Shown here piece after piece: positions 1 through 64,000 of a stretch of DNA of 64,000 bases (positions within the stretch are counted from its first letter, which is position 1; every line of letters begins with the position of its first letter). The position numbers were made by a program, and so were the translations under genes. The stretch covers positions 2,790,001-2,854,000 of the forward strand of contig NZ_CP036525.1 of the NCBI RefSeq assembly GCF_007741535.1, in the 5' to 3' direction. A model generated the notes under the pieces. That model did not search any database, had not been told where the DNA came from, and was given only the letters and a program-made list of their open reading frames with translations. This stretch comes from Rubripirellula lacrimiformis (GTDB lineage: Bacteria > Planctomycetota > Planctomycetia > Pirellulales > Pirellulaceae).

Positions 1-2
1 AT

Positions 3-1673
3 GTGGTCAACCTGTTCGATACAACGATGCAAATTCGCTGGATGGTGGCTGCCCTTTCAACGGGAATCGCGATTGCCATGATGTCCCATTGGTTGCCCTG
101 GTTGGTCCGAAGCGGCGGCCTCAACGCGTCTTCACCGGACATGCGGGTATTGGCGCAAGAAAGACTCCGGCATTGGTCCTTGGCGGCATTCCGTATCGCA
201 TCGGCCAATGGATGCTTGGCGATCTTTGCCGCGGTGTTCATGATCGTTTATGAGGTGGCGGACCAACAGACTGCGTGGGTGACTCAGTTGACAATCCTAT
301 CGGTAGCCATGTCGGGTTGGGCGATCGCGGTGTTGGCTGACCTGACGGATCGGACGCGACTGCGACATGTCGCGGTGGCTTCCGTGATGATCACGGTTGG
401 GTTATTGGCGAGCGTCGAATCCGTGCAAAGTTCCCACCCAGTGCTGGAAACTTCCATGCGTTGGTTGGTCGCGTCGGTTCTGGCAACCGCGACGTGGCTG
501 ATTGCGTTTCCCAAATTACTGGGGGATCGAATTGCCGTTCGCTGGTCCGACGCGTTTCGTGGCGGTGCAATCACGGCGGCAGTCGCGGGGATCGCTTCGC
601 TGATGGTGATGCTGACGATCGAAGCCATCTTGCGATCCGAGGATCGCACGGGCGGGATATCGCAAGTCATGGTGATCGGGGTCGCCGTGACGCTAGCGGT
701 GATGAGCGGATTGTCTGGATGGATCGGATTGGTCAGTCGACCGGGATCGCACTGGCAAACCAAATGGCAGTTGTCCGATTCGACACGCCGAGGGTTGGTC
801 GTTGCGGCCCAAGGGATTGCCGCGCTGTGTTGGTTGCACCTGTTTTTGTGTAAATCGCCCTTGGCGGTTTTGGGGCTTCGTCAGTATTGGCCGCTGATTG
901 TGATGGTGCTGGCCTTTGTCAGTGTCGGTGCGACCGAGTGGGCGAGTCGCCGTGGAGACCAAGTGATCGCCGGTGTGCTAAAGCAATCAGCGCTCTACTT
1001 GCCCCTGATTCCGATCTTCGGATTCTGGATCAGTCTAGGTACCAGCGACCAGTCGGCGTGGAAGTTCATCGGCGACACCGTTCGGTACGATGTGGTGCTG
1101 GTTGTCGGCGCGTTGTACTACGCCGGTTTGTCGACGATCTGGAAAAGTGTCTTCCCACGTATCAGTGCGGTGGTCATGGGGAACGCGGCACTGTGGATGT
1201 TGTTGGCGCAAAAACCGGGATGGGGATTCTTGATGCACCCACAGGCATGGATCATTCCGCCTGCGGTATGCGTTTTGGTCGTCACCCACTTCTATCGAAA
1301 CCGAATCAGCGGCCAAGCCGCCGCTGGCATTCGGTACGCGGCCACCTTGGTCATTTACGTCAGCAGTACAGCCGACATGTTGATCGGACAAATTGGAACG
1401 TCGCTGAGTGGACCGATTGTTCTAGTTGGGTTGGCATTGATAGGCATGATGGCGGGAGTGGTGCTGCGGGTAGGGCCGTTTTTGTACCTGGGTGCGATCT
1501 TTGTATTCTTGGGATCGGCCAGCATGGTTCGTCACGCCCAGCAATCGATCGATGCCGTCTGGCCTTGGTGGGTGTTCGGGATCACGACCGGGATGTTGCT
1601 GTTGGTCGGATTGACTTTGCTGGAAAAGAACAAGTCCCGATTGCGAAATTACGCTCGGTCATTGAATGGGTAG
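3..1673 (+). CDS. Polytopic integral membrane protein, probably 5'-truncated
   Basis: The frame is open from the window edge, so the real start may lie upstream; the first usable codon here is a GTG. The 556 visible residues contain about a dozen or more hydrophobic segments separated by short basic loops, for example around residues 15-33, 65-83, 185-205, 290-310 and 520-540, and end in a short charged tail. No catalytic motif or known domain was recognised. It is probably a planctomycete-specific inner-membrane protein. The next gene in the same direction begins about 130 bases downstream. Function unknown. Confidence 0.7.
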   Translation: MVNLFDTTMQIRWMVAALSTGIAIAMMSHWLPWLVRSGGLNASSPDMRVLAQERLRHWSLAAFRIASANGCLAIFAAVFMIVYEVADQQTAWVTQLTILSVAMSGWAIAVLADLTDRTRLRHVAVASVMITVGLLASVESVQSSHPVLETSMRWLVASVLATATWLIAFPKLLGDRIAVRWSDAFRGGAITAAVAGIASLMVMLTIEAILRSEDRTGGISQVMVIGVAVTLAVMSGLSGWIGLVSRPGSHWQTKWQLSDSTRRGLVVAAQGIAALCWLHLFLCKSPLAVLGLRQYWPLIVMVLAFVSVGATEWASRRGDQVIAGVLKQSALYLPLIPIFGFWISLGTSDQSAWKFIGDTVRYDVVLVVGALYYAGLSTIWKSVFPRISAVVMGNAALWMLLAQKPGWGFLMHPQAWIIPPAVCVLVVTHFYRNRISGQAAAGIRYAATLVIYVSSTADMLIGQIGTSLSGPIVLVGLALIGMMAGVVLRVGPFLYLGAIFVFLGSASMVRHAQQSIDAVWPWWVFGITTGMLLLVGLTLLEKNKSRLRNYARSLNG

Positions 1674-1802
1674 ACCAACTTGCCGGGGGGGGCCAGCAAA
1701 ACGTTCGTTGTCGTCATGCTTGGGATTGTACTTCGGTGGATGAGTCATCAGAATTTCCGGTGCACTTTCAACCTGGCACGAAGCTAGCGAGTCCCGACGG
1801 TT

Positions 1803-4800
1803 ATGCTTTCTCGAATCTGTTCCAATGAATTTCTAAGCGGCGACCGCGCTCGTGGTTCGCGTCAGTCGCTTCGAAATCGAATCGACATCACCGAAATTGG
1901 TAGCTTGGGAGCGTTAGCTGTTACCGAAGGGTCTGCCGGTGAAGAATATATCCTGGGTGTCGATTTCCAAAAAATCGACGATGGCCAGTTAGGTGTTTCC
2001 TGTGATTGTCTGCGTTTCCAAGGTGGAAATCCGTGCAAGCATCTGTATGCATTGCTGAGCAAACTGGACCATCTTTACGACGCCGTTCCCAGCGGCACCA
2101 GCCGGCTTCGGTTCTTCGATATCGATTCGACGATATTGGACGTCGGTAGCAAACTCGATCGACGCCGCCCGAAAAAGGGGCTGGCCAAAAATCCGAGCAA
2201 GACGACGCCCGCTGGCCGTTCGCAAGCAAGCGATCGTGAAGCCTTCCGCAGTCGAGTGATGGAATCGATCCTTGAATCGATGAAGAAAGATGGTCACGTT
2301 GCTTCGAGGGCAAGCGCCATCGCAGACATTCCAAACACAGTCACCGCTTCGACTGCGACACAATCATCGTCCGGCAAATCGAATGCAAAGTCCTGGAAGG
2401 AAACTTTGCAACGTATCGGTGCTTCGATAGACGATCCATTGGAGTCCACGAATTGGGGGATTCCATCCAAGGTATTCGAGCAAGACCTGGTTCCAAAGCA
2501 GCACTGGTTCGTTTGGTCTTTGTCGGAACGACAAAGCGAATCATCGATGATCGTCCAAGTGATGCACAGCGTGCGAAAGAAAAACGGCCAGTGGGCGACT
2601 CCGGTGTCGGTCTCCAATTCACCCCCGTTGGTGGATCCGACGATTGGGAAGTTGGATCGAGCGGTGTTGGCAGCCTTGTCGCCATCCGAAAATCCCTCGC
2701 AATCCTATGGTTACCGAAGCTACCAAGCGAGATCGCATGACCGCTTGAAGGTGGATCCAGCGTCGTTGGAAGTCTCTTTGCGTGCGTTGGCGGCCACCGG
2801 ACGGTTCGCGTGGAAACTAGGCCATTCGAAACGATTCGAAGATGCCCAAGCGATCCTCAGCGTCGACACGGGGCCGCGATGGAAACTCGCATTGGTGATC
2901 CGGCCCAATCCCGCCAAAGCAAATGGTTTGGTTGTCGAACCGGAATTGGTTCGTGGCAATGATGTGCTGCCGATATCGTCCGTGATGCTGGCCTGTGACG
3001 TTGGCTGCGGTGTGATTCAATTGCCGGGGCCGGTGCCAGCAACAGGCCAGGTTTCCGCCGGCGTCGTTTGCTTGGATCCGCAGGAAACCGCTGCCATCCG
3101 TGCCTGGCAATCGGTTGGCAAGGTCGCTGTTCCGGGGCGTAGCATCAACACAATGCTGACGGAACTTTCGGCCACACAGGGTCACTTGCCGTTGACAATC
3201 GACCCGTCGATCGCAGTGACGGAAACGACCGGAACGCCGATGCCGCAATGTCACCTCAGTCAGGTCGAGCCGGGGGTTGCTCGTTTTTATGCTGAACTGA
3301 TGGTGCGTTACGACGACCATTCTCACTCCTATGACGCTCCACGTCGCTGGTGGTTTGACCGTAAAACGAAGACCTTGGTGCACCGCAACGTGCAGGCCGA
3401 GTCCGAGCAACTGGCAAAAGTTGATGCCGCGGACTTTGATGTGAACTTGAACGATTACGAATCGAAGCTGATTGTCGGCCGTGATCGTTTTTTGACCGTG
3501 GTCGAACGACTTCGATCCGACGGTTGGGAGGTTTTGGCGGACGGTGTGGCGATCCGGTTGGCGACCGATTTCAATGTGTCCGTCAATTCCGGAGTGGATT
3601 GGTTCGATCTACACGCCGATGCGGACTTCGGCGGTGTGTCGGCCGCGTTGCCAGAACTGTTGGCCGCACTGCGCAGCGGCGATCGCACTATCCTGTTGGA
3701 TGATGGTACGTTGGGGATGCTGCCCGAAGCCTGGCTGAAACGCTTTGCCAGCTTGGTGGACAGTGGCAACACCGTCGACGGGGCCGTTCGGTTCGGACGC
3801 AGCCAAGCGATGTTGCTGGACGCGATGTTGGAAACGCAAGGAGACGTTTCCGCCGATCGATCCTTTACCGACTTTGTTGGCAAGCTAAAATCGTTCGATG
3901 GCGTCAAGTCGGCACTGCCCCCGAAATCCTTCACCGGGACTCTGCGGCACTATCAAGAGGTGGGGCTGGGGTGGTTCCAGTTTCTGGAAGAATTCGGATT
4001 CGGTGGCTGCCTTGCGGATGACATGGGGTTGGGCAAGACGATCCAGGTGCTGGCATTGTTCGAACACCGGCGGCTCCGGAACTTGCCGAAGAAAATCGCT
4101 CGCAAGCCATCCATTGTCGTTGTCCCCAAAAGCTTGGTGTTCAATTGGATCCAAGAAGCGAAACAGTTCACCCCCGGTTTGCGAGTCATCAATCACACCG
4201 GTGTTGATAGACAACAAGAACCGCAATCTTTGCTTGAAAGTGACTTGATTGTCACGACCTACGGAACGTTGCGGAACGACGCACCGTGGCTAAATGAAGT
4301 TGAATTTGACTACGCCGTGTTGGACGAAGCACAGGCCATCAAGAACCCCAGCAGTTTGTCGGCCAAGGCGGCGCGTTTGCTAAAAGCCGATCATCGTTTG
4401 GCCATGACGGGAACGCCCGTCGAAAACCACTTGGGTGACCTCTGGTCGTTGTTCGATTTTTTGAATCCGGGAATGCTGGGCAAAGCACCCAAAACGGTGC
4501 AGTTGGATGACGAACAAGATCGATTGCGTATCGAACAGGTCAGCCGATCGCTGCGGCCGTTCATCTTGCGGCGAACGAAAAAACAGGTGTTGACCGAGTT
4601 GCCGGAAAAGAGCGAGCAAACTCTGGCCTGTGAAATGAGCAAGCCGCAGGCGAAATTGTACGACGAAATTCGCGAACACTATCGTTTGCACCTGAGCAAG
4701 AAAGTTGCCGAGCTGGGGATCAAGCGATCCAAAATCCATGTATTGGAAGCGCTGTTGCGGCTGCGTCAGGTTGCTTGTGATCCGCGTCTGGTGGATCCGA

Positions 4801-5321
4801 CCAGCAAGGTTTCCGGCGCCAAAATCGATTCGCTGTTCCAGCAGCTCGAAGAGATCACCAGCGAAGGACACAAGGTGCTGGTCTTTTCGCAGTTCACCAA
4901 GCTGCTGGGGTTGATCCGAAACGAAGTTCAACAACGCGGTTGGGATCATGAGTACCTGGATGGCAAGACGCGGCGACGCGACAAGTGCGTCCAACGATTC
5001 CAAGATGACGATGATTGCAAACTGTTTTTGATCAGTCTGAAAGCAGGCGGCAACGGCCTGAACCTGACCGCGGCGGACTACGTGTTTATCTTGGATCCGT
5101 GGTGGAATCCGGCGGTCGAAGCCCAAGCGATCGATCGCGCCCATCGGATGGGGCAAACCAAGCCGGTGATGGCTTATCGAATGATCTGCACGGGCACCGT
5201 CGAGGACAAGATCATGGAACTGCAGAAGTCAAAACGAGACTTGGCGGACGCCATCATTTCGCAGGACAAGAGCCTGATTAGCGGGCTGACGGCGGATGAT
5301 TTACAGGCGTTGTTGGCTTAG
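1803..5321 (+). CDS. SNF2-family DEAD/DEAH helicase with N-terminal SWIM zinc finger
   Basis: This 1172-residue protein is a Swi2/Snf2-type ATPase, expected to translocate on DNA and remodel DNA-protein complexes. An N-terminal SWIM zinc finger (C67-x-C69, then C78-x-H80) is a likely nucleic-acid or protein-binding module. A poorly conserved middle region follows. The C-terminal half is the motor: Walker A DDMGLGKT near residue 739, Walker B DEAQ near 841, helicase motif III around MTGTP, and the C-terminal lobe with SQFT, LKAGGNGLNL and the motif VI QAIDRAHRMGQ. Bacterial members (RapA/HepA-like or SWIM-SNF2 proteins) are known; this one fits the SWIM-SNF2 type. The ATG at 1803 is the chosen start; the SWIM finger lies soon after it. 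It is a single gene with no evident operon partner. Confidence 0.92.
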   Translation: MLSRICSNEFLSGDRARGSRQSLRNRIDITEIGSLGALAVTEGSAGEEYILGVDFQKIDDGQLGVSCDCLRFQGGNPCKHLYALLSKLDHLYDAVPSGTSRLRFFDIDSTILDVGSKLDRRRPKKGLAKNPSKTTPAGRSQASDREAFRSRVMESILESMKKDGHVASRASAIADIPNTVTASTATQSSSGKSNAKSWKETLQRIGASIDDPLESTNWGIPSKVFEQDLVPKQHWFVWSLSERQSESSMIVQVMHSVRKKNGQWATPVSVSNSPPLVDPTIGKLDRAVLAALSPSENPSQSYGYRSYQARSHDRLKVDPASLEVSLRALAATGRFAWKLGHSKRFEDAQAILSVDTGPRWKLALVIRPNPAKANGLVVEPELVRGNDVLPISSVMLACDVGCGVIQLPGPVPATGQVSAGVVCLDPQETAAIRAWQSVGKVAVPGRSINTMLTELSATQGHLPLTIDPSIAVTETTGTPMPQCHLSQVEPGVARFYAELMVRYDDHSHSYDAPRRWWFDRKTKTLVHRNVQAESEQLAKVDAADFDVNLNDYESKLIVGRDRFLTVVERLRSDGWEVLADGVAIRLATDFNVSVNSGVDWFDLHADADFGGVSAALPELLAALRSGDRTILLDDGTLGMLPEAWLKRFASLVDSGNTVDGAVRFGRSQAMLLDAMLETQGDVSADRSFTDFVGKLKSFDGVKSALPPKSFTGTLRHYQEVGLGWFQFLEEFGFGGCLADDMGLGKTIQVLALFEHRRLRNLPKKIARKPSIVVVPKSLVFNWIQEAKQFTPGLRVINHTGVDRQQEPQSLLESDLIVTTYGTLRNDAPWLNEVEFDYAVLDEAQAIKNPSSLSAKAARLLKADHRLAMTGTPVENHLGDLWSLFDFLNPGMLGKAPKTVQLDDEQDRLRIEQVSRSLRPFILRRTKKQVLTELPEKSEQTLACEMSKPQAKLYDEIREHYRLHLSKKVAELGIKRSKIHVLEALLRLRQVACDPRLVDPTSKVSGAKIDSLFQQLEEITSEGHKVLVFSQFTKLLGLIRNEVQQRGWDHEYLDGKTRRRDKCVQRFQDDDDCKLFLISLKAGGNGLNLTAADYVFILDPWWNPAVEAQAIDRAHRMGQTKPVMAYRMICTGTVEDKIMELQKSKRDLADAIISQDKSLISGLTADDLQALLA

Positions 5322-5408
5322 ACGTCATCCTTCCCATCACGATCGATGACCTTCGTTGGCCTGGATCAATCTTGCCTGAGCGTCGCAGCGATGGTTGGCG
5401 AATCGGGA

Positions 5409-6422
5409 TCAGTTTGGAAGGATGGCGACTTCGTGACCCGCACGGGTGGACAGGTGTTGCCAGAGTTCGCGATCGATCGAATCGTTCACCATTCGTACCG
5501 AACCGTCCATCAGCGACGTGATGACGCCGCCTTGGTGATAGCTTCGCGAAGTCACCGCTGCGTAGGTTCGCGGGATCGGCGAACCGGATGACTTGCCTTC
5601 GCGAAAATTGGTGAAATCAAGGTCATATTCAATGCCCGATTCGGTGCAAATGACCTTGGTGTTGGGTGTGAACGTGGTCGTGAATCCGCTCTGGTGAACG
5701 CGGCCGTCGACCCATTCGGTGTGCCCTGTATCGGTCTTGAATGAACCCGCCAATGCGCAGATGTCGGTTTCAACCACCGGGGTGTCGATGTTGCCGGCTG
5801 TCGCGGCGTCGCGGTAGTACGGAGTCCACGATTTGACTTCCGAAAACGCTAGCGTGTTGCTCAGACCGTCCAAGCAATCCCGGAACCGTCGTCCTCGTTG
5901 GGCCGTGAACATCCCATCGCCTACCCGGTTGTTGTTGGCATCGTAAACGAACCAAACACCTGCGTTGTAGGCGTAGCTAAGGGGGTAGTGTTCCGGCCCG
6001 TTGTCGCCCGGCCGTGGTCGGTCATTGACGTCGCTGGGGCACTGGTAGGTGGGGACGCGGAAGCTGGAAACCGGTACGTCCTGGCCGTCGATGTGAAGCG
6101 TTGCGGCGCCGTATCCGGCAGCGAAGTCGACAGCCGTCGATAGTGCCAGGGCTTCGATGTATGGCAGCAACCGCGCCTGTGTCGACCATCCGTCACCCGT
6201 CATCGCCGGTTGGCTCCAAGCCGCGGGCAATTGCTGGGTGGCAGATTCGTAGTTGTGACAGGCCAATACGATCTGTTTCATATTGTTCTGGCAACTCATC
6301 CGCCGAGCCGCCTCGCGGGCTGCCTGAACCGCTGGCAACAACAGCCCCACCAGCACGCCGATGATCGCGATCACGACCAGAAGTTCGACCAAAGTGAAAC
6401 CTTGGCGATTGAATTGACGCAT
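5409..6422 (-). CDS. DUF1559 protein with type IV prepilin-like N-terminus
   Basis: The 337-residue product starts with a textbook prepilin cleavage/methylation motif, GFTLVELLVVIAIIGVL, after a short basic leader, followed by AAREAARRMSCQNNMKQI, which is the hallmark of planctomycete DUF1559 (SBP_bac_10) proteins. The C-terminus carries the family's DGSVRMVNDSID and TRAG motifs. Such proteins occur in tens to hundreds of copies per planctomycete genome and are thought to be exported, pseudopilin-like or extracellular-matrix proteins; their exact role is unknown. A prepilin peptidase is not encoded nearby. It is convergent with the SNF2 helicase gene. Confidence 0.93.
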   Translation of the reverse strand: MRQFNRQGFTLVELLVVIAIIGVLVGLLLPAVQAAREAARRMSCQNNMKQIVLACHNYESATQQLPAAWSQPAMTGDGWSTQARLLPYIEALALSTAVDFAAGYGAATLHIDGQDVPVSSFRVPTYQCPSDVNDRPRPGDNGPEHYPLSYAYNAGVWFVYDANNNRVGDGMFTAQRGRRFRDCLDGLSNTLAFSEVKSWTPYYRDAATAGNIDTPVVETDICALAGSFKTDTGHTEWVDGRVHQSGFTTTFTPNTKVICTESGIEYDLDFTNFREGKSSGSPIPRTYAAVTSRSYHQGGVITSLMDGSVRMVNDSIDRELWQHLSTRAGHEVAILPN

Positions 6423-6812
6423 CAGCGGAAGCCTTTGGGATTCGTTTCAGAATCACACTAATCGTATTGAGAATCAGTCGCAACAGACCGTGTTTTAGTC
6501 GCTGACCTTATTTGTCGCAACGATCCTAGCGACAATTCCGGGTACAGAAAGTCAAGGTTTTTGCCGAACGGGTCTTTCGGATAGTTCTGGCGAGGGGGGG
6601 GGGGGCGTGCGCGGCGGCTCGATCGCCAGTGCAGCGTGCCAGCGTGCAGCGTGCAGCGTGCAGCGTGCAGAGTGCAGAGTGCAGAGTGCAGAGTGCAGAG
6701 TGCAGAGTGCAGAGTGCAGAGTGCAGAGTGCAGAGTGCAGAGTGTCAGGCGACGTTTTAGGCGATCGATCCGGATCCGAATCCAGCTGCGCCGATCAGGC
6801 CGCCACGGGCCC
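6423..6812. other. Intergenic region with short tandem repeats
   Basis: A 390-base gap between the divergent start of the DUF1559 gene and the end of the Nudix gene. It holds a G-run near 6594-6606 and the 7-bp tandem array described separately. Open frames across it are low-complexity products of the array and are not believed to be genes. Confidence 0.6.
6646..6743. repeat. 7-bp tandem repeat, about 14 units
   Basis: Three units of GCAGCGT (6646-6666) are followed by eleven perfect units of GCAGAGT (6667-6743). The change of one base between the two blocks and the perfect periodicity inside each indicate slippage expansion. It lies between genes and does not sit at an obvious promoter spacing for either neighbour. 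Confidence 0.95.
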
Positions 6813-7352
6813 CTACAGCCCGGCGGCCGAGGATTTCAGCCAGGCTTCGACTGCCAGCCGGTTCGATTCGAACGCCATGTTGTCCAGATGATCACGCGTT
6901 GGCCGCACCCACAGATGGTGATCGAGTTCATCATCATCCAGTGCAAACGAATCCAGGGATCCCGGCCGGCACTGGAAAAAGACATCGATCACGGGGGCCG
7001 TCACACCGCCGTAGCAGTACTGGTTCGGTCGCGACATCAGATACTGAGTCTCGCGGAGAGTCAGTTTGGTTTCTTCGTGAACCTCGCGCCGCAGCGCCTC
7101 TTCGACCGATTCGTTTCGGTCCACGAATCCGCCCGGCAAACCCCATTGGCCGAGCCCAGGGTTACGAGCTCGGCGAACCAGCAGCAGTTCGCCCGAATCG
7201 TTCACGATCAACCCACCGACGGCCGCCACCGGGCCTAGATAGAGGGTCATCTGGCATGATTCGCAGTGGAATGGAATCTGGCCAACCGAATCGTGGGCGT
7301 GACCACACCGAGGGCAGAATCGATAGGAATCTTCGATCGGGAGGTCGGTCAT
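6813..7352 (-). CDS. Nudix hydrolase with N-terminal zinc ribbon
   Basis: This 179-residue protein has a zinc ribbon (CPRCGH and CESC pairs, residues about 12-35) followed by a Nudix fold. The Nudix box is visible as GGFVDRNESVEEALRREV and HEET, matching Gx5Ex7REUxEExGU. Family members hydrolyse nucleoside diphosphates linked to another moiety; the zinc-ribbon architecture resembles NADH pyrophosphatase NudC and related NUDIX/zinc-ribbon proteins, but the NudC-specific SQPWPFPxS signature was not seen, so the substrate is open. The ATG at 7352 is preferred over upstream in-frame starts because the ribbon follows directly. It lies downstream of the BamA-barrel gene, 63 bases away, on the same strand. 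Confidence 0.87.
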   Translation of the reverse strand: MTDLPIEDSYRFCPRCGHAHDSVGQIPFHCESCQMTLYLGPVAAVGGLIVNDSGELLLVRRARNPGLGQWGLPGGFVDRNESVEEALRREVHEETKLTLRETQYLMSRPNQYCYGGVTAPVIDVFFQCRPGSLDSFALDDDELDHHLWVRPTRDHLDNMAFESNRLAVEAWLKSSAAGL

Positions 7353-7415
7353 GGCCGGTCGTTCAAACATCCAGTGGGCAGGCGATCGGCAACGAAGGGG
7401 TGGCCGCAAACAGCG

Positions 7416-9239
7416 TTAGCGAATTAGGCTCATGTAAAAACTGAAGACTCGCACATCGTCGGTCTCCGCTTTGGTGACCGGATAGGCAAAGTCGAACGCC
7501 AGTGGTGCGGGGCCCAACATCGGAATGGCAACGCGAAGTCCCAAACCGGGTGCGACTCGGAATGAATCGGAGTCCAGTTTCGCTTTCTCTTCGACCGTCC
7601 CGAAGTCGACGAACGCGACGCCGCGAAAGGCATCGTCCGCCGTGATCGGGAACATGTATTCGACACTGTTGAGCCATTGGAAACGCCCACCAAGTTCGAC
7701 ACCGTTGACCGGGTCGACGGGGCCAGCCCCACGGAAATCAAAACCGCGAATGGTGGCGTAACCGCCGGCAAAGAAATTCTCGAAGATCGGGGTTTCTTCG
7801 CCGCTGTATCCGACCTTGGTCGAATACGACAGCGTTTGTTTTCCGGATCCGTCGGCACGTTCGCGAACCAACCAGTACTGACGGAATTCGGTTTCGAAGC
7901 GAGCGTAATCGTAGTCGCCGAAGGCTTCGGAGAATTTGAACTCGAAGTAGTGTCCCTGGCTGGCTTGGATCGGGCTATTCCGCGTGTCGTGCGTCAGCGA
8001 AACTTCGCCTGAATACAGTTCGTTCTCGCCGACCGATTGGGTCAGCAACGCGGGGCCGGTACGGTTGGTTTCTAGGTCAACCGACTGTCCCGTCATGCCG
8101 AACGAGATCGAAAGGTCGGGAGTGATTCGATATCCGAATGCCAAGCGACCGCCCAACCGTTCTTCGTCCCAGTCGTTGAATCGACGGTCATACAAGAAAC
8201 CGCTGACCGACATGCTTAGCGGCAGGTAGCCGAACAGGTTGGGGTCCACGAACTGGGCCGTATATCGTTTGAAGTCGCTGCCCGGTGCCATTTCGATTCG
8301 GAACGTCTGACCGGCACCGCGGAATGCTGTGCCGCTGAACAGATCGCTGAACGATCGCGGGAACCGCATGATGTCGAAGTTGCGTTCGTCAATCGTGACT
8401 TGACCGGTCACACCGGCGTCGCTGTTGACCGCACCGCCCAACATGATCCGGCCGGTACGAGCAGGAAATCCGTTGATCACCAAGTCGGCTTCGCGGATCC
8501 GGGGACCCTGGACCGCTTGCGTGATCGTGCCGTAGGGCATCGCCGGGGCGTAGGGGTCTGCCAATCCGGTGCCGTCCAACGAGTTTGCGTTGGGGACGCC
8601 ATTGTACTGAGGTGCTGCGTTGTATTGGGGTGCAGCGTTGTATTGGGGTGCAGCGTTGTACTGGGGTGCAGCGTTGTATTGGGGGGCCGCACCATTGGGG
8701 GCAGCCGGGTTGTACGGTTGTCCGGTGTTGTATTGGGGCGCGTTGTAGGTCGGGGGTGGCGACGGGTTTTGCGGGAATTGGCGGGCCGTATAGCGTTCGT
8801 CAGCGACCGGTTTGGCGGCGACCGTTTGGCCGACTGGTGTGTAGGCGGTTTGGGCGACTGCGCTGCCCGGATTGTCAGCAAAAGCCGGAATCGGGGTCAT
8901 CGATAGTGCCGCATCTGTCCCCCCGATATCGGATGCTGCGGTGTTGGATGCCGTGGTCATGCCCGGCGTCGCTTGGGTTTGCCAACCCGATTGCGTGGCC
9001 CAACCCGGTTGGGTCGAGGGAACGCTTTGCAGCTGGGCGCAGCCGGCTGTCCACACCAACGATCCGAAGATCGCAAGTCGGCCGATGGAACGAGCCATGG
9101 GCGAGTGGTTGGAATCCTTCATGCGGTCAGCTTTGACGGAGGTAGGTTGGAGATGCTGCGGTCGATTCATCGGTTGCCCAGCGGAGGACTGCCCTCGCAG
9201 AGCAATCTGCGTCGACGGATGGTTCTCGGTGTCGTTCAT
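7416..9239 (-). CDS. BamA-type outer-membrane beta-barrel, separate lipoprotein (split BamA)
   Basis: The product carries the C-terminal 16-stranded barrel domain of BamA/Omp85 (bacterial surface antigen), from TGRIMLGGAVNSDAGVTG (first strand) to the C-terminal FSFYMSLIR, but has no POTRA domains. Instead the N-terminus has a lipoprotein signal ending in LVWTAGC, then a 200-residue Gln/Pro/Asn-rich linker with tandem PQYNAA repeats. The ATG at 9239 overlaps the stop of the upstream POTRA gene (TGATG), implying coupled translation; an internal ATG at 9122 would give a more standard lipoprotein signal (568 residues instead of 607). Expected role: outer-membrane insertion of beta-barrel proteins, working with the POTRA protein encoded just upstream. 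Confidence 0.85.
   Translation of the reverse strand: MNDTENHPSTQIALRGQSSAGQPMNRPQHLQPTSVKADRMKDSNHSPMARSIGRLAIFGSLVWTAGCAQLQSVPSTQPGWATQSGWQTQATPGMTTASNTAASDIGGTDAALSMTPIPAFADNPGSAVAQTAYTPVGQTVAAKPVADERYTARQFPQNPSPPPTYNAPQYNTGQPYNPAAPNGAAPQYNAAPQYNAAPQYNAAPQYNAAPQYNGVPNANSLDGTGLADPYAPAMPYGTITQAVQGPRIREADLVINGFPARTGRIMLGGAVNSDAGVTGQVTIDERNFDIMRFPRSFSDLFSGTAFRGAGQTFRIEMAPGSDFKRYTAQFVDPNLFGYLPLSMSVSGFLYDRRFNDWDEERLGGRLAFGYRITPDLSISFGMTGQSVDLETNRTGPALLTQSVGENELYSGEVSLTHDTRNSPIQASQGHYFEFKFSEAFGDYDYARFETEFRQYWLVRERADGSGKQTLSYSTKVGYSGEETPIFENFFAGGYATIRGFDFRGAGPVDPVNGVELGGRFQWLNSVEYMFPITADDAFRGVAFVDFGTVEEKAKLDSDSFRVAPGLGLRVAIPMLGPAPLAFDFAYPVTKAETDDVRVFSFYMSLIR
8590..8700 (-). repeat. In-gene 18-bp tandem repeat coding PQYNAA units
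   Basis: Inside the barrel gene, about five near-identical 18-base units encode consecutive PQYNAA hexapeptides. The unit length is a multiple of three, so copy-number change would lengthen or shorten the linker between the lipid anchor and the barrel without breaking the frame. Confidence 0.85.
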
Positions 9240-10690
9240 CAGAAACGCTTGCCGTCCTCGTCGGTCGGGACAACTTTGATGTCGGGTGGTTCTGCGACTT
9301 GCGGATTGGTTTCCAGCAGTTGACTTCGTTCCAAACGGGAACGGTTCATTTCCAATGCTCGTCGATCGATGAAATCGCCTTCGCGAAGGTCGATCAGGTT
9401 CAGCATCGTGTTCTCTTTCATCAGATGCGGATCCCCATCGATTTCGACTCGGATCTTGTCGATCTTCCAACGATCGCCTTCGGCAATCTTGTAGACCAGG
9501 TCGACGATGTTGTCTTCGTCTCGCATCACGGTTTGCGGTTCGACTTCGGCATAGATGAATCCAAGTTCGCCGTACCCGTAGACGATCTCGCCGACGTCTT
9601 GGCGAAGCTTGGTGCCGTCAAACGTGTCACCGGGTTTAAGTTTCAACCGTGACCGAATCGAATCTTCGCTGGCGTATTGGTGCCCGATGATCTGGACGTC
9701 ATTGACCGTGAACCGAGGTCCTTCGTTGATCACGAACGTGACGTAGATCCATTTGCCGGAATCGTCGTACTTCAACGTCCGTCCGACCGTGGCGGTCAGG
9801 AACCCAAGGTTGTGGTAGTACGCGGCCAAGATGTCCACGTCCTGGTCGACTTTGGCTAGGTCGGCGGTGTTCCCGATGTACGAGATCACGCCGGCGAACC
9901 CATCGCGGCTCTTGATGATTTTTTTCAGTCTCGCTTCGGAGACGATCGTGCAGCCTTCGATTGCAATGTCCCAGATCCGTTCTTTGGGACCTTCGTTGAT
10001 GCGAAAGACAACCGCCGATGCATCGCTCTTGATTCCGGTGTTGGCTTGCACCGAAACCTGGTTGAAGCCTTCTTCTTTGTAATAGTCGACCAGGCGTCGC
10101 CGCGCCGATTCGATCGAAAATTCGCTCAGCGGATCCGCGGCGCTCACGCCGGCACGTCCTTTCAATTCGCGGTCGTTCATGGCGCGGTTGCCATGGAAGA
10201 TGACCTGCGAAATGGTCGGTCGTTCGTGGACTTCGAATGTGACGTAAAACCCGCCCGGTTGTTCGTTCAGTTTGAACGTGACGTGATCGAACGCGCCCAT
10301 GTCGTTCAGACGCCGGACGTCGCCCAGGACGGTTTCGTAATCATAGAAACGGTCTTGGCGAGTTTGGATGTTTTGCAGGATGCGGTGGCTGGTGATGCGT
10401 TGGTTACCGACGATGCGGACCCCTAGCACCAATGCATCGCCCTTTTCTCGCCGCAGTGCGATGCCCGCACCGTCGTGAACGTGTTCACGAAATTTCGGTT
10501 TGTTGTCCGGACCGGGAACCGAGGCTCCGCCGCCACCGGCACCGCCCATTCCGCCGCCACCAAACTGTGCTGTGGCAGGCATCGACATCGGTACAGCCAG
10601 CATCAACCCCAATGCATATCGCCGGTAGCCGACGGTTCGGTAACGGGAAACAAGGGGAGATGGCAATAGGTTGGGTAACCGTCGTGGCAT
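9239..10690 (-). CDS. Secreted five-POTRA protein, N-terminal half of a split BamA
   Basis: This 483-residue protein has a signal peptide (hydrophobic core about residues 26-38, likely cleavage after ATA41), a Gly-rich stretch, and five consecutive POTRA repeats between about residues 85 and 470. Each repeat shows the strand-helix-helix-strand pattern, for example VLGVRIVGNQRIT, ISQVIFHGNRAM and VNDVQIIGHQYAS starts and xNEGPR/VxEGD endings. It stops directly after POTRA5, exactly where BamA normally enters its barrel. The barrel is encoded by the next gene, overlapping by one base. By family knowledge, POTRA domains bind nascent outer-membrane proteins in the periplasm; here that role would be carried out by a separate polypeptide. 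Confidence 0.88.
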   Translation of the reverse strand: MPRRLPNLLPSPLVSRYRTVGYRRYALGLMLAVPMSMPATAQFGGGGMGGAGGGGASVPGPDNKPKFREHVHDGAGIALRREKGDALVLGVRIVGNQRITSHRILQNIQTRQDRFYDYETVLGDVRRLNDMGAFDHVTFKLNEQPGGFYVTFEVHERPTISQVIFHGNRAMNDRELKGRAGVSAADPLSEFSIESARRRLVDYYKEEGFNQVSVQANTGIKSDASAVVFRINEGPKERIWDIAIEGCTIVSEARLKKIIKSRDGFAGVISYIGNTADLAKVDQDVDILAAYYHNLGFLTATVGRTLKYDDSGKWIYVTFVINEGPRFTVNDVQIIGHQYASEDSIRSRLKLKPGDTFDGTKLRQDVGEIVYGYGELGFIYAEVEPQTVMRDEDNIVDLVYKIAEGDRWKIDKIRVEIDGDPHLMKENTMLNLIDLREGDFIDRRALEMNRSRLERSQLLETNPQVAEPPDIKVVPTDEDGKRF

Positions 10691-11018
10691 ACCGGCAATC
10701 CGCGTAGACGAATAGGCTTCTAAGGGATGAGACCAAGCGTCTGAAACCAGACACTCGGCTCACTGCCATCGGTAACTACCAACGGTTTGCCGGCTGCCAC
10801 AAGCCGGATTTAGTCCTACCGAGATGATTTACGAAGAAACTGGACCGTGAAACTGATTTTCGCCGGATATTTCGATTCGCTAGGCCGATTCCCGGCGCAT
10901 TGCGGATCTCCACCGACGTTGCCATCGATCGGGTGGTTCAGCGGCTGCGGCGCGTGAATCGCGGACTCGGAAAGCCCTGAAATGAAACGCGGGTGCCGGA
11001 TCGGTTGCCAGCTGGAAT
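10691..11018. other. Intergenic region, nothing recognised
   Basis: A 328-base stretch upstream of the POTRA gene and downstream of the small membrane protein gene. The only structure seen is a weak hairpin near 10790-10808 (CCGGCT ... AGCCGG). Presumably it holds the promoter of the minus-strand bam genes, but no convincing -35/-10 pair was identified. Confidence 0.4.
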
Positions 11019-11489
11019 CTAGGAGGATGCCAGCTCGCTGGACCCCATCAGATTGACCTCCACATTCTGGATTGGCAGCTCCAACCAGTCGGTGATCAGC
11101 ACTCGCTGAACCAGCGGTTCGTCGAGGTGTTTGAGGACAATTTCCATCAATCGTTCGCGAATCTGTGTCTGTGCCGGGTCATCCAGCCATGCCGAATCGA
11201 CTTGGCGTAGCAGTTGTTCGGAGTCTTCGCGGATTTCCATCCTCATCTGTGTCATCCGTTCCATACCGCGGTGCAGTTTGGACGGATCGAGCACCGCATG
11301 CAGCCGGAAATGATAGACGGTGCCTAAATCTTCGACGCTTTGGAACCGGAAATTGCCGATTTCGACCGCTGGCGATTCCATACCGGTCAGCCGAGCAACC
11401 CGGCTGCGAACGTATCCAATGACCGCAGCGTGAATAGCCACGATCAGCAAAATCAGGCAAGCACCCCAATAGCGTCGAAGCATCGTCAC
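11019..11489 (-). CDS. Small single-pass membrane protein, FliL-like at low confidence
   Basis: A 156-residue protein with one N-terminal transmembrane segment (about residues 9-27), then a soluble domain. The pattern in the second half, DPAQTQIRERLMEIVLKHLD followed by a strand-like VLITDWLELPIQ, is reminiscent of FliL-type flagellar basal-body proteins (helix after a strand, ending in a strand near the C-terminus), but key FliL signatures are not clear and no flagellar gene is nearby. Safer name: hypothetical membrane protein. It runs on the same strand as the bam genes but is separated from them by 328 bases. Confidence 0.6.
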   Translation of the reverse strand: MTMLRRYWGACLILLIVAIHAAVIGYVRSRVARLTGMESPAVEIGNFRFQSVEDLGTVYHFRLHAVLDPSKLHRGMERMTQMRMEIREDSEQLLRQVDSAWLDDPAQTQIRERLMEIVLKHLDEPLVQRVLITDWLELPIQNVEVNLMGSSELASS

Positions 11490-11672
11490 GGAAACAGGCT
11501 CTTTTGAAACGGAGGAGGTCAGCGTCCAGGGTGTCGGGTCATTCCGGATGGTTGGAATTTAACGACCGCCCCATCGTGGTGTGTCGGAACGATTCCGAGA
11601 TCCCACGCTGAAGAAAGCTAGGTCACCATTTCGATCAAGTCCACGCGTTTCCCACTTTCACGGTAAAACACA

Positions 11673-12800
11673 ATGACAATGGTTGCCACTTCGATCCCCC
11701 GACCACCGCAGCCCGGCGGGACGACGCAAGTGCGGCATCCACCGGCTGCCGCGATTCCGCATTCCTCGCTTGAATCGATCTTCCCCATGGACCGTTTCGC
11801 CATTTCGCCCACCAACCGCTTGCCATCGTCGCAGATCCCGGCATCGGAATCTGCAATGCCCGATGTCGTGATTTTCACAAGCCCCAACGCGGGCACCGGT
11901 GCGGGACGCCAACAGCTGCCCCGTTTGGTCGACCGGCTGCGGGAACATCACGTCCGATCCACCATCGTCGATTCGGTGGCCCAGTTGGTGGCGGCCGTCG
12001 ACGGTTCGCCCAACCCGATCGTCGTGGCGGCCGGTGGTGATGGCACGCTGTCGCTCGCCTGTGAATCGATCGGTGCCGACGTGCCGATCGTGCCGATGCC
12101 GATGGGGACTGAAAACCTGCTGGCAAAACATTTTGGTCATCGATCGGCCGCCGACGCGGTATTGGAAACCATTCGCTTTGGCCGCGAAGTGCGTTTGGAC
12201 GTTGGCCAGGCGAATGGAAAGCCGTTTCTGATCATGGCGACCTGTGGCTTTGATGCCGAGGTCGTGCGAGGGATGCATCTGACGCGGCGAGGCCATATCC
12301 ACCGGCTCAGCTATCTGCGTCCGATCTTGCGAGCAGTTCGTCATTACTCGTTTCCGGGATTGGAAATTCGAGTCGATGGCGGGCCGCCCATCCATGCGGG
12401 TTGGGCAATGGTTTTCAATCTGCCCCGCTACGCGACGTCCTTGTCGATTGAACCCGACGCGATGGGCGACGATGGGCAATTGGACCTGATCGCTTTTCAG
12501 GGTCGCTCGGTGTTGACTGGCCTGCGGTATTTGGCGGGGATCACGACAAGCCGACATCTGAATTTTTCGGATGTGATCCGCCGACGTGGCACAGCGTTCC
12601 AGATTTCCGCGTCGCAGGACGTCAATGCCAGTGGGTCGTTCAGCGGGGCTGGATCGGTCAGCACTGACGGGCGGCGGAAAGTACGTGTGCCGGTCCAGCT
12701 AGATGGTGATTTCGCCGGACGCTTACCGGTCACGATCCGAACGTTACCCGGTCGAGTGCGATTGTTGGTTCCCGCGGAAGTCCAAAATTTTGCACGCTGA
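11673..12800 (+). CDS. Diacylglycerol kinase-family lipid kinase
   Basis: The catalytic domain begins near residue 63 with VVIFTSPNAGTGAG and contains the nucleotide-binding GGDGT motif (VAAGGDGTLSLA), followed by the PMGTENLLAKHF loop equivalent to PxGTxNxxA, all diagnostic of the DAGK/YegS/sphingosine-kinase superfamily. It should transfer phosphate from ATP to a lipid hydroxyl group. The first 61 residues are Pro/Ser-rich and precede the domain; the start may therefore be the ATG at 11787 or 11856, although base composition at third codon positions in the extension is compatible with coding. kdsA follows 52 bases downstream, suggesting an envelope-lipid context. Confidence 0.85.
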   Translation: MTMVATSIPRPPQPGGTTQVRHPPAAAIPHSSLESIFPMDRFAISPTNRLPSSQIPASESAMPDVVIFTSPNAGTGAGRQQLPRLVDRLREHHVRSTIVDSVAQLVAAVDGSPNPIVVAAGGDGTLSLACESIGADVPIVPMPMGTENLLAKHFGHRSAADAVLETIRFGREVRLDVGQANGKPFLIMATCGFDAEVVRGMHLTRRGHIHRLSYLRPILRAVRHYSFPGLEIRVDGGPPIHAGWAMVFNLPRYATSLSIEPDAMGDDGQLDLIAFQGRSVLTGLRYLAGITTSRHLNFSDVIRRRGTAFQISASQDVNASGSFSGAGSVSTDGRRKVRVPVQLDGDFAGRLPVTIRTLPGRVRLLVPAEVQNFAR

Positions 12801-12852
12801 TCGCAATCTACCTGTGATTGCTCAGGCGCCGACGATCGTCGAAGATTGAGGG

Positions 12853-13731
12853 ATGAATACCTCATCAACGCCGCCACCGGCCATCTCTCCTGTCCAAATC
12901 GGTTCTTATGTTTGCGGACCCGGTCAGCCATTGTTGCTGATCGCTGGCCCCTGTGTTCTGCAGTCGATGGAATTATCGATGCAGATCGCTGACGTGCTGG
13001 TTCGGATCAATCAGCGTGACGACGTGAATGTGGTCTTCAAGGCGTCGTTTGACAAGGCAAACCGAACGTCGCTGGCGGCCAAACGTGGCCCGGGGATCGA
13101 CGAGGGACTACGGATGCTAGAGGAGGTCGGCCAGCAATCGGGATTGCCGACTACCACCGACGTCCATTTGCCCGATCAGGCTGCGGTGGTGGGACAGGTT
13201 TGCGACCTGATTCAAATTCCGGCCTTTCTGGCTCGTCAGACGGACCTGTTGGTGGCCGCTGCGATGACGGGCAAACCGTTGAACGTCAAGAAAGGCCAAT
13301 TCATGTCGCCGGAGGACATGCAGTATGTGGTCGAGAAGGTTCACGGGACCGTGCCCGAGAATTGCAGCAGCGGCGTGATGCTTTGCGAACGAGGCACTTT
13401 TTTCGGCTATGGGCGGCTGGTCAACGATATGCAGTCGATCCCGCTGATGCGGGCTCTGGGCGTGCCGGTCGTGTTCGATGCGACCCACAGCGTCCAACGG
13501 CCAGGCGGTTTGGGCGGCGCCACCGGCGGAAACCGGGAAATGGTCGAACCATTAGCCCGTGCGGCCGTAGCAATGGGAACCGATGCGCTCTTTTTCGAGA
13601 CTCATCCGCAGCCCGAGTTGTCGCCCAGCGATGGCGCCAACATGATCCCTCTGGAAGCTTTCGAGTCGACCGTTGATCGGTTGTTGGCCCTACGCAAGGT
13701 CGTCGCCCAGATGGATGCGTCTGCGGGCTGA
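12853..13731 (+). CDS. kdsA: 3-deoxy-8-phosphooctulonate synthase (KDO-8-P synthase)
   Basis: This 292-residue enzyme condenses phosphoenolpyruvate with arabinose-5-phosphate to KDO-8-phosphate, an early step of LPS inner-core synthesis in the cytoplasm. Visible signatures are IAGPCVLQS near the N-terminus, [12 protein letters not shown], the GLPTTTDVH strand, [15 protein letters not shown], and NVKKGQFM, all conserved in KdsA. Length matches the family (about 280 residues). A purine-rich GAGGG lies just before the ATG. Its presence supports an LPS-containing outer membrane. It is downstream of the lipid kinase and upstream of a lipoprotein gene. Confidence 0.96.
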
Positions 13732-13799
13732 ACCTGGGTCGGCCCCCCCCTGACGACGTCGACGCGATTTTTTCCTATTTCGATCAAGCAAATTTTCCG

Positions 13800-15584
13800 A
13801 TGATCGCACTCTACCGGTTGATGACTTCGCGTCCTGTTTTCTCGCTGGCCTGCCCCGCGTGGCTGATCACCGCCATGGTCGCCGTGGTTGGCATGGCCAC
13901 GATCGGTGGATGCTCGGACGACTCGGATACGGTCCGACGGATTCGCGCACAACGCCAGTCGCGGATGCAGACCGAGTCCCAGCAGGATCACATCGGCGAA
14001 ACGGTCAGCTTGCTAAGCCGGTTGGTGGAATTGAATCCTGACGAAGCGCGTCGTCAAATCGCCTATCACCTGAATCGGTGGTCCGACGAACGGTCGCCAC
14101 AGCCCGGTGATGACATCAGCGAATTCATCAAGACGGTCAGCGAACTGCTGCCGCCCGAAGTCGTCGCCGAACGAATCGATCGCGAAAGTTACACCCGCGA
14201 TGATGTCGATCATTTGCGGGATAGTTATCTGTTCAGCCGAGTCGCCGAATGGGTCAACACGGACGCCAGTGATGATCCCGTGCTGGCAGACTGGTTTGCC
14301 GAATTGGAACAACAGGATGCATCGGCGGCGCTCCAGCTTCGCACTGCGAGTCGATTGTTTGATTGGACGATGCGTAACGTTGCGTTCGAACCGCTAGTGC
14401 CGACCGCTCCTGCACCGCCGGCGCCTCCGCTGGCGTTCGACATGAAATTCCAAGGGGCTGGGTATCGCCAATCCGACTACCAAACACTTTGGCGCGGGAC
14501 CGGCGATTCGCTTCAGCGTGCTGGTGTGTTCATCCTGTTGTGCCGCCAAGCCGGAATCGATGCGGCTGTGTTGGCGATCCCGTCGACCGATGACGGATCG
14601 CTTCAACCATGGTGCACCGGAGTTCTGATCGGCAAGGATATCTTTCTGTTCGAACCCGAATTGGCCACCTTCGTTCCAGGTCCGAACCAGACCGGGATTT
14701 CGACGCTAGCCCAGGCTCGAAGCGATGCATCGGTGCTGCGTCGGTTGAACGTACCCGGATTTTTTGACTATCCGATCAGCAAAGATGATGTCCAGCAAAG
14801 CGTCGCCTTGCTGAACGTCGTCCCGGAAGCCGTCAGCCCGCGGATGAAGTCGCTGCAATCGGGATTGGCTGGCGATCGCCGGATGGTCACCTACGTGGAT
14901 GTGAACGATCTGGCAAAACGTTTTGATGCGATCAGCGGGATTTCCGGCGTTCGTTGGTGGTCGGTCCCGCTGTTGGCCGAAGCCTACGCCCGCGACCTCG
15001 CCGCCGCCGCCCAACGCGATCCCCTGTTTTCGTTCTGGTACCAATCGCGATGGGCCATCTTGGAAGCTCAGATCGAAAATTCACGTCAACTGGCCAGCGC
15101 CAGGTGGCGACATCTGCATGGCCAGTTTGACAACGATGACGAGGCCAATGTGCCCGGCGCTCGGGGACTGTATCTCGGACAGCGGGCACCGGAATTTGAA
15201 ATCGAAGACCTGCGTATCGATGTCGATCTGCAAAAGGCCTACGGCATCCGACGTGAACTGGGAACCGATTCGAAATTGTACGATCGTCAGGTTCAACAGG
15301 TGCAAATGATGATGCGACAGGGCAAGCGGACGGCGACCTACTGGATCAGTCTGATTCAGTACGACGACCAACGTTATGACACCGCCAAGACATGGTTCGA
15401 AAAACGCGTGCTGGATCCCAATCAACCATCGCCATGGGAACCTGCGGCACGCTACAACCTGGCTAGAACAGCCGAGCATTTGGACGAAATCGATCAGGCT
15501 ATCGAACTCTACAAGACCGCCGGCGACCCACAGGAACACGGCAATCGGATTCGAGCTCGTTTGGTATCGAAAGCGTCCGAGTAA
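13800..15584 (+). CDS. Large lipoprotein with transglutaminase-like core and TPR-like C-terminus
   Basis: The 594-residue product has a long N-terminal signal ending in the lipobox TIGGC (Cys near residue 39). A central segment (LWRGTGDSLQRAGVFILLCR and following QAGIDAAVLAI) resembles the core helix-strand of transglutaminase-like folds, but the usual catalytic Cys position is not obvious. The C-terminus (RYNLARTAEHLDEIDQAIEL) looks like one or two tetratricopeptide repeats. No enzymatic function can be assigned. It follows kdsA by 68 bases in the same direction and probably resides in the cell envelope. Confidence 0.75.
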   Translation: MIALYRLMTSRPVFSLACPAWLITAMVAVVGMATIGGCSDDSDTVRRIRAQRQSRMQTESQQDHIGETVSLLSRLVELNPDEARRQIAYHLNRWSDERSPQPGDDISEFIKTVSELLPPEVVAERIDRESYTRDDVDHLRDSYLFSRVAEWVNTDASDDPVLADWFAELEQQDASAALQLRTASRLFDWTMRNVAFEPLVPTAPAPPAPPLAFDMKFQGAGYRQSDYQTLWRGTGDSLQRAGVFILLCRQAGIDAAVLAIPSTDDGSLQPWCTGVLIGKDIFLFEPELATFVPGPNQTGISTLAQARSDASVLRRLNVPGFFDYPISKDDVQQSVALLNVVPEAVSPRMKSLQSGLAGDRRMVTYVDVNDLAKRFDAISGISGVRWWSVPLLAEAYARDLAAAAQRDPLFSFWYQSRWAILEAQIENSRQLASARWRHLHGQFDNDDEANVPGARGLYLGQRAPEFEIEDLRIDVDLQKAYGIRRELGTDSKLYDRQVQQVQMMMRQGKRTATYWISLIQYDDQRYDTAKTWFEKRVLDPNQPSPWEPAARYNLARTAEHLDEIDQAIELYKTAGDPQEHGNRIRARLVSKASE

Positions 15585-15633
15585 AGATCGTCCGACTGCT
15601 AGACAATCGGTTTCGCGGCCGATCGGTGATCCG

Positions 15634-16218
15634 CTACGGCAATCGTTCGACTCGCAAGTTTCCGGTTCGTGGCATCAGGATTGCGGTCGCGCGGTCGATG
15701 ATGCCTGTTTCGATGCACTGCGAAACGGTGATTCCCTGCGGAACATCACAGGACTTCAACAGCACCACCTCGTCAGCCCGTGTCAGTGTCCCCAGATAGG
15801 CGGCGATCGCGTCCGATGTCGTGTCCCAATCATTGGGAAGACCCGAACCGCATCCCGGGAAATAGAACGCCGGGATGGATATCAGTGTGTTGGCTGCTTC
15901 TGTGTTCCCTGATCCATGCGGTGGGCACTTGGACCAACGGGTAAACGCGTCCCTATCCTGGATACGATTCAAGCCGTCGACGATCTCAGCCACGACTTGC
16001 TCGGTTTGTCGCAATAGGTCGATGCACATCCAATGAACGGTTTCCGGATCCAGGTTGTGCACCATCGCCAACTTGCGAACGGCATCGATCATCTCGCCGC
16101 CGCCGACGATCAACGCATGCTGGGCCGGCGGTTGTCGCAGCAACCATGTCGACAGTGACCGACCCAGGTCGGGGCGAAGCAGCAGACTGCCGCCGACTTT
16201 GACAACACGGCGCATCAT
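15634..16218 (-). CDS. mfnE: Amino-acid-kinase-fold protein, MfnE-type (methanofuran biosynthesis)
   Basis: This 194-residue protein starts with MRRVVKVGGSLL and has VGGGEMIDAVRKL and TTSDAIAAYLG, the ATP- and phosphate-binding signatures of the amino acid kinase fold. In Methanocaldococcus, MfnE phosphorylates [5-(aminomethyl)furan-3-yl]methyl phosphate to the diphosphate in methanofuran synthesis; homologues sit in bacterial C1-transfer clusters. The assignment rests on its ATGA overlap with the upstream mfnF-like gene: start 16218, overlapping that gene's TGA at 16215-16217. A second ATG at 16215 is also possible. Convergent with the lipoprotein gene. Confidence 0.75.
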   Translation of the reverse strand: MMRRVVKVGGSLLLRPDLGRSLSTWLLRQPPAQHALIVGGGEMIDAVRKLAMVHNLDPETVHWMCIDLLRQTEQVVAEIVDGLNRIQDRDAFTRWSKCPPHGSGNTEAANTLISIPAFYFPGCGSGLPNDWDTTSDAIAAYLGTLTRADEVVLLKSCDVPQGITVSQCIETGIIDRATAILMPRTGNLRVERLP

Positions 16219-17300
16219 TGCTGACCTGCTTCGGACGCGATTGGCGTTGCAAGTCGCGTCCACCGTTCGGCGACGGCCCACGCCGGTGCGCATCGTGACC
16301 GATCGCGGCCAAGCACAACGCCCAGATCGATCACCTTGCGTTGGCGAGGGACATCTAGCAGATCGCCGCCATGCCCGCTGATCACAATCGGGGCATCGAC
16401 GTCACCGGAATCGACTCGTTCCAGTGCGCCGTTGATCTCACGTTTGGCGGCGGTGATGATTTGTTGTGCCAGCGGTTCAGCGGCCTTGGTTGTCATCGTC
16501 TTTCGATCGTGCCCGACCATTCGCAGCAGGCGGTTCGCTGCCCGATCACGCGTCCGTGGACCACCGTCTGCGCTGTCGCAATCCGCATCGTCCTGGGCTT
16601 CAAGTCCCAGCACGATCCGAGCATCATCGATCGTTGCAAACCACTCGTTCATCACCGGTGTGGTGATCCCGTTCAGCGTTAGTCGATGGACCAGTCCGCA
16701 GACGGGAGTTCGCCGACATCCGACATAGACCAGGGATCCTTCGGTCAATCGATCGTAGTCTGTCATGGCGTTGGTGCTGACGCGGCCATCGGCAAACGGA
16801 ATGATATCGGTCGTCGTGGATCCGATGTCCACCAACGTCCCGCTGGATGTGACGACGCTGGCGACCGCACTGGCCAAGGCGTGCCAATTGGCTGCCGCAA
16901 TCGTATTGGGAATCTGCTTGGCCTGGGCCCCGTGATGGAACCGACCGTCGACCCCATAAAAAACACATGCGGGTGCGGTGGTGTCGATCGGGCCTGCCAA
17001 ACGTTTCGACGCTTCGTGGCACGCATCGACGATAAATGCGACCCCCTCGGATCGGTCCACAAAACAGTCCGCCAATTCGCCCGTCATCGTGATGGCCAGG
17101 CAATCGGGCGTTCCCATCGCTGCGATATCGTTGGCGATCGCCTCCGCTAATTCGGCAGAACGCTTCCACATTTCGAAGCCACGTGAAAATGCTTGGCCGT
17201 CCAAAGACGCATATTTCAAATTGGCTCCCCCGATATCGACTCCGATCACGCTCTGGGGATCAGGGCGTTTGTTCGTCACGCTGTCGTTAGAAGTGTTCAT
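16215..17300 (-). CDS. mfnF: H4MPT-linked C1-transfer pathway protein, MfnF-type
   Basis: A 361-residue protein with an ASKHA-like/hydantoinase-A-like start, VIGVDIGGANLKYASLDG, followed by LAITMTGELADCF, and the LVDIGSTTTDIIPF motif. These match the H4MPT-linked C1-transfer family (TIGR03123), whose archaeal member MfnF couples the furan diphosphate with gamma-glutamyltyramine to give the methanofuran core. Planctomycetes are known to possess tetrahydromethanopterin-dependent C1 enzymes, so this makes sense in context. The ATG at 17300 is preferred; an ORF extension to 17417 lacks conservation clues. It overlaps mfnE and is divergent from tdh. Confidence 0.82.
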   Translation of the reverse strand: MNTSNDSVTNKRPDPQSVIGVDIGGANLKYASLDGQAFSRGFEMWKRSAELAEAIANDIAAMGTPDCLAITMTGELADCFVDRSEGVAFIVDACHEASKRLAGPIDTTAPACVFYGVDGRFHHGAQAKQIPNTIAAANWHALASAVASVVTSSGTLVDIGSTTTDIIPFADGRVSTNAMTDYDRLTEGSLVYVGCRRTPVCGLVHRLTLNGITTPVMNEWFATIDDARIVLGLEAQDDADCDSADGGPRTRDRAANRLLRMVGHDRKTMTTKAAEPLAQQIITAAKREINGALERVDSGDVDAPIVISGHGGDLLDVPRQRKVIDLGVVLGRDRSRCAPAWAVAERWTRLATPIASEAGQQ

Positions 17301-17504
17301 GGGCAGGGGACGTGCCGGTAAGCCGCCAGGTCCTTGGGGGGTGGTTCCGGACCGCTGGGGGGCCAGCGGTGAAAAATGCAAATACAGGATGGTTACGATG
17401 ATTCCGTGATTCGACACACCGCGTTAGATTGACGATAGCAGGCCGGAAATCGCCGGTACGAATGAATGGCAACCGATAGTCGACTGAGCATCAGGATCGA
17501 TTTG

Positions 17505-18545
17505 ATGAAAGCACTCGTAAAGCGTGACCGGGCTCCTGGATTGTGGCTCGAAGACGTCCCCAAGCCAACCGTCGGGATCAATGACGTCCTGATCAAAGTG
17601 GATCGTACCGGCATCTGTGGCACGGACATCCATATCTACAAGTGGGATTCTTGGGCTCAGAAAACGATCCCGGTCCCGATGGTCGTTGGCCACGAATTTG
17701 TTGGCGAAATCGTCGAAACCGGCGACAACGTGACGGATTTCTATCCAGGCGAAATCGTCAGCGGCGAAGGTCACGTGGTGTGTGGACGCTGCCGAAATTG
17801 TCTGGCAGGCCGACGCCATTTATGTGCCGATACCAAGGGCATCGGCGTCAATCGACCCGGCGCGTTCGCCGAATTCATCTCGTTGCCGATGACGAACGTT
17901 TGGCACCACGACCCCAGCGTCGATCGCGATGTCGCGGCCATCTTTGATCCGTTCGGCAACGCCGTGCATACCGCACTTAGCTTTCCTTGTTTAGGCGAGG
18001 ATGTACTGGTCACCGGATGCGGACCCATCGGTTGCATGGCCGTTGCGGTGGCAAAGCATGCGGGCGCCCGGAACGTGGTCGCCACGGATGTGAATCCATG
18101 GCGTTTGTCGTTAGCCAAGAAAATGGGCGCAACGCGAGTCGTGGATGTCCGCAGTGAAAGCCTGACCGAGGTGCAGGCGGAATTGGGGATGCGCGAGGGG
18201 TTCGATGTTGGACTGGAAATGTCGGGCAACCCGGATGCGTTTCGCAGCATGATCGATCAAATGTGTCATGGCGGGAAAATCGCGATGCTTGGAATTCCGT
18301 CGGAAGATATCGCGATCGATTGGAACAAGGTCGTCTTCAACATGTTGACGATCAAAGGCATCTACGGCCGCGAAATGTACGAAACGTGGTACAAAATGCG
18401 AGTGCTGCTGCAAAGTGGCTTGAACCTTTCACCCGTCATCACGCACCGCTTTCCCTATCGTGATTTTCAAGCTGGTTTTGACGTGATGATGTCGGGCCAA
18501 ACCGGCAAAGTGATTCTGGACTGGAACGACGCTCCGGCGTCCTGA
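17505..18545 (+). CDS. tdh: L-threonine 3-dehydrogenase
   Basis: The 346-residue zinc-dependent medium-chain dehydrogenase oxidises L-threonine to 2-amino-3-ketobutyrate with NAD. Signatures: [13 protein letters not shown] (catalytic zinc Cys), [10 protein letters not shown] (GHE motif), structural-zinc cysteines CGRCRNC with a later C, the nucleotide-binding [11 protein letters not shown], and a C-terminal TGKVILDW. The length fits the E. coli enzyme (341) when the ATG at 17505 is used; an in-frame ATG at 17466 would add 13 non-conserved residues. kbl follows after 21 bases, forming the classic threonine-to-glycine operon. Confidence 0.95.
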
Positions 18546-18566
18546 CTCTTCTGCGAACGAGCAACG

Positions 18567-19751
18567 ATGTACGGCGATTTTCAAAACCATCTGAAAGACC
18601 AGATTCAACAAATTCGCGATAGCGGTCTGTACAAGTCCGAGCGAACGATCACGTCGGCCCAAGACGTGCGAATCCGCGTGGGCGACGACCGGTCGGTGTT
18701 GAATCTATGCGCAAACAACTATCTGGGGCTGTCGGATCAACCGGCCGTCCGTGAAGCGGCTCATCAGGGGTTGGACCAATGGGGATATGGTCTGTCGTCG
18801 GTGCGGTTCATTTGCGGAACGCAGACGATTCATAAGGACCTGGAAGATCGGTTGAGCACTTTTCTGGGGATGGAAGACACGATTTTGTATACATCGTGTT
18901 TCGATGCCAACGGTGGTTTGTTCGAGACGATGTTGACCGCCGAAGACGCGGTCATATCGGACGAACTGAACCATGCGTCGATCATTGACGGCATCCGGTT
19001 GTGCAAGGCCCAGCGGTATCGATATCGCAACAACGACTTGGCCGACTTGGAAGCTCGATTGCAGGAATCCCAATCGGCGCGGTTCCGCATGATCGCCACC
19101 GACGGCGTGTTTTCGATGGATGGCACGATCGCCAACCTGCCGGGAATCTGCGATTTGGCGGACCGATACAACGCGATCGTGATGGTCGATGATTCTCACT
19201 CAGTCGGTTTCATGGGACGCCGTGGACGCGGGACTCACGAACATCACGACGTGATGGACCGAATCGATATCATCACCGGGACACTCGGCAAAGCGCTTGG
19301 CGGAGCCAGCGGCGGATACACCAGCGGGCGACGTGAAGTCGTCGATCTGCTGCGACAACGGTCGCGCCCCTATCTGTTTTCCAATTCGGTTGCGCCGCCG
19401 ATTGTTGCCGGATCGATTGCTGCGATCGATTTGCTAAACGAATCCACCGAGCTCCGCGATCGGCTGGAATCCAACACGCGGTTCTTCCGAGCTGGGTTGG
19501 AAAAAGCCGGCTTTGACTTGGTGCCTGGCGAACATCCCATCGTGCCCATCATGTTGGGCGACGCGGTGATCGCGACTCAGATGGCTGACATGATGCTGGA
19601 AAAAGGCGTCTACGTCATCGGTTTCTCGTTCCCCGTGGTGCCCAAGGGCAAGGCACGAATTCGAACGCAAGTTTCAGCCGCGCATTCGCAAGAAGATTTG
19701 GCGATGGCGATCGAAAAGTTCACCGAAGCGAAGCATGAACTCGGGCTTTAA
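18567..19751 (+). CDS. kbl: Glycine C-acetyltransferase (2-amino-3-ketobutyrate CoA ligase)
   Basis: This 394-residue PLP enzyme cleaves 2-amino-3-ketobutyrate with CoA to glycine and acetyl-CoA. It is an alpha-oxoamine synthase: CANNYLGLS near the N-terminus, [34 protein letters not shown], and the PLP-lysine region [15 protein letters not shown]. Length matches E. coli Kbl (398). It is 21 bases downstream of tdh, so the pair is almost certainly cotranscribed. Its downstream end abuts the large repeat array. Confidence 0.96.
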
Positions 19752-19832
19752 AGCAGTTGGGCAGCAGTCGTTCGGTGGATTAGCCGTTTGGGAAAACGTA
19801 GCGAAGCGTTCATTCCCCAAGTCTGGAGCATT

Positions 19833-21890
19833 TTTTCGTAGCGGAGCTCGCCAAGAGTTCGTCGATTGAGTGAGCCGTGATCGCGTGAGCGGCCGGGAAT
19901 CCCCCTGCAAAAAATTCCCGTGGCCTCACGGCCAGCGGCTCACCGTTGCCGTAGAGCGTTCAACTACATCGACGAGCCGCCACGATTTTCGGTCGATGAG
20001 TGTGAAGTCACCGAAAGTCTTGAGGGTTCGTCGATTGAGTGAGCCGTGATCGGGTGAGCGGCCGGGAATCCCCCCCCGCAAAAAATTCCCGTGGCCTCAC
20101 GGCCAGCGGCTCACCATTGCCGTTGAGAGTTCGACAACATTAACGAGCCGGCACGAGTTTCGGTCGGTGAGTGTGAGTCACCGAAAGTCTTGGGGGTTTG
20201 TCGATTGAGTGAGCCGTGGTCGCGTGAGCGGCCGGGAATCCCCCCCGCAAAAAATTCCCGTGGCCTCACGGCCAGCGGCTCACCATTGCTGTTGAGAGTT
20301 CGACAACATTAACGAGCCGGCACGAGTTTCGGTCGGTGAGTGTGAAGTCACCGAAAGTCTTGGGGGTTCGTCGATTGAGTGAGCCGTGATCGCATGAGCG
20401 GCCGGGAATCCCCCCCGCAAAAAATTCCCGTGGCCTCACGGCCAGCGGCTCACAATTGCTGTTGAGAGTTCGACAACATTAACGAGCCGGCACGAGTTTC
20501 GGTCGATGAGTGTGAAATCACCGAAAGTCTTGGGGGTTCGTCGATTGAGTGAGCCGTGATCGCGTGAGCGGCCGGGCATCCCTCCCCCGCAAAAAATTCC
20601 CGTGGCCTCACGGCCAGCGGCTCACCATTGCTGTTGAGAGTTCGACAACATTAACGAGCCGGCACGAGTTTCGGTCGGTGAGTGTGAAATCACCGAAAGT
20701 CTTGGTGGTTCGTCGATTGAGTGAGCCGTGATCGCGTGAGCGGCCGGGAATCCCCCCCTGCAAAAAATTCCCGTGGCCTCACGGCCAGCGGCTCACCATT
20801 GCTGTTGAGAGTTCGACAACATTAACGAGCCGGCACGAGTTTCGGTCGGTGAGTGTGAAATCACCGAAAGTCTTGGTGGTTCGTCGATTGAGTGAGCCGT
20901 GATCGCGTGAGCGGCCGGGCATCCCTCCCCCGCAAAAAATTCCCGTGGCCTCACGGCCAGCGGCTCACCATTGCCGTAGAGCGTTCGACTACATCGACAA
21001 ACCGCCACGATTTTCGGTCGATGAGTGTGAAGTCACCGAAAGTCTTGGGGGTTCGTCGATTGAGTGAGCCGTGATCGCGTGAGCGGCCGGGAATCCTCCC
21101 CCGCAAAAAATTCCCGTGGCCTCACGGCCAGCGGCTCACCATTGCTGTTGAGAGTTCGACAACATTAACGAGCCGCCACGAGTTTCGGTCGGTGAGTGTG
21201 AAATCACCGAAAGTCTTGGTGGTTCGTCGATTGAGTGAGCCGTGATCGCGTGAGCGGCCGGGAATCCCCCCCTGCAAAAAATTCCCGTGGCCTCACGGCC
21301 AGCGGCTCACCGTTGCCGTAGAGCGTTCAACAACATCGACAGGCCGCCAACAGTTTCGGTCGGTGAGTGTGAAATCACCGAAAGTCTTGAGGGTTCGTCG
21401 ATTGAGTGAGCCGTGATCGCGTGAGCGGCCGGGCATCCCTCCCCCGCAAAAAATTCCCGTGGCCTCACGGCCAGCGGCTCACCATTGCCGTAGAGCGTTC
21501 GACTACATCGACGAGCCGCCACGATTTTCGGTCGGTGAGTGTGAAATCACCGAAAGTCTTGAGGGTTCGTCGATTGAGTGAGCCGTGATCGCGTGAGCGG
21601 CCGGGCATCCCTCCCCCGCAAAAAATTCCCGTGGCCTCACGGCCAGCGGCTCACCATTGCTGTTGAGAGTTCGACAACATTAACGAGCCGCCACGAGTTT
21701 CGGTCGGTGAGTGTGAAGTCACCGAAAGCCTTGGGGGTTCGTCGATTGAGTGAGCCGTGATCGGGTGAGCGGCCGGGAATCCCCCCCGCAAAAAATTCCC
21801 GTGGCCTCACGGCCAGCGGCTCACCGTTGCCGTTGAGAGTTCGACTACATCGACAAACCGTTGGCGAATTCCACTACGCGAAGTGCCTCG
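19833..21890. repeat. Palindromic element amplified into twelve ~171-bp tandem units
   Basis: Units start at about 19861, 20030, 20200, 20370, 20540, 20712, 20883, 21055, 21226, 21397, 21569 and 21741, with spacing 169-172 bases that varies mainly through a C-run. Each unit holds nested inverted repeats: GTGAGCCG pairs with CGGCTCAC, and GTGAGCGGCCGGGAAT pairs with ATTCCCGTGGCCTCAC. The array is bounded by imperfect inverted termini: CGTAGCGGAGCTCGCCAA at about 19840 and, on the opposite strand, CGTAGTGGAATTCGCCAA at about 21883. Small ORFs inside each unit (60 and 71 codons) are not kept in register between units and are not genes. It fills the gap between kbl and the hydrolase gene. Confidence 0.95.
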
Positions 21891-21913
21891 CTTTCGTTTG
21901 GATACTTGACGCA

Positions 21914-22927
21914 TCACTCGTCCTGATCTGCCAAGTCCAGGTACTTCGATAGTGCCGCGTCGAAACTGGTGAAGTGATCGCCGGGCACGATCTCGAGGTG
22001 CAAGTTCGATTCGCCAGGGGCTTCGGATTCTGCGATGGCGATCGAATCGCGTAGATTGTCTTGTTCGCCCAGGTAGGCATAGTGGTCACGCTGCATGTGC
22101 GAAATGTTCCCTAGCAGCAGTCTTGCCATGCGTTCCTCGGGCGTGTTGTTGAACGGCACATCGCTGGCCCAGCCCAGGAAAACGACTGGCGGATACAGGC
22201 CGCCGGAACTGCCGCTGTGTCGGATCGGCACTTGGTCCAACAGGCTTAGCATGGCCGACACGCCGCCGCCGACGCTGTGTCCAAACACATAGACGCGGTT
22301 CGGGGCGACGTCTGGTTGCGATGCCAACCACGTCGCAGCAGCCTTGGCATCGTCAGCTTCGCCCAGGAACATTTCGAAGTTCCCAGGGTTCCCGTTTTCG
22401 CCCCGAAGTGCCGGGGCCATCACGACGTATCCTCGATCGGAAGCTTCCTGGCACGCCAACAGGTCGCCTATTCCAAACGCAAAACCGCCATGCAGAAACA
22501 CAAGCCCTGGGCGCTTGGGGGGGCTGCCCGGTTCGGCACCCGTTGCGGTTTGCTGCGGTCGCATCACCCATGCTTTTAGCGATAGGTCACCCGATGGATA
22601 GCTGACCTGTTCGACGCCCGGTGGCAACGGTTCGTCGTCGTAGTCTTGCGGTGCCGGGCCAGGCGTCAACAACTGAGTTTGAAAACCGTCACGCCACTGC
22701 GTGTACGTCATCCCATCGGGCAGTTCGGCCGACCCCAAAGACTGCTGATAGAAGCTGTTTGCAAACCAGCCTCCGACACCACAGCAAACCAACAACATCG
22801 CGGCAATCACGCCGCCGATGATCAACCACGTTTTGCCTGAACCGATAGAACTAGCCACGATAAGTCTGCTTAGCGAAGTATGAAAAGATGAAATCAGGAA
22901 ATCATCGTACCACTGACCAAGTGGCAA
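21914..22927 (-). CDS. Membrane-anchored alpha/beta hydrolase
   Basis: A 337-residue protein with one N-terminal transmembrane segment (about residues 34-55) and an extracytoplasmic alpha/beta-hydrolase domain of the prolyl-oligopeptidase/dienelactone-hydrolase type. The oxyanion segment is VFLHGGFAFG, the nucleophile elbow is VFGHSVGGG (Ser), and a C-terminal GDHFTSF contains the likely catalytic His. The substrate cannot be told. The start is uncertain: the ATG at 22927 gives 23 residues before the membrane helix, while a GTG at 22858 would start with VASSIGSGKTW. The mfnD-like gene lies 30 bases downstream on the same strand. Confidence 0.85.
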   Translation of the reverse strand: MPLGQWYDDFLISSFHTSLSRLIVASSIGSGKTWLIIGGVIAAMLLVCCGVGGWFANSFYQQSLGSAELPDGMTYTQWRDGFQTQLLTPGPAPQDYDDEPLPPGVEQVSYPSGDLSLKAWVMRPQQTATGAEPGSPPKRPGLVFLHGGFAFGIGDLLACQEASDRGYVVMAPALRGENGNPGNFEMFLGEADDAKAAATWLASQPDVAPNRVYVFGHSVGGGVSAMLSLLDQVPIRHSGSSGGLYPPVVFLGWASDVPFNNTPEERMARLLLGNISHMQRDHYAYLGEQDNLRDSIAIAESEAPGESNLHLEIVPGDHFTSFDAALSKYLDLADQDE

Positions 22928-22957
22928 CGTCAGCGTTTGTTGCCACGATCCATGGGG

Positions 22958-23983
22958 TCAAGCAAACTCTGCCACAGCATTGTTGATCCATACCTCGCCT
23001 TCGGAATTCCACCTGACGGAATCCACTGGCGTGCAGCAAGAAACCGGGCCGGTTTCTAGGTCAAACAAACGCGCAGCCAGGTTGCCGTGGATCATCCGTC
23101 GCAGACCCACATAGGACGTCGTCAATCGTGGATTGATCTCGATCACGAAGTCTTCGCTGGGACGTTCGCCCAGCAGGATGTCCAGGCCGACGATGCCTCG
23201 TACCGTTGGTGGCATCACTTCGATCGTTCGCATCGCAAGCGCGGTCGCACGACGTTGCGCGTCGTCATCCAGCGGCCCTTGGCCTCCGGTGTATTCGCAA
23301 GTGTTGTCGCAAAGTTGCTGAGAAACTGCGGGCAGGAAAACCGTATGAGTTTTCGAAGCAACCAGTGCGATGGAGATCGACCGGCCGGGCATCCAGGCCT
23401 GCAGGATGCCGTTCTTTTCCAGCGACGCGCGGGCTTCTTCTAGCGAATCAAATTTCTTGATCTCTTTGGTTCCACAGCCGTCGCGTGGTTTGACCACAAA
23501 TTTGTTGTACTTGGCGAGTTTCTTGACGAACCGCTTGTCGTTCAACGTCATGTAGATCGGGTGGGCAACGCCCGCGGAAATCAGTGTCTTGGCGGTCAGC
23601 CATTTGTCGCTGGCGACTCGCAAGAAATCTCCGCTGCCGGCGATCACGTCGACCCCGCCGGCGCGAAGCATCGCAACGGCTTTGGCCAGGACGCCATCGC
23701 TTTCGGGGGCAACGATGAGGGCTGCATCGCAGTTTTTAGCGGCCTCGATCCACTGCCCCCACAAAGGTGCGCTGGGATCGATTTCGATGGTTTCGGTGAC
23801 GTTTAGCGGCATCGACGCAAAGCGAGCATCCAACGGGACCACCGTCTCTGCAACGCTGGCCAAGTCGGTTGACACACTGCGCAGCATTGCAGCGCCTTCG
23901 CGCCTTAGGGATAGCGGAATCTGATCAATGGCGTGCCCCGCCAATCCACCGCCACAAACATACTCTCCTACAAAGATACGCAT
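22958..23983 (-). CDS. mfnD: ATP-grasp ligase, MfnD-type (tyramine/tyrosine-glutamate ligase of methanofuran synthesis)
   Basis: This 341-residue protein begins MRIFVGEYVCGGGLAG, then shows ATP-grasp features: KFVVKPRDGCGTKEI (ATP-binding lysine and loop), ILQAWMPGRSISIALV, and the metal-binding EINPRLTTSYVGLRR. It matches the ATP-grasp protein (MfnD in methanogens, Orf17 in methylotrophs) that adds glutamate to the phenolic part of methanofuran. In methylotrophic bacteria the acceptor is thought to be tyrosine rather than tyramine. The ATG at 23983 is chosen because GGGAAG lies about 9 bases upstream. It is separated from mfnEF by about 5.7 kb. Confidence 0.78.
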   Translation of the reverse strand: MRIFVGEYVCGGGLAGHAIDQIPLSLRREGAAMLRSVSTDLASVAETVVPLDARFASMPLNVTETIEIDPSAPLWGQWIEAAKNCDAALIVAPESDGVLAKAVAMLRAGGVDVIAGSGDFLRVASDKWLTAKTLISAGVAHPIYMTLNDKRFVKKLAKYNKFVVKPRDGCGTKEIKKFDSLEEARASLEKNGILQAWMPGRSISIALVASKTHTVFLPAVSQQLCDNTCEYTGGQGPLDDDAQRRATALAMRTIEVMPPTVRGIVGLDILLGERPSEDFVIEINPRLTTSYVGLRRMIHGNLAARLFDLETGPVSCCTPVDSVRWNSEGEVWINNAVAEFA

Positions 23984-24201
23984 CCATTTCTTCCCAACTG
24001 GGAACACGAATCACGGCAGCGCCGTGCGGTCGCATTTATCATAACAAATGCAGCGAGGTCTGATGGCGAAAGCCCCCAACTGTCGAATCCCCCAGCTTGG
24101 GGTAGCGGTCTGGGCGAAATCGATCATCGAAAGGCGAGCAAAAATGGCCCGGTTTGGCGTGTTTGGCCGGGTGGCGATTGGGGCGTTCGTTTTGGGGGCG
24201 C

Positions 24202-24264
24202 GCGGGGCGTTGCCCACGCGGTTAAACGATTGAAGTGCACCGCTGTTCGCGCGGGGCGATGCCC
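24202..24264. repeat. 49-bp tandem repeat, left part (interrupted by the IS)
   Basis: One full 49-base unit (24202-24250, starting GCGGGGCGTTGCCCACGCGG) and the first 14 bases of a second. The unit continues after the insertion element at 25796. Joining 24251-24264 to 25796-25830 restores exactly 49 bases. Confidence 0.92.
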
Positions 24265-25785
24265 CTCTTTATCCTACACATCTATTTTAAGCCTTTGATT
24301 GCCAAATAGGCTTCGTGGTAGGCATGGGCTTTGAGCAGACCACGCCAGATGGTCGTCGAGCCTGGAGGTCCTTGCCCGTGTTGGTCTACGTAGCCACCTA
24401 GTTTGGCAATCACTCGACAAAAATCTTTCAGCGTCGGTGGGGTATCGCTGTGCAAAACACCGCCTTCAACGACCGTCATCACCGCTTGCCAAAACGTCGC
24501 ATCGTAGATCGCCCCGCAGCTTGCCTCCGGAGTGACACGCGAAGCGCTTTTAAGTTGCTCGACTCGGAATGCCGTGATCATCAAGGCGGCCACAGCGTTC
24601 AAATATGCGTCAATACTTTGATACTTCAGCTTCTCTATCCTCATCCCGCTCTTGAGCGTCTTGAAAAAAACCTCGATGTCCCAGCGCCTGCAGTATGCTG
24701 ATAAAACTAGCTCGATCTGAGCCAAACTGGTCACCGCGAGTGAAGTAAAGAGTACCCAGTGGATCGGCTCGCACCCCACCGGAGGATCAAGCTCAACCGC
24801 TTCGACAACTTGAAGCTCCACGCGAGCAACCTTTCCGCCGGGACGCTGCGGGCCATGCACTTGAACCGTCTTCGCACGAACCGAGATCGTTGCAGTGCGG
24901 CCGTCGCGGTTGCTTCGGCGTTTGCGGCTTTCACCGCTAATTAACGACTTTCGTGGCGAAACACTGACTTCAAATTCGTGCGAAAAAGGGACTTCGGCAA
25001 TCGCCTCGCTCAGCACCTTGGGTTGTTCAGCAGAGCCAAGATAGACTCGCCGATCCTGACATCCGCGGATAACGAAATCATAGTTTTCGGCCAGATCATT
25101 GTTCTGGATGAGCAACTCGTAGATGTCTGATTCGCTGTCCGAGACGCCGATGTAATGAGTTTGAGGGTTTGCCAGAGCGATCTGTTCGCCGCTTTGCATC
25201 AGTTCAAGCCAACGAGCGCTTTCCTTTTCTTCAAACGCCATGGTCCTGATCTCGCGATCGCGTTGAGCTTTGCCCACGTTTTGGCGAATCGAGTCACGTG
25301 TCCAGATAAGTTGGTCAACGCAACCCAAGACGAGACCATCGAGAGTGACGGCATAAAGCGGATGCAGAAAGAATCCCCGCTTTTTTACGTCCTCCAGAGG
25401 CCCGGCACCGACGACTTGACGCGAAGGTTTGGTGAGATCGCAAACGGTGGTGTCCTGTGCCAGCACGACGACATCGTACTTGGCTGACCGCTCCATCGTG
25501 GCTTGATTATGGGGCTGCAGAATTGCCATCCAGTTCACACTGGGGGTGTTGAAAAGCCGGTAAGTGGCAGTGAGGTCTGCAACTTCTCCGCACGCCGCCG
25601 GTGTCGAGGGCGCTACCTGATCGAACTGCTCAAGAATTCGCCTGAAGCGTTTACTTCGACGCTTGTCACCCAGGTCCAAAGTCCGAGTCTCTTCCTCAAT
25701 CCATCCTGGACACATCGAATCATCTCCGTCCCTTGAAGAAATGTCAGGGACGGAGTGTCTCAAGAAAGATGTGTAGGATAAAGAG
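24265..25785 (-). mobile_element. Complete IS4-family insertion sequence, 1521 bp
   Basis: The element has perfect 19-bp terminal inverted repeats (CTCTTTATCCTACACATCT at 24265-24283 and its complement at 25767-25785) and is flanked by a 10-bp direct repeat GGCGATGCCC (24255-24264 and 25786-25795), the expected target duplication. One transposase gene fills the interior and looks intact. It sits in a 49-bp tandem repeat, between the mfnD gene and the suf operon. Confidence 0.95.
24282..25715 (-). CDS. IS4-family (Tn5-like) DDE transposase
   Basis: The 477-residue transposase is nearly the same length as Tn5 transposase (476). An N-terminal Tn5-like DNA-binding region (WIEEETRTLDLGDKRRSKRF) is followed by the RNase-H fold: first Asp in VLAQDTTVCDL, second Asp in VSDSESD, and the Y-(2)-R-(3)-E-(6)-K signature as YCRRWDIEVFFKTLK, which contains the catalytic Glu. 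The C-terminal Tn5-type dimerisation region follows. No frameshift or premature stop was seen, so the element may be active. The stop codon overlaps the left inverted repeat. The ATG at 25715 is preferred; the longer open frame runs through the right terminus and out of the IS. Confidence 0.95.
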   Translation of the reverse strand: MCPGWIEEETRTLDLGDKRRSKRFRRILEQFDQVAPSTPAACGEVADLTATYRLFNTPSVNWMAILQPHNQATMERSAKYDVVVLAQDTTVCDLTKPSRQVVGAGPLEDVKKRGFFLHPLYAVTLDGLVLGCVDQLIWTRDSIRQNVGKAQRDREIRTMAFEEKESARWLELMQSGEQIALANPQTHYIGVSDSESDIYELLIQNNDLAENYDFVIRGCQDRRVYLGSAEQPKVLSEAIAEVPFSHEFEVSVSPRKSLISGESRKRRSNRDGRTATISVRAKTVQVHGPQRPGGKVARVELQVVEAVELDPPVGCEPIHWVLFTSLAVTSLAQIELVLSAYCRRWDIEVFFKTLKSGMRIEKLKYQSIDAYLNAVAALMITAFRVEQLKSASRVTPEASCGAIYDATFWQAVMTVVEGGVLHSDTPPTLKDFCRVIAKLGGYVDQHGQGPPGSTTIWRGLLKAHAYHEAYLAIKGLK

Positions 25786-25908
25786 GGCGATGCCCACGCG
25801 GTTAAACGATTGCAGTGCACCGCTGTTCGCGCGGGGCGTTGCCCACGCGGTTAAACGATTGAAGTGCGCCGCTGTTCGCGCGGGGGGATGCCCACGCGGT
25901 TAAACGAT
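25786..25908. repeat. 49-bp tandem repeat, right part
   Basis: After the 10-bp target duplication, the remainder of the interrupted unit (25796-25830) is followed by a complete unit (25831-25879) and a partial one (25880-25908). Units contain GCGGTTAAACGATT and CCGCTGTTCGC blocks. The array ends only about 7 bases from the stop of the DUF59 gene. Confidence 0.92.
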
Positions 25909-25914
25909 GCAGGC

Positions 25915-26235
25915 CTAAAAGATGCCCAGGTGGTCTCTTGCGTCGTCGGACATCATGTCTTGGCTCCACGGTGGCTCCATCACGACTTTGACTTCGCAAA
26001 GGTCCACTTCGTCCAGGCCTTCGGCGGCGCCCTTGGTACCGGCAACCAGTTGTGGGCCGGCTGGGCACATCGGGCTGGTCATCGTCATTTCGATGTTGAC
26101 GTCGTGACGCCCGTCTTCTTTTTCGTCGCCCACTGCCACCACGTAGATCAACCCTAGGTCGACGATGTTGACATACAGTTCAGGGTCGATGACTTGCTTT
26201 AAAGCTTCACGGACTTTGTCTTCGGCAAGTGCCAT
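25915..26235 (-). CDS. DUF59/MIP18-family iron-sulfur assembly protein (SufT-like)
   Basis: A 106-residue protein starting MALAEDKVREALKQVIDPEL, with DPELYVNIVDLGLIY and the MTSPMCPAG loop holding the conserved reactive Cys, and PPWSQDMMSDDAR near the C-terminus. These are diagnostic of the DUF59/PaaD/SufT family, which acts in maturation of Fe-S proteins. It is the last gene of the suf operon, 53 bases after sufD. Confidence 0.92.
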   Translation of the reverse strand: MALAEDKVREALKQVIDPELYVNIVDLGLIYVVAVGDEKEDGRHDVNIEMTMTSPMCPAGPQLVAGTKGAAEGLDEVDLCEVKVVMEPPWSQDMMSDDARDHLGIF

Positions 26236-26288
26236 GGCATTCTCTCTTACGGAACTACAGTTGGGGGATCAGTGGGTAGCGACAGGGA

Positions 26289-27605
26289 TCACTCGTACTC
26301 GCGTACTTGGCGAGCGATCGCTTGACCGAGTGCGTCGCGAACGCTTTCGATCGAAATGCGGTCAAAGATCTGTTGGAAGAATCCAATCACGATCATTCGG
26401 GTCGCTTCCTTTTGGGTGAAGCCACGGCAACGGGCGTAGAAGATCTGTTCTGCGTCGACCTGTGCAGTGGTGCTACCGTGTGTGCAGCGAACGTCGTCGG
26501 CTTCGATTTCCAATCCCGGAATCGAATCGGCTCGCGATGATCCCGAAAGGACAAGGTTGTCATTCCGTTGATAACCGTCGGTCTGTTGCGCGATCTTGTC
26601 GACCTTGATCATGCCCTTCCAGACGGTGCGGCTTTGATCTTGCTGGGCGGCCTTGTACAGGAAATCACTGTGGCACTGTGGTGCACGGTGATACTGTTGG
26701 GTGTGGTACGCCAGGTGTTGGCGACCTTCGGTGAACATCACGCCGTTGACTTGGCAATCGGCGCGTCGTCCGATCATGTCGACCGATTGGTTGACCTTGG
26801 ACAGATGGGACCCCATCGCTGCGATGGTCCACTGCAGTGTGGAATCGCGATCGATGACGGCTTTCTGGTGCGCGAAGTGGTACGTCTTCAGGCCCCATTC
26901 TTGCAAGTTGACGTAACGCAGGTGGGAACCAGGCTTCTGGATCAATTCGACCGAACCGATGTGCAGACCCTTGGCGTCTTCGGACACGCTGTTGGATTCA
27001 TGCAGCACGGTGGCTTCGGCGCCTTCGTCCAAGACAACCAGCGTGTGGGTTGTGTCCGTTCCGCCGTCGGACAGGATCGAACCAATGTGGATCGGTTTTT
27101 CGATCACGACGCCACGTGGAACGTACAGGAATTGTCCGCCGGAAAAGAATGCCGCGTGCAGGGCGGCGAACTTGTCGTAATCGGGATCGAATGCCGTGAA
27201 CAAGTGCTCGCGGACGAGGTCCGGATGTTCGGCAGCGATTCGTTCCAGCGATCCGAAAACCACGCCCTTGGCCGTCAGTTCAGGATCGATCTGTTCGCTC
27301 GTGACGCGGCTGTCGATCGTTTCAAGAGAACCGGCCAGGTCGACACCCTTCAGCAGTTGGTGGATCTGTGTGGTGTCGATCGATGGCAAGTCGCCGTCGA
27401 TCACGGGAACGCCAAATTTCTTGATTTGAAACGCTCGGATGTCAGTGCGGATCCATTCCTCGGCGCGCCGCTCGGGCCACGCCATGGCGTCGGCGTGTTG
27501 CCACGCTTCCCGGCGCATGTCGGTCAGCCAGTCAGGTTCGTTGCGAGATTCGATGAACTGGTCGAATCCGGCCGCATCGAACGAAGTTTCAGTGGTTGGG
27601 GTCAT
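26289..27605 (-). CDS. sufD: Fe-S cluster assembly protein SufD
   Basis: The 438-residue protein belongs to the SufB/SufD family with the right-handed beta-helix core. It shows FLYVPRGVVIEKPIHIGS, ATVLHESNS, and the C-terminal motif CTHGSTTAQVDAEQIFYARC followed by RGFTQKEATRMIVIGFF. In the SufBC2D complex SufD forms a heterodimer with SufB and helps build the cluster on the scaffold. It lies 100 bases downstream of sufB and 53 bases upstream of the DUF59 gene on the same strand. Confidence 0.95.
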   Translation of the reverse strand: MTPTTETSFDAAGFDQFIESRNEPDWLTDMRREAWQHADAMAWPERRAEEWIRTDIRAFQIKKFGVPVIDGDLPSIDTTQIHQLLKGVDLAGSLETIDSRVTSEQIDPELTAKGVVFGSLERIAAEHPDLVREHLFTAFDPDYDKFAALHAAFFSGGQFLYVPRGVVIEKPIHIGSILSDGGTDTTHTLVVLDEGAEATVLHESNSVSEDAKGLHIGSVELIQKPGSHLRYVNLQEWGLKTYHFAHQKAVIDRDSTLQWTIAAMGSHLSKVNQSVDMIGRRADCQVNGVMFTEGRQHLAYHTQQYHRAPQCHSDFLYKAAQQDQSRTVWKGMIKVDKIAQQTDGYQRNDNLVLSGSSRADSIPGLEIEADDVRCTHGSTTAQVDAEQIFYARCRGFTQKEATRMIVIGFFQQIFDRISIESVRDALGQAIARQVREYE

Positions 27606-27705
27606 CAGGTTGGTTGCACGAAGTAAAGCGAGTAAGTGGAGGACCGATTCTGCGCCGGCGACGCGGGGTGAGCGCCATCGCCGGTGATGGGATTGGAACG
27701 TCGGG

Positions 27706-29118
27706 TTAGCCGACGCTGCCTTCCATTTGCAGTTGAATCAGTCGATTCATTTCGATGGCGTATTCCATCGGCAACTCTTTCACCAGTGGTTCGATGAAAC
27801 CGTTGACGATCATCGTGCTGGCTTCCTGTTCGGTCAGCCCGCGACTTAGCAGATAGAACATCTGTTCTTCGCCGATTCGCGAAACGCTCGCTTCGTGACC
27901 GATCTGAACGTCTTGTTCAGCGATTTCGATGTACGGGTACGTATCGCTGCGGCTTTCCGGATCCAGAATCAGAGCGTCGCAAACGACGTTGTTCTTGCTG
28001 TTGTGAGCACCCGGTTCGACCTTGACCAACCCGCGATAGCTGCTGCGGCCACCGTTCTTGCTGATGCTCTTACTGATGATTTGGCCCGTCGTGTTGGGGG
28101 CCGCGTGAACCAGTTTGGCGCCAGCGTCTTGGTGTTGCCCGGCGCTAGAAAACGCGATCGACAGGATCTCGCCACGGGCGCCCGGTTCCATCATGTGGAC
28201 CGCTGGGTACTTCATGGTCAGCTTGCTGCCCAGGTTGCCGTCCACCCATTCCATGGTCGCGTCGCCGTACGCATAGGCACGCTTGGTGACCAGGTTGTAG
28301 ATGTTGTTGGCCCAGTTTTGGATCGTCGTGTAGCGGCAACGCGAATTGCGTTTGGCGACGACTTCGACGACCGCACTGTGCAGACTTTCGGTCGAATACA
28401 TCGGGGCGGTGCAGCCTTCGACGTAGTGAACGCTGGCACCTTCATCGACGATGATCAATGTGCGTTCGAACTGTCCCATGCTTTCCGCGTTGATGCGGAA
28501 ATATGCTTGCAGTGGGAAATCAATGTGAACGCCCTTGGGCACATAGATGAACGATCCACCCGACCATACGGCGCTGTTCAGAGCCGCAAACTTGTTGTCG
28601 TTTGGCGGGATGATCTTGCCGAAGTATTCACGCAGCAATTCAGGGTGTTCCCGAACGGCGGTGTCGGTATCGGTAAAGATAACGCCCTGTTTGGCCAAGT
28701 CTTCTTCGAGCGAACCGTAGATCACTTCGCTTTCGAACTGAGCCTTCACGCCGGAGAGGAATTTCTTCTCGGCTTCGGGAATTCCCAGCTTGTCGAACGT
28801 GTCTTTGATTTCCTGAGGAACGTCGTCCCAGGTCTTGCCCTGTCCGGCGGTCGGTTTCAGGTAATAGAAGATGTCTTGGAAATCGATGTCGATCGATCCG
28901 CCCCAGGTGGGCATCGGACGTTCTTCAAAGATCTTCAGCGAATCGAGTCGGAACTTACGCATCCAGTCCGGTTCGTTTTTGATATCCGAAATCTGGTGCA
29001 CGACTTCCTTGTTCAAGCCTTTCTTGGCTTTGAAAACACCGGTGGTTTCGGTGCGGAAGTTGTACTTGTTGATTTCACCGACTTGGTCGGCTTCTGATTC
29101 GGTAATGTCCGTAGCCAT
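27706..29118 (-). CDS. sufB: Fe-S cluster assembly scaffold SufB
   Basis: This 470-residue scaffold matches the usual SufB length. Visible motifs: [30 protein letters not shown] (with the conserved Cys of the scaffold), [20 protein letters not shown], and the C-terminal [20 protein letters not shown] and [19 protein letters not shown]. SufB receives persulfide sulfur and assembles a 4Fe-4S cluster with SufC and SufD. It is located 58 bases downstream of sufC. Confidence 0.97.
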
Positions 29119-29176
29119 GTCGTATTCCTAAAGTTGATGTTCGGTAAATGGATCGGTGGGCGAAACGACAGTCTGT

Positions 29177-29992
29177 TTAGACGGCGGTTTCTTCGGCCAA
29201 CATTTCTTGGTTGGCGGCTTCGGCGTCCGGGTACGCATTGCGAATTCGCTCGTAGCCCTTTTCGTGCAGTTCTTCGGCCAGTTCTTTGCCACCGGTTTCG
29301 ACCAACCGTCCGCCCAACATCACGTGGGTGTACTGTGGCGGGTTGTGGACCAACAACTTGTCGTGGTGAGTGATGATCAGTAGGCCCATTTTTTTATGGC
29401 CGATGTCTGCAATCGACTCGCTAGCCAATCGGACCGCGTCGGCGTCCAGGCCGCTGTCGGTTTCGTCCAAGATCGCAAACTTTGGCTGCAGCATTGCCAA
29501 TTGCAGGATCTCGGCTCGCTTCATTTCGCCACCCGAGAAGCCGTCGTTGACATAGCGACGAGCGAACTCGACGTCCATTTGCAGGTGAGCCATCTTGTCC
29601 TTCAGTTCCTTGCGGAATTCCCGCATCGGAATCAGTTCTTCGCCTTCTTTGCGGTCCGGGCGGCGTACGTTCGTGGTGGCATGACGAAGGAAGTCAGCCA
29701 TCTTGACGCCAGGGATCGCCATCGGGCGTTGGAAGGCCATGAAGATTCCCTTGCGGGCTCGTTCGTCAGGTGCCATTTCCAAGACGTTTTCACCGTCCAA
29801 CGAAATCGATCCACCGGTCACGGTGTAGCCTGGGTGTCCCATGATGGCCAAACCAAGCGTGCTTTTGCCGCTACCGTTGGGGCCCATCAAAGCGTGTGTT
29901 TCGCCGTGATTGATCGTCAGGTTGACGCCGCGAAGGATGGGCTTGTCGCCGACTGAAACTTGCAGGTTTTCGATTTTCAAAACGTGTGTCAT
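29177..29992 (-). CDS. sufC: Fe-S cluster assembly ATPase SufC
   Basis: A 271-residue ABC-type ATPase with Walker A MGPNGSGKSTLG, a Q-loop in FMAFQRPMAIPGV, the signature FSGGEMKRAEIL, Walker B KFAILDETDSGLD, and the H-loop IITHHDKLL. SufC drives conformational change of SufBD. It is the second gene of the operon, 58 bases after sufR. The last 20 residues are unusually acidic. Confidence 0.97.
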   Translation of the reverse strand: MTHVLKIENLQVSVGDKPILRGVNLTINHGETHALMGPNGSGKSTLGLAIMGHPGYTVTGGSISLDGENVLEMAPDERARKGIFMAFQRPMAIPGVKMADFLRHATTNVRRPDRKEGEELIPMREFRKELKDKMAHLQMDVEFARRYVNDGFSGGEMKRAEILQLAMLQPKFAILDETDSGLDADAVRLASESIADIGHKKMGLLIITHHDKLLVHNPPQYTHVMLGGRLVETGGKELAEELHEKGYERIRNAYPDAEAANQEMLAEETAV

Positions 29993-30050
29993 CTTGAACC
30001 GTTATCTAACTGAGTGGTATGGATCTAAAGTTGTTGCAAAAATGGATTGT

Positions 30051-30764
30051 TTAGGCTTTGTCAGTCGCTGCACTGGACTCTGCGGTATCCGATTGGGACC
30101 CCGCGGCCGAGAACTGACAGCACGAGTCACCGTCGAGTCGGCAACTGCTTAGATGAACCGGCGTTCCGAGCGCTTCGGAGATCATCTCTTCTTCTAATCG
30201 ACACATCGCTCGATCGTCCGTCGTGCCAGTCAACGACGGATACGGGCAGGCCCCGATATCCAGAACCGGCAATTCACCGGTCTGGGTAACCACCGTCACC
30301 ATGTGGCGAGCGGTCATGACCTCGGAAAGTCGGGTGATGCGACTTTCCAGCGATTCGTTCGTGTCACCATCGGTGCCCATCTCGGCGGCAAATTTCTTGC
30401 CCAACCGCGACGCTACACCGCTTAGAACTTGACGACGAACCGGTTGGTCTTCGATCAACAGGATTTCCCGCCACATCGAATCGGCCAGTTCGACCGGGTT
30501 CGCACCCGCCGCACTATGCCCGGCGACCGTTAGGAAATACTTGTACGTAGGGCGTCCCCGGCCAGCGACCAATTTTTCGCGATCGATCAGGCCCAATTCC
30601 AACAATCGCTCGATCCGTTGCCGGATCGCTGTCGCCGTCACGCCCAGGATATCCGTCAGTTCACCAACGCCAATCGCGTCGCCACCCCGCATCGCCAGCA
30701 GCAACTTGCGATCGACTGTTCGCAGTTCTTCGGTCAGTGGAGCGGAGTGAGACATGGCATCCAT
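30051..30764 (-). CDS. sufR: SufR-type iron-sulfur transcriptional regulator
   Basis: The 237-residue regulator has an N-terminal winged helix-turn-helix (VGELTDILGVTATAIRQRIE and GRGRPTYKYFLT wing) and a C-terminal cysteine cluster: CPYP, a Cys in RAMCRLEEEM, and CRLDGDSCCQF, matching SufR proteins that bind an Fe-S cluster and repress the suf operon when clusters are sufficient. It is the first gene of sufR-C-B-D-DUF59, so the operon is probably autoregulated. An ATG nine bases in (30755) is an alternative start. Confidence 0.9.
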   Translation of the reverse strand: MDAMSHSAPLTEELRTVDRKLLLAMRGGDAIGVGELTDILGVTATAIRQRIERLLELGLIDREKLVAGRGRPTYKYFLTVAGHSAAGANPVELADSMWREILLIEDQPVRRQVLSGVASRLGKKFAAEMGTDGDTNESLESRITRLSEVMTARHMVTVVTQTGELPVLDIGACPYPSLTGTTDDRAMCRLEEEMISEALGTPVHLSSCRLDGDSCCQFSAAGSQSDTAESSAATDKA

Positions 30765-31165
30765 GGGGTGGACGAAAGGACCGTTGGAATGTCCAGTAAT
30801 GCGTGCCGCCGATCCATTCTTGACGTGATCGATTCAGCGACTGCTGTGCCCTAACTGTTACGCAGTTTGCTATTTTTGACAAGATCCGTAGCGAAAAATG
30901 CTGAGCGATTGCGATTCAGAGATCCCCAAGACGCCCGCAGCGGTCGTTTCTTAGCCTTCAATTGGCTGTTACTGCGACGATTTGGCCGTTAATCGGTCTC
31001 AGATCCCCTCTCACGCAGACTTGCCCTGCCTGATACCATCCCTGCCTACCGCCGGTGGAAATGGCAAATGAGTGCATCAAGACAGGTGAACTGTGTGCGT
31101 TTTCACGCCAAATACCGCCGCTGGCCTTTCTATCCAACCCTTCCCGAGTCGCTTGAGTTTCTGAC
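30765..31165. other. Divergent intergenic region between sufR and the dehydrogenase gene
   Basis: A 401-base spacer expected to contain promoters for both directions. The sufR side holds the palindrome and -35-like box described separately; on the other side no clear promoter was identified. Confidence 0.5.
30853..30891 (-). promoter_or_regulatory. Candidate sufR operator and promoter
   Basis: Reading the minus strand, a TTGTCA box (about 30882-30887) is followed after 16 bases by TAACAG, and the perfect inverted repeat AACTG-N5-CAGTT (30853-30867) overlaps that -10 position. It lies about 90 bases before the sufR start. A repressor bound there would block the promoter. The assignment is by position and symmetry only; the -10 match is weak. 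Confidence 0.4.
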
Positions 31166-32269
31166 ATGAAAGCTGTCGCTGTTACCCCCGGAACCCCCCA
31201 CAGCGTCCACCTGACCGATATCGAAAAGCCGACTCTTGATCAGGTCGACGATGGTTTGGGTGTGTTGGTGAAAGTGTTGAAGGTTGGTGTGGATGCTACG
31301 GATCGCGAAATCAATGACGCGCTGTACGGCAACGCGCCGACCGGCGACAAGCATTTGGTGATCGGTCACGAGAGTTTCGGGATCGTCGAAGCGGTCGGTC
31401 CAAACGTCAAGCGAGTCAAACCGGGTGACTTTGTCACCGCGACGGTGCGTCGTCCGGGTGGATCGATCTATGACCTGATCGGCACCAACGACATGACCAG
31501 CGAAGAAACCTATTACGAGCGCGGGATCAATCTTCGCCACGGTTTTTTGACGGAGTACTTTGTCGACGAAGAAGAGTACATCGTCCGAGTTCCTGCGGGC
31601 CTGAAGCACTTGCACGTGCTGATGGAACCGATGAGCTGTGCTGCCAAGGCGATTCATCAGGCTTACGAAGCCCAACGTCGAATGAAGGTTTGGCGTCCCA
31701 AGTTGGCCTACGTCCAAGGGGCGGGCCAGATTGGTTTGCTGGCGACGTTGGTGCTGAAACTTCAAGGACTCGAAGTCTTCACGATCGCCCGCGGCGAAGG
31801 ACCCAACCTAAAGTCCGAGATCGTCGAAGGAATGGAAGCGACCTACGTCAGTACCAAGCAGACGCCTCTTGCGGATCTGGTCAAACAGACTGGCAAACCA
31901 GACTTGATCGTCGACGCGACCGGCAGCAGCCGATTGGCGTTCGAAGCGATGGAGCACGTCGGACACAATGGCGTGGTGGTCTGGACGGGAATCACCGGCG
32001 GCGACAAGAAGACCGAGATCCCATCGGACAACATCAACTTGGATTGGGTGCTTGGCAATAAGTTGTTGCTAGGAAGTGTGAACGCGAACCGAACACACTT
32101 CGAAAGCGGCATCCGTGACCTAGCACTGGGCGACATGATGTACCCCGGCGTGTTGGCCAAAATCCTGACCAACCCGGTCGATGGGTTAGACAACTACGCC
32201 GAAATGATGCGTCTGTTGGTCGAAGACGATGACGCACTAAAAGTGTTCGTCAACGTCGCCGACGAATAG
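31166..32269 (+). CDS. Glucose 1-dehydrogenase-like medium-chain dehydrogenase
   Basis: A 367-residue zinc MDR enzyme: [15 protein letters not shown] (where the catalytic-zinc Cys is replaced, as in archaeal glucose dehydrogenases with Asp/Thr), [25 protein letters not shown] (EP motif), the Rossmann [11 protein letters not shown], and a GLU-dehydrogenase-type C-terminus with [19 protein letters not shown]. Its best match from memory is the archaeal/bacterial glucose dehydrogenase family (Glu_dehyd_C) oxidising aldoses with NAD(P). Real substrate unknown. It is a single transcription unit bounded downstream by a palindrome. Confidence 0.85.
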
Positions 32270-32297
32270 ACCACAACCCAGTGCCCCAATCGGCAAA

Positions 32298-32370
32298 CGT
32301 AGGACGGCCTTTCCAGGCCGTCGTTGGTGTGGATTCAGCGTGCAAGACGGCCTAGAAAGGCCATCCTACG
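32298..32370. repeat. Compact nested palindrome (miniature element or terminator)
   Basis: Outer arms CGTAGGACGGCCTTTC (32298-32313) and GAAAGGCCATCCTACG (32355-32370) pair with one mismatch; inner arms GGCCGTC (32316-32322) and GACGGCC (32346-32352) also pair. It lies 28 bases after the dehydrogenase gene, between convergent genes, so it could serve as a bidirectional terminator, or be a dispersed palindromic element. Confidence 0.85.
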
Positions 32371-32454
32371 GGCGTCGCATGCACCGATCTAATTTCGGCC
32401 CCTCACCGACCATCCCAACTCGAGTCGTCGAACCCAACGTCTCTAGTGCACGAT

Positions 32455-33597
32455 TCAACTGCAGCGACTGGCCAGCGTTTCGATCGCTTCTCGCATGGCA
32501 TCCGAATCGATTTCATGCACGTTGATGGGTTCGCCGACGGCTTTTAGCATCGTGATGGTCAGACGGCCGCCCAGGTGTTGGCGGAACTCCTCTAGGCCTT
32601 GCAGCAGTCGATCGATCGGGTGGATCGAATCGTGCCAAAGTTTCATGCCCATCGTCGTCAAACAGTGGATGACACGATCGGCATCGGCCGCCGGGAATCC
32701 GTGCTTTTTGACCGAATACAGGCAGTCAATCGCGACGCCGATCGCGACCGCTTCGCCATGGCGAAGGCTGTATTGAGTCAGTGGTTCTAGTCGGTGCGCC
32801 GACCAGTGGCCGAAATCCAGCGGACGCGCCTCTAGCATTTCGAAAGGGTCGCCGCCTTCGGTGATATGGTCCAAGTGCGACAAGCAAGATTGATGGATCG
32901 CCTTTTGCGTGGTCGCGGTTTCGCGGTCATGGATTAGTTGGGCGCGATCGCACAGCCACAGAAATTGGCTACGATCTTTCAGCAGTGCGACCTTGACCGC
33001 TTCACTGAATCCGCTGTGGAAATCGCGATTGGGAAGCGTCGACAAAATCGACATGTCGTTGACGACCGCCCAGGGAACGGCAAACGTTCCGATCCAGTTC
33101 TTCTTTTCGAAGTAGTTGATCGCGTTTTTGACGCCCACGCCGGAATCGGCTTGAGCCAAGACGGTTGACGGGATGCGGATCAAACGAATCCCGCGGTGCG
33201 CGATTGCGGCGGCGAATCCGACGGCATCCAACATCGCTCCGCCACCGACGGCGATGATGTAGCTGCGTCGATCCAGGCCATATTGGTTGATCTTGTCCAA
33301 CATCTGACGAAGCATCGATTCGCCATTTTTGATCGCTTCGCCGCCATCGACCATCGTCAACGGTGTGACTAAGTCGACCTCCGGTGCAGCGGCCAAGCGC
33401 GACGAGAGACGTTGGGCGATCGGTTCCAAGACCGACTCGCCAATCAGCAGCACGCGCGCTGGTCCGGCTTCGCCACACTCCAACAGGTTTTGAAGCGCAT
33501 CGAAGTCGCGGCCAGCCACGTCGTTTGTCACTCGCAAGCGATGCACAAACGGCACTGCAAACGAACGGTCGTTATTTTTCGAAAGATCAGGCATCAA
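32455..33597 (-). CDS. 3-dehydroquinate synthase-like sugar phosphate cyclase (EboD-like)
   Basis: This 380-residue protein has the DHQ-synthase fold: YIIAVGGGAMLDAVGFAAA, IRIPSTVLAQADSGVGVKNA, the GFSEAVKVALL helix, metal-ligand segment EMLEARPLDFGHWSAHRLE, and YSLRHGEAVAIG. Sugar phosphate cyclases make DHQ, 2-deoxy-scyllo-inosose, or valiolones; the FGHWSAHRLE and SLRHGEAVAIG wording fits the EboD group of the eustigmatophyte/bacterial ebo cluster better than canonical AroB, but no other ebo gene lies in the window. Product unassigned. Confidence 0.8.
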   Translation of the reverse strand: MMPDLSKNNDRSFAVPFVHRLRVTNDVAGRDFDALQNLLECGEAGPARVLLIGESVLEPIAQRLSSRLAAAPEVDLVTPLTMVDGGEAIKNGESMLRQMLDKINQYGLDRRSYIIAVGGGAMLDAVGFAAAIAHRGIRLIRIPSTVLAQADSGVGVKNAINYFEKKNWIGTFAVPWAVVNDMSILSTLPNRDFHSGFSEAVKVALLKDRSQFLWLCDRAQLIHDRETATTQKAIHQSCLSHLDHITEGGDPFEMLEARPLDFGHWSAHRLEPLTQYSLRHGEAVAIGVAIDCLYSVKKHGFPAADADRVIHCLTTMGMKLWHDSIHPIDRLLQGLEEFRQHLGGRLTITMLKAVGEPINVHEIDSDAMREAIETLASRCS

Positions 33598-33626
33598 GTC
33601 GGCAGATATTTTCTAGTACGTTTCGT

Positions 33627-34583
33627 CTAGTGCGTTTCGTTGGTCCATCCACGCCACAACCATCGCAGCGAATCGGGAAAGATCGCTCCGCCATGGTTGC
33701 CGTTGTGGCCGCCCGTACCATAAACGAACTTGTAGTCGTAATCTGCGAACGCCAGGGACTTGGCCAACTGTTGATTCGCAAGCGGCCAGTTGCCGTAACG
33801 ATTGTCAAGGTCTCCGGAACCGTCTTGCAACAGGATCCGCAGCGGCTTCTTGTCGGACTTACGTACTTGGGCTTGGTAATCGTGGCCGCCGCGAATGTCG
33901 GTGAAGCTGCCGATGTGGCTAAGTACTTTGCGGAACGAATCGGGACGATTCCACGCGACTGAAAACGCACAGATCCCACCGCTGCTGTTTCCACAGATGG
34001 CACGCAGTTCCGGGTTCTTGGTGATCCGATAGTCTTTTTCGACGATCGGCAGCAGATCCTTCAACAGAAACTCGGCATAGTCGCCGCTGACGGTGTCGTA
34101 TTCGACGCTGCGGTTCGACGGGGTCGGGCTCCATCCACGCTTGGGGCCGAGTTCTCCTTTGTGGCCGGGGTCCACCATCACCGCGATGGTGACCGGCATG
34201 TCGCCCTTGGCGATCAGGTTGTCGAACACGACTGGCAAACGAAAATCGCCCTTGGTCCCTTCGAACGCGTGTCCGTCCTGGAACACCATCAAAGCGGCTG
34301 GGGTTTTGCCGTCGTATTGATCCGGCACGTAAACCGAATAGCGTCGACGAGTGCCTGGATAGACGGTGCTGTCGTCGAGCCTGTGTTGGGTGACTTGGCC
34401 ATGCGGAACCGAATCATTGGGCTGGGAATCGGGGCCGTGTTGGTAGCGTTCCGGTTCAGCCGCCATCAGGTGGGGCAGGTTGGATGATCCGGAAATCAAC
34501 AACAGGCATCCAGCGAGCAGCAGGCTGGGGCTTGAGAAACCAGCGAAACGCAGGCCGGGCAAAAGGCGGCAGGTGGGATTCAT
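33627..34583 (-). CDS. Secreted esterase of the Esterase D/feruloyl-esterase type
   Basis: The 318-residue protein has a signal peptide (hydrophobic core near residues 19-33) and an alpha/beta-hydrolase esterase domain: RRYSVYVPDQYDG, ALMVFQDGHAFEG, the nucleophile elbow ICGNSSGGICAF (Ser), and a C-terminal GGHNGNHGG (His). It resembles Fes/esterase-D proteins that cleave carbohydrate esters or siderophores. The open frame extends far upstream to 35687 but that part lies antisense to the aldo/keto reductase gene and is rejected. The ATG at 34583 directly precedes the signal peptide. Confidence 0.87.
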   Translation of the reverse strand: MNPTCRLLPGLRFAGFSSPSLLLAGCLLLISGSSNLPHLMAAEPERYQHGPDSQPNDSVPHGQVTQHRLDDSTVYPGTRRRYSVYVPDQYDGKTPAALMVFQDGHAFEGTKGDFRLPVVFDNLIAKGDMPVTIAVMVDPGHKGELGPKRGWSPTPSNRSVEYDTVSGDYAEFLLKDLLPIVEKDYRITKNPELRAICGNSSGGICAFSVAWNRPDSFRKVLSHIGSFTDIRGGHDYQAQVRKSDKKPLRILLQDGSGDLDNRYGNWPLANQQLAKSLAFADYDYKFVYGTGGHNGNHGGAIFPDSLRWLWRGWTNETH

Positions 34584-34769
34584 GTTTGCGGCGACAACGT
34601 GAATGGGTGGGGGGGGAGGCAGGCAGGGTGCGTGGGAGGATTGGCACCGTTCCGCTATTCTAACAGCGATCGCTGAGGTTACAGCGATACGGGGGCGAAT
34701 TTTTGCTGTCCGGCTGGTTTTCGGCCCCCCACTTCCACATCTGATTTTCTCTGTTGTGAAAACGATTTG

Positions 34770-35807
34770 ATGCAGCGACGACGACTTGGCGGCAGCGGTT
34801 TGGTGGTATCCGACATCTGCATGGGCACGATGACGTTCGGATCTCAGTGCGACGAAAAGACCAGTCACGAGATTTGCGACCACGCCTGGGACGAGGGGAT
34901 CGATTTCTTTGACGCCGCAGAAATCTATCCGGTGCCACCCCAAGAAGAATCGTTCGGCGTGACCGAAGAAATTTTCGGGCGGTGGCTGAAAACCAAGCCA
35001 CGCCAGGCCGTCATTGTCGCGACAAAGGTCACCGGTCCCGGCCACGGTTGGTTCACCCCCCCGGTCCGGCACGGCAAGACCGCACTGGATCGCCGCCAAA
35101 TCGTCACCGCCTGCGAAGATTCGCTTCGCCGGTTGGGCACGGACTACATCGATCTGTACCAGATCCACTGGCCCGATCATGGCCTGCCCTACGAAGAAGT
35201 GTTGGGCGTGCTGACGGAACTTCGTGACCAAGGCAAAGTTCGCGTCATCGGGTGCAGCAACGAAACCAGTTGGGGGCTGATGAAAAGCTTGTGGGCGGCC
35301 GATGCCTACAATGTCGATCGATATCAGACGGTTCAGAACAATTTCAGTTTGATCAATCGCCGTTGCGAGAGCGAACTGGCTCAGGTGTGTCGCCGCGAAG
35401 GCGTCAGCTTGCTGCCCTATTCGCCACTGGGCGGCGGGGTTTTGACGGGCAAGTACGAAAATGGTCCGCCGCCCGGAGCTCGTTTTTCTGCTTATCTGAC
35501 GGACGGAAACGAGCGTCAGAAAAAGATGGCTAGCCGGTTTGTGAACGATCGTACGGTGGAAACAACACGGCGACTTGCCCAGATTGCGGATTCGATCGGT
35601 GTCTCGGTCACCGCATTGGCAGTGGCTTGGAGTCGCCAACATGACTTCGTCGCATCCACGATCATCGGGGCAACTTCGATCGACCAATTGGTCGAATCGT
35701 TGGCCGCCAAGGACCTGATTTTGGATTCCGAGACGATGGATCGTATCGATCAGGTCGATGCGGAGATCCCCACACCGATGACCGAAGACGGGTTACGACG
35801 GTTGTAG
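34770..35807 (+). CDS. Aldo/keto reductase
   Basis: A 345-residue NADPH-dependent reductase of the AKR (Tas/YajO-like) group. Signatures: RRLGGSGLVVSDICMGTMTF, catalytic Asp and Tyr in FFDAAEIYPVPPQEES, Lys in VATKVTGPG, His in LYQIHWPDH, and the cofactor segment IIGATSIDQLVESL. Substrate unknown. Its start is 186 bases from the divergent esterase gene. Confidence 0.93.
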   Translation: MQRRRLGGSGLVVSDICMGTMTFGSQCDEKTSHEICDHAWDEGIDFFDAAEIYPVPPQEESFGVTEEIFGRWLKTKPRQAVIVATKVTGPGHGWFTPPVRHGKTALDRRQIVTACEDSLRRLGTDYIDLYQIHWPDHGLPYEEVLGVLTELRDQGKVRVIGCSNETSWGLMKSLWAADAYNVDRYQTVQNNFSLINRRCESELAQVCRREGVSLLPYSPLGGGVLTGKYENGPPPGARFSAYLTDGNERQKKMASRFVNDRTVETTRRLAQIADSIGVSVTALAVAWSRQHDFVASTIIGATSIDQLVESLAAKDLILDSETMDRIDQVDAEIPTPMTEDGLRRL

Positions 35808-35894
35808 GGATTGGAGGGACGGCTTTGGGATGCTGGACCAGAAAAGTGGATCGAATGAACGCCTGTCGCGAAAACGCGAACTATTTTGGCGTTC

Positions 35895-36623
35895 ATGCCT
35901 TCACCCGTCGTCTCCCTCATCGCTGGCCGAACATTCGCCGTGCATTCGTCTGCACTGCGACCATCGGACAGACTGCGCCCGGCAACCTGGTTGGGATTGG
36001 TACTGGTTGGATTCGCCTGCATCATCGCTGGCAATCCAACGTCGGTATCAGCGTCGGATTGGTTGACGCACCCCAGCACGTATTCCCATGACCCGGCCAC
36101 CGGGATGCGAGTCAGTCAGTACGCACCGGTCGCGGCACCAGTCGCACCCGCGGTTTCGAATTTTCGGACCAGCGGCTACACGCACACTCGCAGTTCGCTG
36201 AACTACGGGCCGTCGGCCGACAATTACCATCGGGTCGAAGCATGGGGCGAACCGGTTCGTCCCTATGGTGAATGGCAGTTTCCTTACCGCCCCTACAGTT
36301 CGCCATATCCGAATTGGGGACCACCCTATGCGGGCCTGAATCTTGGGCTCGGCGGTGTTTACCCTGGCTACGGTCCGGGATCGGGTGGCGCAGGCTACCC
36401 GCCCAGCGGTGCAGGATTTCCTCCTCGTGGTTCAGGTTATCCACCCGGTGGCGCCGGTCACCCATCCCGTGGTCCCGGTATATCGGGGCAAGGACGTGGG
36501 GGTTATCCGGCAGGCCAAGGCGGTGTCCGCCCCAATCGGCCGAATCACTCTGCCGCAGGCCCGGGCTCTCCCTACCAGATCGCGCCCAACGATGGCGGAT
36601 TTCATCCGGTCTACCCCGAGTAA
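35895..36623 (+). CDS. Secreted Gly/Pro/Tyr-rich low-complexity protein
   Basis: The 242-residue protein has a hydrophobic segment near residues 33-46 (WLGLVLVGFACIIAG) followed by ASA, compatible with export after a long basic N-region. The second half is rich in Gly, Pro, Tyr and Ser with loose repeats such as GYPPSGAGFPPRGSGYPPGG. No domain was recognised. Such proteins are often envelope or matrix components. Start at the ATG 35895. Confidence 0.7.
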   Translation: MPSPVVSLIAGRTFAVHSSALRPSDRLRPATWLGLVLVGFACIIAGNPTSVSASDWLTHPSTYSHDPATGMRVSQYAPVAAPVAPAVSNFRTSGYTHTRSSLNYGPSADNYHRVEAWGEPVRPYGEWQFPYRPYSSPYPNWGPPYAGLNLGLGGVYPGYGPGSGGAGYPPSGAGFPPRGSGYPPGGAGHPSRGPGISGQGRGGYPAGQGGVRPNRPNHSAAGPGSPYQIAPNDGGFHPVYPE

Positions 36624-37049
36624 TCCGGTCGATCGCCGGCCGCGTCAGTGGGCGTGATGCCAGTCGAGCCGTCGGCCTCGGGTCTGTTGATGTTGCGCTC
36701 GGAGGAAAAGTTCGAGTTCGAGTTTAAGTTCGAGTTTAAGATTTTGAACTCCTCTTCAACCGAATCGATTCTGGCCTCTGGCTCGCTCTAGCCGGCAATC
36801 GTGGGATCGCCAAAATCTCCACCGGCAAACTTTAAAACCCTTCCATTTTCTATCCCCATTGGCCTGCAATGACAGTCGATGGTCCGATCGTGGTCGCGCG
36901 TTTGCCAAGCGATCCGTTTGCGATCTATCGGGTGCAAAGGTTGGTGGCCCTTAAAATGGATCGCAAGAAGAATGGGGCGCCGTCCCAAGCCCTAGGTCGT
37001 CAGCGGTTATCATTTCTGAACGAACTGATCTGATCCTCGTCCCCGTGTG
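36624..37049. other. Intergenic region with hexamer repeats
   Basis: A 426-base gap. A short run of TTCGAG/TTTAAG hexamers occurs at 36711-36740. A 66-codon minus-strand ORF (36788-36988) has no supporting features. Nothing else was recognised. Confidence 0.45.
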
Positions 37050-38513
37050 ATGCTGCCCATGAACGTCTCCATTCGCTGCCTTTTCTTTTTGGCATGTTTG
37101 CAGGGGGGGCTATCGGCGCTTGCCGCCGACCAACCCAATGTCCTGTTGATCATGGCCGACGACATCGGGATCGAAGGGCTTGGCTGTTACGGCGGAACTT
37201 CGTATCAGACGCCAAATTTGGACCGGATGGCTGACGACGGCATTCGTTTCACCCACGCCTTTGCCCAGCCGCTTTGCACACCCACTCGCGTGCAGCTGAT
37301 GACGGGGAAATACAACCATCGCAATTGGCGATCGTTTGGGATCTTGCCACCGGATCAAACGACGTTCGGTCACCGTATGAAATCAGCCGGCTACGCGACC
37401 GGCATCTTTGGGAAGTGGCAGCTGCAATCGTATGACCCGCCCGACTACCCCAGTGCTGACCTGCGGCGTGCCACCGGCATGCATCCCAAGGATGCCGGGT
37501 TCGACCAGTACGCATTGTTCCATTCGCTGCACACCGAAGACAAAGGATCTCGCTACGCCAACCCCACGATGCTAGAGGGATTGGCCGGCAGCGATGGCGA
37601 ATTGAAAACTTATGCCGGCCGTTACGGGACCGACATTTGGGTCGAACAGATTTTGACGTTCTTTGACCAACACAAGGGTCAGCCGACGTTCGTCTATTAC
37701 CCGATGGCCCTGCCGCATCATCCGTTTGAACCCACGCCTGCGTCGCCAGGTTGGGATCCATCGCTTCCGCCACCGGCCCAGGATCCAAAGTTTGCAAAGG
37801 ACATGATCCAGTACATGGACACGGCGGTGGGGCGATTGTTGGACGGATTGAAACAACGCGATCTGGACCAGTCCACGCTGGTGATCTTCTATGGCGACAA
37901 CGGAACTCACCAACAGGTCCGGTCGTCGATGGATGACGGGCGAGTGGTCAGCGGTGGAAAAGGACTGACCACGCAGACCGGTATCCACGTGCCGCTGATC
38001 GCGAAGTGGCCCGGACACATCCGCCCCTCGGTCAGCAATCGGATTGTCGATGCATCGGACTTTGTGCCGACCCTATTGGAAGTCGTCGGCGCGACCGTGC
38101 CGGATGACCAGCAATTGGACGGCATCAGTTTCAAAGGGGATCTGTTGGGTGCGCCGACGGTGGATCGCCCGGCAGCGTTCTTTTGGTACGACCCGCGTCC
38201 GGGCTGGGACAAGGACGCTTTCACACGCAGCGTGTTCGCGGTGGATCGTGGCCACAAGCTGTTTCGCGACGGCCGCCTGTTTCGTCTGTCCGATCTTCCG
38301 TTACAGGAAACATTGATCGATCGCGACGATTGGAACGACGACGACCGTGCGGCAGCCAAACGATTAAGCTTGGTCATCGCGGAACAAATGGCTGGTGTCG
38401 ACGAACCACCGTTGGTGGATGAAACGGGTACCCCCGTCGATCCAGCCGTTGATCCAGCCATTGATCCAGCCATTGATCCAGCCATTGATCCAGCCATTGA
38501 TCGGCGCCGCTAG
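37050..38513 (+). CDS. Sulfatase, formylglycine-dependent
   Basis: The 487-residue exported sulfatase has a signal peptide ending near ALAADQ, the metal-binding NVLLIMADDIGIEGLGCYG, and the active-site CTPTR with the Cys that is converted to formylglycine (C-x-P-x-R), followed by LMTGKYNHRNW. A second metal site is IFYGDNGTH. Planctomycetes use large sets of these to desulfate algal polysaccharides. The C-terminus ends in a DPAI repeat tail that is not part of the domain. An alternative start, ATG 37059, gives a tidier signal peptide. Confidence 0.93.
   Translation: MLPMNVSIRCLFFLACLQGGLSALAADQPNVLLIMADDIGIEGLGCYGGTSYQTPNLDRMADDGIRFTHAFAQPLCTPTRVQLMTGKYNHRNWRSFGILPPDQTTFGHRMKSAGYATGIFGKWQLQSYDPPDYPSADLRRATGMHPKDAGFDQYALFHSLHTEDKGSRYANPTMLEGLAGSDGELKTYAGRYGTDIWVEQILTFFDQHKGQPTFVYYPMALPHHPFEPTPASPGWDPSLPPPAQDPKFAKDMIQYMDTAVGRLLDGLKQRDLDQSTLVIFYGDNGTHQQVRSSMDDGRVVSGGKGLTTQTGIHVPLIAKWPGHIRPSVSNRIVDASDFVPTLLEVVGATVPDDQQLDGISFKGDLLGAPTVDRPAAFFWYDPRPGWDKDAFTRSVFAVDRGHKLFRDGRLFRLSDLPLQETLIDRDDWNDDDRAAAKRLSLVIAEQMAGVDEPPLVDETGTPVDPAVDPAIDPAIDPAIDPAIDRRR
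38445..38503 (+). repeat. In-gene 12-bp tandem repeat coding DPAI
   Basis: Near-perfect 12-base units of the type GATCCAGCCATT encode successive Asp-Pro-Ala-Val/Ile residues at the very end of the sulfatase. The frame is kept in all units. Confidence 0.92.
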
Positions 38514-38939
38514 CCGCCTGCTGGTTGAGTAACCCGATGTGCAAGCGAGGGATTCGATTCCGCCACGCGCTGACGTTGCGGGTTGTGATTTCATCGCTAC
38601 TTTCTCGACAGCGACCAAGTCAGCAGGCCGCTAGCCGCTAGCCGCTATCCGGCCCTCGCCGGGCCGTCGTGAAGCCCCGGGCGGTGAGGGGGTGAACGTG
38701 GCCGGTGGTCGGCGATCGATCGGCGATTCGCTAGCGATTCGGCGAATGCATGACGGGGGCATGGCCGGGCCAACGCAGCGGCTGATTCCACGGGGGGATT
38801 TGAACCTGGTTTGAATCCGTTACGCTTCCGGTCAGGAAACGGTTAAGAAACCATCACGACGAATGGCATCGCTGCTGCGATTCCCTTGACGTCGAAAGTT
38901 CTCTGCCGCCAAAATTGCCCTCAACGAAGATCACCCGAG
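38514..38939. other. Intergenic region, little recognised
   Basis: A 426-base stretch between the sulfatase and the polyprenyl synthetase. Short CCGCTAG repeats occur at about 38629-38646. No gene, RNA or clear promoter was seen. Confidence 0.4.
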
Positions 38940-40055
38940 ATGGATCTGACTTCCGCTACCCGCATCAACGGATCGATTCCCGCCTCCTGCGACCCGCAGG
39001 GGCGTTCGGCGGACGCGCCCCAGGGATCCGGCGATTCATCGACTGGCCCGCCCCGTCGTGATTCATCGCCAAGCATGTCCGCTCGCGATTTTTTCGGACG
39101 ACTCTACGGTCCCATCCAGGATCCCTTGTCAGCCGTCGAAGATCGGATTTTGTTGGAACTGCAAAGTCCCTACGAAAGTGTCGGTGAACTGCTTCGCCAT
39201 GGCACTCAGTTGGGCGGCAAACGGTTGCGACCTGCATTGGTGTTGTTGGTCGGATCCAGTTTGGGAACGGTTTCGGACGATCATGTCGTGCTGGGCACGG
39301 TGATCGAAATGGTGCACACCGCGACGTTGATCCACGACGATGTGTTGGATGAAGCCGCAACCCGGCGGCACGTCGCGACGGTCAACGCCAAATGGAGCAA
39401 TCACACCAGCATCTTGTTGGGCGATTACCTGTTTGCCCAAAGCTATCGATTGGCGGCGACACTGTCGTCCACGACCGCGTGTCGTTGGATCGGCGAAGCT
39501 GCGCGATTGGTCTGCGAAGGGGAAATGCGTCAGGTTTTAGGGCGAGATTCGCTGGACCTGGACCAAGACACCTACTTTGACATGATCCGTGGCAAGACGG
39601 CTGAACTTTGCCGGGTCGCCTGCGAATTAGGGGCCCACCACAGTGGGGCCAACGACGATCAAATCGCTGCGTTTGGACGCTACGGAAATGCGATTGGAAT
39701 CGCCTTCCAGATCGCTGATGACTACTTGGATCTGTGGGGTGACGATGAAACGGTCGGCAAGACGCTGGGGACGGATATCGAACAGGGCAAGGTCACGCTG
39801 CCCATGATTCGGTTGTTGGCCACCGCATCGGATCAAGACCGACAACGAATCGAATCGATTCTGCGTGGCCCGGCCGCTGACCGGGTTGCCGCGATCCGTC
39901 CGTTTTTGGCCAATAGCGACGCCCGAGAGTACACCGAGGCCACGGCCCAGCAGTTTCGATCCGAAGCGATCCGGGAACTTGGATTCCTGGAAAAGTCGCC
40001 GGCCAAGGCGTCGTTGATGGCAATTGCTGATTTCAGTGTGGACCGGCGATTCTAG
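38940..40055 (+). CDS. Polyprenyl diphosphate synthase
   Basis: This 371-residue trans-isoprenyl diphosphate synthase extends allylic diphosphates with IPP. It has GGKRLRPALVLL, the first Asp-rich motif LIHDDVLDEAATRR, and the second Asp-rich motif QIADDYLDLWGDD, as in octaprenyl/heptaprenyl synthases that make the quinone side chain. The first 45 residues are a polar, low-complexity extension; an internal ATG at 39075 (MSARDFFGRLYG) would give the usual family length of about 326. A longer TTG-started frame from 38886 was not preferred. Confidence 0.92.
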   Translation: MDLTSATRINGSIPASCDPQGRSADAPQGSGDSSTGPPRRDSSPSMSARDFFGRLYGPIQDPLSAVEDRILLELQSPYESVGELLRHGTQLGGKRLRPALVLLVGSSLGTVSDDHVVLGTVIEMVHTATLIHDDVLDEAATRRHVATVNAKWSNHTSILLGDYLFAQSYRLAATLSSTTACRWIGEAARLVCEGEMRQVLGRDSLDLDQDTYFDMIRGKTAELCRVACELGAHHSGANDDQIAAFGRYGNAIGIAFQIADDYLDLWGDDETVGKTLGTDIEQGKVTLPMIRLLATASDQDRQRIESILRGPAADRVAAIRPFLANSDAREYTEATAQQFRSEAIRELGFLEKSPAKASLMAIADFSVDRRF

Positions 40056-40174
40056 GGGGGCGAAAGGTTGCCACAGTTTTCGGGGGCAGATCGTACCACC
40101 GAAGACGATTTCATGGCATAATGGCGTGCTGTTGCACCTTCCCGCCATTTAACGTCCCACCCCAAACGATCACT

Positions 40175-41698
40175 ATGTCAAGATTGAATCGCCGTCAATT
40201 CACGTCGGTTGCTGCATCGGCCGTCGCCGTTGCCGCCACGTCTCGCGTTTCTGTGGCTCAAACCCCCGGTCCCAACGAACAGCTCGGCGTCTGTGTCGTG
40301 GGCGCGAATGGCCGCGGTGGCGAACACATCCGCGGATTCAACAAAGATCCTCGCACGACAATCCGAGCGATCGTGGACGTGGATCCTGCGGTTGGCAAAC
40401 GACGAGCCGACCAGATCAAGGAATTGCAGGGCAAAGCGCCCGAGGTTTACGTCGATGTTCGCGATGCATTGGCGTCCGGAGATTTTGACATTCTGTCCTG
40501 TGCCACGCCCAACCATTGGCACGCCCTGATGGGTGTGTGGGCGATGCAAGCAGGCAAAGACGTTTACATCGAAAAACCGATCAGCCACAACATTCACGAA
40601 GGACGTGCGTTGGTCGCCGCCGCCGATAAGTACGGCCGGATGTTCCAGACCGGAACCCAGTGTCGCAGCAGCGGTGCCTGCATCGACGCTGCTAAGTTCA
40701 TCGCCGATGGCGGAGTCGGCGAAGTCAATTTTGCTCGCGGCCTGTGTTACAAGCGTCGCAAATCGATCGGTGCGCTCGGCAACTATCCGGTGCCTAAAGA
40801 CGTTGATTTCGAATTGTGGTGTGGTCCGGCGACCTACACTGATCCGAAGTTGACCCGTCAACAGTTCCACTACGATTGGCACTGGCAACGTCACTACGGC
40901 AACGGCGACTTGGGAAACCAAGGCCCGCACCAAACCGATATCGCTCGTTGGGGCTTGGGCGTCGATCGTCACCCGCAGTCGATCTTCAGCTACGGCGGCC
41001 GACTGGGTTACGATGCCGAGCGGAAAGATCCTCGCTATGTCGATGCCGGTGACACCGCCAACACCGAAGTATCGATTTACGATTACGGCGACAAGTGTTT
41101 GGTGTTCGAAACCCGCGGCTTGGATGTCACCGAATCGGCTGGCCCCGTGGTGGATGCCATGTTCGGCAAGGGCGGCGGCAACAAGATCGGCGTCATTTTC
41201 TACGGCAGCGAAGGCTACGTCGCACAGGTCTCGTACAACCACTGCAAAGTGTTCGACAAAGACATGAACCTGACGCAAGAGTTCCGAGCAAAGACCAGCG
41301 TTGGCGATGATCACTTTGCCAACTTTATCGATGCCTGTCTGTCCCGCGATGCAGCAACCCTGAATGCCAACGCGATGACCGGTCACCTCTCGGCAGGTGT
41401 CAGCCACCTGGGGAACATTTCCTATTACCTTGGCGAAAGCAATAAAGCATCCGTCGGCGAAATCGAAAAGGTCGTCTCGGGTGTGAAGAGCTTGGATGAC
41501 AACTCCGAAACGCTGGCGGAAACGGTCAAGCACCTGGAATCCAACGGTGTGGATCTGGACAAGACCCCGCTGTCGCTTGGTCCCGTGCTGAAGTTCGACA
41601 ACGAGACTGAAAAGTTTGTCGACAACAACGCCGCCAATTCGTTGCTGACTCGCAACTACCGCGAAGGCTTCGAAGTGCCATCAGCCGAAAACGTCTAG
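40175..41698 (+). CDS. Gfo/Idh/MocA-family oxidoreductase with Tat signal
   Basis: The 507-residue protein starts MSRLNRRQFTSVAASAVAVA, a twin-arginine export signal, followed by a Rossmann fold (LGVCVVGANGRGGEHIRG), CATPNHWHALMGVWAMQAGK and the EKPISHN motif containing the catalytic-type lysine of the family. Planctomycetes have many secreted members of this family, assumed to oxidise sugars or sugar acids; the substrate is unknown. The ATG at 40175 is chosen because the Tat motif follows directly. Confidence 0.92.
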   Translation: MSRLNRRQFTSVAASAVAVAATSRVSVAQTPGPNEQLGVCVVGANGRGGEHIRGFNKDPRTTIRAIVDVDPAVGKRRADQIKELQGKAPEVYVDVRDALASGDFDILSCATPNHWHALMGVWAMQAGKDVYIEKPISHNIHEGRALVAAADKYGRMFQTGTQCRSSGACIDAAKFIADGGVGEVNFARGLCYKRRKSIGALGNYPVPKDVDFELWCGPATYTDPKLTRQQFHYDWHWQRHYGNGDLGNQGPHQTDIARWGLGVDRHPQSIFSYGGRLGYDAERKDPRYVDAGDTANTEVSIYDYGDKCLVFETRGLDVTESAGPVVDAMFGKGGGNKIGVIFYGSEGYVAQVSYNHCKVFDKDMNLTQEFRAKTSVGDDHFANFIDACLSRDAATLNANAMTGHLSAGVSHLGNISYYLGESNKASVGEIEKVVSGVKSLDDNSETLAETVKHLESNGVDLDKTPLSLGPVLKFDNETEKFVDNNAANSLLTRNYREGFEVPSAENV

Positions 41699-41810
41699 TT
41701 CGTTCCGGCATCTGATTTTCGGGTAGCCCAATTCGGGTCCTGCGCAAGATTCACCGCAGGATCCGCTACCCGAAAATGGGGCAACGACGAACGACACTCG
41801 TGTTCGCACT

Positions 41811-41886
41811 CGTTGCGTAGCGGAACTCGGCAGTGGTTTCGGCAGTGGGAATTGCCGAAAGTCTTGGCGACTTGCGCTACGCAACG
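41811..41886. repeat. Short palindromic element related to the 171-bp repeat termini
   Basis: The arms CGTTGCGTAGCGGAACTCGG (41811 on) and, on the other strand from 41886, CGTTGCGTAGCGCAAGTCGC pair over about 33 bases with some mismatches. The motif CGTAGCGgAnCTCGcCAA also forms the ends of the big array at 19.8 kb and the element at 51.9 kb. It sits between convergent genes and could also act as a terminator. Confidence 0.8.
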
Positions 41887-41933
41887 AATACGTGATCGGG
41901 CGCTTGATCGGTGGACGTCGTGCTCGTTTTTGT

Positions 41934-42665
41934 CTACGGCGTCAGCGGCAGCGGGCTGCTGCACAATTGGTCCCACAGGGGAACCAAATCCGATTCGCTG
42001 GGCACGTTCCCGCTGCGATCGATCACGATCCAGGGGCGTCCTTTTCGGATCACACCTTTTTCAAGAAACTCGCCGAACAGCCGCAGTCGTAGCAGCGAAT
42101 CGGTGGAGAGGTTGGTGGTGAACGGGCCGTCGTGCGGCCCCAGCAATACCGCTAACGATTCTTGCTTGGATTTGGCCAGCGATATCGGGGCACACCCACT
42201 GCCCTGAACCTGAGGGCTACCCCAAGCGTCACCCGGGACAAACGAATCGATGTCGTCGCACGTCACATCGATATCGATTTTGGGGTTGGTGTCCAGCAGG
42301 TCCGTTTGAATCGACAGGCAGACTTCCAGCACCAGTCGGTCGGCGGTCGTCTGGATCGGGCAGAACGCCAAACGTAGTGCGAACGATCCATCCACTTGAG
42401 GATAATTCACGTTCCAGTGGTCGCCCCGAATGAACTGTTCGGCGGCGACCGGCAAACGGTCTTGGTCAACACTGGACAATGACAATCGACGGACGCTGGA
42501 TGCATCGTCGGTTGGCAGCATGCCAATGCCATGCTCTCCACCCCGCGCGTCGAATCGCCAAATCGATCCTTCGGATTGCCAAGATGCGATCCCAAGTTGG
42601 TCGGTGTTCCACATGGCGCGTATCGGAGTGCGGGGAAAGAGAGAGTCTAAAGCCAATTGGATCAC
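41934..42665 (-). CDS. Hypothetical protein
   Basis: A 243-residue soluble, acidic protein without a signal peptide. Beta-rich segments such as DGSFALRLAFCPI and RLVLEVCLSIQTDLL suggest a sandwich-like fold, but no family was recognised. Codon pattern and length support a real gene. It is 48 bases downstream of nothing on its strand except the peroxiredoxin gene, whose end lies at 42714, so the two may be cotranscribed. Confidence 0.65.
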   Translation of the reverse strand: MIQLALDSLFPRTPIRAMWNTDQLGIASWQSEGSIWRFDARGGEHGIGMLPTDDASSVRRLSLSSVDQDRLPVAAEQFIRGDHWNVNYPQVDGSFALRLAFCPIQTTADRLVLEVCLSIQTDLLDTNPKIDIDVTCDDIDSFVPGDAWGSPQVQGSGCAPISLAKSKQESLAVLLGPHDGPFTTNLSTDSLLRLRLFGEFLEKGVIRKGRPWIVIDRSGNVPSESDLVPLWDQLCSSPLPLTP

Positions 42666-42713
42666 CCCGTTTCCGTTCAGCGAACGGATCGAGGCTGTTC
42701 CTGGTCGCAGTGG

Positions 42714-43307
42714 TTACTTGGCGTATTCGGCGCCGAAGAACTCTTTGCTCTTCGCGACGTCCGGCTTGATCGTTCGGCTGCCTTCTTGCCAGTTGGCTGG
42801 GCAGACTTCGCCGTTGGTTTCGAAGTACTGAAGTGCCTTGACCATTCGCAGTGCCTCGTCGACGCTGCGGCCCAATGGCAAATCGTTGACGACTTGATGG
42901 CGAACGGTGCCCTTCTTGTCGATCAGGAACAAACCACGCAGCGCCACGCCACCGTCTAGCAGGACGTCGTAATCACGTGCGATCTGCTTGTTCAGGTCGG
43001 CGATCAACGGGTACTCGGTCTTGCCAATGCCGCCTTCGTTTCGGTCGGTGTTGGTCCACGCCAAGTGGGTGAAGTGGCTGTCGATCGAAACGCCCAGGAT
43101 CTGGACACCCAGGTCGGCGAAATCTTTCGCTCGGTCACTGAACGCGATGATTTCGGTTGGACAAACGAAAGTGAAGTCCAAAGGCCAGAAGAACAGCAGG
43201 ACGTACTGGTCCTTGTAATCGCTGAGCGAAACTTCTTTGAATTGTCCATCCGGCATCACGGCGGTGGCGGTGAAATCGGGAGCTTGTTGGGTCACCAGGA
43301 CGCTCAT
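42714..43307 (-). CDS. Typical 2-Cys peroxiredoxin (AhpC/TSA)
   Basis: The 197-residue peroxiredoxin reduces H2O2 and organic peroxides with thiol-derived electrons. The peroxidatic Cys is in [17 protein letters not shown] and the resolving Cys in NGEVCPANW near the C-terminus. The [18 protein letters not shown] segment is typical of the Prx1/AhpC group. No ahpF is nearby. The ATG at 43307 is chosen, with a GAGA stretch just upstream. Confidence 0.95.
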
Positions 43308-43542
43308 GGCTATCTCTTGCTTTTCTTGATGATCGGGAGGTGTCAAAACGGGATTTTAGGTCCCCCACCACTATTGGGCGAAGACCCGATTTCGGCAACC
43401 CGGCACAGTTCGGCAGGCCGGGGCCGAAATCCGTACAACAGGCTCGCATTCGGTCAACCAGTGTCCCTCTGGCTGAATGCCGACTGCGATTAGCGGTGCA
43501 AATCTCAGCGACGGATTCCAAGCATCCGTCATCGGACGATTC

Positions 43543-45123
43543 CTATTGGATGGCTTGATCAGGATCGATCAATTTTTCTTCCCAATAAAACCCGTCGGTC
43601 CGTTCCTCGAGCACTCGATGGGCGCTGCCCACCGCTAGCGGTCGTTCGTCCCGCGGCAGCCAGGCGGCCAAACGGTCGGCCTCTTGGCGGTATTGGTCAG
43701 CGACGCTGGTTTCGGAACCTTGTGCGTTGCTTCGCTGCGACGACTGTGCCAGCAAATTGGTGGTTTCGTTCGGGTCGGCGTCGCGGTCGTACAGTTCTTC
43801 GGATCCATCGGCATACACGATGTATCGCCATCGTTGGTCACAGACCGAATGGTTGCCCGCGTTGTGGGTGCAGATCGCTGGTCGCCGACGCAGCGTTGTG
43901 GGCGAATCGATTTGCCGCTTCAGGCTGATCCCTTCCAACCCGTCGGTTTGGGGCAGTCCGGCCAATTCGGTCAGCGTTGGGTAGATGTCCAGCAGTTCGG
44001 CGGGTTGGTCACAGCGAAGACCGTTGCCAATGCCGGGGCCGGCCAGGATCAGCGGCACGTGAGTGGAACGGGCCCACAAGCTGTTCTTTCCAGAGATCGC
44101 TTTCTCGCCAAGGTGGTAACCATGATCGCTCCACAGCACCACGATCGTGTTGTCGGCATAGGGCGATTGTTCGACCGCATCCAGGACGCGTCCCACCTGG
44201 CTGTCGACGAAACTGATGCACGCAAGGTAGGCGCGTACCAGCGGTCGCAGTTGATTGTTCTCTTTCAACCAACTGGTCCGGGGTTCGGGCAGGTCCCAGT
44301 GGATGAACCAGGATGCCATCGGCGTATCATCTCGGTCGCCGGCAATGATTGGCGGCATCGTCAAGGTTTCGTCCGGATACATGTCAAACCATTTCTGCGT
44401 CGCAAAGCATGGCACATGCGGCAAAAAGAACCCGACGGACAAAAAGAACGGCTGGTCCGAATTCTGTTTCGGCATGGTCTTGATTTGGTTGACTGCCCAT
44501 GACGCGACACGCCAATCGCCCTTGTCTTCATCGCGGTGGTCGAACGTGCCCCAATCCATCAGCGGATGGTTGCCACCGGGAGTCGGTGGGATCAGTTTCT
44601 GTTTGGGCGTCACACCCACCTTGGCCGGTGGTCCCCACACATCGCACTCTTGCCCTTCGTCGCGTCCGCGACCGTTGCCACCGTGATAGATTTTGCCACC
44701 GATCAACGTGCGGTATCCGTGGTCATGAAAATGTTGTGGCATCATCTTGATATCGGCGAACTCGGGGCACTGCCGAATCCACGGGGCTAGACCATAAACG
44801 CCTGTCGAAGTGGGGCGTCGACCGGACATCAGCGAGGTGCGGCTGGGGTTGCAAAGCGGCGCTTGGCAGTGGGCGTTGGTAAACGTGATCCCACGCTGGG
44901 CCAATCGCTGCATCGCAGGTGTCTTGACATCGGGATGTCCCCCCAGCGGTTCGACCCAATCGTTCAGGTCGTCGATCGAAATCATCACGATGTTGGGCCG
45001 TTGGGACTGGGCACTAGCGACAGTGGTCAACACCATCAACAGCAGACAGGTCCATCCCAGTCGTGATCCGGTCACGGGATGGTTGGTGGATCGAATCAAG
45101 AAAGCGGTCGCAGCACTGTGCAT
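43543..45123 (-). CDS. Sulfatase, iduronate-2-sulfatase-like
   Basis: This 526-residue exported sulfatase has a signal peptide (VASAQSQ cleavage region), the metal site PNIVMISIDDLNDWVEPLGG, the formylglycine site PLCNPSRTSLMSGRRPTS (C-x-P-x-R), and LWSDHGYHLGEK for the second metal ligands. The DDLNDW and SGRRPTSTGVY wording matches iduronate-2-sulfatase-like planctomycete enzymes. The start ATG at 45123 precedes a somewhat long N-region. Confidence 0.93.
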   Translation of the reverse strand: MHSAATAFLIRSTNHPVTGSRLGWTCLLLMVLTTVASAQSQRPNIVMISIDDLNDWVEPLGGHPDVKTPAMQRLAQRGITFTNAHCQAPLCNPSRTSLMSGRRPTSTGVYGLAPWIRQCPEFADIKMMPQHFHDHGYRTLIGGKIYHGGNGRGRDEGQECDVWGPPAKVGVTPKQKLIPPTPGGNHPLMDWGTFDHRDEDKGDWRVASWAVNQIKTMPKQNSDQPFFLSVGFFLPHVPCFATQKWFDMYPDETLTMPPIIAGDRDDTPMASWFIHWDLPEPRTSWLKENNQLRPLVRAYLACISFVDSQVGRVLDAVEQSPYADNTIVVLWSDHGYHLGEKAISGKNSLWARSTHVPLILAGPGIGNGLRCDQPAELLDIYPTLTELAGLPQTDGLEGISLKRQIDSPTTLRRRPAICTHNAGNHSVCDQRWRYIVYADGSEELYDRDADPNETTNLLAQSSQRSNAQGSETSVADQYRQEADRLAAWLPRDERPLAVGSAHRVLEERTDGFYWEEKLIDPDQAIQ

Positions 45124-45547
45124 CAGAATTTCTTTCGTCAGTCAGATGTGTGTGTCGGGGCGGGAAAGATGTGGTCGCGGGCGTAAGTTGCGTGCGAACG
45201 CAAAACCGGCCGGCGACGCACCTGTGGTTAGGTGGGGGGGCGAAGCGTGGCGGAAAAAGTCGCCGCCGTCATTCGCCGCCCATTCTAGTCGATTTGACTC
45301 GTCATGACCTGTCCGATCCGAACAATCGGGGCAACCCGGCAAACGGACTTTAACCGTTACCAGCGGTGGAAACGGTACCGCGTCCCTCCCGATAACGAGG
45401 GGTTGGCTAGAAGCTTTCGATCAGTGAAGGCGGGGTGGTTGGGTGTGTCGTAGGGTTGAGCAATGAAAATTGCGCCGTCGCAAAAGCAACGCGACACCGC
45501 TGGATTGCCCCCACTGAATCCCCTCTCTGACCATCCCCTCGCTGTTC
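45124..45547. other. Divergent intergenic region, nothing recognised
   Basis: A 424-base gap between the divergently transcribed sulfatase and polysaccharide deacetylase genes. It should contain promoters for both, but none could be recognised with confidence. Confidence 0.4.
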
Positions 45548-46453
45548 ATGTCATCGACCAAGCTCGCCGCGCTGAATGCTCTGACTCGACTTGCCCGGCC
45601 GGTAAGACGGGCCCGGCTTCTGCAGGCTGCGAAACAAGGGCGAGCGCCCATTTCCATTTCGTTCTATCATCGGGTTTCGGATACGCATCCCAACGGATGG
45701 ACGATCAGCAACGATCAATTTCTGCGGCACATCGATCATTGCCAGCAGCATTTCGAAATGATTGGGCTGGATGAAGTCCAGCGCCGCGTTCGCACCTCGC
45801 AGTCCCACACGGCCGCCATCTCGATCACGTTTGATGACGGATATGGTGACAACGTCGACTTTGCGATGCCGTTGCTGATCCAGCGTGGCATCCCCTGCAC
45901 TTACTTTGTGACCACGGCCAACGTTCGCGATCAAATTCCGTTCGAACATGATGTCAATCTTGGGGTGCCATTGCCTGTCAACACGATCGGGCAAATCCGG
46001 GAATTGGCCGACGCGGGGATCGAAATTGGTTGCCACACGCGGAACCATGTGGACTTTTCCAAAATTCACGACCCCGAAGTGATTCGTGATGAAGTCGCGC
46101 GAGCCAAGGACGATTTGGAACAGATGATCGGTCGGCGAGTCCGGTACTTTGCCTTTCCCTTCGGCATGCCTGCGCAGCTGACCCAGGCGGCCATCGAAGT
46201 CATTGGCGAGTCGGGATTTGACGGGTTTTGCAGTGCGTTTGGTGCCTACAACTTGGTCGATCGCGACTGGTTCCATCTGCGCCGGTTCCATGGTGACCCC
46301 GAGTTCGCTCGGCTCCAAAACTGGCTAAGCATTGATCCCCGAAAGATCCGCCAAGAACCAACGATACGGTATTTCTTGCCGCCGGCTCGATCGTTCATCG
46401 AAACACGTGCCACGATCGGGGAATCGACCCCTTCGTTGGCATCCGCTCATTGA
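45548..46453 (+). CDS. Polysaccharide deacetylase (NodB domain)
   Basis: The 301-residue protein belongs to carbohydrate esterase family 4. It shows ISISFYHRVSDTHPNG, motif 1 SITFDDGYGDN (catalytic and metal Asp), motif 2 GCHTRNHVDFS (two metal His), and motif 3 YFAFPFGMP. It removes N- or O-acetyl groups from a polysaccharide or lipid-linked intermediate. A glycosyltransferase gene follows after 27 bases, so the pair probably works in exopolysaccharide or surface glycan production. Confidence 0.92.
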   Translation: MSSTKLAALNALTRLARPVRRARLLQAAKQGRAPISISFYHRVSDTHPNGWTISNDQFLRHIDHCQQHFEMIGLDEVQRRVRTSQSHTAAISITFDDGYGDNVDFAMPLLIQRGIPCTYFVTTANVRDQIPFEHDVNLGVPLPVNTIGQIRELADAGIEIGCHTRNHVDFSKIHDPEVIRDEVARAKDDLEQMIGRRVRYFAFPFGMPAQLTQAAIEVIGESGFDGFCSAFGAYNLVDRDWFHLRRFHGDPEFARLQNWLSIDPRKIRQEPTIRYFLPPARSFIETRATIGESTPSLASAH

Positions 46454-46480
46454 ATTCGTTCACCAAGGTCAATTTTGACG

Positions 46481-47692
46481 ATGTTGCTTACTCGATCCCG
46501 TCCCTGGCGCTCGATCCCTTCTCGCAGCCAGGCTGGTCCGCTTCGCTGTTTGTTCGTAATCACCAGCATGCCAGTAGGCGGCGCTGAAACGCTATTGGTC
46601 AACATGATGCGAAAGATGGATCCAAGCGTGATCCGTCCGGAAGTCGTGTGTTTGAAAGAACCTGGGCCGCTGGGAGAAACGATTGCCGACCAGTTCCCGG
46701 TCCACAGCGGACTGCTATCGAAAAAATGGGATCTGCGTGTCTTGCCTCGACTGGCCACTTTGATGCATCGCCAGCGTGCCGATGTGGTGGTGACCGTCGG
46801 CGCCGGCGACAAAATGTTTTGGGGCCGATTGGCGGCGCATCTAGCCGGCGTCCCCGTCATCATGTCGGCACTTCATTCGACAGGTTGGCCCGATGGGGTC
46901 GGACGATTGAATCGATACTTGACCGGAATCACCGATGGCTTCATCGGCGTTGCCGATTCGCACGGGGAATTCCTAAACGAATTCGAAGGATTTCCCGAGT
47001 CCAAAGTGCATGTGATTCGCAACGGAGTCGATTGCCAGCGTTTTGTGGCCAGCGACGCCGACCGTGCCTCGGTTCGTGAGGAACTCGGTTTGGGATCCGA
47101 CACACCGTTGATCGGCTTGGTTGCCGCGCTGCGAAGTGAGAAAAACCACAGCATGCTGGTTCGCACCGCTGCGGCGCTGCGCAGTCGGCATCCGGACGCT
47201 CACTGGGTGATCGTTGGGGATGGTCCCGAGCGTGCAACGATCGAAGACTTGGCCGAAACACTTGGCGTCGCAGATCGTATTCACATGTTGGGTACGCGAC
47301 ACGATACGCCGCGTTTGGTAGCCGCCCTGGATGTGTTCACGCTGTCTTCGTTGAACGAAGCGTCGCCTGTTTCGATCCTAGAAGCCTTGGCCTGCGAAGT
47401 GCCCGTGGTCGCGACCGACGTTGGTTCCATCAAAGAATCCATCTTGCCAGGCAAAACGGGATGGTTGGTTCCATCGCAGGATCTGGACGCGATGGTCGAT
47501 CGTGTGGATCAACTGCTAAGCGACTCGGCGATGCGCCGCCAAATGGGGAAAGCCGGACGTGATCTCGTCATCCGAACCGGATCACTGGATTCCATGGTCG
47601 ACGGATACACCCGATTGGCCACGCTGCTGTACGACCAAAAAGTAAGCCGACCGGTAGCAGCGTTGGCTGCTACCAAATCGGCTAGCGCTTGA
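46481..47692 (+). CDS. Glycosyltransferase family 4
   Basis: A 403-residue GT-B glycosyltransferase: N-terminal CLFVITSMPVGGAETLLVNM, central VIRNGVDCQRF, and the C-terminal donor-binding domain with VGDGPERATIEDLA, SSLNEASPVSILEALACEVP and EXE-type residues (E...E in NEASPVSILEA). It transfers an activated sugar to a surface glycan or lipid acceptor. It is downstream of the deacetylase in the same operon. The ATG at 46481 is preferred over the TTG at 46475. Confidence 0.93.
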   Translation: MLLTRSRPWRSIPSRSQAGPLRCLFVITSMPVGGAETLLVNMMRKMDPSVIRPEVVCLKEPGPLGETIADQFPVHSGLLSKKWDLRVLPRLATLMHRQRADVVVTVGAGDKMFWGRLAAHLAGVPVIMSALHSTGWPDGVGRLNRYLTGITDGFIGVADSHGEFLNEFEGFPESKVHVIRNGVDCQRFVASDADRASVREELGLGSDTPLIGLVAALRSEKNHSMLVRTAAALRSRHPDAHWVIVGDGPERATIEDLAETLGVADRIHMLGTRHDTPRLVAALDVFTLSSLNEASPVSILEALACEVPVVATDVGSIKESILPGKTGWLVPSQDLDAMVDRVDQLLSDSAMRRQMGKAGRDLVIRTGSLDSMVDGYTRLATLLYDQKVSRPVAALAATKSASA

Positions 47693-47775
47693 TCACTCGT
47701 TCAATCGAATGATCCAAAACTGAAAAGCGACATCGGGATTCCGGTATCGCTGTTTCGAGAGCCCGAAGTCGGGGG

Positions 47776-48399
47776 CTACTTAGCGTCTGCGAATCGCTTC
47801 GACACTGCGTCCCAGTCGACAACGTTCCAGAACGACGAAACGTAATCGGGACGTCGGTTTTGGTAGTTCAGATAGTAGGCGTGTTCCCAAACGTCCAAGC
47901 CCAGGACGGGGATGCCACCGATGCCAGCGACGGCGGCGCCCATCAGCGGGCTGTCTTGGTTGGCGGTGCTGCCGATCTTTAGGCTTCCGCCGTCGACGTA
48001 CAACCATGCCCAGCCGCTGCCGAAACGAGTCGCTGCGGCGGCGGCGAACTGTTCCTTCATGGCGTCAAAGGAACCAAACGCCGAATCGATGGCTGCGGCC
48101 AGATCGCCCGACGGTGCTCCGCCTTTGCCAGGTCCCATGACCGTCCAGAACAAAGAGTGGTTGGCGTGACCGCCACCGTTGTTTCGTACAGCACCCTTCT
48201 TGTCGTCGGGAACCGATGCCATGTCGGAAATCAGGTCTTCGATCGACTTGGATTCGAGGTCGGTGCCGCTGATCGCGTCGTTGACCTTGGTGATGTAAGC
48301 CTGATGGTGCTTGGTGTGGTGGATTTCCATCGTCTTGGCGTCGATGCTGGGCTCGAGAGCGTCGTACGCGTAAGGCAGTTGTGGCAGTGTATAGGCCAT
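47776..48399 (-). CDS. sodA: Superoxide dismutase, Mn-type by residue pattern
   Basis: The 207-residue enzyme dismutates superoxide. Metal ligands are visible in [19 protein letters not shown], and [29 protein letters not shown] and [10 protein letters not shown] carry the Gly and Gln that typify Mn- rather than Fe-specific enzymes, though cambialistic behaviour is possible. The ATG at 48399 has AGGAG about 12 bases upstream. The reading frame extends to 48531 but that part is not conserved. Confidence 0.94.
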
Positions 48400-48747
48400 G
48401 GCCGAAGGCTCCTGGAAAGGGGACAATTGGGGGATCGGATGAAACACGTCCCCACTAGTGTCCAGGACGATAGCGATGCGTCCAGCCCCCGCAAGTGCCC
48501 AAAGGGATCTGCACCGCCCGGGACCGCCCAAAACCGCATTCGCCGCCTACCCCGCTGTCCCCCATTCTTACCCAGGTGTCCAGCGAACGTTCGATATCGG
48601 CGGTGTCGCCGTTTCCGCGGCGATCTCTGTGCCTCCATCGCCCAACCGTCATCCATCGGGGCCGTCTACGGACCACTGTCACCACCACCTTGCGGGCGCC
48701 CGAGTTCCAGATTGGGTGGACGCGTCAGGTTCGCTTGGGCAGCCGAA

Positions 48748-51003
48748 CTAGGCTAAATCGGAACGTTTCAGTTCGCCCATCAGATAGCTTCGCATGCTGT
48801 TGATCACTTGGGCGAAGCAGGCGGCGACCTCTTGTCCGCGGCGGTCTCGATTGCGAATCGGCTGCAAGCGGACGTGTACATTCGTCGTCATCACGCCACG
48901 TCGATTCTCACATTCTTTTCGACCCTCACTTAGCGTCAATTGAACATTGACCGCCATTTGTTGGTCGGCCCGTCGGCGGCCACCCCGCGAATACGTGACG
49001 TTCAACTTCAGCGAGACCTGGTCTTCATCGACATGGATGACTTCGGCTTTGTGGTCGGCGATAAAGCCTTTTAGTTTCTCGATCGCCAAGTCGACCGGTA
49101 CCGGTGTGACGATGTCGATCTCGCTGACTGCCGACTGGTTGTGGCCGGTCAACCAGTCCAACCAGCCTCGTGAATTCACGGATTCGGAGCTAGGCGACTG
49201 GACGACATTGCCAGCACCCAACTGGATCACTCGGTTGCGACCATTGTCTTTGGCTTTCAGCAACGCTCGGTCCGACCGCGCCAGGATCGTCTCGGGACTA
49301 TCACCAGCCTGGAATTCAGTGACGCCGAAGCTGGCGGTGACCGCTTCGCCCATCAGACTATCCAGCGGTGTGGATTCCAGAGCGATTCGGATCGCTTCGG
49401 CACGTCTGGTGGCCGTCGCGTTGTCGCAATTGGGGGCCAACAGCAAAAATTCTTCACCACCGTATCGGGCCACCGTGTCGCCGTCACGGCTATGCGAACG
49501 CAGAATCTCGGCAAAGTTCTTCAAGGCCTCGTCGCCCGCCGGATGCCCGTGCACGTCATTGACGCGTTTGAAGTGGTCGATATCACAAATGATCAGGCTG
49601 AAACTTGGACCGCCGGCGCTGGTTGCATCGGTTCGCTCGGCCAACATGTGATCAAAGTGTGCTCGATTGGCGATATTGGTCAACGGATCCAAGGTCGTTT
49701 TGACGTGCAGCGTTTCAAGTTCTTCTTCCAGCGTTGCTTGGTCCGAAAGGTCGCGAACGATCACAATCGTGCCATGGATGCCCGGTGTCGATCCCACCAC
49801 TGGGGAAACTTGAATTTGCACCGGAGTCGGGGTGCGGCCTGGCTGTTCGATCAACATCGAATGGGTTGATGCAGTGCCGCTGTCCAAACAGTCACGCACG
49901 AAGCTTTCGCAATCGTCGCGTGTCTGGTCCTGTTGACGAAGTCGCAGCGATTCGTTGCTCCATGATTGTCCAACGATCGCTTCGGGAGCGATCGAGGTCA
50001 GATGTTGCATCGTGGCGTTCCACTGGATGATGGTGCCCTCGGCATCGGTAAATGCGATGCCGTCCTTCAGGTTCCCGATCAGTTGTTGATGGAACAACGA
50101 TTCACGTGAACTGGCTCTGCCAGCGTCGGATGGCATCGAGTTGTCGGCTGGTGCCGCACCCCAAAGATGAGGCCCCGAGCCTTTGTGCAGTTGTCGCAGC
50201 CATCGATCGACAACGATTTGCTGAAGCATTTCTGGACGTGCTTCTAGCATCCGGCTGAAATCTCTGACCAATTCGGGATCAAATTGCGAGGCTCCGCCCT
50301 GCATCAATTCTTGGATCGCCCGCTCGCGGCTCATCGCTCGGCGGTAAACGGTGTCCGTGGTCATCGCATCGAACGCATCGGCGATCGCCAACATTCGTGA
50401 ACCGATCGGCAGTGCGTCGCCACGTGGACCTTCCTCATGCCGACGGCTGTCAAACCAAGTGTTGGCGTAGCGGACGATGTCCAATAGATCTTGGTCGCTG
50501 GTGCAGCCGCGAAGAATCTCGCAGCCCAGTTCGGGAATCAATTCCATCGACAGTTGTTCGTCGACCGAAAGTTTGCCGGGTTTGCGAAGAATACGGTCTG
50601 GGATGCCAATCTTTCCCAAGTCGTGCAGCAACGCGGCCACTTCGATGCGATCGCGGGTGTCGCTGTCCAAGCCCAGTCGTTCTGCCCATGCCGAACAGGA
50701 AAGTGCGACACGAAGACAATGGCCGGCTGTGGCAGCGTGTTTGGTCCGAAGCGAATAGAACAACGATGTTGCCATGCCCAACCGGACCACCGCCAGTCGG
50801 TTCTCGAAAGGTTGGTCCTCGCTGGCGCTGGCAGTCGCTTGGGGGGCCGAATCCCGCAGGCCAGCCAATAGGTCGCCGACCCGTTCGAATCCGGCTTCCT
50901 GCACGTGGCCTTGCGAATCAGAAGCGCCCACCGCCTGCACAGGCACCGCAAAGTCGGTTGCCGTCAGCGAAGATAGCGCGGTTGTCGAGGTTATGTCGGT
51001 CAT
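48748..51003 (-). CDS. Degenerate HD-GYP, PAS and GGDEF multidomain signalling protein
   Basis: This 751-residue protein has an N-terminal HD-GYP-like region (HCLRVALSCSAWAERL, ALLHDLGKIGIPDRIL, IADAFDAMTTDTVYRRAM), a PAS domain (DGIAFTDAEGTIIQWNATM), and a GGDEF domain with YGGEEF and an upstream RxxD inhibitory site (RDGD five residues before). A C-terminal region of about 130 residues, possibly PilZ-unrelated, has no recognised family. The GGDEF site looks able to make c-di-GMP. In the HD-GYP part the metal-binding HH and GYP motifs are missing, so phosphodiesterase activity is unlikely. It is divergent from an ECF sigma factor gene. The ATG at 51003 is the start. Confidence 0.88.
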   Translation of the reverse strand: MTDITSTTALSSLTATDFAVPVQAVGASDSQGHVQEAGFERVGDLLAGLRDSAPQATASASEDQPFENRLAVVRLGMATSLFYSLRTKHAATAGHCLRVALSCSAWAERLGLDSDTRDRIEVAALLHDLGKIGIPDRILRKPGKLSVDEQLSMELIPELGCEILRGCTSDQDLLDIVRYANTWFDSRRHEEGPRGDALPIGSRMLAIADAFDAMTTDTVYRRAMSRERAIQELMQGGASQFDPELVRDFSRMLEARPEMLQQIVVDRWLRQLHKGSGPHLWGAAPADNSMPSDAGRASSRESLFHQQLIGNLKDGIAFTDAEGTIIQWNATMQHLTSIAPEAIVGQSWSNESLRLRQQDQTRDDCESFVRDCLDSGTASTHSMLIEQPGRTPTPVQIQVSPVVGSTPGIHGTIVIVRDLSDQATLEEELETLHVKTTLDPLTNIANRAHFDHMLAERTDATSAGGPSFSLIICDIDHFKRVNDVHGHPAGDEALKNFAEILRSHSRDGDTVARYGGEEFLLLAPNCDNATATRRAEAIRIALESTPLDSLMGEAVTASFGVTEFQAGDSPETILARSDRALLKAKDNGRNRVIQLGAGNVVQSPSSESVNSRGWLDWLTGHNQSAVSEIDIVTPVPVDLAIEKLKGFIADHKAEVIHVDEDQVSLKLNVTYSRGGRRRADQQMAVNVQLTLSEGRKECENRRGVMTTNVHVRLQPIRNRDRRGQEVAACFAQVINSMRSYLMGELKRSDLA

Positions 51004-51306
51004 GCAGAGCTGGCAATCTTGGTGCAACGGTAGTCAGTGTCAGAGCTACTGAAATCTAGGTTACGCAGGACCGTTGATCGCGAAATGTCGCGGAAACGTC
51101 ACGACTTGCCAGGGTTCAGTTGGTCGGCAGGGCGCGATCACGACGAATATCGGGGAATGCTTGCGATTCACCCCCGCGCTACCTACCATGCAAATACCCT
51201 CATCGTCGTTTTGTCGCCTCGCATTCGCAGTTTTTTAGATTGCCGCGACGCGAATTCTGGCGGTGGGGTCCGGTTCTCCCCGAACGTCGGGGGCGGTTCT
51301 TCTCGC
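51004..51306. other. Divergent promoter region between signalling gene and sigma factor
   Basis: About 300 bases, expected to contain promoters in both directions. A frame stays open across it in phase with the sigma-factor gene, but its composition does not look coding. No promoter box was confidently identified. Confidence 0.4.
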
Positions 51307-51894
51307 ATGATCGTTGGTGCTTTTCGAGTGAGTCTCTCAGAGGTCGATCGGCTACTGCTTCAACGATGCTTGGACCAAGCTCCACGCGCGTGGCAAGATT
51401 TCGTAGACCGATTTCTTGGTCTGGTGGTGCACGTCGCCAACCATACATCCCAGTCTCGTGGCATCACGATCGACCGCGCAACGCGGGATGATCTGGTCGC
51501 CGAAGTCTTTCTGACTTTGGTGGGGAACGATTTTGCCGTGCTCAGGCGGTTTCGACGAAACTGCTCGTTGGCGACTTACTTGACGGTGGTCTCACGACGC
51601 GTCATCGCACGGCGATTGGCAAAGTTGCGATCACACGCCGCTGGCGGTGAAGCGTCCGTCGATGCGGAATCCAAGCACGCAGACCATCGGTCCATCGAAT
51701 CGAGAATCGCGGACAAGGACGAAGTGCAGCGGTTGATGCAGCAGCTGGGGCCCGTCGAAGCCAACGTCGTACGGATGTATCACCTGGAAGGCCGAAGTTA
51801 CCAAGAGATCAGCCAGGTCGTCGGCGTCAAGGAAAACAGCGTCGGACCCATGTTGAGTCGAGCCCGCCAAAAAATGCGGAACGGCCGCCCCTAA
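51307..51894 (+). CDS. ECF-type RNA polymerase sigma factor
   Basis: The 195-residue protein has sigma-70 region 2 (DDLVAEVFLTLVGNDFAVL, LATYLTVVSRRVIARRLAKL) and region 4 (LEGRSYQEISQVVGVKENSV and GPMLSRARQKMR). No anti-sigma factor or membrane partner is adjacent. The ATG at 51307 is chosen over the longer frame from 51037, whose extra 90 residues show no conserved features. Target promoters are unknown. Confidence 0.85.
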   Translation: MIVGAFRVSLSEVDRLLLQRCLDQAPRAWQDFVDRFLGLVVHVANHTSQSRGITIDRATRDDLVAEVFLTLVGNDFAVLRRFRRNCSLATYLTVVSRRVIARRLAKLRSHAAGGEASVDAESKHADHRSIESRIADKDEVQRLMQQLGPVEANVVRMYHLEGRSYQEISQVVGVKENSVGPMLSRARQKMRNGRP

Positions 51895-51912
51895 CAAGCC
51901 TCTCCGATTTTA

Positions 51913-52084
51913 CGTAGGGCAACTCGCCAAGAGTTTGCCGATTTCGTGAGCCGTGATCGCGTGAGCGGCCGGGAATCCCGCGAATGCCCGCGGCCTCACA
52001 ATCAGCGGCCTCACAATCAGCGGCCTCACCGTTGCTGTTGAAAGTTCGACTAAATCGACAACCCGTTGGCATCCTTCGCTACGA
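51913..52084. repeat. Diverged single copy of the 171-bp palindromic element
   Basis: It shares TCGCCAAGAGTTTGCCGATT, GTGAGCCGTGATCGCGTGAG, GCGGCCGGGAAT and the GTTCGACTAAATCGACAACC end with the array at 19.8-21.9 kb. Imperfect inverted ends (CGTAGGGCAACTCGCCAA and, in complement, CGTAGCGAAGGATGCCAA) bound it. A short internal duplication of CAATCAGCGGCCTCA is present. It is located between the sigma-factor gene and clpS. Confidence 0.85.
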
Positions 52085-52155
52085 ACGCGGGAGCATGCCT
52101 GCTTCACGCGGCCTGCCCCGCTTGGGGTGCGATTGACTGACGAGCGGTCGGCGAC

Positions 52156-52497
52156 CTAGCTGATCGGTTCGATCGTGGCCGACATGCTGCCCTTGCAGCT
52201 GGCGATCAATTCGTCCTTCCCAAAGGCATGGATCTGGTCGCGTTTCAGTTCGGCGTGTTCCAGCGTCGTGGTCAAGCAAATCGCCTTGCCGCCGTTGTCG
52301 ACCTGTTTTGCGATCTGGAATCCCATTTCGATGGGATGATGAAACAACCGTTTCATCATCAGCACGACGTAGTCGTAGCTGTGATCGGCATCGTCCCATA
52401 GGACGACGTTGTACCGAGGTTGCTTCTTCGGCTTTTGTTTCTGTTCTCGTTTGAGCTCCACTTCGGGCTCGGCCACCATCGTTTGCTGATCTGCCAT
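52156..52497 (-). CDS. clpS: ATP-dependent Clp protease adaptor ClpS
   Basis: The 113-residue adaptor has a Lys/Gln-rich N-terminal tail and the ClpS core: YNVVLWDDADHSYDYVV, MKRLFHHP, the ICLTTTLEHAELKRDQ helix and a C-terminal strand. ClpS delivers N-degron substrates to ClpAP; the hydrophobic pocket motif lies around DDADHSYDYVV. ClpA is not adjacent. The start is the ATG at 52497. Confidence 0.93.
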   Translation of the reverse strand: MADQQTMVAEPEVELKREQKQKPKKQPRYNVVLWDDADHSYDYVVLMMKRLFHHPIEMGFQIAKQVDNGGKAICLTTTLEHAELKRDQIHAFGKDELIASCKGSMSATIEPIS

Positions 52498-52639
52498 TAT
52501 CGATCATGCTCCTTGCAATCTGAACTTGACTGGCTCAACCGCTGGACTTGACCCTGATTCTCGGCCACCGCGATTGACGCCTATATTGTAGCGCGGTCGC
52601 ATAGCGATCGGCAGTCCCAAAAATGAACGAAAATCCAAG

Positions 52640-54034
52640 ATGAATTCGAACATGTCGACTAACTCTTTGCTGGAATCCCTGGAAAAAAACGCCCCACGCC
52701 ATCTGGAGGAACTGATTCAGTGGCTTCGGATCCCAAGCGTTAGCAGCGATTCAACCCACAAAGACGACGTGATCGAAGCAGCCACTTGGTTGGCGGACAA
52801 GTTCCGCGGGGCAGGACTGGCGGTCGAAATTTTGCCCACCGAAGGCCATCCGATGGTGTTGGCAGAGACTCCGCCGGTCGACGGTGCACCCGTGGTGGTC
52901 GTTTACGGGCATTATGACGTCCAACCGGTCGAACCCTTGGACCAGTGGATCACTGGACCATTCGAACCGACCGTCCGTCAGGGCAACCTGTATGCCCGCG
53001 GTGCGACCGATGACAAAGGCCAAGTGCTGACGCACGTCCAGAGTGTTTGCGACGCGCTGGCCGAAGGACGCCCCCTGCCGATCCAGATCAAGTTCCTGAT
53101 CGAAGGCGAAGAAGAGGTCGGCAGCGAAAATCTGGAACGGATGTTGCCCGACTTGGCCGAGCGGATGGCATGCGACTGTGTCGTGATCAGCGACAGTGGG
53201 CAGTACTCCGACGGACAACCGGCCATCACGTACGGTTTGCGAGGCATCGCCACCTACGAATTGAAAATCGATGGTCCCAGCCAAGATTTGCACAGCGGTT
53301 CATTCGGTGGTGCCGTTATGAACCCGGCGATCGCACTGTCGCACGTCTTGTCGTCGATCGTCGATTCCAATGGGCGAATCCAGTTGCCCGGGTACTACGA
53401 CGACGTGGTGGAACTGAGCGATCAGGAACGGAAAGCTTGGCAAGCGCTGCCGATCGACGAAGCCGCCTTTGCAAAGTCGATCGGCGTCGACGAATTGTTC
53501 GGTGAATCAGGCTTCACCGCCGATGAACGCCGCTGGGCACGGCCAACCTTCGACGTCAACGGCATCACTGCCGGACACCAAGGGGAAGGCGTCAAGACCA
53601 TCATCCCTGCCACGGCATCGGCCAAGTTCAGCTTCCGATTGGTGCCCAACCAAGATCCCAAGAAAGTCACTGCATCGCTGGAAACACACTTGGCCCAGCA
53701 CATGCCACCGGGCGTCCGTTACACGCTGACCCCCGACCACGGTGCACCGGGAATGTTGGCCGATACCCAAAGCCGGTTCATGGCCGCGGCAAACCATGCG
53801 ATCGAAGCCGCGTTCGGGAAAAAGCCCGTTCTGATTCGCGAAGGCGGATCGATCCCGATCGTGACCCGTTTCCAAGAAGTGCTTCAGTGCGATTGCCTGT
53901 TGCTCGGCTGGGGACTGTCGGACGATAACGCCCATAGCCCGAACGAAAAATTCCGCATCGCCGACTATCACCGGGGCATCCGTGCGTCGGCGCTGCTGTG
54001 GGACGAACTGGGCAAACTCAAGTCGGCACCCTAG
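52640..54034 (+). CDS. M20-family metallopeptidase (dipeptidase)
   Basis: This 464-residue zinc peptidase has YGHYDVQPVEP (first metal His), YARGATDDKGQVL (bridging Asp), FLIEGEEEVGS (catalytic Glu pair), and a dimerisation insert with DLHSGSFGG. The motifs and length fit dipeptidase/CNDP-like M20 proteins that hydrolyse dipeptides. It is cytoplasmic (no signal peptide). serS follows 60 bases downstream. Confidence 0.93.
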   Translation: MNSNMSTNSLLESLEKNAPRHLEELIQWLRIPSVSSDSTHKDDVIEAATWLADKFRGAGLAVEILPTEGHPMVLAETPPVDGAPVVVVYGHYDVQPVEPLDQWITGPFEPTVRQGNLYARGATDDKGQVLTHVQSVCDALAEGRPLPIQIKFLIEGEEEVGSENLERMLPDLAERMACDCVVISDSGQYSDGQPAITYGLRGIATYELKIDGPSQDLHSGSFGGAVMNPAIALSHVLSSIVDSNGRIQLPGYYDDVVELSDQERKAWQALPIDEAAFAKSIGVDELFGESGFTADERRWARPTFDVNGITAGHQGEGVKTIIPATASAKFSFRLVPNQDPKKVTASLETHLAQHMPPGVRYTLTPDHGAPGMLADTQSRFMAAANHAIEAAFGKKPVLIREGGSIPIVTRFQEVLQCDCLLLGWGLSDDNAHSPNEKFRIADYHRGIRASALLWDELGKLKSAP

Positions 54035-54094
54035 CATCTGCGTCACTCATTCTCTTTCATTCGCGAACACTCGATACCTCGAAGACCTACCGTC

Positions 54095-55369
54095 ATGCTC
54101 GATCGAAAATTCATCATTCAGAACTCGCAACTTGTCAGCGAAAACTGTGTCCGCCGAGGTGTCACCTGCGATGTCGATCGTTTGGTTGCGTTGGATTCGC
54201 AGCGGCTAGAGAAACTGCGGTTGGCGGAAGAGTTGAATCGGCAGGCCAACGACACCAGCAAACAGATCCCCAAAGCAGCCGATCAGGATGCTCGACAAGC
54301 CTTGATCGAACAGGGGCGTAAACTGCGTGAACAGAAAGATGCCGCTCAAAAAGAACACGACGAACTAGAACTGGCGATCTTGGAAATTCAGTCCGAGATT
54401 CCCAACCTGACTCACCCCGATATTCCTACCGGCGGTGAAGATGACGCCAAGGAACTGTCGTTTGGAAAGACGCCCAAACCAGCTTTCGATTTCAAACCGC
54501 TGGACCATATTCAGCTGGGCGAAAAGCATGACCTGTTCGACTTCGAAGCCGGCGCGCGAGTTTCCGGCGCAGGCTTCTATTACCTAAAGAACGAAGCAGT
54601 CCGTTTGGATCTGGCGCTTCAGCAGTTCGCGATCAGCCTGTTGTCGGATCGTGGATTCACGCCGGTGACGACTCCCGACTTGGCGCTGACGCACATCCTG
54701 CAGGGCATCGGTTTCAATCCGCGCGGTCCAGAAACTCAGATCTATAGCGTTGAAAACACCGAACTGAACTTGGTCGGTACCGCCGAAATCACCTTAGGCG
54801 GCATGTTGGCGGGGCAAACGATCGACGCCGAATCGCTTCCGCTGAAATTCTGTGGACTCAGCCACTGTTTCCGAACCGAAGCCGGCGCCGCTGGTCGGGC
54901 TTCCAAGGGACTGTACCGCGTCCACCAGTTCACCAAGGTCGAAATGTTCGCCTTCACGGCGCCCAGCGAAAGCGACGCGACCCACGAAATGATGCGCTCG
55001 TTGGAATGCGAAATCTTTGACGCGTTGGAAGTCCCCTACCGAGTCGTCGACACAGCAAGCGGCGATCTGGGCGGACCCGCCTATCGCAAGTATGACCTAG
55101 AGGCATGGATGCCTGGCCGTGGCGACGGCGGCGAGTGGGGCGAAGTCACCAGCACCAGCAACTGTACCGATTACCAATCCCGTCGCCTCAATGTCCGTTC
55201 CAAACAGGCCGGACAGAAGGGCACCGAGTTTGTTCACACCCTGAACGGAACCGCCGTCGCCACCGGTCGTGCCATGATTGCGATCATGGAAAACCACCAG
55301 CAATCCGATGGCACGATCAATGTCCCCGCAGTGCTCCGGCCCTGGGTCGGAAAGGACACGATCGGCTAG
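54095..55369 (+). CDS. serS: Serine-tRNA ligase
   Basis: The 424-residue class II synthetase charges tRNA-Ser. It has the N-terminal coiled-coil arm (about residues 30-100, with RLEKLRLAEELNRQANDTSK-like heptads), motif 2 LSHCFRTEAGAAG with ASKGLYRVHQFTKVEMF, and motif 3 NGTAVATGRAMIAIMENHQ. Length matches the family. No T-box leader was seen. Confidence 0.97.
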   Translation: MLDRKFIIQNSQLVSENCVRRGVTCDVDRLVALDSQRLEKLRLAEELNRQANDTSKQIPKAADQDARQALIEQGRKLREQKDAAQKEHDELELAILEIQSEIPNLTHPDIPTGGEDDAKELSFGKTPKPAFDFKPLDHIQLGEKHDLFDFEAGARVSGAGFYYLKNEAVRLDLALQQFAISLLSDRGFTPVTTPDLALTHILQGIGFNPRGPETQIYSVENTELNLVGTAEITLGGMLAGQTIDAESLPLKFCGLSHCFRTEAGAAGRASKGLYRVHQFTKVEMFAFTAPSESDATHEMMRSLECEIFDALEVPYRVVDTASGDLGGPAYRKYDLEAWMPGRGDGGEWGEVTSTSNCTDYQSRRLNVRSKQAGQKGTEFVHTLNGTAVATGRAMIAIMENHQQSDGTINVPAVLRPWVGKDTIG

Positions 55370-55372
55370 CGA

Positions 55373-56017
55373 TCAATCGGCCAAGCCCAGGCGGACGGCG
55401 CGGACGGCGGCGTCGGTTCGATCGGTCGCCTTGGTCTTTCGCAGGATGTTTTGAACATGCTCCTTGACCGTTTCCACGCTGATCACAAGTGACTTTGCGA
55501 TCTCTTTGTTGCTAAGCCCAAACGCCACGTGACGCAGGACCTGGCCTTCGCGACCGGTCAGCGGCAGTTCGGGCGGCAGGTCGCGGGGATTGATTTCCTG
55601 GCCCATCAATTTTGACAGCCGCAGCAGTCGGCTGTCGGGCGGCGGCGGCTGATCGCTGGCGATGCGTTGCAATGTAGGCAGCAACGACGTTGCAAGCGTG
55701 TCTTTCAATAAGTAATCGTAGACTCCCAACGCTGCCGCCCGAGCGATGTAAGTCGGGTTGTCGTAGGCGCTAAACACGACCACCTGCAGATTCGGATGAT
55801 CGGCCCGCAACTGCTGTGTCGCGGCCAACCCGTCCTGCGATGGCATGCGAATGTCCATCAGCACGACGTCACAAGTGGATTCGCCCGTCATTGCCTCGAC
55901 TGCCTGTTCGCCGCTGGCGAACGAACCTGCCCAGTGATGGCCTGCCGATTCCAATATTTCTGCGATCCCCAAACGAGTCACTTCGTGGTCGTCGACGATC
56001 ATTACCCTCAGTGTCAT
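55373..56017 (-). CDS. NarL/FixJ-family response regulator
   Basis: The 214-residue regulator has a receiver domain (MIVDDHEVTRLGIAEIL, phospho-acceptor Asp in VVLMDIRMPSQDG, Lys in LLKDTLA) and a LuxR-type DNA-binding domain (LTGREGQVLRHVAFGLSNKE and IAKSLVISVETVKEHVQNIL). No sensor kinase is nearby. The ATG at 56017 is chosen because the receiver starts immediately; its gene is convergent with serS, only a few bases apart. Confidence 0.93.
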   Translation of the reverse strand: MTLRVMIVDDHEVTRLGIAEILESAGHHWAGSFASGEQAVEAMTGESTCDVVLMDIRMPSQDGLAATQQLRADHPNLQVVVFSAYDNPTYIARAAALGVYDYLLKDTLATSLLPTLQRIASDQPPPPDSRLLRLSKLMGQEINPRDLPPELPLTGREGQVLRHVAFGLSNKEIAKSLVISVETVKEHVQNILRKTKATDRTDAAVRAVRLGLAD

Positions 56018-56166
56018 ACGCTGTGCGTCCGTTTCTGCAGTCGAAGCCAATTGAAATCCGTTTCTGATCGGCAAAAATTCCCATGGATGTCGACTATTGT
56101 TCACTGGGTGAACGGATTGCACCAGCGGGTCACCGCAATTCGTTCGGCAAGCCCCAAATCCCGCTG

Positions 56167-56366
56167 CGAAATCGAGTTTCCAGGCACCTCAGCCACCCCC
56201 TTTCGTCCAGTCCGTTAGCCGCATTTACACGTCGTCCCTCCGCTCTCCTGCCTCCCCTCTCCCCCACGAAATCGAGTTTCCAGGTCTATCAGCCACCCCC
56301 TTTAGTCCAACCCGTTAGCCGCATTTACACGTTGTCCCTCCGCTCTCCTGCCTCCCCTCTCCCCCA
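56167..56366. repeat. Two tandem copies of a 100-bp unit
   Basis: A unit beginning CGAAATCGAGTTTCCAGG (56167) is repeated at 56267 with few mismatches. Both contain TTAGCCGCATTTACACG and a pyrimidine-rich stretch CTCTCCTGCCTCCCCTCTCC. The second copy runs into the hairpin. Confidence 0.9.
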
Positions 56367-56410
56367 CGTTGGATGCGAGCTCCACTCGCATCCAACGTGG
56401 GGGAGAGGGG
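56354..56410. terminator. 26-bp perfect inverted repeat, very strong hairpin
   Basis: The arms 56354-56379 and 56385-56410 are perfectly complementary around a 5-base loop; the stem starts CCCCTCTCCCCCACG. No T-run follows, so it is not a standard terminator, but such a stem would strongly affect transcription or translation. It may also be a mobile palindromic repeat. The terminator label is tentative. Confidence 0.5.
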
Positions 56411-56620
56411 CCGGGGGTGAGGGGGGGGGGGGGCTGCCCCAATGCACCGGAAATGCACCTATTTATTGACCCGCTAAAAACTGTGACCTAGATACAAGTG
56501 GTCGTTCGCATCCCAAGAGTCCGTGAATTTACGGGATCGATTCCACGGATCGACGCTTGATTAGCTTCGAGACCCTCTGCCCCATTCGAGTCTTCGCCAC
56601 TTGTGCTTGTCGGAATCAAC

Positions 56621-58042
56621 ATGACTCCCTCTGCTTCGATACTACTGGTCGACGATGACCGCCACCTAGCCGAATCGATGGCCCTGTGGCTGCGTGAAAT
56701 GTCGCATCAGGTCGAAACGGTGGCCACGCTGTCCGAAGCCAAACAGGCCCTGGCGACACGTCGCTTCGATCTGGTCATGACGGATTTGCGTCTGGGCGGC
56801 GAAGATGGATTCGAATTGATCGGTTACACCCGCAAAAAATTCCCTGATGTCGCCGTCTTGGTGATCACCGGATACGCGACCCCCGAAACCGCCGTCGAAG
56901 CGGTCCGCGCCGGGGCCTACGATCTGCTGACCAAGCCACTGATCGATGACGAGTTGACGCTGGCGATCGAACGAGCCATCGGGCAACGCGAAATCACACG
57001 CCAGAACGAAGAACTACGCCAACAACTGGATCGTCGCGCCGGGCTGGAGAACATTCTCAGCCATGACTATCGGATGCTGAAGATCTTTGACGTCGTCGAT
57101 AGCATCGCCGACGCACGTGCATCGGTTCTGATCACCGGCGAAAACGGAACAGGTAAAAGCATGATCGCGCGGGCCATTCACGCTCGCAGCCAACGTCGCA
57201 GCGGCCCATTTGTCGAAGTCGCCTGCGGTGCACTGCCTGACACACTACTGGAAAGTGAATTGTTCGGACACGTCGCTGGTGCCTACACCGGCGCCAACAC
57301 CGATCGTGCTGGCAAGTTCCAATTGGCGGACAGTGGGACGCTGTTCTTGGACGAGATCGCCACCGCAACACCTGCGATGCAGGTGAAACTGCTGCGAGTG
57401 CTTCAGGAATTTCAGTTCGAACAGCTGGGCGGAACCGAGACGCACTCGGTCGACACGCGAGTGATTCTGGCGACGAACGAAAACCTAAGCCAAGCGGTCG
57501 AAGCGGGACGGTTCCGCCAAGATCTGTACTACCGAGTCAACGTCGTCAATATCGTGCTGCCGTCGCTGCGGGAACGAATGGGTGACCTGCCATTGTTGGT
57601 CGACCATTTCCTTCGCGAGGCTGCTGAAACCTGCGGGCGGGACGTGGATGGTTTCGACATGGACGCGATCGAAACGATGCAGGCTTACGCGTGGCCAGGA
57701 AACATTCGCCAGCTAGAAAATGTTGTGGAACGAGCTGTCTTGCTGGGGCGTGGTCCCGTGCTGACCGTCGAAGATCTGCCACCGGAATTGACCGGCAGCG
57801 GCGCCGATGCATCAACCAGTTTGACCGCCGGCAGCGCACCAACCGTCAGCCTGGGCGATGTTTCCGGCAAAACTCTGCGTGAAGCTTTGGAAGGACCCGA
57901 ACGGCAGATTATCTTGCAAACGCTGCGAGCGAATCATTGGAACCGCGCGGCAACGGCCGACGATTTAGACATCAATCGCACCACGTTGTACAAAAAAATG
58001 AAACGCCTAGGCCTCGACGATCCCCGCCTACAATTCGCTTAG
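56621..58042 (+). CDS. Sigma-54-dependent response regulator (NtrC family)
   Basis: The 473-residue activator has a receiver domain (ILLVDDDRHLAESMALWL, Asp in LVMTDLRLGGEDG, Lys in LLTKPLI), an AAA+ domain with Walker A GENGTGKSMIAR, ELFGHVAGAYTGANTDR (GAYTGA variant of the sigma-54 GAFTGA loop), Walker B GTLFLDEIA, and a Fis-type helix-turn-helix (AATADDLDINRTTLYKKMKR). It would activate sigma-54 promoters after phosphorylation; the cognate kinase is not in the window. The ATG at 56621 is the start. Confidence 0.95.
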   Translation: MTPSASILLVDDDRHLAESMALWLREMSHQVETVATLSEAKQALATRRFDLVMTDLRLGGEDGFELIGYTRKKFPDVAVLVITGYATPETAVEAVRAGAYDLLTKPLIDDELTLAIERAIGQREITRQNEELRQQLDRRAGLENILSHDYRMLKIFDVVDSIADARASVLITGENGTGKSMIARAIHARSQRRSGPFVEVACGALPDTLLESELFGHVAGAYTGANTDRAGKFQLADSGTLFLDEIATATPAMQVKLLRVLQEFQFEQLGGTETHSVDTRVILATNENLSQAVEAGRFRQDLYYRVNVVNIVLPSLRERMGDLPLLVDHFLREAAETCGRDVDGFDMDAIETMQAYAWPGNIRQLENVVERAVLLGRGPVLTVEDLPPELTGSGADASTSLTAGSAPTVSLGDVSGKTLREALEGPERQIILQTLRANHWNRAATADDLDINRTTLYKKMKRLGLDDPRLQFA

Positions 58043-58246
58043 GCCGCCCGATTCACGGCAGCCAGTCGACGTCGTTTATCCCATCGCCAAAGATCATTTA
58101 GAAGTGGCATGGGCTTCCAGGGTGTGACGTAAGTCACTGGCTAGCAGCTGTAGACTACGGCACCATTTGCCAGTTTGAAAGCGGCGTCCCGGACGTCAAT
58201 GCATCGGATCGTTACGGTGGCTAGTCCCCGTCCTAGCAAGTTCGAG

Positions 58247-60136
58247 TCAGTTTTGCTTGGCCGTATCGCGTAAAGCGTCTGCGTTCCACAGGATCCGCTG
58301 GATGTCTTGTTGGCGAAGTGCGTTGGTTTGCTTTTGTTGCTGCTGGCGGTTTAGCTTTTCGGTGACTTCTTTGTCGTGGACGCCTAGCGGGACATTTTCC
58401 AGGGACCAGTCATCGCTGCGCTGCGTGGCGAAAGGGATATCGGTCATACGGTCGGCTTGTAGGTTGCCCAGCGGACTGCGGCCCCATGCGTATCGGTAAT
58501 GAACCGGCTCAGGAACCAATGGGCTACGCAGGACGATCGCTTTCTTGTCGGTTTGATCTTGGCCGCGATCGTTGGTGCTGGTGACCAGGTGCTGGGCGCT
58601 GGCGGGTTGGAACTTGCGATCCTTCCCCGCGACCGCAAACCCCAGAATCGGGCCACCGTCGTCAACGGCACTGGCCGCTTCGTCGAGCCGTAGGATGATT
58701 CGATCGTTTTCGATTTGCATGTCTTCAACGATCGGTGGCTTCCAACGGATAGAACGATCAAAGCCGTACTGCGTTGCCAGCGCCCATCGTGCGATTCGTT
58801 CGCCCGCCGGGATCTTCAACTGCGGGTGATACCATCGGCGCCGGAGGTCATACGTGCTGACGAAACCGATGTTCTTGTCGCCGGTTTGATAGAGATCCAG
58901 GAAAGTTTGGTACTGGGCTTCGCGAATGAATGGACCAGGGTTGGCCATCATCTGGCAATAGTTTTCCAGCGTTTGTGCGGTGCCTTCGGTACAGAGCGAC
59001 AAGATGCCAAAAGGCATCGCGGGATCGTCAAACGCTGTTCGCCAGGCAGAGATCATTTGGGGAAACACTTGACGATACATCACTGTCCCGCGAGTTCCAT
59101 CAAAACAGTTGTTGTAGCCCTGGTGAAAAATGGCACCTTTGACGGCCAGACCACTCAGCGGCTCCATCATGCTGGCGAAACAGTTGCCCGGATGGTTCGG
59201 GTCCATCGCCGGACCGGGGCGAAGATCCGATGGCTCGGTTTCGCCCGCGGGCATCGGACGGCCCTCCTTTTGAAACCGAGCGACTTTCTGGCGATAGTTC
59301 TGGATGCGGTTTTCCAAATCGGCCTCTGCATCCCAGTCGCTGACTTTCTGGTTCCAGTCCGCCATCATCGATTTCACCAATGGCGAATCCATTTCGGCAA
59401 GGACGTCCGACGGCGTCCATGTCTGGACCGTGGTCCCACCACGCGATGCGTCGATCACGCCGATGGGCACTTCGGTTGCCATGTGGATTCGACGTGCGAA
59501 CACATAGCCGATCGCGGACAGTTCGCGGGCGATTTCGGGAGTACAGACATCCCAGTCGCCCTTGCGATAGTGACGCCCGAACCATCCGCTCCATTCGTGC
59601 AGTCGCGGGAAGGCCGTCTTCGGCTGCGGACCGTTTTGGGCTGGCACCGTTAGAATGCGGATGTTGGGAAAGTTGGCCGACACGATTTCCAGCTGGCCGT
59701 TTTCGATGCGGTCCAGCGGAAACTCCATGTTGCTTTGTCCGCCCAGCACCCAGACGTCACCGATCAGAATGTTGTCCATGGTCAAGCCCCGATTTGATCC
59801 CGCTACCGTCATGGATTGTGGTTCGGAATTGGCAGCCAAAGCGGGCAAGGTGGCTTTCCATGATCGGTCGTCAGACGCGGTGGTGGCTACTTCATTTCCG
59901 CCGAACGTCACGACGACGTTTTCCCCAGCATCGGCCCATCCCCAAATGGATATCGGCTCATCACGCTGCAGCACCATGTTCGACTGAAACACGTTGCTGA
60001 CGCAAAGTCCCTCGCCGATCGCCGGAACGTCAATGACGTCCTGTTTGGGCATCTGCTGCGAGCGGTTCTGGGCGTCCAGATTGCTATGGAAAAGCAACCC
60101 CACAAACATCCATGAAAAGAGCGGAAGGCGTGACAT
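58247..60136 (-). CDS. Sialate O-acetylesterase-family protein
   Basis: A 629-residue exported SGNH-type esterase with a signal peptide (MSRLPLFSWMFVGLLFHSN). It shows FQSNMVLQRDEPISIWGWA, the Ser-containing WVLGGQSNMEFPL, GAIFHQGYNN (the family usually has a WYQGExN here), and a His in WYHPQLKIPAGERIARWAL. The fold assignment is firm, the exact catalytic Asp is not clear. Such enzymes remove acetyl groups from sugars in algal or animal glycans. It is divergent from the beta-propeller gene. Confidence 0.88.
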   Translation of the reverse strand: MSRLPLFSWMFVGLLFHSNLDAQNRSQQMPKQDVIDVPAIGEGLCVSNVFQSNMVLQRDEPISIWGWADAGENVVVTFGGNEVATTASDDRSWKATLPALAANSEPQSMTVAGSNRGLTMDNILIGDVWVLGGQSNMEFPLDRIENGQLEIVSANFPNIRILTVPAQNGPQPKTAFPRLHEWSGWFGRHYRKGDWDVCTPEIARELSAIGYVFARRIHMATEVPIGVIDASRGGTTVQTWTPSDVLAEMDSPLVKSMMADWNQKVSDWDAEADLENRIQNYRQKVARFQKEGRPMPAGETEPSDLRPGPAMDPNHPGNCFASMMEPLSGLAVKGAIFHQGYNNCFDGTRGTVMYRQVFPQMISAWRTAFDDPAMPFGILSLCTEGTAQTLENYCQMMANPGPFIREAQYQTFLDLYQTGDKNIGFVSTYDLRRRWYHPQLKIPAGERIARWALATQYGFDRSIRWKPPIVEDMQIENDRIILRLDEAASAVDDGGPILGFAVAGKDRKFQPASAQHLVTSTNDRGQDQTDKKAIVLRSPLVPEPVHYRYAWGRSPLGNLQADRMTDIPFATQRSDDWSLENVPLGVHDKEVTEKLNRQQQQKQTNALRQQDIQRILWNADALRDTAKQN

Positions 60137-60300
60137 TTACACATTCTCTTTGTGTTTGGCGTGACAAAAACCCATCCAGGACAAGTTGTCCGTCGGCGGG
60201 CGCTTACGGGAATGAAAAAATCGTGGCTGTGGTATGCTGTGCCGAATCATCGAAACGAATTTTATTGTCTCCCTTTCAAGTTTTCGCGTCAGTAACCTCC

Positions 60301-61434
60301 ATGCCGAATCGTCGTACCTTTCTAAAAACCAGCCTCATGGCGTCCGCTGCGACGGCTGCTTTTTCTCCATCCGCGAATCTTGTGCACGCCGCAGCCAATG
60401 ACGTGCCGGCCGACGAAAATCTGATCGGGCATGGTGACTTTCGCTATCGCGTCAACAAGGACTGGGCACAGGTCAATCCGTTTCGGTTCCCGATCGACAA
60501 CTGCCACGAGATGGTCCAGGATTCGAAGGGCCGGTTGGTGATGATCGGTGACGACCCACGCAACAACATCATTATCTTTGACAAGTCCGGGAAAATCCTC
60601 GACAGCTGGGGGACTTACTGGCCCGGCGGTCATGGTCTGACTTTAGTCGATGAAGGCGGCGAAGACATGCTGTACGTCTGCGAAAGTGGCTGGGCACGTA
60701 GTCTTCAGGACGGCGTCACGATGGTCCGTCAAAATGGATACGTCGCTAAGATGACGATCGACGGAAAGATGATCTTCACCATCAGCCATCCGATGACCGT
60801 GGGCGCCTACACTCCCGAGATGCTGTTTCAGCCCACTGAAACGGCGGTTGCGGGCAATGGGGATATTTACGTTGCCGATGGTTATGGATCCGACTTCATC
60901 CTGCGATACGACCAACACGGCAAGTTCATTCAGAAATTCGGCGGACGCAATAACGACGACAAAAACTACAACTTGGTCAACGCACACGGCATTGCACTGG
61001 ACAACCGGGATCCCGCCAATCCTAGACTGATCGTGACCAGCCGTTCCCAGCAATCGTTCAAGTACTTTTCGTTGGATGGCAAGTGGATCAAAACGGTGCC
61101 GTTGGCCAACCTAAAGATCTGCCGACCGGTGATCCATGGCGACCAAGTTTACGCCGGCGTGTGCTGGAGCCACAACTTTGCGAAAGTCAACGTGCCCAAG
61201 CCGTGGCTGTACCAATCCGGATTCACGATGGTCATGGACAAAAACGATCGCGTGGTCTCTTGCCCCGGAGGTGAGCAACCGATCTATGAAGACGGCGTTT
61301 TGCAAACGGTGAACCAAGACAAGGCCAGAACGTTCTATCACGGTCACGATGTTTGCATCGATGAAGATGACAGCGTTTATGTTTGCCAGTGGAACGGCGA
61401 ACGCACCGCTCCGGTCAAGCTGGAACGGGTTTAG
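60301..61434 (+). CDS. Tat-exported six-bladed beta-propeller (NHL-like) protein
   Basis: This 377-residue protein starts MPNRRTFLKTSLMASAATAA, a twin-arginine signal, and continues with several repeat blades such as DSKGRLVMIGDDPRNNIIIF, NGDIYVADGYGSDFILRYDQ and EDDSVYVCQWNGERTAPVKL. The pattern is that of NHL-repeat / 6-bladed propellers related to peptidylglycine alpha-amidating lyase. Substrate unknown. The ATG at 60301 is chosen over a long upstream extension from 60112 that lies antisense to the esterase signal peptide. Confidence 0.87.
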   Translation: MPNRRTFLKTSLMASAATAAFSPSANLVHAAANDVPADENLIGHGDFRYRVNKDWAQVNPFRFPIDNCHEMVQDSKGRLVMIGDDPRNNIIIFDKSGKILDSWGTYWPGGHGLTLVDEGGEDMLYVCESGWARSLQDGVTMVRQNGYVAKMTIDGKMIFTISHPMTVGAYTPEMLFQPTETAVAGNGDIYVADGYGSDFILRYDQHGKFIQKFGGRNNDDKNYNLVNAHGIALDNRDPANPRLIVTSRSQQSFKYFSLDGKWIKTVPLANLKICRPVIHGDQVYAGVCWSHNFAKVNVPKPWLYQSGFTMVMDKNDRVVSCPGGEQPIYEDGVLQTVNQDKARTFYHGHDVCIDEDDSVYVCQWNGERTAPVKLERV

Positions 61435-61507
61435 TTCAGAACGGCGGGCACACTAGACGCCCGCCATTGGCTCCCAGATTTTCGGTCCTCTTCTATGACC
61501 AGCATGC

Positions 61508-62233
61508 ATGTCGAACACAAATCCTGAAAACAGTATCGCCCTGTTGATTGATGCGGACAACGCGCCTGCCGCAAAGATCGACTTCATCATTTCGGAACTT
61601 GCCACCTATGGCGTGGTCAATATCCGTAAGGCGTACGGGAACTGGACCAAGCGTCCGCTGGATGGTTGGGTCAAAGTGCTGCACGAGTACGCGATTACCC
61701 CCAAACAGGTGTTCGACCTGGTGAAGGGGAAAAACGCGGCTGATATGTCGTTGTTGATCGACGCCATGGACATCCTGTACACCAAGCAGGTCAAAACATT
61801 CGGACTCGTTTCATCGGACTGCGACTTCACCCCGCTGGTGCTGCGACTACGCGAGGATGGCAAGCAGGTGATCGGATTCGGTCGGCAAAAATCGCCAGAA
61901 CCCTTTGTTCTAGCGTGCAGCCATTTCATTTATTTGGATGAAGACGACACCAGCAAAACGCCGCAAAAGAAGAAGGAGAAGTCTGTCTCGTCGCTAAAGC
62001 AGAATACAAAACTGATGAACACGCTTCGAACGGCGGTCAAGGAAGCAGCCGACGAAGACGGTTGGGCAGCCCTGGGGCCAGTGGGGGCCCACATTTCCAA
62101 CCAGAGTCCATTCAATCATCGTACCTACGGTTTTCCCAAACTCAGTGACATGTTCGAAGAGATTGATCTGTTCGACGTTAAAAAGAGCACGCAAGCTGGA
62201 CAAGCGTCGGTGCGAGTGCGGCTTCGAAAGTAG
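61508..62233 (+). CDS. NYN-domain ribonuclease-like protein with LOTUS-type C-terminus
   Basis: The 241-residue protein has a PIN-like NYN domain: NSIALLIDADNAPAAKIDF (first Asp), KGKNAADMSLLIDAMDILY (Asp cluster) and GLVSSDCDFTPLVLRLRE (Asp), the acidic residues expected to bind metal for RNA cleavage. The C-terminal 75 residues (LRTAVKEAADEDGWAALGPV through YGFPKLSDMF) look like an OST-HTH/LOTUS RNA-binding domain. A Lys-rich linker separates them. RNA target unknown. Single gene. Confidence 0.88.
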   Translation: MSNTNPENSIALLIDADNAPAAKIDFIISELATYGVVNIRKAYGNWTKRPLDGWVKVLHEYAITPKQVFDLVKGKNAADMSLLIDAMDILYTKQVKTFGLVSSDCDFTPLVLRLREDGKQVIGFGRQKSPEPFVLACSHFIYLDEDDTSKTPQKKKEKSVSSLKQNTKLMNTLRTAVKEAADEDGWAALGPVGAHISNQSPFNHRTYGFPKLSDMFEEIDLFDVKKSTQAGQASVRVRLRK

Positions 62234-62287
62234 TCGTCGATTGATCGTTCGCCATTCGCTTGATCAAGCGACGATGCATGGTTGTCG

Positions 62288-62569
62288 CTAGGCTTGGGAC
62301 GATCGAAGGCATCCTTGGTGTCGAACGCCACGCAGCAATGCATTCCAGAGCTCCCAAACCAAGAGGGCCTTGGCGATGCCGTCCGGCGACATCATTCGGA
62401 CGCGCTGTTCGGTCGGTTGTAGTCCAGCCATTCTTGCAGGCCTTCGACGGTTTGGATGATCTCGACTTGGTTGGCGGGCGAAATGATGGTTGGCTTGGTT
62501 GCTGCACCCGACCAGACATAGCACCGCCGCACCGATCACTAGCCATGTTGAATTCGTGGAATGTCGCAT
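62288..62569 (-). pseudogene. Small lipoprotein gene, probably with compensating frameshifts
   Basis: From ATG 62569 the frame codes MRHSTNSTWLVIGAAVLCLV followed by GC, a convincing lipoprotein signal. The middle part read in this frame is Arg/His-rich and unnatural, whereas the next frame reads PTIISPANQVEIIQTVEG and LQEWLDYNRPNSASE, which looks like a genuine protein; the first frame becomes natural again at MSPDGIAKALLVWELWNALL. This suggests two nearby one-base indels (about 62480 and 62395). It could also be a sequencing error or a real 93-residue protein. Confidence 0.5.
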
Positions 62570-62862
62570 CGCAATGAATCTCGACGGTAGGTTGAGGAGA
62601 GATCCGGCGGGCTGGATCCGGTGGTCGCTTGCTGGCCGGGTTCGGCAATCACAACGGTAATGCATTTCTAGCGGCGATGCCCTGCTTTTCCAGTCCGATC
62701 GGAATTGGGTTCGTTATCAACAGCGGTCTTGGGTGCCGGGACCGTTTCCGTCTGCCGAACTTGGATCACGACACGAAGTTATACTTGCCGCGAAGGATCG
62801 TGCGATAAAAATGTGTCCGCTCAGTCCAATGTCATTGCCGTCCTCCATCCCAAGAGAATCTC

Positions 62863-64000
62863 GTGACCATTCTGTGCATCATCAACGGTACTGCTGTTCT
62901 GCCCGACCGTTTGCTTCGCGATGCGGTGGTTGTTTGTCGCGACGAACGGATCTCTTACGTCGGCACCGCTCGCTCTCGTGTTCCCGCCGGGGCGAAGGTC
63001 ATCGACGCAAAGGGCGCCTACATTTGCCCAGGATTCGTTGATATCCACATTCACGGTGGCGGTGGCGCCGATGTGATGGACGGTACGGTGGATGCGGTCA
63101 GCACGGTCTGTCAGTCTCACTCTCGACATGGAACGACGACGCTGTTTCCGACGACCAGCACCGGGACCGATGATCAAATCCATGCGATGTTGGCGGCTTG
63201 CGTCGAGGTCCGCGATGGTTGGACCGTGGACGCGGGCAGCAAGATTGGCGGCGTACACCTGTACGGTCCCTACTTTGCCAAAGGGAAGGTTGGCTGTCAC
63301 AACGAATCGGTTTGTCGTACCCCCAAGGCAGCCGAGTTTCGACGCTACTTTGACACTGGCATCGTCCGAGTGGCGACCTGCGCGGCGGAACTTCCAGGAG
63401 CGGCTGCGTTCTATCGCTATGCGACAAAGCAAGGCTGTTTGGTCACTTGTGGACACTCCAATTCCAGCTGGTCAGAGATGGACGCTGGATTTGCAAATGG
63501 AATGCGGCACGTTGATCATTTCTGGTGTGCGATGAGCAACGTGTCGTCGGTTCGCAATCGACTGGGCGTTCCGATGCAAGGCAGCATGCTGGAATACGTG
63601 TTGTCCAATCCGGAAATGAGTACCGAAGTGATCGCTGATGGAAAGCATCTAGCACCCGAGCTGCTGAACTTTGCTTGGCGAATGAAGGGCAGCCAGCGAC
63701 TGTGTCTGGTCACTGACTGCAACCGCGCGTTGGACATGCCACCGGGGCGTTACCGATTCGGCCCCAAGTCCGACGGGTCTTGGTTCACGAGCGATGGCGA
63801 AGTCGGTTGGGCGTCCACGGGATCACTGGCCAGCGCCGTGATGGGAATGGATCACATGGTCCGAACGATGCACAAGATCGGCGGTGTTCCACTTCACGAA
63901 GCTGTTCGGATGGCGACCCTGACGCCAGCCGAGCGAACCGGGATCGACGAACACGTGGGAAGTCTGGCCAAGGGAAAACAAGCCGACATCGTCCTGCTGA
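62863..64000 (+). CDS. nagA: N-acetylglucosamine-6-phosphate deacetylase-like, 3'-truncated by the window
   Basis: The frame starts at GTG 62863, preceded by an AAGAGA ribosome-binding-like stretch, and runs off the window after 379 codons without a stop. It is an amidohydrolase of the NagA group: GFVDIHIHGGGGADVMDG (metal-binding HxH), GGVHLYGPYFAKGKVG, CGHSNSSWSEM, VDHFWCAMSNV, LVTDCNRALDMPPGRY and TLTPAERTGIDEHVGSLAKG. NagA removes the acetyl group from GlcNAc-6-P in amino-sugar breakdown. The usual HLEGPF Glu is replaced by Tyr and the HLFNAM-type motif is altered, so the substrate may differ. Confidence 0.85.
   Translation, partial: MTILCIINGTAVLPDRLLRDAVVVCRDERISYVGTARSRVPAGAKVIDAKGAYICPGFVDIHIHGGGGADVMDGTVDAVSTVCQSHSRHGTTTLFPTTSTGTDDQIHAMLAACVEVRDGWTVDAGSKIGGVHLYGPYFAKGKVGCHNESVCRTPKAAEFRRYFDTGIVRVATCAAELPGAAAFYRYATKQGCLVTCGHSNSSWSEMDAGFANGMRHVDHFWCAMSNVSSVRNRLGVPMQGSMLEYVLSNPEMSTEVIADGKHLAPELLNFAWRMKGSQRLCLVTDCNRALDMPPGRYRFGPKSDGSWFTSDGEVGWASTGSLASAVMGMDHMVRTMHKIGGVPLHEAVRMATLTPAERTGIDEHVGSLAKGKQADIVLL

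Follow-up and report, generated by a model that had tools for sequence, protein, structure and literature searches.

What is the tandem array of palindromes at 19,838-21,877 composed of, and how could it have been built? The array belongs to a 64,000-nucleotide stretch of DNA (the window) that corresponds to positions 2790001-2854000 of the single-contig 8.54-Mb genome of Rubripirellula lacrimiformis. The initial annotation regarded it as one palindromic element whose core had been duplicated in tandem into twelve mosaic units, an interpretation that our analysis partly supports. The array consists of twelve palindromic cores of ~122 bp, belonging to a repeat family that we call A, and eleven junctions of ~48 bp. 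The features considered below are as follows.

18567..19751, + strand: neighbouring gene, class I/II aminotransferase (PF00155)
19838..19856, + strand: left outer GTAG-REP 5' arm (sequence; arm scan, genome position 2809838)
19857..21858, + strand: array of 12 A cores and 11 junctions of 47-48 bp (TRF; R1)
19857..19977, + strand: A core 1 (R1)
19978..20025, + strand: junction 1, TTTCGGT..ACCGAAAGTCTTG (sequence; no arm inside the array by arm scan)
20026..20148, + strand: A core 2 (R1)
20196..20317, + strand: A core 3 (R1)
20366..20487, + strand: A core 4 (R1)
20536..20659, + strand: A core 5 (R1)
20708..20830, + strand: A core 6 (R1)
20879..21002, + strand: A core 7 (R1)
21051..21173, + strand: A core 8 (R1)
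21222..21344, + strand: A core 9, hybrid unit (R1; unit comparison)
21393..21516, + strand: A core 10, hybrid unit (R1; unit comparison)
21565..21688, + strand: A core 11 (R1)
21737..21858, + strand: A core 12, the last, without a junction behind it (R1)
21861..21877, - strand: right outer GTAG-REP 5' arm, inverted (sequence; arm scan, genome position 2811861)
21914..22927, - strand: neighbouring gene, alpha/beta hydrolase, convergent
41817..41880, no strand assigned: short GTAG inverted dimer of REPIN type, without an A core (sequence; no R1 match)
51914..52082, + strand: solo composite of GTAG arm, A core (51933-52063) and inverted arm (sequence; R1; both arms; locus 2841953)

TRF reports a repeat at 19857-21850 with a period of 172, 11.7 copies, 93% matches and a score of 3392, and the twelve unit starts located by script are 169-172 bp apart. 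The cores measure 121-124 bp, and each except the last is followed by a junction of 47-48 bp. The covariance model R1 matches the array twelve times, always on the + strand, with 112.9-129.4 bits. Twenty of 21 extracted copies, five of them members of arrays, served to build the model, the copy at 51.9 kb being left out; among the 13 R1-matched cores in the window, only the core at 21737 belonged to the model-building set. With pattern controls that return nothing genome-wide, these matches establish that the array is real. The count of "twelve units", on the other hand, has to be corrected to twelve cores and eleven complete units, core 12 passing straight into the right arm. In the arm scan, the inverted GTAG...CTAC arms are found solely at the two outer ends of the array. 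Rfam yields no match at gathering score within the window, and an inverted-repeat finder with ungapped seeds returns no pair in the array, although folding shows stems.

The junction sequence (TTTCGGT..ACCGAAAGTCTTG in junction 1) resembles the interior of a GTAG REPIN deprived of its GTAG arms. Since the junction of each unit has this appearance, the array element is a composite: its arms and junctions are GTAG-tagged REP/REPIN sequence, and A is a different family. The same inverted termini had been proposed to bound a solo copy at 51.9 kb and a compact version at 41.8 kb. The former indeed carries one A core between such arms, and the match of R1 to 51933-52063 confirms its relation to the array units; the latter shares the arms but lacks an A core, and its interior resembles the array junction by eye. 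Because the solo copy has the A core and the 41.8-kb dimer resembles the junction, two kinds of element seem to contribute cores to the array in alternation. The proposed tandem amplification of an interior thus stands, but the picture of one element is incomplete, as the unit also holds the REPIN-like junction. Within the solo A core, TRF detects a 15-bp triplication (51990-52029), and small internal duplications or triplications are also present in the A copies at 320966, 1179169 and 5717286, which suggests slippage within the hairpin.

The unit length had been taken to rule out coding. This argument is weak because 171 is divisible by 3; its conclusion agrees with the ORF list, in which no ORF of at least 100 aa overlaps the array. 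Among 22 genus genomes, 11 (our own included) have the aminotransferase gene at E 1e-100. A tblastn search detects no hydrolase in the 11 loci around it, and no empty site was read. This negative result says little, since the flanks extend no more than 1.5 kb and, in our own genome, the hydrolase is displaced beyond that range by the array. Other tandem repeats in the window comprise 16.6 copies of AGTGCAG at 6628-6744, 2.6 copies of a 49-mer at 25785-25912 and two copies of a 100-mer at 56167-56368.

Family A elements are ~115-120 bp long and contain a strongly conserved 24-mer, GTGATCGCGTGAGCGGCCGGGAAT, with 157 genome matches at up to 3 mismatches (75 forward and 82 reverse; none for the reversed-pattern control). 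A search for solo and amplified copies elsewhere had been suggested, and it recovers both: locus counts, which cover 120 of the 157 copies, give 55 A loci, 13 of which are arrays of three or more cores, with spacings from ~95 to 272 bp, and one of these arrays lies upstream of the transposase gene discussed below. Not all tandem duplication in this genome follows the layout of the focal array, as some array units contain arms and other DNA, e.g. those of 269-272 bp at 6922023. The 96-bp array at 2176161 has an additional higher-order period of 385 bp (99% matches), and ~14 copies of CCCCCT adjoin it at 2175967-2176052 (L066).

Beyond this genome the family is sparse. The 24-mer is matched in 3 of 80 genomes, namely our own, G021, which is probably Rubripirellula obstinata (12 matches), and G032 (7, within ~1 kb). 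R1 matches four of ten chosen relatives when the best 150 candidates per genome are considered: G021 with 51, G032 with 3, G011 with 2 and G001 with 1. No dispersed copies were seen in G032, where every A match found sits at the transposase locus, and the exact 24-mer gives no match in a wider contig collection, from which our own genome may be left out.

Folded as single-stranded DNA, the consensus with its arms forms one long hairpin of -48 kcal/mol, against -23.9 kcal/mol (sd 3.1) for shuffles of the consensus element (z = -7.7). The most invariant columns among 20 copies lie around GTGAGCC..GGCCGGGAAT. Dispersed copies, like those of G032, mostly carry GGCC/GGCC in the right inner stem. 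In the transposase-adjoining arrays of our own genome and G021 this stem is predominantly GGAC/GTCC, a paired change visible in the sequence itself. Between its two flanks, A has a longest common stretch of 3.83 on average in 48 copies versus 3.22 (sd 0.15) after re-pairing, a value not attained in 500 trials; its length and sequence vary. The comparison bears on a classical DNA-transposon MITE, which would have terminal inverted repeats and a constant target duplication. Some A copies have direct repeats of 5-8 bp at their ends. Insertion of IS200/IS605 elements classically proceeds without such repeats, and an end motif, as is reportedly the case for ISDra2, would be an alternative to target duplication. 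No lagging-strand bias is apparent, as 29 of the 55 loci follow the leading strand in a hand count with the terminus placed near 4.25 Mb, where the sampled GC skew changes sign. The A copies at 5329043, 7862616 and 8115236 adjoin sequence like AGCCGTTTGGGCGATAGCG, which is perhaps a third repeat family; a similar repeat flanks a class-3-like transposase gene in L295.

Could the array be retained for a role in transcription? Its twelve hairpins on the minus strand would face the hydrolase transcript as terminators, or the array might act as an insulator. The location between convergent genes fits such a role, as does the scarcity of A within ORFs of at least 150 aa (11 of 55 loci, versus 549 of 1100 random positions), but an intergenic position is expected for any tolerated repeat. 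The minus strand carries 12 terminator-like sites, one per unit, derived from A6 in the spacer, compared with 3.1 (sd 1.9) in shuffles; this comparison overstates the signal because one site is repeated twelve times. Moreover, the stems have only 5 pairs, and the A6/T6 run is missing from 19 other aligned A copies. Judging from these sequence features, a terminator role of the array is possible, but we consider it unlikely that transcription accounts for its maintenance.

Our preferred reading is that A is a mobile hairpin family with a transposase of its own. The initial annotation raised the question of a RAYT in the genome. A RAYT-like enzyme is present, although it is divergent rather than a canonical GTAG RAYT: a HuH/Y1 transposase of 160 aa is encoded at 407,347-407,823 of the genome, outside the window. 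The PF01797 search at E 0.001 missed this gene, which gives E 0.016 when scanned alone. It was reached from G032, where a weak PF01797 match (E 3.8e-5) lies exactly between A-like cores; the G032 protein led to our own gene (52% identical) and to the G021 gene (49%), the latter two being 76% identical to each other. In all three genomes A-related hairpins are located on both sides of the gene, with spacings of ~123, 112 and 44 bp, and at Stieleria sedimenti L287 R1 also matches both sides, the upstream match being weak (E 0.0052). The hairpins adjoining our own transposase retain most of the 24-mer and score 23-33 bits with R1, versus 113-129 in the array; because of these low scores the dispersed copies do not descend directly from them.

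The protein has the motifs NHVH and WT and a Y148-Q153 pair, and the N, H and H of the HuH motif, W127, Y148 and Q153 are invariant in eight aligned relatives. These properties recall the class 3 TnpA_Y1 proteins, a class described on the basis of a small number of proteins (Quentin et al. 2018, PMC6006769). As far as the accessible text of that paper describes it, class 3 comprises small HuH-Y1 enzymes of Planctomycetes with NHVH, W[TA] and Y....Q, flanked by several non-GTAG hairpins that are possibly numerous in the genome; the NHVH and W[TA] motifs, the Y....Q spacing and a length within ~155-178 aa are all found in our protein. The class 3 row also lists YV[VI][AENY]EQ and a CnGA foot of the hairpin. 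Unlike these, our protein has YINEAQ (YxxEAQ or YxxDAQ in relatives), and no C[ACGT]GA occurs on either strand of the A consensus. A further difference from the class 3 systems presented there is that the hairpins here form arrays and occupy the loops of another REP family.

An AlphaFold model computed from eight sequences (L199 was dropped from the alignment, its row containing a run of X) has a pLDDT of 79.6. Its 30 best Foldseek matches in the PDB belong without exception to IS200/IS605-type transposases or to the TnpA-REP structure 4er8; E is <= 0.001 for 21 of these, and the TM values are moderate (0.44-0.55). A PDB sequence search with the protein gives no match. As the letters of the Y motif differ, the TM values are moderate, and Pfam and NCBIfam recognise the protein weakly, we label the enzyme only "class-3-like", a predicted resemblance to class 3 TnpA_Y1 rather than a full match.

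A scan of contigs found 301 relatives, of which the best 80 were kept; 78 of these 80 carry the names of planctomycete groups, and 2 are named only 'bacterium'. Among the 67 with enough flank, 59 have a 14-mer common to both flanks, versus 32 of 400 mismatched pairs, and repeats on both sides therefore look general for class-3-like genes. From its sequence context, we infer that the class-3-like enzyme is the mobiliser of family A. A canonical RAYT beside GTAG REPs was also looked for and not found: the five PF01797 places of the genome fall into four loci, of which two carry long inverted repeats and two carry different hairpin arrays, and none of the four gives an R1 match. A Y1 transposase with long inverted ends GGTGTCAGGACTC is located just right of the window at 2854167-2855290 (L074), in tandem with a partial copy of itself (a truncated frame of 110 aa before the 237-aa frame, 300 bp identical, 409-bp spacing), and the Y1 transposases L076 (~7486 kb) and L077 (~5222 kb) each have their own hairpin repeats, ATCCCAACCCGAAGCGTGAGCGAGGGAT and TCGTTTAACCGCGTGGGC.., respectively.

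The second family is far more numerous. The GTAG REP has 663 genome matches at up to 2 mismatches (none for the reversed-pattern control) and 246 in G021, with at most 37 in each of the other 48 searched genomes. It shows the tag at the foot of the stem-loop, inverted dimers with outward tags (41817-41880 and others) and a high copy number. Tandem arrays of GTAG REPs with ~83-bp spacing are located at 849321-852884 (L230), and similar ones near 1.72 Mb and 2.03 Mb. Allowing up to 3 substitutions, a GTAG REP lies beside the transposase at 1 of 63 loci, 2.3 kb from the class-3-like gene and as part of a solo A, and at none of 15 class-2-profile loci (16 rows in our own genome).

The two families meet frequently. 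A GTAG arm is present at one end or more in 31 of the 55 A loci and at both ends in 11, whereas random positions have 33 left and 39 right arms of 1050. Among the 40 single-copy loci, 5 lie between outer arms, only 4 between halves of one REP and 1 between inner halves; an arm is recognisable on one side of another 13 and on neither side of 17. For these loci the comparison is with 2000 random positions within the same repeat-rich loci, 189 of which have some arm. Under strict matching, inner arms occur in seven of the 13 arrays. Of the remaining six, the focal array, 2176161 and 2633979 are bounded by an arm on either side, 7458692 by an arm on a single side, and two are armless; looser matching gives both arms in 5 of 13. 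No arm is present at 24 of our 55 loci, nor at any of the 18 evaluable G021 loci (24 of 51 matches were available as loci, and 6 cut by contig ends were dropped). Embedding in GTAG REPs is therefore not required. From these counts, we read A as an independent family whose members are frequently located at REP loops in this species.

The armless loci also bear on a rival reading, in which GTAG arms and A core form one long REPIN or MITE family with long inverted ends, moved by one unknown transposase, and the array is an internal duplication. The consensus with arms does fold end to end, and the loci with both arms have the expected form. However, A occurs so often without arms, GTAG REPs are found in genomes without an A match (e.g. 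G027, G016 and G012, with R1 applied to the best 150 candidates each), and A-type hairpins flank our own transposase with no GTAG arms beside it. A single family thus appears quite improbable.

The exchange between units that had been suggested from a hybrid is supported, and hybrids are common: the 11 full units have 18 informative sites, including one indel, and 77 of the resulting 153 pairs display all four combinations and thus fail the four-gamete test; recurrent mutation could add to these failures. Units next to each other show no greater similarity than distant ones (93.9% at lag 1 and 94.6% at lag 3). An assembly artefact, wrongly expanded or collapsed, is very improbable even though repeats this long are hard for short reads, because the units differ and are mosaic, the genome is a single contig and there are 12 other arrays among the 55 loci.

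Two families and a mosaic array would be accounted for if A became embedded at GTAG REP loops, with direct copies subsequently exchanging. The starting state would be a REPIN interior with an A copy on either side, both in the same orientation. Through recombination or slippage between these copies, the A-plus-junction unit may have been multiplied, up to twelvefold here, and the same exchange in the other direction would leave a solo A between two GTAG arms; a single exchange between two A copies could yield three cores, or one core flanked by the outer arms. Such a model predicts arrays and solos with common termini, junctions without GTAG arms and mosaic units, and shared termini, arm-free junctions and mosaic units are all present in the focal array.

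We consider it probable that A elements, embedded at GTAG REP loops and mobilised by a class-3-like enzyme, gave rise to array or solo by exchange between direct copies. Direct support comes from the anatomy of the array, the two families, the association of transposase and hairpin in three genomes (weaker in a fourth), the several arrays and the mosaicism; from these we infer that the class-3-like enzyme mobilises A, that the embedding came about by insertion and that exchange proceeded as outlined. More tentatively, and as an idea that we regard as plausible without favouring it, class-3-like hairpins might land in the loops that GTAG REPINs expose, and the composites might become satellites that cycle between array and solo, much like the formation of solo LTRs.

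REPtrons, REPINs, BIMEs and tandem REPIN clusters are already known (PMC3733652, PMC3116915), and the accessible text of PMC3733652 mentions several REP families in R. baltica, with some REP dimers inside other palindromes. Like the GTAG REP clusters described there (Di Nocera et al. 2013), our elements have the GTAG tag, inverted dimers with tags outside and tandem clusters that include flanking DNA; here, however, the order is reversed, another hairpin lying at the loop of the GTAG REP, and the GTAG transposase was not found in the loci examined. The REPINs of P. fluorescens SBW25 (Bertels and Rainey 2011, PMC3116915) share the inverted REP pair as a unit, the ordered tandem clusters and the adjoining RAYT, but the largest ordered cluster given in the text available is four REPINs, in contrast to up to 12 cores from two families here. 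Tandem arrays have likewise been catalogued as satellites of prokaryotes, R. baltica having 29 (Subirana and Messeguer 2019, PMC6749651), although the available text of that survey gives no planctomycete repeat family or mechanism. The locus is thus ordinary in kind (REPtron, BIME) and unusual in its scale and in the nesting of two families; as far as the open-access literature searched is concerned, both the embedding of a class-3-like hairpin family at GTAG REPs and the existence of such large composite arrays are new.

These results link a little-studied transposase class to an abundant planctomycete repeat through flanking hairpins in several genomes. One genome contains solo, paired and 12-fold states of a single repeat, and the coexistence of these states would make testable both the origin of a bacterial satellite and the exploitation of one selfish repeat by another.
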